Shown piece after piece: positions 1 through 46,079 of a DNA stretch of 46,079 bases. The position numbers were made by a program, and so were the translations under genes. Each line of letters opens with the position of its first letter. Positions within the stretch are counted from its first letter, which is position 1. Source of the stretch: Pirellulales bacterium (lineage in GTDB: Bacteria; Planctomycetota; Planctomycetia; Pirellulales; JADZDJ01); contig JADZDJ010000244.1 in assembly GCA_020851115.1 (NCBI GenBank), forward strand, positions 1 through 46,079. The letters run 5' to 3'. Below the pieces are notes generated by a model that saw nothing but the letters and a program-made list of their open reading frames with translations, did no database searches and was not told the DNA's origin.

Positions 1-1186
1 CCGGCTGATCGGGGATTTGCAATAGTCCCGAGGCGAGTTCACCATCGAGGTGAATCGACTGGAAATTCGCCGCCGCCAAGAACCGTCCTTCAACGCCGAC
101 AGAAAATCGCCCCGCCGATTGTTTATAGCGGAAGCCGATTTGCGGGCCAAACATGTTGTTGTCGATCGATGAGTTCCAGTAGCTCGTTCCCGGCAGCGCG
201 ACCGGCTCGGAGCCATCAAGGACGTTCGGATCGTCGTTGATCGCAACCACGTTAAAGCGGTCGCGATACAACAACCAGCGCACGCCGAAGAAGGCTTCCC
301 ACACTCCGCCGCGATGGGCAACGTCGTACCTCCAACTGCGGCTGAGTTCCACTCCAGCCATACTCGTCGAATTCCTGACAGTAATCTGGTTGAACGAGGG
401 GACAAGCCAGACCATGTCGCCAAAGTCGGGGAAGCCGGCATAGGCGTCTGGAACACCGTCGTTATCGGTGTCGAGATTGAACGGGCCGTCCTCTCCCGCA
501 AATTGATTTGGCCGGCCAAAGACACTCGGGACGCGATTGGTCACTGAAATCGGACCATTAATGTTTAGGTCGTCATCGAAGCCGTCGCGATTCGTGTCGA
601 CGAAACCCAACAGACGGTTTTGCGGATCGTTGAACACAATAAATAAGCCGCCAAGCGGGTTTCCGTTTGGAATCTGATCTTGATCAAGAAGAACGGCGGC
701 AGACTCGCCAAAGACATTCGTCTGATCCTGATCTTGAAGATTGAAGATGCTGACGAACCAGCCTTTGTTGTCTTCCATCCAGCCCAGTTCAAAGCGGTTG
801 CCCCACGTCTGATCGGCCCGCAGGAAACCGGTGTCTAAACTATTCGAGTAGTCGCTCAGAATCTGGCCGACCGGTTGATTCGTCGGATCGAATTGAATCA
901 CGCCGTTGATCAGACCCTGGGCCTGCCCCCCCGGCACGCCGATCTCGGTTCGCGACGGCTGCTGAATCGACCAGTACAGTCGGTCGTACTGGAAGAAAAA
1001 GCCCTCGTTTGGCCGCGGCCAATTGCCGTAGGTGCTCAGGTCGGGGGGCGCAAAGAGGTCGAGGTCGTAGCGAACGCTGCTCGGCTTGAACGGGCCGATG
1101 GGGCCTTTCATCTCTTGGCCCAGCGCAACGCCGCTCGACAAGACGACCGCGACGACAAAAAGTGACTGAATTCGATGACGCAGCAT
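1..1186 (-). CDS. BBP7-family outer-membrane beta-barrel protein, 5' part (3' end outside window)
   Basis: This reading frame starts with ATG at 1186 and stays open to the left edge, so about 395 N-terminal residues are visible and the C-terminus is missing. A Shine-Dalgarno-like AGGTGA lies 9 nt before the ATG. The first ~24 residues are a signal peptide (basic MLRHR start, VVAVVLSSG core, ALGQ cleavage site). The mature part is rich in aromatic residues, Gly and Asn with short alternating stretches, as in a beta-barrel. Two Asp-rich loops near residues 195-205 (DTNRDGFDDD) and 235-245 (DTDNDGVPDA) resemble calcium-binding loops. The architecture fits the planctomycete BBP7 (formerly DUF1551) family of predicted outer-membrane proteins of unknown function. 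The family call is from memory of its look; location in the outer membrane is inferred. Confidence 0.6.
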   Translation of the reverse strand, partial: MLRHRIQSLFVVAVVLSSGVALGQEMKGPIGPFKPSSVRYDLDLFAPPDLSTYGNWPRPNEGFFFQYDRLYWSIQQPSRTEIGVPGGQAQGLINGVIQFDPTNQPVGQILSDYSNSLDTGFLRADQTWGNRFELGWMEDNKGWFVSIFNLQDQDQTNVFGESAAVLLDQDQIPNGNPLGGLFIVFNDPQNRLLGFVDTNRDGFDDDLNINGPISVTNRVPSVFGRPNQFAGEDGPFNLDTDNDGVPDAYAGFPDFGDMVWLVPSFNQITVRNSTSMAGVELSRSWRYDVAHRGGVWEAFFGVRWLLYRDRFNVVAINDDPNVLDGSEPVALPGTSYWNSSIDNNMFGPQIGFRYKQSAGRFSVGVEGRFLAAANFQSIHLDGELASGLLQIPDQP

Positions 1187-1219
1187 GGTTTGCATTCACC
1201 TGAAAGCGACAAAATGCCT

Positions 1220-1252
1220 GCGCGCTTTTTCCACGGATGGAAAAGTCCGCGC
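1220..1252 (-). promoter_or_regulatory. Hairpin in the 5' leader of the BBP7 gene
   Basis: TTTTCCA (1227-1233) and TGGAAAA (1238-1244) form a perfect 7-bp stem with a 4-nt loop, flanked by GCGCG/CGCGC that can extend it with a bulge. It lies 35-65 nt upstream of the BBP7 start, so it would be in the mRNA leader. A role in translation or mRNA stability is only inferred. In the rest of 1187-1547 I see no convincing gene or sigma70 promoter. Confidence 0.3.
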
Positions 1253-1547
1253 GAATAGCGTGTGACGGTAGTATCGGACATGCCGATCGGGCCAGTTGAA
1301 TAACTCTGGCAAACTTTGCCGGAATTGAGGGTTGTTCGGGAAAAACTCGCGTAGAAATGCGTAAACTGGGCAGTTTCGGTCAACGCATGAACGATAAAAT
1401 TCGCCAGTACCACCTGAAAACCTGCCGTGTTTGCAGGGGCGATGCGAATATGCCCGCAAACCGCGACTCCACTACGTTCCTGGCGAGCATATCGGACTAC
1501 CTGCCCATTGCGTCGCGGTCTCTCGGCCTCGGTTTGTCTGTCGCGCG

Positions 1548-1585
1548 AAAAAAAATCCCACTGGCCGCACAGCGTCCGGTGGGAT
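1548..1585 (-). terminator. Rho-independent terminator of csrA
   Basis: On the minus strand a 10-bp stem (arms 1576-1585 and 1555-1564, one G-T wobble, 11-nt loop) is followed directly by a run of T (1548-1554). It sits about 55 nt after the csrA stop codon and is in the right orientation for it. This is a textbook intrinsic terminator. Confidence 0.85.
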
Positions 1586-1640
1586 TGAAATTGATCGGTA
1601 AGAAAACGTGCTGGCAGCGGACGACGGGCTAGAAATGCGA

Positions 1641-1874
1641 CTACTGGCTGCCGGCGCTACTGGCCGATTCGGCATCGCTATCCGAAGGATTGCGAGGGGT
1701 CGAAGAGGCGTCGTTGCGACGAATGGCGTCGTAGACTTCGCGGCGGTGAACGGGCACTTCCTTCGGCGCTTCCACGCCGAGGCGAACCTTATCCCCCCGA
1801 ATTTCGACGACGACGATCGTAATGTCATTGTTGATGACAATACTTTCGTTCTTCTTGCGGGAAAGGACCAACAT
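1641..1874 (-). CDS. csrA: Carbon storage regulator CsrA
   Basis: The 77-residue protein starts MLVLSRKKNESIVI and contains the beta-strand core VVVEIRGDKVRLGVEAPKEV and the RREVYDAI segment, all hallmarks of CsrA/RsmA. CsrA is a small dimeric RNA-binding protein that binds GGA motifs in mRNA leaders and controls translation, carbon storage and motility. The conserved part ends near residue 53 (DAIRRN); the remaining ~25 residues form a Ser/Ala/Asp-rich tail, probably disordered, longer than the usual ~61-residue protein. A GGAAG ribosome binding site precedes the start. It is a single-gene unit with its own terminator downstream. Confidence 0.95.
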   Translation of the reverse strand: MLVLSRKKNESIVINNDITIVVVEIRGDKVRLGVEAPKEVPVHRREVYDAIRRNDASSTPRNPSDSDAESASSAGSQ

Positions 1875-2779
1875 GACAGACTTCCTTCATGGTTTCGCAC
1901 AACTGCCAAAAAGTTCACTCAAGCGCCGCTTCATAACAGCGTTTTTGCCCGGTTCACGCATCCGAACAGAAAAGCGAACTTGGCAGGGCGAGAACATCCT
2001 GCGCCCATGCCGTCAAGTAGCTGGAGCGCAAAATGTTTCCTTCATTTCACTCTACGTGCGGCCGATGCAGAGTCAAGGAAAAGTGGGGGGGTAAAATCGC
2101 GCTTTTTTCGCATTTTTCTCAATTTTAGGAACGGCAACCGTTTTGGCCATTGGCCACCAGAGCGGGGTTTCCACCGAGAAATCGGCGTAAATCGTTTTAT
2201 ACCAGTAGGTTATGGAGCTTTTCGACGATCGGTGGATCGCGGCATCGACAAACGGACCCGAAGCGTTCCCAGTGAAATGCCTGGATTGTTCACCGCGGAG
2301 TCGAAGATCGACGGCGGAGCTGTGACCGGCGGCTACCAAGCAGGAGACGGCAGACCGGCGGTCAATCTCTCATCACCGCACCATCTGGCATTCTCCGCGT
2401 TGTTCGCGCCAGGGTGGTGAGTAATGGGTGAGAAATGGTGCGAATGGCAGCGATCCATCCGGAAGCGATCCACCGATTGGCGGGTAGAGCGGAAGGTGAA
2501 CTCCTTTGCCGAAGATTCTACGCCGTCGCGGCGGATTGGAAGGAAGATTGCCTGCTCCCCATTGACGCCGTAATTGTTCTGTAATTTCTTAAAAACTGTT
2601 TGCATAACTGTGGCTGTACTTGGTAGATTGGGTGATTGACCCCGGCTGTGGCCGCATAGTCGGCCGAGCAAGCCGACCGGGGTGAAGAGGCATTCTCATT
2701 CGGGTCAGTTTTTTGGAGTCAGGGGCCAGTCCGGAACAGTCGTTTCATTATTGCGCTTTGAGCGCGAAGGGTGCGAAAT
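1875..2779. other. 900-bp intergenic region with a long hairpin
   Basis: I see no credible gene here; the short open frames have no conserved look. The csrA leader lies at the left end. At 2639-2683 a stem-loop is formed by ACCCCGG (2639-2645) and CCGGGGT (2677-2683) enclosing an inner GTCGG/CCGAC stem. It lies about 100 nt before the DUF1559 gene at 2780 and could be part of its leader. GAAGGG at 2765-2770 is the ribosome binding site of that gene. Confidence 0.35.
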
Positions 2780-3865
2780 ATGTTGACGCTGCCGTATGCT
2801 CGTCGAGGTTTTACCTTGGTCGAACTTTTGGTCGTGATCGCAATCATTGGAGTGTTGGTAAGTTTGCTGCTCCCCGCCGTGCAAAACGCGCGTGAGGCGG
2901 GGCGGCGAACACAATGCTTAAATAATCTCAAACAAATCGGTACGGCCGTTCAGTTGAACATTTCCAAGACGCGTCGATACCCGGCCGGTGGATGGGGGCC
3001 GATTTGGACCGGTGATCCAAATCGTGGCAATGGATCGAATCAGCCTGGCGGCTGGGCATACAGCATTTTGCCCTACATGGATGCCGAGAACCTTTACAAT
3101 CTTGGAAATGGCGTCACCGATCCAACCTTGCTGGGCGAGTCAATTGCGAGAAGGGTTGGAGTACTGCAATCGTTGATGCTTTGCCCAACTCGGCGCGCCC
3201 CCAGAACGTTCGACTTGGCCAGCAGCAAAACAGTTGCTCAAGCTGTTTTTAACGCAAATAGTCAAAATCAAAACAGGCTGGTTGCCCGAGGCGACTATGC
3301 GATGAACGCCGGAGTGCGGTATGACGTCGATCAAAATGGACAAATTATTCGAAACCCAGCAACTCGAGTGCCGCAGCTTTATTCCGGTGCCACACATTGT
3401 GAACCGACTACCGCGGAATACCCCACAACCTACGCTCAGGCCGATGTCTCTCCGGCCTATAATGGCTGGGCGAAAGGTAGTCCTTGGACAGGAGTTTTGT
3501 ACCAACGCAGCACACTGAGCGAAGGGGCTGTGAAGGATGGGAATTCATTCACCTACTTGGCCGGTGAAAAGTACCTTAATTCGTTGCATTACGAGGATGG
3601 CGGCGATTATGGAGACGATGACACACTCTATAGTGGTTTTGGAAACGACAATTACCGCACAACAAGTCCGAACGACGGAATTTATAACGATGCACGAGAT
3701 CGTGACGCGTCGTGCAGCTTTGGCGGGCCCCATTCGGGAATAGTCCAGTTTGCATTCTGCGATGGCTCGACGCGTACAATTAACTCGACGATTTCACCCG
3801 CCATCAATCGGTTGCTTGGAGAGCGTAACGACGGTGGGATTATTGACGAGGGTCAGCTTCAGTAA
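2780..3865 (+). CDS. DUF1559 prepilin-type protein
   Basis: The N-terminus [18 protein letters not shown] is a type IV prepilin signal: a basic leader, the G-F-T-L-V-E processing site and a hydrophobic helix. It is followed by [19 protein letters not shown] and NNLKQIG, the typical start of the planctomycete DUF1559 family. Near the C-terminus FGGPHSG and [12 protein letters not shown] match the HPGG...DGSV region of the family. The protein has 361 residues, a normal length. These proteins are pseudopilin-like and occur in many copies per genome; their function is unknown. The ATG at 2780 is preferred over a GTG three codons upstream because GAAGGG lies 9 nt before it. It is monocistronic and convergent with metF. 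Confidence 0.85.
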
Positions 3866-3891
3866 ATCGCTGCCACCTCAGTTTCAATCGC

Positions 3892-4758
3892 TTACCTCCG
3901 CACTGCCTGCAGCACTCGGGCGGTGGCGGGGGATTTGTTGAGGACGTAGAAGTGGATGCCGGGGACGGCGGCATCGATGAGCGCTTGCACTTGCCCGGCG
4001 GCATGGGCGACGCCGACTTCGAATTGGGCCGCTTCGTCGTCGCCGGCGGCTTCCAAGGCATCCACGAGTTTCTCCGGCAGCCGCGCTTTGCACAGCGCGG
4101 TGATCCGCTTCACTTGCGCAAAATTCGTGACCGGCAAGATTCCCGGCACAATCGGCCGGCTAATTCCCAGTGCCACGCAGCGATCGCGAAACCGGAAAAA
4201 ATCGGCGTTGTCGTAAAAGAGTTGCGTAATCACGACGTCGCCGCCGGCCTCAGCCTTGCGCTTTAAGTTCTGGAGGTCGGCCTCCGGGCTAAGCGCTTCT
4301 TGATGCGTTTCAGGATAGCCGGCGACGGCGATGCCGAAATCGGCAAACTCGCGGCGAATGAGGGCAACCAGCTCGCTGGCATATCGCAGCCCGCCATCGA
4401 CGGCTTGAAACGTCGCTTCTCCTTTCGGCGGATCGCCGCGCAAGGCGACGATGTTTTCGATGCCGCGCTCCCGCGCCGCCCGCAAGTAGCCGCGCAACTG
4501 CTCGACAGTCGCTCCGACGCACGTCAAGTGCGAGGCGACGCCCACGCCATAGCGCTGCCGCGCTTGGGCTACAATCTCCAGCGTTTTCTGCCGCGTGCTG
4601 CCGCCGGCACCGTAGGTGCAGGTGATAAAACTGGGCTGGAAGGCCATCAGTTCATCGAGATTCCGCCACAGAGCCTCTTCACCGGCGGGAGTCTTGGGAG
4701 GGAAAAGTTCGAAGGAGAGGGTCAGCGTACCGAGGTTGTATGCTTCTGAAAGTTTCAT
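3892..4758 (-). CDS. metF: Methylenetetrahydrofolate reductase
   Basis: The 288-residue protein has the MetF TIM-barrel features: SFELFPPKT near the N-terminus with the catalytic Glu, FITCTYGAGGSTR (residues ~40-52), HLTCVGAT, NIVALRGDPPKG (~102-113) and VITQLFYDNADFFRF (~175-189). It reduces 5,10-methylene-THF to 5-methyl-THF using FAD and NAD(P)H and supplies methyl groups for methionine synthesis in the cytoplasm. Length matches bacterial MetF. It is transcribed toward the DUF1559 gene, with only 26 bp between the two stop codons. The MKLSEAY start is the only sensible one. Confidence 0.95.
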   Translation of the reverse strand: MKLSEAYNLGTLTLSFELFPPKTPAGEEALWRNLDELMAFQPSFITCTYGAGGSTRQKTLEIVAQARQRYGVGVASHLTCVGATVEQLRGYLRAARERGIENIVALRGDPPKGEATFQAVDGGLRYASELVALIRREFADFGIAVAGYPETHQEALSPEADLQNLKRKAEAGGDVVITQLFYDNADFFRFRDRCVALGISRPIVPGILPVTNFAQVKRITALCKARLPEKLVDALEAAGDDEAAQFEVGVAHAAGQVQALIDAAVPGIHFYVLNKSPATARVLQAVRR

Positions 4759-4767
4759 TCAATTTCA

Positions 4768-4791
4768 CCACAGAGACACAGAGGCACAGAG
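4768..4791 (+). repeat. CACAGAG-type repeat, left flank of the GxxExxY gene
   Basis: The 24-bp segment is built of CACAGAG/ACACAGAGG units. A related sequence in inverted orientation lies at 5195-5240, so the two enclose the broken GxxExxY gene. Read on the minus strand it would continue that gene's reading frame as a Cys/Val/Ser-rich tail. Such low-complexity CACAGAG/CACGGAG tracts are often seen beside GxxExxY genes in environmental bacterial genomes (recollection, not checked). Confidence 0.5.
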
Positions 4792-4822
4792 CAGCAAATC
4801 GGACCATTCGCCGGCGAATTCC

Positions 4823-5170
4823 CTACTTCAAAACGGCGGTGTGAAAGTTGATTAACAGCCCAATCCGAACGTCAGATCGCTTCATATTGGTTAGCAACGG
4901 TGCATCGTGAACAGGGACAATTTTATCGACCGCGTTAATTTCTACGATGACGGATTTCTCGACCACCTCGTCGAGGCGGAACGAACCGTCGATTTTGATC
5001 CCCCGATCGGCGACCGGCAAGGGCCGTTGCTTCTCGAACTTCAATCCCCGTCGCGAAAGTTGCAAGACCAAGGCACTCTTCGCATGCCGATTTCAGCAGT
5101 TCTGGCCCAAATTTTGCCGATGAACTCCCATCGCCGCGTCAATGATCTTGGCCGCTAATTCCTCGTACAT
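4823..5170 (-). pseudogene. GxxExxY family protein, broken by frameshifts and a nonsense codon
   Basis: From ATG at 5170 (GGAGG ribosome binding site 8 nt upstream at 5179-5183) the frame reads MYEELAAKIIDAAMGVHRQ, the typical start of the GxxExxY family, then hits a TGA. A shifted frame gives PELLKSACEEC, the expected continuation, and the original frame returns with LVLQLSRRGLKFEKQRPLPV, VIVEINAVDKIVPVHDAPL and RVGLLINF-like sequence. A -1 change near 5110 and a +1 change near 5076 therefore compensate each other but leave a stop between them. A TAG at 4823-4825 replaces the residue usually found after LK, just before GIR. The intact family is a ~125-residue PD-(D/E)XK nuclease-like protein of unknown role. 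No functional full-length product is expected. Confidence 0.75.
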
Positions 5171-5194
5171 CGAAGAAACCTCCTAGACTTGCGA

Positions 5195-5240
5195 CACCGT
5201 GTCTCCGTGTTTGGGTGGGCCTCCGTGTTTGGGTGGTGGA
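5195..5240 (-). repeat. CACGGAG-type repeat, right flank of the GxxExxY gene
   Basis: The plus strand carries two copies of TCCGTGTTTGGGTGG (5204-5218 and 5222-5236) after CACCGTGTC. On the minus strand this reads as AACACGGAG units, the same family as the CACAGAG tract at 4768-4791 but inverted. It ends just before the stop codon of the GlmU-like gene. Confidence 0.5.
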
Positions 5241-5251
5241 GGTTTTCCCGA

Positions 5252-6487
5252 CTACAGCGACAGTGGCTCGTCGCTCAAATGTCGTTCTTGCTTCGCCAGC
5301 GCGTAGAGATCGTGGATTAACTGCACGTCGCATGGCCGTTGGGGCACATTTCGGCGGGCGAACATGCGGGCTTGAGTGGCGATCATCACTTCGGCTGGTA
5401 GGTCGGTCACTTGGCCGAAGGAACGGGCGTAGTTGCAAAACGCTGGCACGTTGGTCGTCACAAAGCCGTAGGCCATGCTGCAAGCGCCAATCGTCTTGCC
5501 CGTGAAGATGCTGGTGTTTACGGCCGTTTTGGCGTAGTCGCCGACCAACATGCCGACAAACTGCATGCCGGTCGCCGTTTTTTTCCCTCGGTACTCGACA
5601 TTGACCGTGCCGTAGGTGTTTTTCAAATCGCTGTTCGAAGTGCCTGCGCCGAGGTTCACCCAGCTTCCCAGATAGCTATGGCCGAGAAAGCCGTGATGCT
5701 GCTTGTTGGTGAAAGGTTCGAGGATCGACGCTTCGACTTCGCCGCCAGCCTTGGTGGTGTGCGACAGCACGACGTTGTCTTTGATTGCGGCATGCTCGTT
5801 GAGCCGCGAATTTGGCCCCAGATAGACCGGGCCGCGCAGGAAGCAAAACGGGCCGATGGCAGCGCCCGAGTCGATCACGATTGGCCCGCCGCGAGTGTCC
5901 GTCGCCAAATGTTCGCCGATCGTCACATGGTCGGCGGCAAACAGTCCGTCGCGAATTTCGCGATATCCACCCGCTTGAATCCGATATTCCAGGTTGTCGC
6001 GGCAGCAATTCAGATGATGTCGCAGCAGTTCGTGCGGATATTCCAGCAGCGGCAATTGCGCATGGAGCGGCGGCAAATCGAGAGAATCCAATCGCGCGGC
6101 AATCGACCGCGGCAGATCTTCGCGAGGGATATCGATGCTGCGGCGTTGCACGAACGCTGCCGCGACACAGTTTCCCACTTTTACAATTCCTTCCTCGGCA
6201 GTCTCGGCAATCGCCTTGAGCGAGCGAAGCGATTCGACCGATGGCACGAGCCGGGCATTCACAAAGAGCGCCGTCGCGGCAAGCAGCTTTTCTGGGGGCA
6301 CACGCTCGGGGGCATCGGCCGCTTCGACCGCTTGCAAATGTTGGCGCACCAGAGTGTAAATTGGCCCGAGTTGCGCGGCAAAATCGAGCAGCCGATAGCT
6401 GCCGCAGTTCATCGTGAACGCGGGTCGAGCTGCGCAGATCGGATCGAGCTGCGCTGTCTGTTCGTCTTCAAATAGAACGATTTGCAC
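5252..6487 (-). CDS. GlmU-like putative sugar nucleotidyltransferase (left-handed beta-helix)
   Basis: The C-terminal half (residues ~210-380) is a hexapeptide-repeat left-handed beta-helix: GPIVIDSGAAIGPFCFLRGP, LNEHAAIKDNVVLSH, then HGFLGHSYLGSWVNLGAGTSNSDLKNTYG, as in GlmU-type acyltransferases. The N-terminal half (MQIVLFEDEQTAQLDPICAARPAFTMNCG) matches the family annotated as putative sugar nucleotidyltransferase. It lacks the classical G-x-G-T-R-M nucleotide loop. The protein has 411 residues and no signal peptide, so a cytoplasmic enzyme acting on an activated sugar is likely, but the substrate is unknown. The gene upstream (6645-7631) runs the same way, separated by 157 bp with a stem-loop. 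Confidence 0.75.
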   Translation of the reverse strand: MQIVLFEDEQTAQLDPICAARPAFTMNCGSYRLLDFAAQLGPIYTLVRQHLQAVEAADAPERVPPEKLLAATALFVNARLVPSVESLRSLKAIAETAEEGIVKVGNCVAAAFVQRRSIDIPREDLPRSIAARLDSLDLPPLHAQLPLLEYPHELLRHHLNCCRDNLEYRIQAGGYREIRDGLFAADHVTIGEHLATDTRGGPIVIDSGAAIGPFCFLRGPVYLGPNSRLNEHAAIKDNVVLSHTTKAGGEVEASILEPFTNKQHHGFLGHSYLGSWVNLGAGTSNSDLKNTYGTVNVEYRGKKTATGMQFVGMLVGDYAKTAVNTSIFTGKTIGACSMAYGFVTTNVPAFCNYARSFGQVTDLPAEVMIATQARMFARRNVPQRPCDVQLIHDLYALAKQERHLSDEPLSL

Positions 6488-6544
6488 GGGAGAGAAGTGA
6501 CAGGTGTCGAGCGGTATGGCGATTTAGATCACCGAACAGCGACC

Positions 6545-6587
6545 GTCAGGAAGCAGGAAAATTACGCCAAGACAACCGCTTCCTGAC
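6545..6587 (-). promoter_or_regulatory. Perfect 10-bp inverted repeat upstream of the GlmU-like gene
   Basis: GTCAGGAAGC (6545-6554) and GCTTCCTGAC (6578-6587) are perfect complements separated by 23 nt. The element lies between two minus-strand genes, 58 nt before the GlmU-like start. No T-run follows, so it is not a standard terminator. It could be a leader structure or a processing site; this is inference. Confidence 0.4.
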
Positions 6588-6644
6588 AGGCGCAGCTTGG
6601 GTAGGCTGGGCAACGATGCCGAATGCGGTCGCAGTTACCTTCAA

Positions 6645-7631
6645 TCATACTTTCCAATCCAAGTCCACAGAGCAAGCAAAGCGGCGACGACGAAAAATCA
6701 GCAGGACGATGACGCCTGCGCCTCCTAGCATTGCGGCGGCTGGCTCCGCGACAGTGACGCCATAATAATAGATCGGTTGCGAAGCAAGCCCCGCGAATTC
6801 GCTCGTGGTATAAAATCCCTTGCCGTCGGCGGCCCAGCCGATGGCTTCGCCTTGCGTTTCCGCGGCCAGTGTGACCGCGACCCCCGGAGCAAGCAGTGCA
6901 TCTCCGACGCTTTGGCCAGGGCTGCGCTGAAATAGTCGAGCCGTCGTGCCATAGCCACGGACCAGAATGGATGCTCCGTCCGGCGAGATGTCGGCGGCTG
7001 TTGAAAAGGAAATTGCCGAGCCAAGATTGCCGAGCAATGCCAGTGCGACGGGCTGCGTGGCGTCAAACGCACCGGCTGGCGCGCGAAACACGCTGGCCGT
7101 CAAACCTTTACTGATAATAAAGAGGTCGCCGGTAATCGGATCCACGAGAAACGATTCCGCATTGCGTGGCGGGCCGGGGTATTGCAATTGCAAGGTTGAG
7201 TATTCCGCGGCCGCGATGCTACCGCCGGCCGCCGACAGCGGCTCGGTGGCTCGATAGATTGTGATTTCCGCGCGAGCGCCGCTATTGTCGCCGATATCGG
7301 CCAAATACAAATAATTGCCGCCGCCAGGCTTCGGTCCAATGGCCATGTCTTCCCAATCGGTGGCCGTCGCGCCCGAGAGCGAATATTCTCCCAGCAAATT
7401 GCCTCCGGTGCCGATGGCGAAAAACCGCGCCGTATCGCCCGAGTCGTTATGGACCCACAGCGTATCGGCGAGCGCTCTGCTGGCGACGACTCCCGAAACT
7501 TCGTTGAGCGTCAGTGAAGTCATCGTCCCGACCTGCACCGGCGGATCGACGGAAATAGCCCGAGCTGGACGGATGATCGCCACCGCCAAGACAAGGGCAA
7601 AGACTGAATGGATCCAGCGATGAAGACTCAT
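6645..7631 (-). CDS. Exported protein with a PEP-CTERM-like C-terminal anchor
   Basis: The 328-residue protein has a signal peptide (MSLHRWIHSVFALVLAVAII, cleavage after ARA). The body contains ASRALADTLWVHNDSGD, LYLADIGDN and AESFLVDPITGDLFIISKG, repeated strand-like units resembling a beta-propeller of the SdiA-regulated or esterase-like phytase type. The C-terminus AEPAAAMLGGAGVIVLLIF followed by RRRR looks like a PEP-CTERM sorting tag, with AEP in place of PEP. It is therefore probably exported and processed by an exosortase. Twelve residues follow the basic cluster, which is longer than usual for this tag. Its ligand or substrate cannot be told from the sequence. Confidence 0.65.
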   Translation of the reverse strand: MSLHRWIHSVFALVLAVAIIRPARAISVDPPVQVGTMTSLTLNEVSGVVASRALADTLWVHNDSGDTARFFAIGTGGNLLGEYSLSGATATDWEDMAIGPKPGGGNYLYLADIGDNSGARAEITIYRATEPLSAAGGSIAAAEYSTLQLQYPGPPRNAESFLVDPITGDLFIISKGLTASVFRAPAGAFDATQPVALALLGNLGSAISFSTAADISPDGASILVRGYGTTARLFQRSPGQSVGDALLAPGVAVTLAAETQGEAIGWAADGKGFYTTSEFAGLASQPIYYYGVTVAEPAAAMLGGAGVIVLLIFRRRRFACSVDLDWKV

Positions 7632-8024
7632 TGAACTACACCTTGCATTTTCTGCAACATGGGCAGATTGTTAAACCGCCGCGTAGGCAAAGCGAGCTTT
7701 TGCAGTCTCCGCTTGCAGCCAATCGGCGTTTGCTCGCCCATGGAATCAACTACCCGCATTGTAATTGAATCCCGAAAGATTTTCGCCCGGAAACCAGCGG
7801 CTGTTAGGGCGAATCGCTTTTTCAATCTGGGACGACTTGGAAGCCCACCGCGTGAGCAAGCGGAAAAATAGAAAACGCCGGAAAATCCAACTCCAAGTGC
7901 GGGCTACCGGCCAAATTCGTTTGCATGCAAAATAGGTGGGACTGACGAGTAGCTGCCTATTCTACGAGTAGGAGCAAGTGCGTTGAAATGGCAGAAGCGA
8001 TGGGTTCTGCTTACCGCATGCCGC
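7632..8024. other. Intergenic region with a 12-bp perfect palindrome
   Basis: No gene is apparent. TTTGCATGCAAA at 7920-7931 is a perfect 12-bp palindrome, and ACGAGTAG occurs twice between 7940 and 7975. The left part is the leader of the exported protein at 6645-7631. The palindrome could be a protein-binding site, but nothing ties it to a regulator. Confidence 0.25.
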
Positions 8025-8294
8025 CTACCTACTTAGCCTCAGCACGTCAAACCAATCGCGTAGCGTGTTCTCGGCTTGCTTCAGCCCACGGCAAACGGCG
8101 GCGGATAAATCGCTGGTTTCCGCGGTTGCAAGCATTACAACCATCAATAACAGCACCGCGGCGGCTGCGGTCGCCACCCGCGGGGCATGCCGGTGCAATG
8201 GCCCCGCCATCCGCCAGCGCCGTTTGACAGCAACGTAAAGCAACAACGAATACGCGATGCCAAACGCGGCGACGTAAAGGCATAGGAGTGCCAT
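8025..8294 (-). CDS. Small two-helix membrane protein
   Basis: The 89-residue protein begins MALLCLYVAAFGIAYSLLLY, a first membrane helix or uncleaved signal, then a basic loop VKRRWRMAGPLHRHAPR, a second helix ATAAAAVLLLMVVML and a charged C-terminal tail QAENTLRDWFDVLRLSR. The ATG sits just inside a GAGGCCCCC stretch. I do not recognise the family. It stands alone on the minus strand. The hydrophobicity pattern makes it a plausible real gene. Confidence 0.5.
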   Translation of the reverse strand: MALLCLYVAAFGIAYSLLLYVAVKRRWRMAGPLHRHAPRVATAAAAVLLLMVVMLATAETSDLSAAVCRGLKQAENTLRDWFDVLRLSR

Positions 8295-8459
8295 GGGGGC
8301 CTCGCTAACGGGAGTCGATCCTCTTTTCGCAATTCAAGTATAGGGCATGTTTTCCGGTGTTTTCCGGCGTTAGATCGCCCCTCAATCGAACCGATCTCGA
8401 AGGGATCACGGCGATGAGCACGCGTTTGCGCTGCAAGCCCGGCGTTGTAGAAAAAAACT

Positions 8460-8487
8460 TTGCATCCCATTCTCCCATAATTATGAT
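8460..8487 (+). promoter_or_regulatory. Sigma70-like promoter of the candidate non-coding RNA
   Basis: TTGCAT (8460-8465) and TATGAT (8482-8487) are separated by 16 nt. The -10 box matches 5 of 6 consensus bases and the -35 box 4 of 6. Transcription would start near 8494 and run into the terminator at 8586-8623. Confidence 0.45.
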
Positions 8488-8493
8488 TGCAAG

Positions 8494-8619
8494 TAGCAGC
8501 AGGCGATTTGTCGCGGCGGCCCCTCGATGGTTGAAAACTGGCCACGAGAAAAATTGGGCCGCCCCACCAATGGCCTCATCACACGAAAACGCCGCCGGGC
8601 TTAGGCTCGGCGGCGTTTT
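8494..8619 (+). ncRNA. Candidate structured non-coding RNA of about 125 nt
   Basis: The segment lies between a promoter-like sequence (8460-8487) and a strong terminator (8586-8623) and has no convincing reading frame. It folds well: GGCGGCCC (8515-8522) pairs with GGGCCGCC (8556-8563), CTCG (8523-8526) with CGAG (8545-8548), and TGG (8528-8530) with CCA (8542-8544), giving one long hairpin with an internal A-rich bulge (8549-8555). A single-stranded spacer of ~20 nt follows before the terminator hairpin. It does not resemble tmRNA, RNase P RNA or SRP RNA as I know them. A trans-acting small RNA is the simplest reading. A leader of an unseen gene is less likely because of the terminator. Confidence 0.4.
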
Positions 8620-8623
8620 GCTT
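8586..8623 (+). terminator. Very strong intrinsic terminator, bidirectional
   Basis: Arms 8586-8600 and 8605-8619 form a 15-bp stem with a single G-T wobble and a TTAG loop. The GC core is flanked by AAAA on the left and TTTTGCTTTT on the right, so it can work on both strands. No protein-coding gene ends beside it on either strand, which is why I link it to a non-coding transcript. Confidence 0.85.
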
Positions 8624-9137
8624 TTCGCTCATCAAGATTGGCCGCAGGGGGCCTTGGGAACACGGGGATGAGGATCTTTGTTGTCGCGCCGTGCTATCCG
8701 TGATGAGTTAAATTGAATCGCTCGGATTCGTGACAAAGGCAAATGTGCCTCTCGCCATATGCCCTTGCAAAACAGCGTAGAGTTCGGCTTTATCCTGTGG
8801 ATTGATAACGATCATCGACAACGAATGCTGCTAAATTGGCTCTGCTATGCTGAGCGAAGCCGCTTTGCGTTGAGATATTTTACGAATTTCGATCGCTTTC
8901 AATCCACCAACGAAAGCAGTTACGTCAATTACCGCGGAGGCGATCTTCAATGAAGTAATTCGACATCAGATGAGCCGGGAAACAGTCTAACCCTATCTTC
9001 CAATAAACCGAAAACAATAGAAAGGCATCCCAACCAGCCAATTGAGGCTAATCCGCCGACTGAAAATGAACGACCGTATCCACAACCATCAACGTCCCCT
9101 CCGTGAGAATTGCGGGCAACACCGATATCGTAAATAT
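8624..9137. other. Intergenic region without a recognised gene
   Basis: Nothing convincing is seen. A minus-strand ATG near 9087 preceded by GGAGGGG would encode only 13 residues. It lies in the same frame as the small membrane gene at 9138-9245, just past its TAG stop, so the stretch may be the decayed rest of a longer membrane-protein gene. Confidence 0.3.
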
Positions 9138-9245
9138 CTAGAGCAAAGATCCTGCCAACCAGTCGGGAAAGGCGAAGCATATGCCGCAGAGCAATGCGAT
9201 GATTCCAATAACCGTTAGCAGCGAAACCAGCGAAAATCGCATCAT
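9138..9245 (-). CDS. Putative 35-residue single-helix membrane protein
   Basis: ATG-ATG at 9245/9242 follows a GGGGAG ribosome binding site by 4-7 nt. The product reads MMRFSLVSLLTVIGIIALLC then GICFAFPDWLAGSLL and ends at a TAG (9138-9140). It is one continuous hydrophobic helix. The frame past the stop (IFTISVLPAILTEGT) is again hydrophobic, so this could also be the first half of a gene interrupted by a nonsense mutation. I do not recognise a family. Confidence 0.3.
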   Translation of the reverse strand: MMRFSLVSLLTVIGIIALLCGICFAFPDWLAGSLL

Positions 9246-9449
9246 CGGTCTCCCCGCATTCCAGAAAAAAGCCCTTCGACGACCAAGCTAGCCGGGTGGA
9301 AATTGCCGCGTCAAGCCGAAAGCCCTTGCAAAACCCCCGCCGGGGCGTCAATTTAGCGATGCCGAGCGTTGCGGAAGTTCTCCGGTCGCCGACGCTCGCG
9401 GCTCGACGGTTCCGACTCCTGTTCCCCGACACCTGACCCCTGGAATTGC

Positions 9450-11903
9450 ATGGCAGCACCAGCACCCGCCCCTGTCAAACCACCCTCGCGTCGCGCCGAC
9501 GATGGCCTCTCGACGGCGCACAAGCCCTACGTGCCCGACGAAGCCAAGATGGCAGAGTTCACCTGGTCGGCGGTGATTGCCGGAGCACTGCTAGGCATCG
9601 TTTTTGGCGCGTCGTCGCTCTACTTGGTGCTAAAGGTCGGCATGACCGTCTCCGCGTCGATACCGGTGGCCGTATTGTCGATCACACTGTTCCGCGGCCT
9701 GTCGCGCGCATTTGGCTTCCGGCCGGCAACGATCCTTGAGAACAACATCGTGCAGACCGCAGGCTCTGCTGGAGAGTCGATCGCATTCGGCGTTGGCGTG
9801 ACGATGCCTGCCATCATGCTGCTGGGATTCGACATGACATTGCCCCGCGTAATGATCGTCTCGCTTTTGGGCGGTGTGCTAGGAATCCTCATGATGATTC
9901 CACTACGGCGCGCATTCATCGTGCGGATGCACGGCCAGTTGTTGTACCCTGAAGGAACCGCTTGCGCTCAAGTGCTGATGACTGGCGACAAAGGCGGAGC
10001 CAGTGGGCAACTCGTCTTCCTTGGATTTTTCATTGCTTTTTGTCACAAGTTTCTGACTGGGGCGGCAATGGTACTCCAGGAAACGATTCACTATTTCTGG
10101 GGGAAATTCAATCGCGCGGCAGTATTGTCGATGGATCTTGCTCCGGAATTACTCGGGGTGGGTTTCATTATCGGCGTCAAGACCGCATCGATCATGATGG
10201 CCGGCGCCGTTGTCGGCAATCTGGTGATCTTGCCGGCAATTGCGCTCTTCGGCGATTCCGTTCCAGGGCTAATTTCCCCCGGTGCCGAGCGAATCGCGGA
10301 TATGGATTTTGGCGAGATTCAGGCGAGCTATTTGAGATACATTGGCGCAGGATGCGTGACCGCGGCAGGGATCATTAGCATGTTTCGCACGCTGCCGATG
10401 ATCGTTCGCTCCGCGACTGCCGGGCTGCGCGGCTTGGGTGGAAGTCAAGACAGCCAGCGCAAGTCGCGCCGCACAGAGCATGATATGCCGCTGCCGGTCG
10501 TGGTGGTCGGGAGCTTAATATTACTGGGGGTGCTGGCGGCAATTCTTTCCGTGGAGGTGCCAATTACGGCGGCGCTCCTGGGAGCTGGCTTGGTGCTTGC
10601 ATTCGGGTTTTTGTTTGTCACGGTCTCGTCGCGTCTGACTGGGGAAATTGGCTCTTCGTCGAATCCGATTTCTGGCATGACCGTTGCGACACTTTCGCTC
10701 ACGTGTTTGATATTCCTATCGTTTGGGATGACAACTCCGAGCGACCGCGTTTTGGCGCTGTCGATCGCTGGAGTCGTATGCATCGCCGCGAGCAATGCCG
10801 GCACGACGTCTCAAGATCTAAAGACCGGTTATTTAATCGGCGGAACGCCGATCCTGCAGCAATATGCGATCCTTGTTGGGGCGTTAACTTCGGCATTGGT
10901 GATTGGCGGAACCCTACTGTTGTTCAATCAAGCAGGCGTCGTTTATAGCGAGATTAATCTGCCCAAGGTCGTGTTAACGCCATCGCAATTCGATGCTTTG
11001 AATGAAAAAGAATCGTACCAAGGAAAAGAATATCGAGTTTGGCAACCAACCGCGCAGCAATTTCCCGGCGTCCCTGCCGCCAAATATTTGGTCGGAGAAG
11101 ATCGGCAGCCAGCGTGGATCGTCGATCCCGGCATCACGGGTCGAATTCCCGAACGTGAGACTTTTCTTACCGACCAACTGCCCACCGGTCGCTACCGCGA
11201 TCGCTTGAATCGCGAGAATCAGAAGAAACCGCTGCCAAGCGTGACGCTGCGTGGCGGTCAATATTTCATTTGGGATGTTACGAAGGAAAGCGACCCCGAT
11301 GTCTCTCCTGGACGATACCTTGTCGATGGCAACGGCGTTGTGCGCTATCGAGTCGAATCCTCGGAAGTCAAGATGAAATTTGCCGCGCCGAAAACGCAGG
11401 TGATGGGCATCATTATCAATGGCGTGCTCGAACAAACCTTGAATTGGGGATTGGTGCTGATTGGAGCGATGCTGGCCATCGGCATCGAACTATGTGGCGC
11501 CTCCTCCCTGGCATTCGCGGTTGGCGTATACATTCCCATGCAGTACACGTCGCCGATTTTCCTGGGCGGCGTTATCTCGTGGTTGGCCGGTAAGATCCGG
11601 GGTCGGAAAAATCAGAATAAATCGGTCGTAACGGAGGCAGAATCCGAAAGCAGCCCTGGGACGCTATTGGCCAGCGGTTATATCGCCGGTGGCACGTTGG
11701 CTGCCGTGGTCATTGCGTTCATTGAATTTTCGCCGGCGCTGAAAAAGGCCCTAAACTATAAAGAATCGGTGCCGGATGCCGTGCGCGGAAGCCTGCTACC
11801 GGTAGCCATCTTTGCTGTCCTGATTGTGCTGTTGTTCTTTATCGGTTCACAACGCACGAAAGACTCTGTTTCACGTTCTCCCACCTCAAACCGGCCCGAA
11901 TAG
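9450..11903 (+). CDS. OPT family oligopeptide transporter
   Basis: The 817-residue protein is a polytopic membrane protein with about 14-16 helices. OPT-family features include the opening KMAEFTWSAVIAGALLGIVF, the NNIVQTAGSAGESIAFG motif (residues ~95-111) and LLYPEGTACAQVL (~165-177), the conserved peptide-pathway segment. OPT proteins import small peptides or metal chelates with protons. Residues ~500-650 form a hydrophilic insertion between helices, with an internal repeat (see findings). Start: the ATG at 9450 is chosen because upstream codons are Arg/Ser-rich and not membrane-like. The S46 peptidase begins 10 bp after its stop, so the two are probably co-transcribed. Confidence 0.85.
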   Translation: MAAPAPAPVKPPSRRADDGLSTAHKPYVPDEAKMAEFTWSAVIAGALLGIVFGASSLYLVLKVGMTVSASIPVAVLSITLFRGLSRAFGFRPATILENNIVQTAGSAGESIAFGVGVTMPAIMLLGFDMTLPRVMIVSLLGGVLGILMMIPLRRAFIVRMHGQLLYPEGTACAQVLMTGDKGGASGQLVFLGFFIAFCHKFLTGAAMVLQETIHYFWGKFNRAAVLSMDLAPELLGVGFIIGVKTASIMMAGAVVGNLVILPAIALFGDSVPGLISPGAERIADMDFGEIQASYLRYIGAGCVTAAGIISMFRTLPMIVRSATAGLRGLGGSQDSQRKSRRTEHDMPLPVVVVGSLILLGVLAAILSVEVPITAALLGAGLVLAFGFLFVTVSSRLTGEIGSSSNPISGMTVATLSLTCLIFLSFGMTTPSDRVLALSIAGVVCIAASNAGTTSQDLKTGYLIGGTPILQQYAILVGALTSALVIGGTLLLFNQAGVVYSEINLPKVVLTPSQFDALNEKESYQGKEYRVWQPTAQQFPGVPAAKYLVGEDRQPAWIVDPGITGRIPERETFLTDQLPTGRYRDRLNRENQKKPLPSVTLRGGQYFIWDVTKESDPDVSPGRYLVDGNGVVRYRVESSEVKMKFAAPKTQVMGIIINGVLEQTLNWGLVLIGAMLAIGIELCGASSLAFAVGVYIPMQYTSPIFLGGVISWLAGKIRGRKNQNKSVVTEAESESSPGTLLASGYIAGGTLAAVVIAFIEFSPALKKALNYKESVPDAVRGSLLPVAIFAVLIVLLFFIGSQRTKDSVSRSPTSNRPE

Positions 11904-11913
11904 CCAAGGCATC

Positions 11914-14010
11914 ATGACAAACTCCATTCGAATTCGACTTTCTATTTTTTTGATCGCGGGTGTGATCATGTCGCTGTCCTCCAAATCGCTTCGGGCCGAC
12001 GAAGGCATGTGGCTGTTTAATCATCCACCCAAGAAGCTGCTCAAGGATCAATACAACTTCGAGCCGACCGACAAGTGGCTGGCCAATTTGCAGCACTCGG
12101 CCGTGCGGTTCAACAGCGGCGGCAGCGGGGCGTTTATCTCGCCGGGCGGTTTGGTGCTGACCAATCATCACGTCGGCGCCGATGCGCTGCAAAAGCTGAG
12201 CAGCAAAGACCACGACTATCTCGCGACCGGCTTCTATGCCAAGTCGCCAGCCGACGAGATCAAATGCGTCGATCTGGAATTGAACGTGCTGATGAGCATC
12301 GAAGACGTCACCAAGCAGGTCAACGATGCGGTGAAGGACGACATGAGCGCGGCCGAGGCGCAAAAGGCTCGCCGCGCAGTAATGAACACGATCGAGAAGG
12401 AATCGCTCGATGCTTCTGGGCTGCGCAGCGACGTCGTCACGCTTTATCAAGGGGGCGAGTATCACCTCTATCGCTACAAAAAATATACGGACGTGCGGCT
12501 GGTGTTCGCTCCCGAACAAGCCATCGCGTTCTTCGGCGGCGACCCCGATAACTTTGAATTTCCGCGCTACGACTTGGATATCTGTATCTTCCGCGTTTAC
12601 GAAAACGACCAGCCGGCGAAGATCGAGCACTATCTGCCGTTCAGCAAAAATGGCGCGAAGGACGGCGAGTTGACATTTGTCGCCGGCCATCCTGGCCGAA
12701 CCGACCGGATGAACACCGTGCGGCATTTGGAGTTCCTGCGAGACAAGTACTATCCCTCTTCGCTGCGCACGATTTTCCGTCGTGAGGTCGTGCTCTCGAC
12801 CTTTAGCGAGCGCAGTTTGGAGAATGCTCGCCGCGCGAAAGATGAGCTGTTCGGCTATCAAAACACCCGCAAAGCGCGGCTCGGTGGATTGGCCGGTCTG
12901 CAAGATCCGGCGATTATGAAGCAAAAGCAAGAAGACGAAAAAGCCCTCCGCGAGAAGATTGCCAAAGATCCGAAGCTGAAACAATTCGCCGGCGCTTGGG
13001 ACGAAGTCGGCAAAGCGATCGACCAATGGAAATCGATCTACACTGAGTACGGCACGCTCGAAGTTGGCACCGCGTTCAACACCGAATTGTTTCACATCGC
13101 TCGCATGTTGGTGCGGCTGGCCGACGAAGTGAAAAAAGACAATGCCGAGCGGCTCCGCGAATATCGTGAATCGAATCAGGAATCGCTTGAGCAGCAGCTT
13201 TTTTCGGAGGCCCCGATTTACGACGACCTCGAAACAGCAAAGCTAGCCGATTCACTCAGCCAGTTCATGGAGTTGATGGGTGCCGAGAACCAGTGGGTCG
13301 GCAAAGTGCTGCAAGGCCGAGCGCCGCGCGACCGGGCTAGCGAACTCGTCGGCGGCAGCCGGTTGCAAGACGTGGCCTTCCGCAAAGAGTTGGCTCGAGG
13401 AGGACGTACGGCGATCGAAGGCTCGAACGACCCGATGATATTGCTAGCCCGTCTGATCGACCCGCCGGCACGGGCCATTCGCAAGTCTTACGAAGAGACG
13501 GTGGACGAACCGATGAAGCAAGCCTATGCGAAGATCGCCAAGGCCCGCTTTGCCATCGAAGGGACCGACACCTACCCCGACGCCACATTCACCCTTCGCC
13601 TCGCCTTCGGCCAGGTGAAGGGCTACGAACTCGACGGCAAGCAAGTTCCGCCCTGGACGACGATCGGCGGCGCGTTTCAACACGCCGACAACCACGGCTC
13701 AAAGCCGCCGTTTCAACTGCCGTCGAGCTGGCTAAACCCGCCGAAGTCGCTCAACATGGATACGCCGCTCAATTTCGTCAGCACTGCGGACATCATCGGT
13801 GGCAACAGCGGCAGCCCCGTAGTCAACCGCGACGGTGAGTATTGCGGCATCATCTTCGACGGCAACCTCCAGTCGCTCGTGCTCGACTTCACATACACCG
13901 ACAAAGTAGCCCGCGCGATCAGCGTGCATTCAAGCGCAATCCTCGAAGCGCTACGCAAGGTGTACGAGGCCGATGCGCTGGTGAACGAGATCGAAAAGGC
14001 GCGGAAGTGA
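11914..14010 (+). CDS. S46 family dipeptidyl-peptidase (DPP7/DPP11-like)
   Basis: The 698-residue protein has a signal peptide (MTNSIRIRLSIFLIAGVIMS, cleavage near LRADEG). S46 landmarks follow: EGMW after cleavage, GSGAFISPGGLVLTNHHV (residues ~71-87) with the catalytic His, FFGGDPDNFEFPRYDLDICI with the catalytic Asp near residue 225, and GGNSGSPVVNRDGEYCGII with the catalytic Ser near the C-terminus. Eighteen residues after that Ser is Gly (FDGN). In this family Gly here is typical of DPP7 (hydrophobic P1) and Arg of DPP11 (acidic P1), so DPP7-like specificity is inferred. It removes dipeptides from peptide N-termini in the periplasm or outside. Start at 11914 was chosen because it gives the signal peptide at the N-terminus. 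Confidence 0.9.
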   Translation: MTNSIRIRLSIFLIAGVIMSLSSKSLRADEGMWLFNHPPKKLLKDQYNFEPTDKWLANLQHSAVRFNSGGSGAFISPGGLVLTNHHVGADALQKLSSKDHDYLATGFYAKSPADEIKCVDLELNVLMSIEDVTKQVNDAVKDDMSAAEAQKARRAVMNTIEKESLDASGLRSDVVTLYQGGEYHLYRYKKYTDVRLVFAPEQAIAFFGGDPDNFEFPRYDLDICIFRVYENDQPAKIEHYLPFSKNGAKDGELTFVAGHPGRTDRMNTVRHLEFLRDKYYPSSLRTIFRREVVLSTFSERSLENARRAKDELFGYQNTRKARLGGLAGLQDPAIMKQKQEDEKALREKIAKDPKLKQFAGAWDEVGKAIDQWKSIYTEYGTLEVGTAFNTELFHIARMLVRLADEVKKDNAERLREYRESNQESLEQQLFSEAPIYDDLETAKLADSLSQFMELMGAENQWVGKVLQGRAPRDRASELVGGSRLQDVAFRKELARGGRTAIEGSNDPMILLARLIDPPARAIRKSYEETVDEPMKQAYAKIAKARFAIEGTDTYPDATFTLRLAFGQVKGYELDGKQVPPWTTIGGAFQHADNHGSKPPFQLPSSWLNPPKSLNMDTPLNFVSTADIIGGNSGSPVVNRDGEYCGIIFDGNLQSLVLDFTYTDKVARAISVHSSAILEALRKVYEADALVNEIEKARK

Positions 14011-14411
14011 TTCGCGCCTACTTTTCTGTCACGGCGTCCGCGCAAGTCATCGGCGCAGATCACAAACGCGATAGGTGAATCGAAAGGTTGCCGATCGCGA
14101 TCTACCCATCCTCGAATTGCCGACGGTCGAAGTTTCGAACCGACCATCGTCTGCTTGGATTGGACAGCCGCTTTTCGCGTCAGTCCACGAAACGGTTTGG
14201 TCGCGACCAGCGGATTCTCGCTAGGGCAATGGGCGAATTGCAACGTGGGGTCGTCAGCCATTTTTAGCGGATCCCATTTGCTCCAATTCGGCTTGACAGG
14301 ATCGTAGGCCGTGTACGCAGTGTCGCTTGGCCCGCGCGGAAAATTGCGATTGAGTTTGGGGCCTTGTCAGAATGTTGCTCCGGCCACCAACAGCTAGGTC
14401 GATCGACCAAA
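14011..14411 (-). other. Gap with a gene-like open frame lacking a start
   Basis: On the minus strand, from just after a TGA at 14367-14369, one frame reads PKLNRNFPRGPSDTAYTAY, then DPVKPNWSKWDPLKMADDP and FAHCPSENPLVATKPFRG, and stays open past 14100. The composition looks like real protein, and LNRNFP recalls zinc carboxypeptidases, but no start codon or second motif supports that. It is between two convergent genes (S46 peptidase and cusA) and may be a gene remnant. No terminator was seen. Confidence 0.25.
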
Positions 14412-17400
14412 CTAAACGGCCACATTTTGGGAAATACTCGGCAATCGCACTCTGCTGGGAGATTCAACGTTCTTTGCATGCAGTTTTAACCATCTGGCGC
14501 GACGAACCCAATAAAAGCGCACCGGCAAGAACAGGTCCACGACTTCATCGGAGATTAGCAACCCTCCCAGCACCGGCAAGGCCATCGGCGCGAGAATCTC
14601 GCCGCCAACTCCCTTGGCAAACACCATCGGAAAAATAGCAATAATCGCTACGCCTTCGGTGAGCAATTTGGGACGCAGCCGGTGAACCGCACCCTCGATC
14701 ACGGCTTGCCGAAGTTCCTCCAGCGATTGGATATTCTCCAGTCCGCCACGCTTCTCAAGGGCTTCGCGCAGATAGACCAGCATGATGATGCCAGTTTCGG
14801 TAGCCATGCCAAAGCACGCAATAAAACCAACCCAGACTGCAACGCTAAAATCCATCGGCGGCGCATCCCAACCCTGCATGATCTTGGGAAACAAGTACAT
14901 GAAAAATGCCCCGCCAGCCAATGCTTCGGGCACTGCAAGCATCATCAGCGCGGCATCCGCCAAGTCGTTGTAAGTCATGTACAGAATGATGAAGATCAGC
15001 ACGATCACCGCGGGAAAGACGAATCGCAGCGTCCGTGCGGCACGCACCTGATGCTCGAATTCTCCACTCCATTCGATATGGACGCCTTCTGGCAACTTGA
15101 TTTTTTGCGAAACCACCCTCTGTGCTTCGTCAACGAAGCCGACAATATCGCGGCCGCGGACATTGAGTGTGACATAGTTGAGCAATCGACCATTCTCGCT
15201 CTTAATCATCGCTGGCCCTTCAACGATCTTTACTTCTGCGACCGCGCTCAGCGGAATCAGCGGCTGCCCCGGTTTGGCGTGAGCGGGCTTCGCCGCATGA
15301 GGGCCGGACGTTTTGTCATCGGGCTTGGCTCCCGGCATTTCCTTATTGCCCGTAGCCATCTCGGCAGTTGTCTCGATTCGATTTCCAGCACTAATCAACA
15401 ATCGTCGAATGCTCTCTTCGTCCGTTCGATCCGCGCGGGCGTAGCGAATCCGAACAGGAAAGCGATTGCGCTGTTCTACGGTGAAGGTGACGGCGCGCCC
15501 GGCCAAGGCAACCTCGATTTCGTTTTGGATGTCTTCGACGGAAATGCCGTACCGAGCGGCTTGCTGGCGGTCGATGTCGATCTGAACGTAGCCTTTGCCC
15601 ATGATCGGAGCAGCGATGACGTCGCGTGCTCCATTGATTGGCTTGAGCGCTGTCTCGATTTCCTTGCACGTCTTGTCAATCACGTCCAAATTCGGGCCAA
15701 ATACCTTGACCCCAATATCCGTCCGAACGCCGGTGGAGAGCATTTCGATTCGATTAATGATCGGCTGGGTAAAGATGTTGCTCCAGCCAGGCACCTGAAG
15801 CACACGCCCCATTTCATCATCGACGAGGTCACCCTTGGGTCCGGTCTGCCGAGGCCAGAGAAACACGCGGTCGTGAAAGGGAGCCGTCAATTGCTCGCGG
15901 ATCGAGACAAACGAAGCAAAATCCGCTTCACTAGGCGCGTTTCCAAGTTGTGATTGAATCGTGGCATCCGCGAAACGTTTTAATTCCTGCCCCCGTGGAG
16001 CGCCGGTCACTAATCCAACCCCTTGTGCGCCCTTCGCCAGTTCCTGTAAGGCGTACCAGGTAAATACTTCGGTGCCGCGGTCGAATAGCTCCCAATTCAC
16101 TTGACCAACTCGTTCTCTCCATTTCTCCGTTCGGTGATCGATGACTGCGCCAAGCAATTCGGTTGCCAGGGTTTCTCTTTCCGCGCCGAAAAACTCAGAA
16201 ACACCGCTGACCAAGTCGCCCAGAGCGGATCGTTTCAAATCCAAGGCGGTTACCGGGTCGGAGATTACGCCTGTTTCAAACAGACTTGCCGCGACATCGC
16301 GAGTGAGTTGCGTGATGTCTTCAAGGACCGGCGCCTCAACCAGCCACGAACCATATTTCGGGCCGAACTTCGCGGCAAGCCGCTTCATTTCGTTCTCGGA
16401 GTCCGCTCCCTGCGGCCACTGTAAGACACCGGCAGCTTCGAGCCTTTGAATTAATTCGCGGATTGCAAATTCGGTCAGCACAGCTTCCAATTCGAACGTG
16501 AACTCGCGATATCGCAACAAGGCCAAACTGCGCATGGATTCGTCGAAACGCTCCAGCGCCTTTTGACATGCATTGTTCATTAAGTTATCGCGATCTTCGG
16601 CATTTGGCGCGCGGATCAAAAAATCCTGGGTTTCCAGCGAATCGAGCACAATTGAGGTCTGACCGGCCGCGTCCTTGTACTTGAGTACGCGCTTGGGCCA
16701 AAGTTCTTTAGGACGGTAATTGACAAAGGTTTCCACCATATCCAGCGGCGCAGGGTCGGTCGGCGTATCGGCACGCCCTGATTTTCCAATCACCGACTCA
16801 ACTTCAGGAAAGCCACGCAAGAGGGCATCGCGGGCTTTGAGATCGTCCGCAGCTTGAGTGATGCTGGCGCGCGGGACGGTAACGGGCATGTCGAGCGTTG
16901 CGCCTTCATCGAGGGCCGGCATAAAGGCCACGCCAATTTTCTGGAAATGAAACGACCACAGCCCGATGAAAATGAGTGTCGCGAGCGCCAAAAACTGTGA
17001 ACGAAAACCTCGCGTGAGAATTACGGTAATCGCCGTGACGACGAAAAAGACCAATAAAAAGGCAGACCGCCACGCCGTTTCGGACGCGCCCTGACCGAAA
17101 ACCGCTTGCAGCGGAAACATCCCGGCCGCCAAAATCAATAAAACGGCAAACATCCACATCACGAGATTTCGGCGAGGCAGCGCCCACGTTAATAGCGGCT
17201 TGTAAATATTGATAAAACTGCGGACGATCCAGTTTTCTTCTTCACTTCGCAGCCTGCCTTTGATGAAGGTGGGAATTAAGGCTGGAACGAGCGTTACCGA
17301 AATTAATGCCACGCCAAGCATGGCAAAGCTCTTGGTAAAGGCGAGGGGATGAAACAGCTTCCCTTCTCGGCCGCTGAGCATGAAGACGGGCACAAACGAC

Positions 17401-18779
17401 AGCAACATAATCAGCACGGAGAAGAAAATCGGCCGCCCGACCGTGCGACAAGGCTCGATCACTAATTCACGAATATCACCCCGAACTTTCTGATCGCCAA
17501 AATGCGCTTTGAGATGATGGGTAGCATTTTCCGTCATCACGATCGCTTGATCGACAAGAATGCCAATCGAGATCGTGATCCCGGCCAGCGACATGATATT
17601 GGCCTGGATGTCGATCACGCCCGTTTCGCGCAGCACCCACATCAAAAAGAACGAAAACAGCACCGATAATGGCAAAGTCACACAGATGACAAACACGCTA
17701 CGGAAGTGCATTAGGATCAGCAGGATGGCAACGGATGCGATGAGCATTTCATGCCACATGACCTCGGTGAGCGTGTGAATGGCGCCGTGAATCAGCCGCG
17801 TGCGGTCGTACGCGGCGACAATATGCACACCCTCGGGCAATCCAGGCTGCAAATCTTGGATTTTTTCTTTCACTCTCTCCGTGACATCCAGCGGATTCTC
17901 CCCATGTCGCATCAGGACCACACCGCCGGTTACTTCGCTGCCGTTCTTTTCGTACACGCTGCGCCGAAACTGGGTGCCAAGCTGCACGGTAGCCAGATTT
18001 TTGACAAAGATCGGCGTGCCTCGGACCTCTTTAATCACCGTATTTTCAATGTCGTACTTATCCTTGATCCAACCGACGCCGCGGACGATGTACTCGGCGT
18101 TGTTCTTCTGAACCACTCCGCCACCCGCCGGCATGTTGCTCTTGCCAACCGCCGCATAAAGCTCGCCTAGGGTAATGCCATAAGCTCTTAAGTCTTCTGG
18201 CCTTACGTCGATTTGATATTCTAGTGGTGTTCCCCCGACGATGGCCACATCCGCAACGCCGGCCGCCGAATTAAGCTGTGGTCCGATGTAAAACTTGTTG
18301 AGCGCCCAGAGCCGCCCTGGATCTATCGGGTTGGCGGCGCTCGTCTCGACGGTATACCAAAAGATTTGTCCCAAGGCCGTCGCATCCGGTGCCAGATATG
18401 GCACGACGCCTGGAGGCAAATAGTCGTTGGCCTGGCGCAGCTTTTCGCCCACACGGTCGCGGGCGAAATAGAAGTCGATGCCATCCTCAAAGATGATAGT
18501 AATCATCGAGAAATTGAATTCGGACGACGAGCGAACCGCTCTGACGCCGGCGAGACCTTGCAATTTCCTGGACAGCGGATAGGTCACCTGATCTTCAACT
18601 TCGCGCGGACTGCGGCCCATCCAGTCGGTGAACACGATCACCTGATTCTCGCTCAGGTCGGGGATCGCATCGACGGGCGTGTTCAAGGTCGCATAGATGC
18701 CGGCAACGGTCAGTGCTGCCGCCAAGATCAAGACCAAAAACCGATTTCGAATCGAGAACTCGATGATTCGCTCAATCAT
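14412..18779 (-). CDS. cusA: CusA-like Cu(I)/Ag(I) efflux RND permease, enlarged
   Basis: The 1455-residue protein is an HAE-type RND pump of the inner membrane, exporting metal through a tripartite complex. Family marks are IPDLSENQVIVFTDW (~40-54), TM4 with GILVDQAIVMTENA (proton-relay Asp410) and GMATETGIIMLVYLREAL near residue 1325. The three methionines that bind Cu/Ag in E. coli CusA appear conserved: Met631 (LDMP), Met681 (PLDMVET) and Met1013 (NRIEML). This favours copper/silver over zinc/cobalt. It is ~400 residues longer than E. coli CusA. About 290 extra residues lie at ~699-990 in the porter domain, an extra hydrophobic segment at ~565-612, and an Ala/Lys/Pro/His-rich loop at ~1145-1172. 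It starts 2 bp after the cusF stop and ends the operon. Confidence 0.92.
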   Translation of the reverse strand: MIERIIEFSIRNRFLVLILAAALTVAGIYATLNTPVDAIPDLSENQVIVFTDWMGRSPREVEDQVTYPLSRKLQGLAGVRAVRSSSEFNFSMITIIFEDGIDFYFARDRVGEKLRQANDYLPPGVVPYLAPDATALGQIFWYTVETSAANPIDPGRLWALNKFYIGPQLNSAAGVADVAIVGGTPLEYQIDVRPEDLRAYGITLGELYAAVGKSNMPAGGGVVQKNNAEYIVRGVGWIKDKYDIENTVIKEVRGTPIFVKNLATVQLGTQFRRSVYEKNGSEVTGGVVLMRHGENPLDVTERVKEKIQDLQPGLPEGVHIVAAYDRTRLIHGAIHTLTEVMWHEMLIASVAILLILMHFRSVFVICVTLPLSVLFSFFLMWVLRETGVIDIQANIMSLAGITISIGILVDQAIVMTENATHHLKAHFGDQKVRGDIRELVIEPCRTVGRPIFFSVLIMLLSFVPVFMLSGREGKLFHPLAFTKSFAMLGVALISVTLVPALIPTFIKGRLRSEEENWIVRSFINIYKPLLTWALPRRNLVMWMFAVLLILAAGMFPLQAVFGQGASETAWRSAFLLVFFVVTAITVILTRGFRSQFLALATLIFIGLWSFHFQKIGVAFMPALDEGATLDMPVTVPRASITQAADDLKARDALLRGFPEVESVIGKSGRADTPTDPAPLDMVETFVNYRPKELWPKRVLKYKDAAGQTSIVLDSLETQDFLIRAPNAEDRDNLMNNACQKALERFDESMRSLALLRYREFTFELEAVLTEFAIRELIQRLEAAGVLQWPQGADSENEMKRLAAKFGPKYGSWLVEAPVLEDITQLTRDVAASLFETGVISDPVTALDLKRSALGDLVSGVSEFFGAERETLATELLGAVIDHRTEKWRERVGQVNWELFDRGTEVFTWYALQELAKGAQGVGLVTGAPRGQELKRFADATIQSQLGNAPSEADFASFVSIREQLTAPFHDRVFLWPRQTGPKGDLVDDEMGRVLQVPGWSNIFTQPIINRIEMLSTGVRTDIGVKVFGPNLDVIDKTCKEIETALKPINGARDVIAAPIMGKGYVQIDIDRQQAARYGISVEDIQNEIEVALAGRAVTFTVEQRNRFPVRIRYARADRTDEESIRRLLISAGNRIETTAEMATGNKEMPGAKPDDKTSGPHAAKPAHAKPGQPLIPLSAVAEVKIVEGPAMIKSENGRLLNYVTLNVRGRDIVGFVDEAQRVVSQKIKLPEGVHIEWSGEFEHQVRAARTLRFVFPAVIVLIFIILYMTYNDLADAALMMLAVPEALAGGAFFMYLFPKIMQGWDAPPMDFSVAVWVGFIACFGMATETGIIMLVYLREALEKRGGLENIQSLEELRQAVIEGAVHRLRPKLLTEGVAIIAIFPMVFAKGVGGEILAPMALPVLGGLLISDEVVDLFLPVRFYWVRRARWLKLHAKNVESPSRVRLPSISQNVAV

Positions 18780-18781
18780 AG

Positions 18782-19081
18782 TTACTGCTTGCTGAGGTTG
18801 GTGAAGATGTAGTCGCCGGAGCGGACTTCCATTCGGCCTTTCACGCGGTCTCCCTCGCCGATGCCTTTTAGCAGTTGCGGCTGATCGACCTTAAAATCCA
18901 TTTCCATTGCTTGCATCAAGCCGGGAATATCGTCGTGATCGAGTCGGATGACTTGCGTCGCGGCATCGACCGCTGTCACTTTGCCAGTCACGTCGTACTG
19001 TTTGGCAGCCGGTTGGCTCTTGCCCTGACAACCAAGCAAAAAAGCAACGGTGAATAATCCGCCGTAAATCGCGCTTCTCAT
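18782..19081 (-). CDS. cusF: CusF-like periplasmic copper-binding lipoprotein
   Basis: The 99-residue product has a lipobox LLGC (Cys18) after a short hydrophobic signal, so it is probably a lipoprotein. The mature part is a CusF-like small beta-barrel: YDVTGKVTAVDAATQVI, then HDDIPGLMQAMEMDF with His49, Met56, Met59 and Met61, and GDRVKGRMEV. In E. coli CusF a His and two Met bind Cu(I)/Ag(I) with a Trp cap; here Met replaces the Trp position, as in many CusF_Ec members. It would hand metal to the pump. The start at 19081 overlaps the adaptor stop codon (ATGA), indicating translational coupling. Confidence 0.85.
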   Translation of the reverse strand: MRSAIYGGLFTVAFLLGCQGKSQPAAKQYDVTGKVTAVDAATQVIRLDHDDIPGLMQAMEMDFKVDQPQLLKGIGEGDRVKGRMEVRSGDYIFTNLSKQ

Positions 19082-21411
19082 TTTTGATTCTCCTTTTGAG
19101 TTGCGTTTCTGAGTTCGATGGCCTTTGCGAGCGATTCCTTGGGTTTGGCCAATGCAATTTCCTTGCAACCTTCACAGCACAAAAAAACCGGCTGACCTTC
19201 AACCATGATGGTGAGCGGCGGGCCCATCGAGCCCAGCCGACTCGTGGGTGCCTCAGCGCAATACTTCTGCGCCTCCACCAGCGCGCGAACGTCGGCGGGC
19301 AATTTCGCCAGTTCCGCCTCGATTTCGGCTTCTTTAGTCGAATCGGCTGATTCATTGGTCTTGGGCGCAGTACGTTCTTGAATCTCTGTTTGAGTTGCGT
19401 TTCTCAGTTCGATGGCCTTTGCGAGCGATTCCTTGGGTTTGGCGAGAGCAATTTCCTTGCAACCTTCACAGCACAAGAAAACTGGCTGTCCTTCGACCAT
19501 GATGGTGAGCGGCGGTCCCATCGAGCCCAACCGGCTCGTGGGCGCCTCAGCGCAAAACTTCTGCGCCTCCACCAGCGCGCGAACGTCGGCGGGCAATTTT
19601 GCCAATTCCGCCTCAATGATGGCTTCTTTGGTTGACTCGGCCGTTTCATTGGTTTTTAGGCCGGTGCGTTTCAGTTCTTCGACTTTCTTCAAGGTTTCTT
19701 GCGGGTTGGCCAGCGCCTTCTGCTTACAATGGTTGCAACAAATGAACACTGGCACACCCTCGATTTCCAATTTCACCGGCGCGCCCATTGATCCGAGAGC
19801 GCTGCCAGCCAGCACGGGGCACCACTTTTGCGCTTCGGCGAGTTTTCGATCCTCAGTAGATAGCTTCGCGAGACCCGAATTAACGTTGTCTACGGGATTC
19901 TCCGGCGTCGAAGGAACCACCGTCGTCACGGACGAGCCCGAAGATTTCGAACCGCTGCTGCCTCCGAAATAGATGGAGCCGGCAGCAGGATTGAGGCGTG
20001 TTTCCGCGTCCACGAGGAAGGAACCGCTGGTCACAACTTTCTCGCCAGCGTTTAATCCTGAGAGGACTGGATAGAATGCTCCACCTTCGGTTGCAGTCAT
20101 TCGTGGTCCCAACGACACGAGTACGCCTTCGTACACTCCGGGCGTATCCTGTCGATAAACGATACGTTGACTGCCCGTGTCGATGACCGAACCTTCCGGC
20201 ACGGCCAGTACCTTTCCTTCCGCCAACTCCCTGGCGCGCTCTTGATCATCAGATTGCAGCGCCGGCAAATCGTTGGGCGATACGTTCAGCGTCACTGTTG
20301 CAGTACCGCCGGGACGTAGTTTGAATTCAGGATTCGCCAGTTCAAAACGCACGGTGACGGTGCGAGTTTCTTCGTCGACATGCGGATAGACAAAGGCTAG
20401 TGTTCCGGTGAAGGGTTCATTGGGAAACGCGCGCGTCGTCGCAGTGACCGTCAGCGGCGAAGCATCCGTCGACGGCGAGCCGTGTTGGAAATTGTTCGGT
20501 AGAAACTTTAGATCATCTTCGTAGATCTGAGCCTGAATCCAGACTTTGGATAGGTCAGCGACATCATAAAGCGGCGTGCCTTCCTCGACATACTGACCCT
20601 CTCGGACATACTTCGTAATGACGTGACCATCGACCGGAGAGCGAATTCGCTGATGTGAATCTGCCTTTTGAGACTTCAGAATTTCGCCTAATTGTTGGTC
20701 GTCGATTCCCAGCAGCTTCAACCGCGAACGCGTATTTTCAATAAATTCTTGATTTCCGCGCTGTTTGGCGTCAATGAGCGTTTGGGCCGTGGCAAACAGT
20801 TCCGGGCTATAGAGCAGTGCCAGGTCGTCGCCGGCCTTGACCATTTGCCCGGTCTGATTGACATATAACTTATCAATCCGCCCTGCGACTCTGGCAGAAA
20901 CTGTGCGCTGGCTCCGCTCGTCGAACTCAACAAAACCTACTGCGTTGATTTGCTTGGAAAGCGGCAGATAACCGACATCGTAGGTCCGCACCCCCGCGAG
21001 GACGACGCGATAGGGTGAAAGTTGCACCCGATTGACAACACCGGCCGGCAGCGTTTCGGGCTTGCCGCTGCCTTTCTTGCGCTTTGAAAGCGGCATGAAG
21101 CAGATGGGGCATTTTTCTTTGGAATTGTCGCGGATAATGGAGGGGTGCATGGGGCAGAAATACTCCACATCTTTACTGGCGGCCGAAGCCGAGTCGGACG
21201 ACCGCGTCCACTTCTCGTAGTAGGCCGACAACGTATCCCATTGCGTGATGACAATTCCGATCACAACCAGAATGGCGATGAATCTGAGTCGCGCGAGTTT
21301 GACCAAAATAATGAAGTCGAACCACCACCAAGCTTTTCGCCATCCCGTGAGTTCCGGCGGGGCGCGCAATCCGCCTTCATCCTGCCACTTCACTTCGTCT
21401 TCGTTTTTCAT
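19078..21411 (-). CDS. cusB: CusB-like RND adaptor with three C-terminal Cys modules
   Basis: The 777-residue periplasmic adaptor has an N-terminal membrane helix (~42-58) and a heavy-metal-binding domain FCPMHPSIIRDNSKEKCPIC (~85-104). The membrane-fusion core follows at ~120-480 (VSARVAGRIDKLYVNQTGQMVKAGDDL, HQRIRSPVDGHV, GGTATVTLNV). After a Ser-rich linker (~484-500) come three copies of a ~68-residue module (~515-582, 603-670, 701-768), each with KxC, GSMG and F(I/L)CCxxCK. The last two copies are nearly identical. The modules resemble TRASH/YHS-type metal-binding domains. The adaptor links the pump to the TolC channel and can pass metal. Two housekeeping-length CusB domains would be ~400 residues, so the tail is unusual. 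Confidence 0.88.
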   Translation of the reverse strand: MKNEDEVKWQDEGGLRAPPELTGWRKAWWWFDFIILVKLARLRFIAILVVIGIVITQWDTLSAYYEKWTRSSDSASAASKDVEYFCPMHPSIIRDNSKEKCPICFMPLSKRKKGSGKPETLPAGVVNRVQLSPYRVVLAGVRTYDVGYLPLSKQINAVGFVEFDERSQRTVSARVAGRIDKLYVNQTGQMVKAGDDLALLYSPELFATAQTLIDAKQRGNQEFIENTRSRLKLLGIDDQQLGEILKSQKADSHQRIRSPVDGHVITKYVREGQYVEEGTPLYDVADLSKVWIQAQIYEDDLKFLPNNFQHGSPSTDASPLTVTATTRAFPNEPFTGTLAFVYPHVDEETRTVTVRFELANPEFKLRPGGTATVTLNVSPNDLPALQSDDQERARELAEGKVLAVPEGSVIDTGSQRIVYRQDTPGVYEGVLVSLGPRMTATEGGAFYPVLSGLNAGEKVVTSGSFLVDAETRLNPAAGSIYFGGSSGSKSSGSSVTTVVPSTPENPVDNVNSGLAKLSTEDRKLAEAQKWCPVLAGSALGSMGAPVKLEIEGVPVFICCNHCKQKALANPQETLKKVEELKRTGLKTNETAESTKEAIIEAELAKLPADVRALVEAQKFCAEAPTSRLGSMGPPLTIMVEGQPVFLCCEGCKEIALAKPKESLAKAIELRNATQTEIQERTAPKTNESADSTKEAEIEAELAKLPADVRALVEAQKYCAEAPTSRLGSMGPPLTIMVEGQPVFLCCEGCKEIALAKPKESLAKAIELRNATQKENQK
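19098..19685 (-). repeat. 294-bp tandem duplication inside cusB
   Basis: GAGTTGCGTTTCT occurs at 19098 and again at 19392, and the following ~260 bases are nearly the same in both copies. The period is 294 bp (98 codons), so the frame is kept. The few differences are mostly silent. A third, older copy of the module lies upstream in the gene (to the right on this map). Confidence 0.9.
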
Positions 21412-21502
21412 GCAAACACCTGGATAAAAATGGGCAGCCGTGACACAAACCGACCACGAATTGGGCGCTAACCCGCCAGCCTGGCACGGCTGCCCCGGTC
21501 GG

Positions 21503-22027
21503 TTACTTTTTCGTGGGAGTTGGATTGGGAAATCCCAATCGCTTCATCAACTTGTCGTGATCGGCAATGGCCATCGCCAACGATCGGTCGATTCCTTCGC
21601 AACATCTAATAGATGTCGTCTTGTCAACTTCAGGCCCAGCGCAGCAATCGTGCATCTCTTTGTGATGCTTTGCGGCATCGGCTAGGTTCTTGTCAATCAC
21701 ATCGAGCGAGGCCAGAGTCTCTTGATTGCCAATGGCATTCTTCCGCATCCAGGCCATGTGCTTTTGCGCCTTGACGATGTAAGTGCCAATCGCGTCGGAT
21801 ACTTCCTGCGCCAGTTCTTGGTCAACTTTTTCCGTGCTTTGGGCGTATTGCCGATAGTCCTGCGAATACTCCCGCGCACCTCGCATCGAGCGACTGGACG
21901 ATTTGCCGTAGAAGTTATACTGCCCTGCCGCCTTCGATTCGGCGCCGCGCTGCGCGTGTGCAAGATCTACGACTGCTAGGGATGCGACCACAACCGCCAA
22001 CGTTGCCAGACCAATGAACCTGTTCAT
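21503..22027 (-). CDS. Exported His/Met/Cys-rich protein of the copper operon
   Basis: The 174-residue protein has a signal peptide (MNRFIGLATLAVVVASLAVV, cleavage after AHA). The rest is helical and rich in possible metal ligands: KHMAWM (~89-94), KHHKEMHDCC (~120-129), RCC (~141-143) and DHDKLM (~157-161). The heptad-like pattern suggests a helical bundle. I do not know a named family. It lies 91 bp upstream of cusB and 146 bp downstream of the Cys-rich gene on the same strand, so a copper-binding or sensing role in the periplasm is inferred. Confidence 0.7.
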   Translation of the reverse strand: MNRFIGLATLAVVVASLAVVDLAHAQRGAESKAAGQYNFYGKSSSRSMRGAREYSQDYRQYAQSTEKVDQELAQEVSDAIGTYIVKAQKHMAWMRKNAIGNQETLASLDVIDKNLADAAKHHKEMHDCCAGPEVDKTTSIRCCEGIDRSLAMAIADHDKLMKRLGFPNPTPTKK

Positions 22028-22173
22028 GGATCACCTTTGAAATGCAAGGAATCGGATGCAATGCCGAAGAACGAACCGAAATCACAAACAATTCGGGTCG
22101 CGCCGTGCGCAGCATCGGAACACGAAGCGCAATCGGCGCTAGCGAAGCCTAGAGTGCTTCGCGCGTAAGAAGG

Positions 22174-22668
22174 TCAAACGAGGAGCCGGCGCAACGACAC
22201 GACCAAATCAATTGGCGGCGGCGGACCCGTATTCCACTCGATCGCCTTGAACGGGATTTCGGGATTTGCCGCTGAGGCGGCACCGCCTAACTGGAACCAT
22301 TCGATTTGAAAATCGATGTCCGATGAAGTCACCTTTGGCGACGTGGTGACGATTCCACTGTGTACGACCGCTGTGCAACTGCGTTTCTTTAGAACAAAGT
22401 CGCCTTTTTCTTGCTGCACAGGCGACTTCGAGCAACAACAGCAGCATGGTCCACCGGATTGCGAAGCGCACGAAGCGCAGTGGCAATAGCTCGGCTGACG
22501 ATCTACTTGGCTGTTAATCGACAGAGTTTCTAATGCAACGGTGACGCCGCCTTCCTCGGAACAATTGCAGCCGACGGCCGGCAGTCCGCTCCATAAGAAC
22601 GTCGGCGCAAGCATCATGGCTGCTAGCGTGCGAGTCATTCCACGGCGATTTGCAGAGCGTCTATTCAT
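22174..22668 (-). CDS. Cys-rich exported protein, first gene of the copper operon
   Basis: The 164-residue protein has an N-terminal signal (MTRTLAAMMLAPTFLWSGLP preceded by 10 basic residues) followed by AVGCNC, which may be a lipobox. Eleven Cys lie within the first 100 residues: 34, 36, 62, 64, 67, 75-79 and 98. The core is CHCASCASQSGGPCCCCC, a metallothionein-like cluster. The C-terminal third has no Cys and ends in PPPPIDLVVSLRRLLV. It directly follows a good promoter at 22698-22726. Periplasmic or membrane-bound Cu/Ag sequestration is a reasonable inference. No family is recognised. Confidence 0.65.
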   Translation of the reverse strand: MNRRSANRRGMTRTLAAMMLAPTFLWSGLPAVGCNCSEEGGVTVALETLSINSQVDRQPSYCHCASCASQSGGPCCCCCSKSPVQQEKGDFVLKKRSCTAVVHSGIVTTSPKVTSSDIDFQIEWFQLGGAASAANPEIPFKAIEWNTGPPPPIDLVVSLRRLLV

Positions 22669-22697
22669 TTTTACACAGTGGCACCATCGAACCTCAA

Positions 22698-22726
22698 ATT
22701 TTACTCGGATCCGAAAAGACTGTCAA
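22698..22726 (-). promoter_or_regulatory. Promoter of the cus operon with a palindrome in its spacer
   Basis: On the minus strand TTGACA (22726-22721) and TAAAAT (22703-22698) are separated by exactly 17 nt. The spacer holds TCGGATCCGA (22705-22714), a perfect 10-bp palindrome. A dyad between -35 and -10 is the usual place for operators of metal regulators such as MerR/CueR types, but no such regulator gene is in the window. It lies 30 nt upstream of the Cys-rich gene. Confidence 0.65.
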
Positions 22727-22865
22727 AGTCATGTTTCTCGGCGCAAAATAGTCGCGTTTTTGGCCGGAAGAACCGATTTAACTGATGAAGGCGTCTTTCT
22801 ACGCCTCGCGCTAACCCACCTGCCATCCACGCCCGCCTGCCCGCCGTTCCCTGCTCGGAGGCGTC

Positions 22866-24329
22866 ATGCCACTAATCCGCACGCTGGGGGTATGCGCAAG
22901 TCTAGCTGCGTTTGCAACTGGCTGCTGCACCACGCCCAAGCAATCACCGCCTTACGTTCAGCAATGCGCGCCGACTCATTGCGCGACGACGGCACCTATA
23001 CGCCAGGCGGCCGAACCGCCTGTCGTACGTGTGTCCCACGTTGAATCGCTGCCGCCAGCTATTGAGGGAGATGAACTGTCGTTGGGCGAAAATGGCGAGC
23101 TGACGTTGCCATGGCTCGTGGGCGAAGTTCAGGCGCGAAACCCATCGCTTCAGGCCATGGCTGCTGCATGGCGTGCAGCCGCACAGCGCTACCCGCAAGT
23201 GGTTGCGCTGGACGATCCGATGTTCACCAGCACCTTAGCGCCCGCATCATTTAATTCACCAACCGCCGAAGGCGCATATGCGCTGGAGTTTGCCCAGAAG
23301 TTTCCCTGGTTCGGAAAACGCGCCGCCCGCGGTCGCACTGCCCAGGCGGAAGCAGATGTCGCTTATCAAAATATCGCAGACGCACGACTTAGGCTTTCGG
23401 AAGCAGCACAAATCGCATTCTTCGATTATTATCTTGTCCAACGAGAATTAGAACTTAACAAGTGGAACACCGACATTATGCGCCAATTCCGTGAATCGGC
23501 GCAATCGAAGTATCGAGCGAACCAAGTCACGCAGCAAGATATTTTGCAGGCCGATGTCGAGCTAACAAGATTGGAACGACGAGAATTGGAGTTGCAACGC
23601 CGAAATGCAGTTGCCATCGCTCGAATTAACACGCTTCTTCATCGGCCACCCTGCGCCGCCCTCTGTCCTCCGCCAGCGCAGCTATTACCCCCACCGGTGT
23701 CAACCGATGTTTGCTCGCTGCAGCAGTTGGCTGCTCAACAACGGCCCGATCTGGCGGCGATCGCGGCCGAAATTCGTGCTCAAGAAGCTGCCGTCGATCT
23801 TGCCAGCAAAGAATATTTTCCCGATACGGAAGTATTTGGCCGATACGACACGTTTTGGCAACCCGCCAGTACCCAAGGCGACTTGCGTGGCCAGGTCGGC
23901 GTGCGGATGAATGTGCCACTGTACCGTGAGCGTCGTCATGCTGCTGTCCGGGAAGCATCTTATCGACTCAGTCAGAAGCAGCTTGAGTACGATCAGAAGA
24001 ACTTGGACGTTCAGTACGAAGTCCAAGACGCCTATGCGCAATTTATCGAAAGCCAGCGGTCGCTTCGTCTGTACAGCGACAAATTTGTGCCGATCACGGA
24101 ACAGAATGTGGCCGCAGCCAGATCGAACTACGATGTCGGCAAGCTCAATTTTTTGGATTTAGCGACCGCGCAGCGACAGTTGATCGAAGTGCGGGAACAG
24201 CATCAAGAAGCCCTCGCCGCGTATTTTCGAAGGATCGCTGAATTGGAGCGGGTAATCGGCGGGCCACTTCCAACAGAACAGATTGAAGAGATCGCAGTGC
24301 CAAAATTGCAAACCGATGTACCGGGCTAA
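22866..24329 (+). CDS. TolC-family outer-membrane channel (CusC-like)
   Basis: The 487-residue protein has a lipoprotein-like start (MPLIRTLGVCASLAAFATGC, Cys20). Two TolC-type repeats follow: PSLQAMAAAWRAAAQRYPQV, LRLSEAAQIAFFDYYLVQRE and later RPDLAAIAAEIRAQEAAVDL, DVQYEVQDAYAQFIESQRS, and ARSNYDVGKLNFLDLATAQR near residue 420. These are the long coiled-coil hairpins of outer-membrane efflux proteins. It would be the exit duct for the CusA/CusB pump. GGAGG lies 5 nt before the ATG. It is transcribed divergently from the cus operon, sharing the 197-bp region that holds the operon promoter. Confidence 0.88.
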   Translation: MPLIRTLGVCASLAAFATGCCTTPKQSPPYVQQCAPTHCATTAPIRQAAEPPVVRVSHVESLPPAIEGDELSLGENGELTLPWLVGEVQARNPSLQAMAAAWRAAAQRYPQVVALDDPMFTSTLAPASFNSPTAEGAYALEFAQKFPWFGKRAARGRTAQAEADVAYQNIADARLRLSEAAQIAFFDYYLVQRELELNKWNTDIMRQFRESAQSKYRANQVTQQDILQADVELTRLERRELELQRRNAVAIARINTLLHRPPCAALCPPPAQLLPPPVSTDVCSLQQLAAQQRPDLAAIAAEIRAQEAAVDLASKEYFPDTEVFGRYDTFWQPASTQGDLRGQVGVRMNVPLYRERRHAAVREASYRLSQKQLEYDQKNLDVQYEVQDAYAQFIESQRSLRLYSDKFVPITEQNVAAARSNYDVGKLNFLDLATAQRQLIEVREQHQEALAAYFRRIAELERVIGGPLPTEQIEEIAVPKLQTDVPG

Positions 24330-24509
24330 CCTGTGTAGTGTGCTTGAGGACCGAAGTTCACAACTCCTTGAATAGTCTTCAGCTCCGCGAACTTGGTGCC
24401 GCGGCGGCGAGTAATTGAGGTCAGCAGTTCGTGGTCTTCCTGACCGGTTGCAGCAATCATCCTTGGATCTTGCGAGCGATGGCCGACGTCGTGGCGACCG
24501 GCATCATCT

Positions 24510-24525
24510 GACCTGACGTCAGGTC
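24510..24525. promoter_or_regulatory. 16-bp perfect palindrome over the rrf2 stop codon
   Basis: GACCTGACGTCAGGTC is a perfect 16-bp inverted repeat without a loop, centred on TGACGTCA and overlapping the stop codon of the Rrf2 gene (24519-24521). It has no T-run, so it is not an intrinsic terminator. It could bind a dimeric regulator. The rest of 24330-24509 shows only a doubtful 44-codon frame. Confidence 0.4.
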
Positions 24526-24929
24526 TGGCACGCCCTGCCCGCGCACAATTGCGAAAGCTTGATGCCGTCGAGTTGCTGCCGCAACGTTGTGGTCACTTGT
24601 TGCAGGACCGTGGAAAGATGCCGCAATGTTTCGTCGGACAGGCCTGTGGCAAACGAATGCTGCGGTTCAAGCGGGCCGTCTACGGCTTCGATGACTTCCA
24701 GCAGCGAGATCTCGCTCAGCGAGCGTCTCAGCGCATAGCCACCATCGACGCCACGCGTTGATTGGAGAATCCGGTGAGTCACCAAATTACGCAGGATCTG
24801 CAACAAAAATCGCTCCGGCATCTTGCCGTCGCTGGCGATTCGGTTGCACGGAATGGGCGTGTTTGGCTCGGCATCGGCCAATTGCATCACAGATTGCAGG
24901 GCGTAACCAACGGTGCGAGACAATTTCAT
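24519..24929 (-). CDS. Rrf2 family transcriptional regulator
   Basis: The 136-residue product starts MKLSRTVGYALQSVMQLA and contains the winged-helix pattern KMPERFLLQILRNLVTHRIL (~37-56) and STRGVDGGYALRRSLSEISL (~57-76), followed by LEVIEAVDGPL. These are diagnostic of Rrf2 regulators (IscR, NsrR, RirA). The loop at ~85-105 that carries the three Fe-S Cys in IscR/NsrR has no Cys here; only Cys28, Cys129 and Cys134 are present. It may therefore sense something other than an Fe-S cluster. Start at 24929 is preferred because longer upstream frames lack similarity; AAGG lies ~8 nt before it. It neighbours the copper island, but a link is not shown. Confidence 0.9.
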   Translation of the reverse strand: MKLSRTVGYALQSVMQLADAEPNTPIPCNRIASDGKMPERFLLQILRNLVTHRILQSTRGVDGGYALRRSLSEISLLEVIEAVDGPLEPQHSFATGLSDETLRHLSTVLQQVTTTLRQQLDGIKLSQLCAGRACQT

Positions 24930-25130
24930 CGACAGGACCTTACGATGAATGCGACGAGATGCACCTTCGCTTTTCCGCGCCCACAGCGACATCGGCGGTG
25001 GGATCATTACCGCGCTCTTCGATTCGCAGCGTCTCGTGACAAGGCAATCGAAATGGGAAGATGCTACCCTGTCCTACTGCGTTCTTTGGGATACTGCTCG
25101 GCAAAACGCTTCCTCTTCTGCGCCATTCCC

Positions 25131-25140
25131 CCTAATTAGG
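25131..25140. promoter_or_regulatory. CCTAATTAGG palindrome at the rrf2 start site
   Basis: This perfect 10-bp palindrome lies just downstream of the -10 box of the promoter at 25144-25172, where RNA synthesis would begin. A repressor bound there would block transcription, so autoregulation by the Rrf2 protein is a reasonable guess. Confidence 0.4.
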
Positions 25141-25143
25141 AGG

Positions 25144-25172
25144 AGCATAGCGGTCGCCGAGCAAGATGTCAA
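25144..25172 (-). promoter_or_regulatory. Sigma70-like promoter of the rrf2 gene
   Basis: On the minus strand TTGACA (25172-25167) and TATGCT (25149-25144) are 17 nt apart. The predicted start is near 25137, giving a leader of about 208 nt before the ATG at 24929. The remaining sequence 25173-25299 shows no gene. Confidence 0.5.
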
Positions 25173-25299
25173 ACCATTTTTCGGAGAAAACGTGAGAAAT
25201 ACGGAACTGCGCCAATTGGGAGACTAAACTATCCAGAGTTCCGGTCGTTGCAGGCAGTGAGCCGCATCTGAGAGTCGCAATTCTGCCCGGCTGACAGGG

Positions 25300-25887
25300 C
25301 TACCGGCTGGGCGGTGCGGTTTTGGTAGTCTGTTTGGCGGCCATCGCCCGTGGTTCTCGCCAAACCGTGTGCCAAAAGAGCATGATGGCTCCGACGACAA
25401 GCAGGCTATCGGCAATATTGAATACGGCCCAATCGAAGTTAATCGAGCGAAGCTGGAAATGGAGCCAATCGCGAACGGCATACGCCGATTGGCCCGCTCG
25501 TTGGTCGCTGGGTGGCCATATCAAGCCGTGCAATCCAAGTCGGTCATAGAGATTGCCGAGGATTCCCGCGACAATGCACCCCAGGGCAAAGGTCAGCCAA
25601 GTGTCCTTTCCAGCGCTTCCGATGAGGATCCAACACGTAATTGCAATAGCTGCAACGACTGCCAACCCGGCAAAAACAAACGCCATACCTTGACCGATTC
25701 CAAACAGTGCTCCTTCGTTGAGGCTGGTTTCCAAGCAGAAGATATCCGGCGGAACGATGACGATCCGATTGCCGCTCGGCATCCCGAGCTTGGCAAAGAT
25801 CCAATGTTTACTCGCCAAATCGACGGCGCAGCCGCCAAATGCGAGACCAAAAAACAAGGCCCATCGCCATTTGGGGACCGAACACAT
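25300..25887 (-). CDS. lspA: Lipoprotein signal peptidase (signal peptidase II)
   Basis: The 195-residue membrane protein has four helices and the two catalytic Asp motifs: GNLYDRLGL (~125-133) and FNIADSLLVVG (~168-178). The segment TSLNEGALFGIGQG matches the N-x-G-x-[AL]-[FW]-[SG] motif. It cleaves the signal peptide from diacylglyceryl-modified prolipoproteins in the inner membrane. The start at 25887 (MCSVPKWRWALFF) is chosen; a longer frame would overlap the dksA-like gene. It follows that gene by 119 bp on the same strand. Residues ~138-155 are a hydrophilic loop, slightly longer than in E. coli. Confidence 0.92.
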   Translation of the reverse strand: MCSVPKWRWALFFGLAFGGCAVDLASKHWIFAKLGMPSGNRIVIVPPDIFCLETSLNEGALFGIGQGMAFVFAGLAVVAAIAITCWILIGSAGKDTWLTFALGCIVAGILGNLYDRLGLHGLIWPPSDQRAGQSAYAVRDWLHFQLRSINFDWAVFNIADSLLVVGAIMLFWHTVWREPRAMAAKQTTKTAPPSR

Positions 25888-26006
25888 GGTCCAGATTGCA
25901 CCTTTCCGTGATGCGAGGAATTGTGAGGCAGGCAATCTTGCCTGCGAAGGACAGGTTTCAGCGAGTAGGCCAGTGCCACTTGCAAGTCGCCCCAGGGGCC
26001 GGTCAA

Positions 26007-26378
26007 TTATCGGCGACTTTCCATCGCCGAAGCGCACTTTACACAAAAAGGCGTATACGGGATGGCTTGCAGACGAGTTTTGGGAATTTTGGCCCCACAT
26101 TCCTCGCAGTCGCCGTAGGTTCCCGCGTCAATCCGCTCCAGCGATGCCTCGACGGCATCGAGCGTGGCTTCCTCATTTTCCATCAAGCTGAGCGTGAATT
26201 CTTGTTCGAAATTGTCGCTGCCCAAGTCGGCCATATGGATCGGCATGCTGGAAATATCGCCGTTCCCATCGCCGTTTTTCTTGAGGGCCGCATCGGCCAG
26301 TTGCGTAACATCTCCCCGGAGCCTGGCTCGAAGAGCCAGCAAAACTGTTTTATATGCCTTCGCCTCGGTCTTCTTCAT
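26007..26378 (-). CDS. TraR/DksA family C4 zinc-finger protein
   Basis: The 123-residue protein has an N-terminal coiled coil (KKTEAKAYKTVLLALRARLR) and a C-terminal zinc finger CEECGAKIPKTRLQAIPYTP followed by FCVKC, the four-Cys DksA/TraR finger (C-x2-C-x17-C-x2-C). The segment LERIDAGTYGDCEECG is typical of the family. DksA-type proteins bind RNA polymerase in the secondary channel and modulate transcription with ppGpp. The DxxDxA tip motif of true DksA is not seen, so I give no gene symbol. It has a perfect consensus promoter and is followed by lspA on the same strand, a common pairing in planctomycetes (recollection). Confidence 0.88.
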   Translation of the reverse strand: MKKTEAKAYKTVLLALRARLRGDVTQLADAALKKNGDGNGDISSMPIHMADLGSDNFEQEFTLSLMENEEATLDAVEASLERIDAGTYGDCEECGAKIPKTRLQAIPYTPFCVKCASAMESRR

Positions 26379-26441
26379 CGATCGACTTCTCCGCTGCTGA
26401 GTTGCACTGTTGACCTATGATTCCACGTGGGCAGACTTGTG

Positions 26442-26470
26442 ATTATAGATAGGGGGCAATAGGGTGTCAA
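26442..26470 (-). promoter_or_regulatory. Perfect consensus sigma70 promoter of dksA-like/lspA
   Basis: On the minus strand TTGACA (26470-26465) and TATAAT (26447-26442) are separated by exactly 17 nt, an exact match to the consensus. The start would be near 26435, 57 nt before the ATG at 26378. The region lies between this gene and the divergent thrC. Confidence 0.8.
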
Positions 26471-26514
26471 AGGTCCGTTCCACCCGGACGCTGGCTGCTT
26501 TACACTAGGAAATT

Positions 26515-27921
26515 GTGAGCGTTTTGATTCAGAATGACGCAGCGTTTCAGCGGTGCATCTCGCCCGACTGCGGGGCGACCTATGGCCTTAGCGAATCGCG
26601 AGTGGCGTGCCGTTGTGGTGAGTTACTCGATGTGGCTTACGACTGGAACCGCGTTCGGCCCCCTTCGTCGCTCGAGTGGTTCCAGTCGAAATGGTCTCGC
26701 CGGATGGAACCGCTGTGCCTAAGCGGCGTCTGGAGGTTCCGCGAATTGCTGCCGTTTGCACCCAGCGAACTGGCCGTCACGATCGGCGAAGGGCAAACGC
26801 TGCTGCAAGATGTGCCGGCGGTTGCCAAGTACATTGGGCTGGGCGGCGGGCGTTTGCACTTGCAGTACGAGGGCATGAACCCTTCGGGCAGCTTCAAAGA
26901 CAATGGCATGTCGGCGGCGTTTACTCACGCGCGCATGGTGAATGCGCGCCGGGCGGCATGCGCATCGACCGGCAATACCAGCGCGTCGTTGGCGCTGTAC
27001 TGCGCGGTTACGCGACTGATGAGGGCGATTATTTTTATCGGTTCGGGAAAAATTTCGTACGGCAAGTTATCGCAGGCACTCGACTACGGCGCGCTGACGG
27101 TACAAATCGCCGGTGACTTCGACGACGCCATGCAGCGAGTGAAAGAGGTTTCCGCCAGCCAAGGCATTTATCTGGTGAACAGTGTCAATCCCTTCCGCCT
27201 GGAAGGGCAGAAGACGATCATGTTCCGCGTGCTTGAATCGCTTGGCTGGGAAGTACCCGATTGGATTGTCGTGCCGGGTGGAAATCTCGGCAATTCGAGC
27301 GCGTTTGGCAAGGCATTTGCTGAACTTCAAGCGATCGGTTTGATCGACCGCGTGCCGCGGCTGGCGGTCGTCAACGCCGTCGGCGCTAATACGCTATATG
27401 AGTTGTTCCAGCGGCGCGGCTTGCGTTGGAACGGCGGGCGACCCGACAATCGCATCACTAGCAGTTATTATGCTCAGTTGGATGCCGAGCATCGCCGCGC
27501 CGACACGATTGCCAGCGCCATCGAGATCAATCGCCCGGTTAATTTAAACAAATGCCTGCGAGCGCTGGACGTCTGCGACGGCGTTGTGCGAGAGGTGACG
27601 GAGCAAGAAATCCTTGATGCCAAAGCGCAGGTCGGTGCCGGCGGCTTGGGCTGCGAACCAGCCAGTGCGGCCAGCGTCGCCGGGGCGAAGCGCTTGGTGG
27701 CCGAAGGTACAATCAGCCGCGATGAGCGGGTGGTTTGTATCCTCACGGGACATCAACTGAAAGACCCAACCGCTACAGTGGCCTATCACACCACCGACCA
27801 AGAACAGTTCAATAAAGTTCTCGGCGGCCGCGGCGTGAAGCGGGCCACCTTTGCCAATCGCGCCGTGACGGTGAATAACGACTTGGATGAGATCATCAAA
27901 GCGATACAGCTTTACAGTTAG
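26515..27921 (+). CDS. thrC: Threonine synthase
   Basis: The 468-residue PLP enzyme has an N-terminal zinc-ribbon-like part ([21 protein letters not shown]) and the PLP-lysine motif [11 protein letters not shown] (~125-135), followed by [16 protein letters not shown] and the glycine loop [14 protein letters not shown] (~258-271). It converts O-phosphohomoserine to threonine and phosphate. Length and motifs match bacterial fold-type II threonine synthases. The start is GTG at 26515, preceded by AGGA 4 nt upstream. dapB follows 164 bp downstream, so two genes of the aspartate family pathway are neighbours. Confidence 0.93.
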
Positions 27922-28085
27922 CGCCGAATTGAGTAAATATGGTCAGCTCGACAACGGCCGATGCATGTTCGAGCCGCGCCCGTTCGAATGTGCATCGCGG
28001 GCGAACGTCAATCATAGAACCTATATGCTGTGCATGGACCACGCATCGGCCGCGGAGATCCATCCGCGGCGATTCTTGAGGCAAT

Positions 28086-28886
28086 ATGGCTACTCCGATT
28101 CAACTGGCCATCCATGGCGCCGCCGGACGCATGGGGCAGCGGCTGGTCGTCCTTGGCTCGGCCGATGATGAATTGAAAATTGTCGCGGGACTCGAGACGT
28201 CGAACCATCCCAAGCTGGGTGAAGACATCGGCTCGGTCGCGCGGCTGCATCCGCTTGGCGTGCCGCTCGCGGCGAAATTGAATGCGCCGGTGGACGTGGT
28301 GATCGACTTCTCGGTTCCCGCAGCGGTCATGTCGATCTTGCAAACCTGCCTCGGCAAGAAGATTCCTCTCGTCGTGGCAACCACAGGACTCGATGCCGAT
28401 CAACAGGCCGCGATCAAAGATGCCGCCAAACAGATTCCGCTGCTGTGGTCGCCCAGCATGAGTCTGGCGGTCAACCTGGCGATGAAGTTAGCGGAAATCG
28501 CCGGCCGATCGCTGCGCGATCATCCGAGCGGGGCCGACGTCGAAATCATCGAACGGCATCACCGCTACAAGGAAGACGCGCCCAGCGGAACAGCGCTTCG
28601 GTTCGGCGAGATCATTGCCAAATCGATGGGCCTTTCCAAGCACCAGCACGGCCGCGAAGGCCGACCCGGTGCTCGGCCGCACGATGAAATCGGCTACCAT
28701 GCGATCCGCACTGGCGATAACCCCGGCGAGCATACGGTCCTTTTCGGCCTGCTGGGTGAAACCATCGAGCTGACCGTTCGCGCCAGCAATCGCGATTGCT
28801 ATGCGCACGGAGCGCTGGCGGCGGCAAAGTTCTTACACGACAAACCTCCAGGGATGTATGGGATGGCGGATGTGCTGGGCCTGTGA
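28086..28886 (+). CDS. dapB: 4-hydroxy-tetrahydrodipicolinate reductase
   Basis: The 266-residue protein has the N-terminal nucleotide-binding motif IHGAAGRMGQRL (~8-19), VDVVIDFSVPAAV (~73-85), VVATTGLD, and the catalytic EIIERHHRYKEDAPSGTAL (~152-170) with the active-site His and the Lys/SGT substrate loop. It reduces HTPA to tetrahydrodipicolinate with NAD(P)H in lysine and diaminopimelate synthesis. Full length. ATG at 28086 fits the motif position. Confidence 0.96.
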   Translation: MATPIQLAIHGAAGRMGQRLVVLGSADDELKIVAGLETSNHPKLGEDIGSVARLHPLGVPLAAKLNAPVDVVIDFSVPAAVMSILQTCLGKKIPLVVATTGLDADQQAAIKDAAKQIPLLWSPSMSLAVNLAMKLAEIAGRSLRDHPSGADVEIIERHHRYKEDAPSGTALRFGEIIAKSMGLSKHQHGREGRPGARPHDEIGYHAIRTGDNPGEHTVLFGLLGETIELTVRASNRDCYAHGALAAAKFLHDKPPGMYGMADVLGL

Positions 28887-28991
28887 GGGACGAGGATCTA
28901 GGATCGAGGGCCGATCGAAGGTAAGTCTCAAGCCCGATGTGTCGTGATTGGATACACGTCTCATACCCCTCAAACCACGCCCCTCCTCAAC

Positions 28992-29360
28992 ATGGCCAAA
29001 TGCGAGCAAGGTTATCTGTGCGACGTGTGCGGCGGCGACGTGGAAACGATCGCGGAGAGTGATCTCTATCTGCGCTATGTAATCGGCGAAGTCGATCCGG
29101 AAACGTTGCATACGACGCGCGAACGGCATCTTCGCTGCGATCCTGTGCTGGCACAATTCATTGTCGATGACGATTTCGAGCCAGTGATGGTCGAAGGGGC
29201 GTTCGACAAACGGCAATTGGATGCGAGTTATGTGCGCGAGCGCGAAACGCTGATCACCCGCGGCTGGCGACGACTGAAGGAAATCGCGGGACTTGAACTG
29301 CCGATCATCGATTCCCCGTTACCGGAAGTTCGCGCTGCGTTGGAGCGACAGAATCGTTAG
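28992..29360 (+). CDS. Conserved hypothetical protein with an N-terminal CxxC
   Basis: The 122-residue product starts MAKCEQGYLCDVCGGDVETI, giving Cys4, Cys10 and Cys13, possibly a small metal-binding knuckle. It continues with SDLYLRYVIGEVDPETLH and RHLRCDPVLAQFIVDDDFEP. Coding composition is good and it ends 9 bp before the MFS gene, so they may be co-transcribed. I recognise it only as a protein type seen in planctomycetes, without known function. The ATG at 28992 is preferred over one 48 nt upstream because the conserved-looking part starts there. Confidence 0.65.
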   Translation: MAKCEQGYLCDVCGGDVETIAESDLYLRYVIGEVDPETLHTTRERHLRCDPVLAQFIVDDDFEPVMVEGAFDKRQLDASYVRERETLITRGWRRLKEIAGLELPIIDSPLPEVRAALERQNR

Positions 29361-29369
29361 ACTCAACGC

Positions 29370-30755
29370 ATGAAGCAACAGGGCGCTGCAGAGCGGTCAT
29401 TCTCGAAACGTCGATCGTCGATGGCTGGCGCACGTTGGTCGTTGTGCCTGTTGTTGGCGATTAATCTATTCAATTATATCGATCGCCAGGTGCTGGCCGC
29501 CGTCGTTCCCGTGGTGCAGACGGAATTCAAGGCCAGCGATCGAGAGATGGGGCTGTTGGCAACGGCCTTCCTGTTGAGCTACATGGGGTTTGCGCCGCTG
29601 TTTGGTTGGTTGGCGGATCGTTTCGGCCGATGGATGCTAGTGGGCATCGGAGTGATTTTGTGGAGTTTGGCGAGTGGGGCTTCTGGATTGGCCACTGAGT
29701 TGGGAGTGATGCTGTTGACCCGCACGTTCGTCGGGATTGGCGAAGCGGCCTATGGTCCGATCGCGCCGACGATCATCTCCGACCTGTTCCCCATCGAGCG
29801 CCGCGGCCGCGTGTTGGCCTGGTTCTATACTGCCATTCCTGTGGGAAGTGCGCTGGGATATCTGCTGGGTGGCCAAGTGGTGGGCTGTGGGTGGAGTTGG
29901 CACTGGGCATTTTTCCTGGTCGTTCCGCCGGGGATTTTGCTTGGCATTCTCGCGCTGCTGATGTGCGATCCGCCGCGCGAAGATGTACAGGTCGGCGGCA
30001 ATGCAGCGTTGCGAAAGACCGCGACGCTGCGCGACTACAAGCAGTTGCTGCGGATTCCATCGTATCTGCTCAACACCGCAGGAATGACAGCCATGACGTT
30101 TGCCTTGGGCGGGCTGGCGTTTTGGGTTCCCAAGTACATCGTGTGGCGAATGGTTCGCGCCGGTGAAGTGAATTTGACGATCGAAACGGAGGTTCAGCAG
30201 GCGACGGCCGACGCCAACTTTTGGTTCGGCGTGATCGTTGTCGTCTCCGGATTGGTTGGCACACTCGCGGGAGGCTGGCTCGGAGACAAATTGCGCAGCC
30301 GATTTTCTGGCTCATACTTTCTCGTGTCCGGCGCGGCAATGCTGCTGGGCTTTCCGCTGGTGGCGACCCTGATCGTGACGCCCTTTCCGGCAGCGTGGCT
30401 GCTGATCTTCGCCGCTTGCCTGTGTGTGTTTTTTAATACCGGACCAACGAATACCGTCTTGGCCAATGTCACACACCCCTCGATTCGGGCGGCTGGTTAT
30501 GCCGTCAACATTTTTGTCATTCATGCACTTGGAGATGCGATCAGTCCGCTGATGATCGGTTGGGTCAATGATCTGTTCGCGGGCATGGTTGATCCGCGCA
30601 TCTTGGCGGCAGGAGATGTTGGAAAAGTTTATCAGGGGAACATGAATGCGGGCTTTCTTGCCGTGTCGTTTGCGATATTAATTAGCGGGCTGTTTTGGTT
30701 GTGGGGAGCGCGACATTTGGAACGCGATACCCAGCGGGCGACGACGAGCGTGTAA
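29370..30755 (+). CDS. MFS transporter, spinster-like
   Basis: The 461-residue protein has 12 predicted helices. The first is CLLLAINLFNYIDRQVLAAV, followed by the MFS loop GWLADRFGRWMLVGIG between TM2 and TM3 and RTFVGIGEAAYGPIAPTIIS in TM4, as in the spinster-like subfamily. A second loop motif GWLGDKLRSRFSG follows TM8. A ~25-residue soluble stretch (RMVRAGEVNLTIETEVQQAT) lies before TM7/8. Substrate is unknown; relatives export lipids or organic anions. Start could be 29370 or the ATG at 29421; both leave the helices intact. Confidence 0.85.
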   Translation: MKQQGAAERSFSKRRSSMAGARWSLCLLLAINLFNYIDRQVLAAVVPVVQTEFKASDREMGLLATAFLLSYMGFAPLFGWLADRFGRWMLVGIGVILWSLASGASGLATELGVMLLTRTFVGIGEAAYGPIAPTIISDLFPIERRGRVLAWFYTAIPVGSALGYLLGGQVVGCGWSWHWAFFLVVPPGILLGILALLMCDPPREDVQVGGNAALRKTATLRDYKQLLRIPSYLLNTAGMTAMTFALGGLAFWVPKYIVWRMVRAGEVNLTIETEVQQATADANFWFGVIVVVSGLVGTLAGGWLGDKLRSRFSGSYFLVSGAAMLLGFPLVATLIVTPFPAAWLLIFAACLCVFFNTGPTNTVLANVTHPSIRAAGYAVNIFVIHALGDAISPLMIGWVNDLFAGMVDPRILAAGDVGKVYQGNMNAGFLAVSFAILISGLFWLWGARHLERDTQRATTSV

Positions 30756-30824
30756 CGGCGAGAAAAGTGGAGCAAAAAAGCCGCGGAGACGCATTGGCGG
30801 CGGTCGAGTCGCTATCTGAGCAGT

Positions 30825-32405
30825 TTATTGGGACGGCGACCCCAATGGAATCGCGCGGTCGATTCGGGCGAGGCACTTTTCTTTGCCGAGCAGCGCCAAG
30901 CAATCGTATAAGCCTGGACCGACGCCTTTGCCACTGATGGCGACGCGCAAGGGGTGAACGAGGTCGCCGATTTTGATGGACTCGGTATCGACGAAGGCCT
31001 TCAGGGTTGCTTCCAACGGGCCCGACTCAAACGGCTCGACCTCGGCGAGCCGGCCTTTGAATTTTTTCAGAATGTCAATTGCGCCAGGCTTTTGCAGGCT
31101 CTTTGCAGCCGCTTTTTCGTCGTAGGAAAAGTCGTCGGTGAAAAAGAAATCGGCATACGCAAGAATATCACCGCCGACTTTCAGGCGGTCGCCGGCGGCT
31201 TCGATGATCTTGGTGAGTTTCGGGCCGACGTCGCACGACGGCGGATCGCTAATCAGCCCAGCGCGCTGGAGAAACGGGAGCAACTTTGTCACCTTTTGCT
31301 TGATTGGCAGTTCCTGCATGTAGTGATCTTGGAACGCCCAGAGCTTTTTGCAATCGAAGCTCGCCGGAGCCTTGGTGACGCGGGCGAGCGAAAAATGATC
31401 GATCATTTGCCGACGAGTGAAGAACTCAGTTTTGTCATCCAGCGACCAGCCGAGCAGCATCAAGTAGTTCACAATCGCATCTGGCAGATAACCCACCTGG
31501 TCGTAAAAATCGACGATTACTGGATTAAATGTGTCGGCCGACGGCTCCGAACCCAGTCGACGGGCGATTTCCATGCCGTGCTCGTAGAGCCGCGCGAAAT
31601 CCTGATTCTTCAAATACTGGGCAAGCTTACGCTTGCTGAGTTTGTTCTTGCTTCCCGGTTCGGCAACAAACGGCAGATGCGCATACTCGGGCAATTGGTA
31701 GCCGAGTGACTGTGCGATGAACACTTGCCGCGGCGTGTTGGATAGATGCTCTTCAGCACGGATTACGTGCGAAATCTGGAAATCAAAATCATCGACCACG
31801 CTGGCCAGATGATACAAGCATGTGCCGTCGGCACGCTGGATCACGTGATCTTGCTCGCGCGCCCAATCGAACTCGACTTCGCCGCGAACGTGGTCGTTGA
31901 ACTTCAGTTTACCGTCGCGCGGCATTTTCAGTCGCACCACCCCCTTGCGTCCTGTGGCCTCGAATTTCTGCTGTTGTTCACGATTGTCGGCCATCCAGCG
32001 TCGGCTATAGAGAAATGGCCGTTTTTCGGCGACGGCGGCGTCACGCTCGGCTTGGATCTCTTCCGGAGTCGCGTAGTCGTGGTAGGCAAAGCCGCCAGCC
32101 AGCAGTTTTTCCACCGCCGCTTGATATTGCGGGAACCGCTGCGATTGAAAGTAGGGCGTGTAAGGTCCGCCAACTTCGGGGCCTTCGTCCCAGTCGATTC
32201 CCAGCCAGCGAAAGCCGTGCAGGATTGGGGCAAGCGCAGCTTCGACGTTTCGCTGCTGATCGGTGTCATCGATCCGCAGTAAGAACTGGCCTCCGTGCCG
32301 CCGCGCAAACAGCCAATTGAACAGGGCCGTCCGTACGCCGCCAATGTGCAAATAGCCGGTTGGGCTGGGTGCAAAGCGGGTGCGGACGGGGGAAATGTTC
32401 GACAT
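30825..32405 (-). CDS. gltX: Glutamyl-tRNA synthetase
   Basis: The 526-residue class I synthetase has RFAPSPTGYLHIGGVRTALF (~8-27) with the HIGH-type motif and KNKLSKRKLAQY (~255-266) with the KMSKS-type motif. It also has the family segments RIDDTDQQRN and HVIRAEEHLSNTPRQ. It charges tRNA with glutamate; some bacterial enzymes also charge tRNA-Gln. Domains are in the usual order and the length is normal. It is convergent with the MFS transporter and divergent from the GNAT gene. Confidence 0.95.
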   Translation of the reverse strand: MSNISPVRTRFAPSPTGYLHIGGVRTALFNWLFARRHGGQFLLRIDDTDQQRNVEAALAPILHGFRWLGIDWDEGPEVGGPYTPYFQSQRFPQYQAAVEKLLAGGFAYHDYATPEEIQAERDAAVAEKRPFLYSRRWMADNREQQQKFEATGRKGVVRLKMPRDGKLKFNDHVRGEVEFDWAREQDHVIQRADGTCLYHLASVVDDFDFQISHVIRAEEHLSNTPRQVFIAQSLGYQLPEYAHLPFVAEPGSKNKLSKRKLAQYLKNQDFARLYEHGMEIARRLGSEPSADTFNPVIVDFYDQVGYLPDAIVNYLMLLGWSLDDKTEFFTRRQMIDHFSLARVTKAPASFDCKKLWAFQDHYMQELPIKQKVTKLLPFLQRAGLISDPPSCDVGPKLTKIIEAAGDRLKVGGDILAYADFFFTDDFSYDEKAAAKSLQKPGAIDILKKFKGRLAEVEPFESGPLEATLKAFVDTESIKIGDLVHPLRVAISGKGVGPGLYDCLALLGKEKCLARIDRAIPLGSPSQ

Positions 32406-32699
32406 GGCAGCGATGGTCGCGGGAATGAAAGCGGAGGAAATAACAAATTATCGGTGAAAGCAAGAAAGGGAAAGGCGGTGTAAAAAGGCCAATCGCTAGT
32501 TCTAAATTACCCAGAACGGAAGCCCGGCGCATGAGTAGGGGGACACGCACAATCGCTGTAAATCGTAATTTTGTCGTTCCGTGATGAACATGCCGGATGA
32601 CCAGCCTTTCGTTTACAAGCGATTTTTTTGGCTGAGCGACTTGGCATTGGATGCTGGCTGAGAAAGAATAACGCAGATCGGCCTGCTCGTCATTGCCCA

Positions 32700-33485
32700 A
32701 TGTCAATTTCAGCACTCGTGAGGGGTGGAGCCGTTTTCGGAACAACCATGGGCGACTTCGAGCAGATTCTGCAAATTCGTCCCGGCCGCATCGCGGCCTT
32801 GTCGGCATACGCTCTGGCCAAAATCGTGCCGGACTCTGCGGCAATGGCGGCAGTTCGCGCTGCCTTGGAGTTGTCCAGGCAGCGTCACGTTCGGGTTGTT
32901 CAATCGCTGGTCGGTGTGGCCGATTCACAAACCGCGGAGAGGCTGAAATCTGTCGGTTTTTCCCATATTACCGACGTCTTTCATTTAGTTTGTGCCGTAT
33001 CCGACCAGAAATCCTTTCCGATTCGCAACAGTCTGCGGTTTATGCTGTTCGACGATACTCCGCAAGCGGAAGTTATATTATCTCAATTAATTTCGCAGAC
33101 TTACGATGCATCGCAAGACTGCCCAGAGTTAAACGGCAAGCGACCGGTCGACGAGGTGTTGGCGAGCTATCGAGCCATCGGACACAACCGCCGGCAAACG
33201 TGGTTCGTCGCGCAGCAGGAAAGCGCGAATGTAGGCTGCCTATTGCTCGCCGAGCATCCGAAGCAGCGCGATTTGGAGCTCATTTACATGGGCGTTGTAC
33301 CACCGTTTCGCGGGCGCGGCATGGGGCGCGATTTTATTGAGCATGCACGAACCATCGCGGGAGGCTTGCCAACCGAGCGGTTGAGTTTAGCGGTAGACGC
33401 GAGAAACAAGCCCGCGCTGGCGATTTATCGAGCCGCGGGATTTGCTGAGGCCGCGAAATACAAGCTGTATCTGCTGCTGTTGTGA
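32700..33485 (+). CDS. GNAT family N-acetyltransferase
   Basis: The C-terminal half carries the acetyl-CoA-binding motif LELIYMGVVPPFRGRGMGRD (~192-211, with R-G-R-G-M-G) and LSLAVDARNKPALAIYRAAG (~229-248), the two hallmarks of GNAT enzymes. The N-terminal ~130 residues (SAYALAKIVPDSAAMAAVRA and on) look like a second, degenerate GNAT-like half, as in tandem-GNAT proteins. Substrate is unknown. The start is uncertain: ATG 32700 or ATG 32748, neither with a clear ribosome binding site. It is a lone gene. Confidence 0.78.
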   Translation: MSISALVRGGAVFGTTMGDFEQILQIRPGRIAALSAYALAKIVPDSAAMAAVRAALELSRQRHVRVVQSLVGVADSQTAERLKSVGFSHITDVFHLVCAVSDQKSFPIRNSLRFMLFDDTPQAEVILSQLISQTYDASQDCPELNGKRPVDEVLASYRAIGHNRRQTWFVAQQESANVGCLLLAEHPKQRDLELIYMGVVPPFRGRGMGRDFIEHARTIAGGLPTERLSLAVDARNKPALAIYRAAGFAEAAKYKLYLLLL

Positions 33486-33572
33486 AGTCAAAATGCCTGC
33501 GCGCAAGCTATCTCCAGATATTTTGGGCGATGATGCCTCGAGAAGCGAAGCAATTAAATTTCGATCGAACAG

Positions 33573-33616
33573 TTTTTCCACGCAGCGCGCAACCCGACTA
33601 AAAAATATTTTTTATC
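33573..33616. other. AT-rich stretch with one DnaA-box-like site
   Basis: TTTTCCACG near 33574-33582 matches the DnaA box TTATCCACA at 7 of 9 positions, and an AT-only run (AAAAAATATTTTTTAT) follows at 33600-33615. The segment is upstream of dnaA. A single weak box is not enough to call an origin; autoregulation of dnaA is another option. Confidence 0.2.
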
Positions 33617-33710
33617 GGATGCGCATACTTGACAGGCTGAGATTTCCGAAGGTTTTCTATGCACGTTTTTTTCTCAGCACGGTGGTTTGCAAAAAGTGTT
33701 CTCCCAAGGT

Positions 33711-33738
33711 TTGACAGCAACGCTAGCAGACGTACAAT
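33711..33738 (+). promoter_or_regulatory. Sigma70-like promoter of dnaA
   Basis: TTGACA (33711-33716) and TACAAT (33733-33738) are separated by 16 nt; only one base deviates from consensus. The start would be near 33745, giving a ~160-nt leader before the ATG at 33904. Confidence 0.7.
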
Positions 33739-33903
33739 CGCATCCTTCGGGTGACACACAAAACATTTTTTCGACGGCGCTGCCGTCGCTAGCGGACGGG
33801 CTTTCTTACTGCTTCGCTTTCCAGTTCGGATGTGAAATCGCCGCCACGAAGGTGCGATAGCGGGAAGTTGTTGCGCGCTAGAGACTCCGGTCAGGATCAG
33901 ACC

Positions 33904-35418
33904 ATGGACGATAAGGAAATCGTGTTGGCCGTGCGTACACTGCTGGCCGACAAGGTTGAGCGGGACGATTTTGAACTCTGGTTTGGTGCAGAGACAAAGC
34001 TTGAGCTTACCGACGGAATATTCCGCGTAACTGCGATAAGCCGTTTTGTGCAAGATTGGCTGCGGATCCATTTCCGAGGCGCGATCGAAACGGCTTGCCG
34101 CCATGTTCTCGGCCGCTCCGCGGCCGTGGAATTTCACGTTGCCGACGCATCCCTCCCAACGGATTCAGCACTGCCAGAAGTGCGTCAAACGCAATTGCCG
34201 TTTGCAGGTTCGAGCGAACCGGCCGCCAACTCGGTCCTGGTGACTCATCACCGAAATCATGCGGGCGTCGCGCCCGCGCCATCGACAACGGCCGCGATGG
34301 GCAACCGCTGGCGTCGAACCAGCCGCCGCGGCCATCTTGCGGTGACCGCTGCACAAGGCGAAAACCTTACCACAGGATCGCGCCGGCGATTTGCCAAACT
34401 CGATTCGTTTGTCGTGGGAAGCTCGAACCGGCTTGCCCATGCGATGGCTCAAACGGCGGTGGAAAAGCCAGGCAGCATGTCGCCGCTGCTGTTTCACGGG
34501 CCCAGCGGCTGTGGCAAGACGCATCTTCTGGAAGCGATTTGGACTGCCGCACATGCTCTTCGCCGCAGCGCAAACGTAGTGTTCCTGTCGGCCGAGCAGT
34601 TCACTACACTGTTCGTCGAAGCGCTTCGCGGCGCCGGGCTGCCGAGCTTTCGTCGAAAATATCGCGGCGTCGATCTATTGATCGTCGACGACGTGCAGTT
34701 CCTCGAGGGCAAGCGGGCAACGCTCGTCGAGCTATTGCACACCATCGATGCACTTCACCGCGACGGTAAACAGTTGGTGTTTTCCGCCGATCGTTCTCCC
34801 GCGGCACTCGGCGAGCTAGGGCCTGAATTGGCTTCACGGTTGGCGGGCGGAATGACCTGCAGCCTGGAGCAACCCGATTTGTCCCTGCGCATTGGCTTGG
34901 TGCAGCAATTTGCGAGTCGGTTGGACGTCGAATTTCCGCCAGCGGTGGCCGAATACATTGCCGCTAACGTGACGACAGGCGCCCGCGAAATCTCAGGAGC
35001 GGTCAATCGCATTCATGCCGCCAGCCGTATGTTGAAGGAACCGATCTCCCATGAATTGGCAGAAGTTTCGTTGGCCGAGTTGCTTCGCCATAGTCGAAAA
35101 GCGGTGCGGCTGACCGACATCGAGCGGGCAATTTGCGACGAATTTGGGCTGTCGAACGAAAGCCTGCAATCGGGGGGGCGGACGAAGGCGATTAGCTCAG
35201 CACGGATGCTGGCGATGTTTCTGGCGCGAAAGCATACGCGCGCTGGACTCGCGGAAATTGGTCAGCATTTCGGCCGTCGTAGCCACAGTACAGTGATCTC
35301 AGCGCAAAAGCGTGTTTCCGATTGGCTGTCGAACCAGTCGGACATCGACCTCTCCGAGCGTCGCTGTACCGTGGATGAAGCGATTCAGCGCGTTGAACAA
35401 AGGCTGCGAGCAGGGTAG
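33904..35418 (+). CDS. dnaA: Chromosomal replication initiator DnaA
   Basis: The 504-residue protein shows the four DnaA domains. Domain I is at ~1-80 (FELWFGAETKLELTDG), a Pro/Arg-rich linker at ~85-165, and the AAA+ domain at ~166-385 has Walker A GPSGCGKT (199-206), Walker B LLIVDD (258-263) and sensor-1 region LVFSADRSP. Domain IV, which binds DnaA boxes, ends in LAEIGQHFGRRSHSTVISAQ (~449-468). E. coli has GGRDHTTV where this has GRRSHSTV, so box preference may differ. DnaA opens the replication origin. Neither dnaN nor recF follows. ATG 33904 starts domain I correctly. Confidence 0.9.
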   Translation: MDDKEIVLAVRTLLADKVERDDFELWFGAETKLELTDGIFRVTAISRFVQDWLRIHFRGAIETACRHVLGRSAAVEFHVADASLPTDSALPEVRQTQLPFAGSSEPAANSVLVTHHRNHAGVAPAPSTTAAMGNRWRRTSRRGHLAVTAAQGENLTTGSRRRFAKLDSFVVGSSNRLAHAMAQTAVEKPGSMSPLLFHGPSGCGKTHLLEAIWTAAHALRRSANVVFLSAEQFTTLFVEALRGAGLPSFRRKYRGVDLLIVDDVQFLEGKRATLVELLHTIDALHRDGKQLVFSADRSPAALGELGPELASRLAGGMTCSLEQPDLSLRIGLVQQFASRLDVEFPPAVAEYIAANVTTGAREISGAVNRIHAASRMLKEPISHELAEVSLAELLRHSRKAVRLTDIERAICDEFGLSNESLQSGGRTKAISSARMLAMFLARKHTRAGLAEIGQHFGRRSHSTVISAQKRVSDWLSNQSDIDLSERRCTVDEAIQRVEQRLRAG

Positions 35419-35555
35419 TGGCCAATGGCCAGTGGTTAATCAGTTGGCGGCGTTGGACATGCATTTCCAACAGCGACTTCAACGGACTGTCCAATCGATG
35501 CAGCATACAATGGTTGCGGCCATTTCTGCGGCTCTGACCGAGCTTGTAGCCAACG

Positions 35556-36110
35556 ATGAAAATCTACACCAAGACTGGCGATGGCGGCCAAACGGGCTTA
35601 TTCGGCGGATCGCGCGTGCGCAAAAATGACGTGCGGATCGAGGCTATCGGGGCCGTCGATGAGTTGAACGCGGTGCTAGGACTGGTGCGAACTGAAGCCT
35701 TGCCGATCGAAATCGATTCGCGATTGGCGTCTGTGCAGCATACATTGTTCGACTTAGGGGCCGAGCTGGCGGCCCTCGATCCGCGTTCGTGCGGCACGAA
35801 TCTCGTATCATCCGAGCAGATCAAGAAGCTAGAATCGGCGATCGATCAATTCCAAGCGGATCTGCCGCCGCTCCAAGATTTCATTCTGCCCGGCGGTTGT
35901 CGTGCGGCAGCCCTGTTGCATGTCGCCCGCAGCGTTTGTCGCCGAGCGGAACGCTGCGCGGTGTCGCTAGGCGAACAAGAAAACGTAGTGCTTTCGCCCA
36001 ATATCATCGCCTATTTGAACCGGCTAGGAGACTTGCTCTTTGTTTTAGCGCGGGCCGCGAATCAGCTTGCCGGGCGTGGCGACGTTCTTTGGCAGAAAGT
36101 TGACCGGTAG
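35556..36110 (+). CDS. PduO-type cob(I)alamin adenosyltransferase
   Basis: The 184-residue protein starts MKIYTKTGDGGQTGLFGGSR, the ATP-binding N-terminus of PduO-type enzymes, with RIEAIGAVDELNAVLG (~27-42) and the trimer/active-site helix LHVARSVCRRAERC (~121-134), where R-x2-C-R-R-A-E-R is a family motif. It transfers the adenosyl group of ATP to cob(I)alamin to make coenzyme B12. Cytoplasmic. It follows dnaA by 137 bp on the same strand, and may share its transcript; no functional link is implied. Confidence 0.93.
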   Translation: MKIYTKTGDGGQTGLFGGSRVRKNDVRIEAIGAVDELNAVLGLVRTEALPIEIDSRLASVQHTLFDLGAELAALDPRSCGTNLVSSEQIKKLESAIDQFQADLPPLQDFILPGGCRAAALLHVARSVCRRAERCAVSLGEQENVVLSPNIIAYLNRLGDLLFVLARAANQLAGRGDVLWQKVDR

Positions 36111-36364
36111 CGGTTGCTGCGGAAGAGGATCGCAAACGCCGCCTGGGAACTTCGCTCTTTACCCTTGGACGGTCGCTAGCTACGTTGGTGAACTTGGTAG
36201 GCTACTGCGGCAAAGCGCAGCGCATGGGTTCCTAAGCGTTACCATCCACCATTCCGGCAACTCCGGAAGCCGACCGTCTGAACCACTTCCGCAATTTCCG
36301 TCGGTTTTTGTGGTAGGCGTCCGACGGTCCAACCGTTTCTAATTCGCAGTCCCGGCAAAATTCA

Positions 36365-37819
36365 ATGGCGAGATTCATCAAAGCGATTTGCGGATGTGGT
36401 CTCGCGGCGGCGCTGCTATTGGACTCGATCAGCGCTAGCGCGCAAGCCCCAACCAGCACCAAACTAGCGACTGCGTCGGCAAGTGCGACTGGCGCGGCCA
36501 CCGCCCACATGGCAGGTGACAACGCATGGATGCTCACCTGCAGCGCCTTCGTGCTGTTTATGACCGTACCAGGGCTGGCCATGTTCTATGGTGGCTTGGT
36601 GCGCAAGAAAAACGTCTTGGGCGTGATGATGCAGTGCGTGTTCCTGATGGGGATGAATTCCATCATTTGGGCGCTGTATGGATACTCGCTCGCCTATGGA
36701 GGCGATGCTGCGGCCAGCGATGCGCCGCCGCTATCGAAGTGGATCGGCAACGGCGACTACTTGCTGATGAACAATGTTGAATTGACCTGGGATGAGGCGA
36801 ACGGCCGAAAGGCAGATCCGCCGCTGGAAGGCGCTGTGCCGATTCCGCGGCTCACGCACATGCTGTTTCAGGGCATGTTTTTCATCATCGCTCCCGCCTT
36901 GATTTGCGGAGCATTCGCTGAACGCATGAAATTCAGCGCGATGGTCGCGTTTATGGTTTTGTGGGATACTTTCGTGTACCTTCCGCTGTGCCACTGGGTT
37001 TGGGATGGCGGGCTGCTGTCGTTTGGCAAGCCGTATGCCTTGGCTGGCGGTGCGCTCGATTTTGCCGGGGGCACGGTGGTGCATATTAGCTCCGGCGTGT
37101 CGGCCTTGATCTGTGCGCTACTCATTGGCAAGCGATTGGGTTACGGCCACGAACCAATGCCGCCGCACAATTTGACCTACACCACGCTTGGTGCTGGCAT
37201 GTTGTGGGTTGGCTGGTTCGGCTTAAATGCTGGCAGCCATTATTCGTCGGATGCGATTGCGGCAAGCGCCTTTGCCGCCACGCAATTCGCCGCGGCTGCC
37301 GGCACGCTTGCCTGGGCGAGCATGGAGTGGATTTTTCGTGGAAAGCCGAGCGTGCTGGGAGCCTGCTCCGGCGTGATTGCCGGATTGGTTTGCATCACTC
37401 CAGCCTCCGGCTATGTGACGCCAATGCCCGCTATCATCATGGGATTATCCGCCGGTGCGATTTGCTTTTTTGCTTGCACAACGCTCAAATCAAAGCTCGG
37501 ATATGACGATTCGCTCGACACCTTTGGCGTTCACGGCATCGGCGGCACGCTGGGAACAATTTTGACGGGGGTGTTTGCGACCCGCGCCGTCACCGACATC
37601 GCGGTCTCGGAAGGTAGGAAGCTTGGATTCCTGGAAGGCGGAAGCATCCTTACCGGCCAGTTGGCGGCCGTCGCGGTCAGTTGGCTTCTGGCGGTCGTCG
37701 CCACATTCGTGATCCTGAAAGCGCTCGACCTGACGATGGGCCTGCGCGTCAGCCAACAGCAAGAAGTTCAAGGGTTAGACCTGAGTCAGCACGGCGAGGA
37801 AGGGTATATTTTCATCTAG
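36365..37819 (+). CDS. amtB: Ammonium transporter AmtB
   Basis: The 484-residue protein has a signal peptide or leader (~1-27, ending SASAQA) and eleven membrane helices. Conserved AmtB features are FYGGLVRKKNVLGVMMQC (~76-93), MLFQGMFFIIAPALICGAFA with the Phe gate, DFAGGTVVHISSG with the first pore His, and DTFGVHGIGGTLG with the second pore His. It passes NH3/NH4+ across the inner membrane. The PII gene follows 106 bp downstream and glnD next, so transport is probably controlled by a PII protein docking on its cytoplasmic face. Confidence 0.95.
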   Translation: MARFIKAICGCGLAAALLLDSISASAQAPTSTKLATASASATGAATAHMAGDNAWMLTCSAFVLFMTVPGLAMFYGGLVRKKNVLGVMMQCVFLMGMNSIIWALYGYSLAYGGDAAASDAPPLSKWIGNGDYLLMNNVELTWDEANGRKADPPLEGAVPIPRLTHMLFQGMFFIIAPALICGAFAERMKFSAMVAFMVLWDTFVYLPLCHWVWDGGLLSFGKPYALAGGALDFAGGTVVHISSGVSALICALLIGKRLGYGHEPMPPHNLTYTTLGAGMLWVGWFGLNAGSHYSSDAIAASAFAATQFAAAAGTLAWASMEWIFRGKPSVLGACSGVIAGLVCITPASGYVTPMPAIIMGLSAGAICFFACTTLKSKLGYDDSLDTFGVHGIGGTLGTILTGVFATRAVTDIAVSEGRKLGFLEGGSILTGQLAAVAVSWLLAVVATFVILKALDLTMGLRVSQQQEVQGLDLSQHGEEGYIFI

Positions 37820-37823
37820 GTAA

Positions 37824-38275
<452 letters not shown>

Positions 38276-38432
38276 CCATCCATAAATTACATGAGCGAGT
38301 GAAGGAGTGATGGCGCAAAGGGGTAAGAGAATGGGCAGAGCAGCCTGATCGTTCTTTATCCTTTCCCATGCTCACCCCTTCAGCCGTTGATCCTGGTGTA
38401 CTACTGCGCTGTCGATCGAGGTGAAATATTCA

Positions 38433-41084
38433 ATGTCCTCTGGCGTCAATCTCCGAGCCGCCGTGCTTGCCGCCCGCGATTGGCTCTGCGCTCAGCGGGC
38501 TGATTTGCACCGGCAGCATCAGGCCGGATCGCCGGGAATTCAAGTTAGCACGCGGCTGACCGATATGCTCGATCGCGCGGTACTCGACCTTTACCGCGCT
38601 GCGATCAACGATCTGATTTCAGCCACCGACGCCGAATCGATTCAAGATCAGATCGCGCTGGTGGCGCTGGGAGGGCAAGCCCGGCGCGAAGTGGCGCCTT
38701 TTTCCGACGCGGATGTGATGGTGCTGCATCTAGCCGGCGCCGCGGAGCAAATCGACGGGCTGCGCCGCCGACTACAGCAAGATTTGTCCGACGTCCGGCT
38801 TAGCCCTGGCCAAAATTGGTGGACCATCGAGCAAGCCTGCAAAGGCGCGCTGAAAGACGCCACGGTGTTCACGTCGCTGATCGAATCGCGACTGCTCGCC
38901 GGCAGCGAAACATTATTCGCGCGATTTCAAAGTCGATTTCGGAGGACAACCAGACGGCATTGGCGGCGACTGGTCGGTGCGATCGATCAATCGCGCGGCG
39001 AGCAGCGCGCACAGTTCGGCGAAACGGTGTATTTGCTCGAACCGAATGTGAAAGAATCACCCGGCGGACTGCGCGACATGCAATTGCTGCGGTGGGTGGG
39101 CTTTGTGCGTTACGGACAGGCGTCTCCAGAGAGCCTGCAACTACTCGCCGCGCTTTCGAAGGAAGACCAAATCGCGATGCGACGGGCGACCGAATTCTTT
39201 TTGCGCGTGCGAAACGAGCTGCACTTCCACGCCCAGCACGCCAACGATGTGCTGGACCGCGCCGAGCAGGTTCGCTTGGCCGACCTATTCGGCTGTCGGG
39301 GGGCCGATGGCATTTTGCCCGTCGAGCAGTTCATGCGCGACTATTTTCGGCACAGTCGCGCGGTGCAGCAGATCGTATCGCGGTTTGTCGAAGGCGCCGA
39401 TCCTTGGATCAGATGGGGCGAAAGGCTGTCGCCGATTTTCGGCCATCAGGTGGAAGGAGATTTTCGCGTAGGACCAACGCGGATTAGCGCCACCAAGCGC
39501 GGCCTGAAGAAGCTGCGGGGCGACCTGGTTGAAATTCTGCGCCTCGCGGATTTGGCCAATATGTACAATAAGCGAATTGCCCACAGCACCTGGGAAGCAA
39601 TTCATCGGACAGCGCCTCAACTGCCAGCGGTCGTACCGCGCGAAGCGTCAGAACGATTCCTGTCGTTGCTTTCGCAGCCCGCTCGACTGGGCGAACTGCT
39701 GCGCAGCTTGCACGAACTGGGCGCGCTGGAAAAACTGATTCCGGCCTTCACGCACGCGCGCGGTCTGTTGCAATTCAACGAGTATCATAAATATACCGTT
39801 GACGAACATTGCTTGCGTGCCGTGGAAGCGGCAACATCATTGCTCGATGTTCCGCGGCCGTGGGCCAAAGTGTATCGGTCAATTCAGGAGAAGCGGACAC
39901 TGCATTTGGCGCTCCTCATTCACGATCTGGGAAAGGGGTATGTGGACGATCATAGCGATGTCGGACTGCAAATCGCCGAGGAAACGGCCCGGCGATTGAG
40001 AATGCCCCCGCGCGAAGCGGAAACGCTGAAGTTCCTCGTTCACAAGCATCTAATGATGTCGCACCTCGCCTTTCGACGCGATACGAGCGACGACCAACTG
40101 ATCGTCCGGTTTGCGGTCGAAGTCGGCTCGGCTGAAGTACTGCGGATGCTGCTCGTGCTGACCTGCGCCGATTTAGCAGCCGTGGGGCCGGGCGTATTCA
40201 ATTCATGGAAGGGAGAAGTGTTGATCGATTTGTACGAACGAGCACTGCGTCACTTATCGGGCGATACCCCATCTCTGGCCGCCGATGAGCGCCGAGCGGA
40301 CGCGCGGACGGCGATCGAGCGCGAGACGGATACTGCTTGGTTTGAACGGCAGATCGACTTACTGCCAAGTTCTTATTTGATGACCACGCCGGCGCCCCAG
40401 ATTGCCGACGAACTGCGGCGTCTGCGCAACCTGGGTACGAGCGAAGCGCGAGTCTGGCATCTTTATTCACCGGAGACAAAAATCATCGAATACACGATCG
40501 GTACTTATGAATCGATCACGCCCGGCGTCTTCCATAAGTTGGCCGGCGCCTTGAGTAGTCAGGGGTTGCAAATTCTCTCGGCCAATATCAACACGCTGGC
40601 CGATGGGCTGGTGCTGGACCGCTTCCGCGTGCAAGATCCGGATTTTTCTTGCGCGCCAGCGAGCCAGCGACTGGAGGAGATTGATCGACGCCTCATCGAC
40701 TCGCTCGCCTGCGGCGAACCGCCGGTTTTTCGCCGCGTGTGGCAAAGCAGCACTCGCCGTGCTAGCGACGTGCTGCACATTCAGCCGACTCGGGTGCGAA
40801 TCGACAACAGCACGTCGGAGCAGTTCACCATCATCGATGTGTTCGCCTGCGACCGCTTGGGCTTGCTGTACACGATTTCCCGCACGCTGTTTGACCTGGG
40901 GCTTTCGGTGTCGCTCGCCAAAATTGGCACGTACCTCGACCAAGTGGTGGATGTGTTCTATGTCACCGATGAATTGGGCGACAAGATCGAAAACGAAGAT
41001 CGGCTGGACCAAATTCGCACGCGGCTGCTCCAAGCGATTCAAGTCTTGGAAAGTGGCGCGCCAGCGAACGCAGCCCAGGCATGA
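38433..41084 (+). CDS. glnD: PII uridylyltransferase / uridylyl-removing enzyme GlnD
   Basis: The 883-residue protein has the GlnD domain order. The nucleotidyltransferase domain has ALGGQARREVAPFSDADVMV (~74-93), with Asp-x-Asp metal ligands. Then come a GlnE/GlnD-like helical region (KESPGGLRDMQLLRW), an HD domain with LALLIHDLGKGYVDDHSDVG (~491-510), and two C-terminal ACT domains (~685-760 and ~800-875) that sense glutamine. It uridylylates PII when glutamine is low and removes UMP when it is high. GAGGTG lies 8 nt before the ATG at 38433, which is preferred over a GTG four codons upstream. Linkage with amtB and PII makes a compact nitrogen-control cluster. Confidence 0.92.
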   Translation: MSSGVNLRAAVLAARDWLCAQRADLHRQHQAGSPGIQVSTRLTDMLDRAVLDLYRAAINDLISATDAESIQDQIALVALGGQARREVAPFSDADVMVLHLAGAAEQIDGLRRRLQQDLSDVRLSPGQNWWTIEQACKGALKDATVFTSLIESRLLAGSETLFARFQSRFRRTTRRHWRRLVGAIDQSRGEQRAQFGETVYLLEPNVKESPGGLRDMQLLRWVGFVRYGQASPESLQLLAALSKEDQIAMRRATEFFLRVRNELHFHAQHANDVLDRAEQVRLADLFGCRGADGILPVEQFMRDYFRHSRAVQQIVSRFVEGADPWIRWGERLSPIFGHQVEGDFRVGPTRISATKRGLKKLRGDLVEILRLADLANMYNKRIAHSTWEAIHRTAPQLPAVVPREASERFLSLLSQPARLGELLRSLHELGALEKLIPAFTHARGLLQFNEYHKYTVDEHCLRAVEAATSLLDVPRPWAKVYRSIQEKRTLHLALLIHDLGKGYVDDHSDVGLQIAEETARRLRMPPREAETLKFLVHKHLMMSHLAFRRDTSDDQLIVRFAVEVGSAEVLRMLLVLTCADLAAVGPGVFNSWKGEVLIDLYERALRHLSGDTPSLAADERRADARTAIERETDTAWFERQIDLLPSSYLMTTPAPQIADELRRLRNLGTSEARVWHLYSPETKIIEYTIGTYESITPGVFHKLAGALSSQGLQILSANINTLADGLVLDRFRVQDPDFSCAPASQRLEEIDRRLIDSLACGEPPVFRRVWQSSTRRASDVLHIQPTRVRIDNSTSEQFTIIDVFACDRLGLLYTISRTLFDLGLSVSLAKIGTYLDQVVDVFYVTDELGDKIENEDRLDQIRTRLLQAIQVLESGAPANAAQA

Positions 41085-41094
41085 TGCTCGCTGA

Positions 41095-41343
41095 CTAATT
41101 GCGCAGCAACCGCCGTAGTAGCACTTCATCGATGCGTCCGCGAAAGCGCTCTTTGCCATCGATTGCCACAACGGGCACCCAGTGGTCGTACTTTTCGCGT
41201 AGCGCAGGATCCGAATCGACGTCGATTTCGTCGATCGAAAGCCCGTGGGAAAACAGCACCGACTTCGCCTGCTCGCATAAGCAGCATCCCTGTCGGGTGT
41301 AAAGAATCGCGGTTGGCATGGGATCGGAAGGCAGACGTTTCAT
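41095..41343 (-). CDS. Glutaredoxin-like protein
   Basis: The ~82-residue protein has AILYTRQGCCLCEQAKSVL with the active site C-C-L-C near the start of a thioredoxin fold, followed by IDEIDVDSDPALREKYDHWV and PVVAIDGKERFRG with the cis-Pro. It fits the glutaredoxin-related DUF836 family, probably a small thiol-disulfide protein. Partner unknown. Two starts are possible, ATG 41343 with GGTTGAG next to it or ATG 41319. It is convergent with glnD, only 10 bp between the stops. Confidence 0.8.
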   Translation of the reverse strand: MKRLPSDPMPTAILYTRQGCCLCEQAKSVLFSHGLSIDEIDVDSDPALREKYDHWVPVVAIDGKERFRGRIDEVLLRRLLRN

Positions 41344-41701
41344 CTCAACCGTGTATGTTGCAGGCGGCACCAGTCGCATGGAACGATGTAATTTTCATGC
41401 TTCGACACGGGCAGAACCCTCCCTTGGCTGCCGCCTGCCTGACCGCAGCACGACCGAAAACAATGCGTTTCTGGCTCGGTGGCCTCCTGCTTTTGGGGAA
41501 CAAAGGACGAAAAACCGTCTCATTTTTTTGATAATCTAACCCTTAGCGGCCAAATCGACCAGCGAATTGCTGGTAATTCTTGCATTTTCTTGATATTCTA
41601 TTTCAATGAGGTTTGGGTCGCGGCGGCGAGGTTGGATGCCGCTGCGGGAGGGAAATTCTTAGTCGTCTCGCACTGGTCTCGCAAGCGTGGCGGGTCTCGT
41701 C
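41344..41701. other. Intergenic region upstream of the kinase gene
   Basis: No gene seen. CCAGC (41559-41563) and GCTGG (41569-41573) form a 5-bp stem-loop, followed by an AT-rich stretch (TTGCATTTTCTTGATATTC) at ~41580-41600 that may hold a weak promoter. A GTG five codons before 41702 is an alternative kinase start. Confidence 0.25.
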
Positions 41702-43357
41702 ATGGTCGCGCTTAGCACCGACAAATTTGGAGATTTACTGCGTCGCAGCGAGTTGGTCGATCAAGATGCGCTCGATCAAGCAATTGCCAAGATCGAGCGC
41801 GAAGCGGGACTTTCTATCGACGGGCCAGCCTTGGCCGACAAGCTGGTGGAGGCCCGGCTGATTACGCCGTGGCATCGCGAAAAGCTGCTGGAGGGCAAAT
41901 ACAAAGGCTTTCGCCTCGGCGATAAGTACAAGCTGCTGGGGCATATCGGCACCGGCGGTATGAGCACCGTCTATCTGGCCGAGCACAGCAAGATGCAGCG
42001 CCTCGTGGCGATCAAGCTGCTGCCCAAGAAGCGCGTCAACGATTCGTCTTATCTGGCCCGATTTTATCGCGAGGCGCAAGCGGCGGCCAAGCTCGACCAC
42101 AAGAACATCGTTCGCGCTTACGACATCGATCACCAAGACGACAATCACTTCTTGGTGATGGAGTATGTCGAAGGGCGTGACTTGCAAACCTACGTGCGAG
42201 ACGCCGGCCAGTTGGATTACGACCTGGCCGCGGACTTTATTCGCCAGGCCGCGGAAGGTTTGGAACACGCTCATCAAGCGGGCTTGATTCATCGCGACAT
42301 CAAGCCGTCGAATTTGCTCGTCGATCAGCGCGGCGTTGTGAAAGTGCTGGATATGGGACTGGCGCGGTGGGAAGACGATAAGGCGGCCTCCCTCACGATC
42401 GCCCACGAAGAAAATGTGCTGGGAACGGCCGATTATTTGGCCCCCGAGCAGGCTAAGAACAGCCACAGTGTCGATAAGCGGGCGGACATCTACAGTCTCG
42501 GATGCACCTTATATTTCCTGCTCACGGGCCATGCGCCATTCCCAACGGGATCGTTGCCGGAGAGGATTGCGAAGCACTTGAGCGAAATGCCCAAGAGCAT
42601 TTACGAGGACCGTCGAGATGCTCCGCAAGCGCTCGTGGATGTTTGCTTGCGAATGATGGCAAAGAATGCGGAGGCGCGCTATCAATCGGCCGGCGAAGTC
42701 GCCGCCACGCTGACCAAATGGCTGCAATCTCGCGGCAAGGACGTGACCGGCGACAGCACGTTGCGCGGAGATTCGCGCCCGGTCGGGCCGCCGCCGCGCC
42801 GTCCGTTGCACCCTCCTCGACGAAAAGACAAGTCGAGCGACGACGACACGGTTTCCAACCGCAACCAGGATACGATTAAAGGCAAATCAAATTCGTTCAG
42901 TCCGCCGCGGGGGCCCGCGCGGCCGAGCTCCGATTCGCAGATTCTCCACGGAGGCAGCAGCGTCCGCATCAGCGGCAGCAGCATCATTCGGCACGGCAGC
43001 AGCATCGTGCGCGCCGACAGCAGCAGCGTGCTCGGCGGCAAGTCGGGGGCTCTTAAAGGCTCCGGCAAATCGCTGCCGGTCGCCAAGTCGTTGAAGCAAA
43101 AAGATGACGAGCCGTTGAGTAGCTTGCTGGAAGAAGCGGCCGAATTAGTTCAGCACGAGATGGAAGACCGTATCCGCGCCGGCGCCAACCGCACCCCCGC
43201 ACGCCCCAATCAGCCAAATTCACCAGCCGGGTACACGCCAAGCTATCGGCAACCTTCTGCCGACGGCGGCTTGCCCATTTGGGCTTGGGCCGTCATCGGT
43301 GCCGCCATTGTCGCGGCCTTGATCGGCGTTGCCATTATTGCTTCGAGCGGCGGTTAA
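41702..43357 (+). CDS. Membrane-anchored serine/threonine protein kinase
   Basis: The 551-residue protein has a ~75-residue N-terminal segment, then a Hanks-type kinase domain (~77-345). It has the Gly loop LGHIGTGGMSTVYLAE, Lys105 in LVAIKLL, the catalytic loop HRDIKPSNLL (~197-206), DMG in place of DFG (~217) and GTADYLAPEQA. DMG is common in planctomycete kinases. A ~180-residue linker follows, with a Ser-rich repeat region (~416-443, units like GSSIIRHGSSIVR) that may be a phosphorylation target. The C-terminal helix WAWAVIGAAIVAALIGVAII (~526-546) anchors it in the membrane with almost no extracellular domain (SSGG). Its signal and substrates are unknown. Confidence 0.92.
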   Translation: MVALSTDKFGDLLRRSELVDQDALDQAIAKIEREAGLSIDGPALADKLVEARLITPWHREKLLEGKYKGFRLGDKYKLLGHIGTGGMSTVYLAEHSKMQRLVAIKLLPKKRVNDSSYLARFYREAQAAAKLDHKNIVRAYDIDHQDDNHFLVMEYVEGRDLQTYVRDAGQLDYDLAADFIRQAAEGLEHAHQAGLIHRDIKPSNLLVDQRGVVKVLDMGLARWEDDKAASLTIAHEENVLGTADYLAPEQAKNSHSVDKRADIYSLGCTLYFLLTGHAPFPTGSLPERIAKHLSEMPKSIYEDRRDAPQALVDVCLRMMAKNAEARYQSAGEVAATLTKWLQSRGKDVTGDSTLRGDSRPVGPPPRRPLHPPRRKDKSSDDDTVSNRNQDTIKGKSNSFSPPRGPARPSSDSQILHGGSSVRISGSSIIRHGSSIVRADSSSVLGGKSGALKGSGKSLPVAKSLKQKDDEPLSSLLEEAAELVQHEMEDRIRAGANRTPARPNQPNSPAGYTPSYRQPSADGGLPIWAWAVIGAAIVAALIGVAIIASSGG

Positions 43358-43563
43358 ACCTACGTTGCTGCTGCAAGGGCAGGTGTTCTAAAAGGCCAGG
43401 CAACGTGATGACATCGATGCGTGATCTTTACTAAATCAACCTATTGCAATTTGCTGAAGTCGAACGGCGACCAAGGCAATGTCTGCGGATCGTAGCGAAG
43501 GTGCGTTGAGACGAGCGAATCGACTGCAATTCGAGCCAAGAGAATGGCTTGAATGCGCGAAAC

Positions 43564-44664
43564 CTAAAACGCACTGTCATCCAGCGGCATAAACTTCTGC
43601 CAACCGATACTTTGTGTCGTTGCTTTTGCGCCGTTGGGGGTCATCAACAAGCAGTATATTCGATAATCGATGTCGTCTTTCAAAAACCGCGTATTACCGC
43701 CTGCAAACGCGACCAGAACCCCGCCAGGATGGGCGCTGGCGGGGCGGGCTGCGTAGTTCGTATTTTGTGTCGGTGGGCTGACTGTTGGCGTATCACTGAA
43801 TAGATCAGGCGAGCTTGGCCAGTTCAATATACTGGGATCGTAATCTCCCTTACCGCCGTTTATCCCTGCAACGGGATACGGAGCCGTAGCGGAGGTAGGA
43901 GCTTGCGGGGTTGTTGTTGATGTATCCCACCAAACGAAACCAGTTCCGCGCTCCCAAGAGTTCTGCGCAGCATTTAAATTTGCGGTAAGAACACATGGAG
44001 AGTCGTTGTAATAAAAAGCGTCCATGTTCTCGGCAATCAATAGTGTATTGGTCGGACCATCCTTGATGTCAGTCAAAGTCACTTTCAGTTTTCCCAGAAC
44101 CTTATCTTGAAAAATCCCGTTCGCTGCCGATTCGATTGGGTTGCTCCCACCAATAGTTTTGTAGATGCACACATTCGGATTGATAAACTTGTCGAGTAAC
44201 CCCGTATTTGCAACGTAGCTCGTCCATGGGCTAGATTTTCCTGCTCCCGAGGAATCGCTTGGACAGACGGAAAGTTCAAAATAAGGAAGCGATGTAATTG
44301 CCCCGGCTTGGAGTGCTTGGTAGACGTCCGTCTTTCCGAGGTTTGGCATCAGCGCCACTTGCCAATTCATGACGATCTTGGAGCCATTTTGCACGTTCAT
44401 CACTTGCCGATAGCCCGGAAAGGTATCCTTGGAGGTGACGTATTGCTGAATCGCTTGGGCAAAGTTTCGCTGGTTGTTCATGCACGTCGATTGCCGTGCC
44501 GATTCCCGCGCATTATTCACCGCCGGCAGCAGCAAGCCGGCGAGCATGGCGATGATCGCGATCACCACCAATAGCTCCACCAAGGTAAAGCCCGCGCGTC
44601 GCGTTAGAGAGGTTTGTGCGAAATAGCGCGCGAGCCGTCGACCGGAACGTGGATGCCTGGACAT
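43564..44664 (-). CDS. DUF1559 prepilin-type protein
   Basis: The 366-residue protein starts with ~22 basic residues, then [20 protein letters not shown], the type IV prepilin cleavage site and helix, followed by [20 protein letters not shown] and [12 protein letters not shown]. Internal parts such as [16 protein letters not shown] and the C-terminal [20 protein letters not shown] (the HPGG...DG region) are typical of DUF1559. It differs clearly from the copy at 2780-3865, so the two are not recent duplicates. Function unknown; possibly a pseudopilin at the cell surface. The 206 bp between it and the kinase gene hold no visible gene. Confidence 0.88.
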
Positions 44665-44820
44665 GGCCGTATCTTCTCCTCTATGGCCCGAGGTTGCAAA
44701 ATCTGTCTGTTGCCATTATCTCACATGGCGGCGGATTTCGCTAGCGTTTTTCTGGCCGGGACCAATGAGAAGGCGGTTTCTTCGCCGCGATTCGAGCCAC
44801 TCCGATGCTATATTACGCGG

Positions 44821-45243
44821 CTAGCGAATTGCCCGTGGTGGGAAATAGTGTGCATGCTCCTGAAACCGCCGCCCGTCCAGAAAGCGTGTTTGATGCCCCG
44901 TGCTACGGATGCTTTTGGATGCCCCAAGCTTTGTCGGCGACGGCCCTAGAGACGGCGGTGGAAGGTGACGGCTCTTGATGAGGGCTTGTTGCTGACGCTC
45001 TAGCCTGTCGAGTTGAAGCATTTGATCGTCTGACTGTTGTCGCTGAAGAAGCCGCGGTCGAACAATGGTCTGATAGGCGTTCTGATACTGCGGATTGCGC
45101 GGGTTAAATTGATAGAGTTGCAGATAAGGGGTAGTTGTCGGAGGCGGAACAATATTATGGAACGGGGGAGCGCCAAAGCATGCAGAGGCTCCCATCATTG
45201 CTGCAGCGACAGCGAGTACGAATCGCAGGCATCGGGCATTCAT
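44821..45243 (-). CDS. Small secreted protein with TGHxTRF C-terminus (paralogue 1)
   Basis: The 140-residue product has a signal peptide (MNARCLRFVLAVAAAMMGAS, cleavage after CFG). The mature part reads PFHNIVPPPTTTPYLQLYQF, then NAYQTIVRPRLLQRQQ, a Gln-rich coiled-coil stretch (QMLQLDRLERQQQALIK), a Pro-rich linker and IRSTGHQTRFLDGRRF near the end. The same elements in the same order occur in the next gene (45406-45765). This is a planctomycete-type family without known function, probably periplasmic or cell-wall located. ATG 45243 is chosen because it starts the signal peptide. Confidence 0.65.
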   Translation of the reverse strand: MNARCLRFVLAVAAAMMGASACFGAPPFHNIVPPPTTTPYLQLYQFNPRNPQYQNAYQTIVRPRLLQRQQSDDQMLQLDRLERQQQALIKSRHLPPPSLGPSPTKLGASKSIRSTGHQTRFLDGRRFQEHAHYFPPRAIR

Positions 45244-45405
45244 GTCTGGCCTTTCCACCATTTGCCCTAGTGCCACCTTTTGGTGGGCAACAGGCAAAGG
45301 CAATTGCAGGAAGAAAAAACCGGCTGTGGTTTGCACCACCGTCATTTCATCCTAATTGGCAATCGCAGGCCAAACAACTTAATTTGCTGCAAGAGACGCA
45401 GACAA

Positions 45406-45765
45406 CTACTGCCGCTGCGGAAAGAAGTGGCTGGTGTCCATAAATCGGGTTACGTGCCCGGTACCGCGGATTTGAGATGAAATTCCTCGCGGCCCATATC
45501 CGCCACCGGCAGCTAATCCGGCAGTTTGCCGCTGAAGTCGCTGGATTTGGTTCTGTTGCTTTGCAAACTGCTGGTCCGATTGAAGCTGCGGACGAACAAG
45601 CGTCTGGTAGTTCGGCATCGCGGAACCAGTTCGATTCACAAGGTTCAGATAGGGAGAAACGGTCGCTTGCTGCTGCACGTTTGAAAACGGCTGTTGCGCC
45701 AGCGTCAATTGGGATAACACGAGGGTTGCGGCGAAGGCTGAAAGAGTTGAAATAACGTGCTTCAT
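45406..45765 (-). CDS. Small secreted protein with TGHxTRF C-terminus (paralogue 2)
   Basis: The 119-residue product has a signal peptide (MKHVISTLSAFAATLVLSQL, cleavage after TLA). It shares with its neighbour PFSN, TVSPYLNLV, NYQTLVRPQLQ, a Gln-rich coiled coil (QQFAKQQNQIQRLQRQ) and IRGTGHVTRFMDTSHFFP. It lacks the Pro-rich linker and has a Gly-rich one (AAGGGYGPRG). The two genes lie 162 bp apart on the same strand, so they look like an old tandem duplication. GGAGG precedes the ATG by ~7 nt. Function unknown. Confidence 0.65.
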   Translation of the reverse strand: MKHVISTLSAFAATLVLSQLTLAQQPFSNVQQQATVSPYLNLVNRTGSAMPNYQTLVRPQLQSDQQFAKQQNQIQRLQRQTAGLAAGGGYGPRGISSQIRGTGHVTRFMDTSHFFPQRQ

Positions 45766-45951
45766 GATCGCCTCCTTGGAAGTTTGCAGGCCATCGGCGC
45801 CCGCATGAATCTTAAAGGTATACGAATTGGATTGCAAATGTTTCTTGATCGGTGGCTCCAATGGATCGTTGGCTCCCGGCCAGCCAGTTGAGTTTTCCGT
45901 CCGAAACGCGGGCGTCCCGCCTATCCATTCGGCCACGATTCACCAACGCGG

Positions 45952-46079
45952 CTAGAACGTCTGGAACCCTTGCGGGAAGCGGTTGATGGTTTGGATGGTT
46001 TGGACGCCTAGCAAGGTGGTGCCGAGCATGCGTTCAAACGGGTTGAGTACCTTGTTGACGAAGGAGTCGAAGGCCACCA
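45952..46079 (-). CDS. C-terminal end of an unidentified protein (partial)
   Basis: From the right edge one minus-strand frame reads VAFDSFVNKVLNPFERMLGT, then TLLGVQTIQTINRFPQGFQT and F, and stops at TAG (45952-45954). About 42 residues are visible. The amino acid pattern looks coding and helical. No family can be named from so short a piece. Confidence 0.4.
   Translation of the reverse strand, partial: VAFDSFVNKVLNPFERMLGTTLLGVQTIQTINRFPQGFQTF

Follow-up and report, generated by a model that had tools for sequence, protein, structure and literature searches.

Introduction

What are three cysteine-rich repeats doing at the C-terminal end of a CusB-type adaptor, behind what looks like an ordinary adaptor core? 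The question is raised by a 46,079-nucleotide stretch of DNA (the window; contig JADZDJ010000244.1 of the Pirellulales bacterium assembly GCA_020851115.1), for which a preliminary description had proposed that the repeats bind metal and that, on six-fold assembly, they surround the pump with a dense metal sponge. An adaptor with a C-terminal metallochaperone domain is already known: SilB of Cupriavidus metallidurans ends in a chaperone domain of the CusF type (Bersch et al. 2011, cited in PMC4446572). The literature that we searched holds no description of a repeated tail module resembling YHS or TRASH domains on such adaptors. Here we describe the adaptor and its operon, trace the repeat through related planctomycete loci and weigh what it may do.

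Adaptor and pump operon

The 777-aa ORF at 19078..21411 (−) encodes a genuine CusB/HlyD-type RND adaptor. Its core matches Pfam HlyD_D23 (PF16576; E 6.5e-63, 212 bits against a cut-off of 30), the whole passes NCBIfam RND_mfp (TIGR01730; 116.7 against a cut-off of 94.9) and the best Foldseek match of the core is E. coli CusB (3ne5, E 4.5e-25), so that Pfam and fold comparison agree with the earlier assignment of a normal CusB core. This core (aa 125–476; 19984..21039, −), delimited with Pfam and modelled mostly at pLDDT ≥90, comprises barrel-sandwich, beta-barrel and membrane-proximal domains. It is preceded by a single predicted transmembrane helix, the membrane anchor (aa 33–51, FIILVKLARLRFIAILVVI; 21259..21315, −; hydropathy 2.45); a long helix spanning aa 24–56 in the model covers this segment, and A40–F44, L48, I51 and G52 vary hardly or not at all among 69 homologues.

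As the preliminary description had it, the adaptor begins with a heavy-metal-binding motif (HMBD, PF19335; aa 84–110, YFCPMHPx..CPICFMPL; 21082..21162, −). The motif is present with the Cys pattern C86-P-M-H ... C101-P-I-C104, at a Pfam score of 23.3 bits that lies slightly below the cut-off of 23.6, and residues C86, M88, C101 and C104 do not vary in the 69 homologues. This Cys-type site aligns with the Met-rich stretch WYDPMYPN..PFMDMDL near the N-terminus of E. coli CusB, whose Met-rich N-terminal region receives metal from CusF (PMC4446572). At the other end of the core, a flexible linker (aa 476–503; 19903..19986, −; model pLDDT <50) leads to the modules. In the full-length model these reach a pLDDT of mostly 93–97 and are joined by long helices, with the linker to the core disordered; as modelled, they are best pictured as beads on a tether close to the membrane-proximal domain.

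The cusB-type adaptor, a CusF-like gene and a CusA-type pump form an operon-like set on the reverse strand. The CusF-like lipoprotein gene (18782..19081, −; Pfam CusF_Ec E 7.2e-17; lipobox LLGC) lies downstream of the adaptor, its ATG overlapping the cusB stop codon (ATGA). A phmmer search of its product against the PDB returned no match, although Pfam detects CusF; the adaptor gave no CusF domain match, CusF being a separate ORF. The RND pump (1455 aa; 14412..18779, −; TIGR00914 E 1e-277) aligns with E. coli CusA such that the methionine triad M573, M623 and M672 corresponds to M631, M681 and M1013, and E625 to E683; in CusA structures these four residues are the ligands of Cu(I) (PMC8092243). 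Because these Cu(I)-site residues are kept and a CusF-like gene is present, Cu(I)/Ag(I) is the likely substrate as judged from the alignment. A CusC-like outer-membrane efflux protein is encoded divergently upstream of the adaptor (22866..24329, +; Pfam OEP E 1.9e-43).

The locus therefore shares with E. coli CusCFBA the adaptor core, the equivalents of the four CusA residues, a CusF-like protein and an outer-membrane protein. The E. coli adaptor, in contrast, has no modules and carries a Met-type N-terminal site, whereas that of the window adaptor is Cys-type.

Tail modules and their duplication

Within ORF 19078–21411, we confirmed that the adaptor ends in three Cys modules: module 1 at aa 514–577 (19681..19872, −; E 2.6e-31; aa 510–585 modelled), module 2 at aa 603–666 (19414..19605, −; E 1.0e-27) and module 3, a recent duplicate of module 2, at aa 701–764 (19120..19311, −; E 2.5e-27). 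All three contain the KxC, GSMG and F(I/L)CCxxCK elements first ascribed to them, with cysteines at positions 531, 558, 559 and 562 in module 1, 620, 647, 648 and 651 in module 2, and 718, 745, 746 and 749 in module 3. The initial estimate of about 68 residues per module comes close to the conserved core of about 64 aa, within a repeat pitch of 89 aa from module 1 to module 2 and 98 aa from module 2 to module 3. In the window genome (a 304-contig assembly), the module occurs on this adaptor only.

Compared over 76 codons, module 3 shares 99% of its residues and 93% of its nucleotides with module 2, and the differences are almost all synonymous (dN 0.007–0.012, dS 0.23–0.32, dN/dS about 0.03–0.04). 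The low dN relative to dS shows that both copies have been under strong purifying selection since duplication. This synonymous divergence, together with independent genomes that carry one to three modules in the same place, rules out an assembly artefact or a recent meaningless repeat.

Conservation was assessed on 119 diverse modules (<72% identity), numbered after module 1. Seven positions (Q528, C531, G540, P545, C558, C559 and C562) show zero variation, and M542 is retained in 117 of the 119. The second putative ligand pair follows the YHS pattern, with C558-x3-C562 placed after the aromatic F556 and both cysteines invariant. The first takes the form Q-x2-C, with Gln in every module, as against [DC]-x2-C in YHS domains.

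Relationship to YHS and TRASH domains

YHS and TRASH domains have four metal-ligand positions (ligand scheme in PMC4626032), and for one of them, a mycobacterial YHS domain, there is support for binding of copper (PMC4626032). On the modules, none of the Pfam and NCBIfam models reached its cut-off; the below-threshold Pfam matches were YHS, archaeal TRASH and ATPase-cat_bd, and for YHS (PF04945) the best E among 20 modules was 0.0065, short of the curated cut-off. On the window adaptor itself, YHS was not among the Pfam matches listed. We then compared profiles with hhalign, using a YHS profile built from authentic YHS domains encoded in related genomes and, in one case, in the window genome. 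The module profile matched it with a probability of 95% (E 3.7e-8, score 41.2), against a maximum of 22.6 in 150 column shuffles of each kind, even with Cys columns fixed, and against 14.3 for the reversed YHS profile. Kinship with HMBD was rejected, as that comparison scored just 12.6. The match to YHS is limited to 33 columns in the C-terminal half of the module, where the aligned part reads G-x-x-[YF]-x-C-[SC]-x2-C-x(7)-P-x3-[YT]-L.

AlphaFold modelled a single module (aa 510–585) at a mean pLDDT of 92 as two helices, a beta hairpin and two further helices. Foldseek found no significant match to this model (E ≥1); about half of the first 50 matches, all at chain level and with E ≥1, were phenol, toluene or methane hydroxylase chains, and toluene-4-hydroxylase contains a YHS domain (PMC4626032). 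Searching the PDB with the module profile revealed no significant sequence relative, and a viral fold library gave no significant match, with one TRASH-named protein at rank 21.

The initial guess of a TRASH/YHS relationship is supported by the profile–profile match, by the sub-threshold Pfam matches and, weakly, by the fold search, while no Pfam cut-off was passed. In common with YHS (PF04945) and TRASH (PF08394, PF24273), the module has an alignable C-terminal half, an upstream Cys and a tie to metal-transport proteins. It differs in staying below every Pfam cut-off, in having Q-x2-C for [DC]-x2-C and CC-x2-C for CS-x2-C, in its own GSMG-x-P motif and extra N-terminal helical part, and in forming tandem copies on an RND adaptor. 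We rejected the reading of the module as a plain YHS domain on account of the missed cut-off and the Gln that replaces Asp or Cys at the first ligand position, and because of this Gln we refer to a YHS/TRASH-related family and not to a YHS domain. These comparisons support the view that the module is homologous to the YHS domain and a distant member of the YHS/TRASH superfamily. NosL is said to derive from TRASH-like treble clefs (PMC4999995). NosL and MerB are likewise metal-related and built from such treble clefs (PMC4999995), but there the duplicated copies are fused into one fold, whereas the window modules are separate domains on a stalk.

Modules in related loci

The preliminary description had suggested counting modules across planctomycete CusB homologues, and had held that their absence from all of these would point to an artefact. 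We ran this survey on 80 named planctomycete loci from a species-level genome collection and found one to three copies, with at least one C-terminal module in 79 of the 80, so that refutation by absence fails. One module was present in 34 ORFs, two in 35 and three in 10. ORFs with no module were paralogous adaptors, the split ORF L133 (which has its module in the second fragment) and L122, an adaptor with none. Among the 13 closest adaptors within the same order, six have one module, four have two and three have three, at the same place. On a tree built from 69 adaptor cores, copy number is clustered by descent and shifts at least 18 times, the counts for L136, L139 and L142 including an internal module. 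The survey was centred on planctomycetes, and the scan beyond the phylum used adaptor rather than module patterns. On plasmids there was a single partial match (46% identity), on a Phycisphaera plasmid, which gives no indication that plasmids have spread the module widely.

The module is also found away from the adaptor tail. CusA was located in 78 of the 80 loci, and the gap between cusB and cusA could be read in 76. A gene for a one- or two-module protein occupies this gap in 12 (including L133, where it sits beside the split-off adaptor-tail module), and a CusF-like match in eight, one of them partial. The module-only proteins are small and mostly have a lipobox; one lipoprotein (L098:2216-2662) joins an HMBD to a single module. 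In L075, the nearest relative of the window adaptor by core identity (70%), the adaptor (L075:8487-10520) continues through one module into a CusF-like domain in the same ORF, a SilB-like fusion. In a sister adaptor type (L136, L139, L142 and L018–L023), a module lies inside the core at about aa 393–525, before the membrane-proximal part, mostly in addition to a tail module. As it turns up both in the CusF gene slot and in the CusF fusion position, the module is a mobile part.

Comparison with SilB (PMC4446572) brings out both sides of this arrangement. Both proteins are adaptors of the CusB type that end in a metal-handling domain, and in both cases this domain is also known as a protein of its own. 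The SilB tail, however, is a CusF beta-barrel, whereas the window tail is a YHS/TRASH-like four-Cys module present in one to three copies in homologues; and CusF, which in the window has a gene of its own overlapping cusB, is fused behind the module in L075.

Proposed function and alternatives

The tail modules are probably a built-in metal-delivery part and not a sequencing error, because they are conserved in planctomycete pumps, vary in number and occur on neighbouring lipoproteins. Our main reading, to which we assign a probability of roughly 55%, is that they form a planctomycete branch of the YHS/TRASH treble-clef superfamily, metallochaperones that bind soft metal, most likely Cu(I)/Ag(I), and have been serially fused to the adaptor. 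The surrounding genes support a Cu/Ag context; we infer metal binding by the modules, the identity of the metal and its hand-off. The putative ligands, numbered as in module 1, are C531, C558, C559 and C562, which M542 and Q528 may assist, and with the HMBD the adaptor may offer the four metal sites per chain that had been suggested for it.

In the proposed mechanism, a reduced module would take up one periplasmic Cu(I) or Ag(I) ion, using three or four of its thiolates, and the flexible tail would bring the loaded module to the HMBD and/or the periplasmic cleft of CusA, where the ion would be handed over. In this the modules would resemble, in function, the CusF domain at the end of SilB. CusB would then present metal to CusA and activate it, as is established for E. 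coli (PMC4446572). Extra copies would have arisen by tandem duplication, and more modules per chain would mean a higher local capture capacity.

Several observations weigh against metallochaperone function. Where TRASH domains have their first ligand (D or C) the modules have Gln, the YHS match covers the C-terminal half only and Foldseek gave no significant match. Furthermore, in the oxidising periplasm a disulphide bond could link the two vicinal cysteines.

The metal sponge of the preliminary description would draw on the same chemistry, with storage as its aim: around the six-fold ring of adaptors the modules would mainly buffer or store metal and would not pass it on in a directed way. 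In favour of this, a chain can carry as many as three modules besides the HMBD, and the E. coli pump has six CusB subunits (PMC8092243). Most homologues, however, have one or two modules and no more, and small proteins with a single module are encoded in the CusF slot, so we favour delivery over bulk storage; a tether beside the pump also fits hand-off better. Storage as the main role is possible but unlikely, and is less favoured than chaperone function.

A fair rival, though again an improbable one, holds that the modules are treble clefs with structural zinc or protein contacts, aiding oligomerisation or partner recruitment with no transported metal involved. Zinc sites with a structural role are common among treble clefs (PMC4999995), and the conserved non-Cys residues L539, G540 and P545 would suit such a part. 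The 18 copy-number changes on the tree would be odd for a structural element, however, and modules also exist as separate lipoproteins while adaptor L122 does without any; the fourth invariant Cys, which stands where YHS has Ser, suggests that the site is a special one.

We consider it quite unlikely that metal on the tail acts as a sensor or gate, switching CusB–CusA activity or assembly. There is precedent in a mycobacterial adenylyl cyclase, whose YHS domain is thought to switch the enzyme with Cu(II) (PMC4626032), and CusB does activate CusA (PMC4446572), but lone modules on lipoproteins and the variable number argue for ion carrying. A redox role, in which the CC pair and the other cysteines form a disulphide/thiol site that, for example, keeps copper reduced, is very improbable: the vicinal pair is invariant and periplasmic, but no likeness to a redox fold was found and the profile relatives are metal-binding domains.

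Returning to modules as metallochaperones, a broader proposal, to which we would give slightly less than even odds, makes them the planctomycete counterpart of CusF: an undescribed family (Q-x2-C...GSMG-x-P...CC-x2-C) that has been shuttled between lipoprotein, adaptor tail and internal loop, with tandem copies tuning capture. If so, planctomycetes would use a different, Cys-based domain, modular and countable, for periplasmic copper hand-off; adaptors with zero, one, two or three modules would form a natural series in which to probe the copy number of a tethered chaperone against efflux capacity; and a family outside Pfam and NCBIfam coverage at their thresholds would be added.

Other features of the pump loci

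Two further ORFs on the reverse strand lie upstream of the adaptor. The nearer, immediately upstream of cusB (21503-22027, −), encodes a secreted-looking protein of 174 aa with two CC pairs and has relatives near pump genes in 6 of the 80 loci. The other (22174-22668, −) is small, Cys-rich and secreted-looking (CNC, CHCASC, PCCCCC); it matches no Pfam family, and none of the 80 loci has a relative of it. Relative to E. coli CusA, the window pump contains a periplasmic insertion of about 290 aa (aa ~696–983) that has no counterpart there and no reported Pfam match; related stretches, at 26–54% identity, are found in 65 planctomycete loci. Finally, a 417-aa ORF near the pump genes of another locus (L134:7164-8414) combines a His-rich secreted part with two modules at its end.
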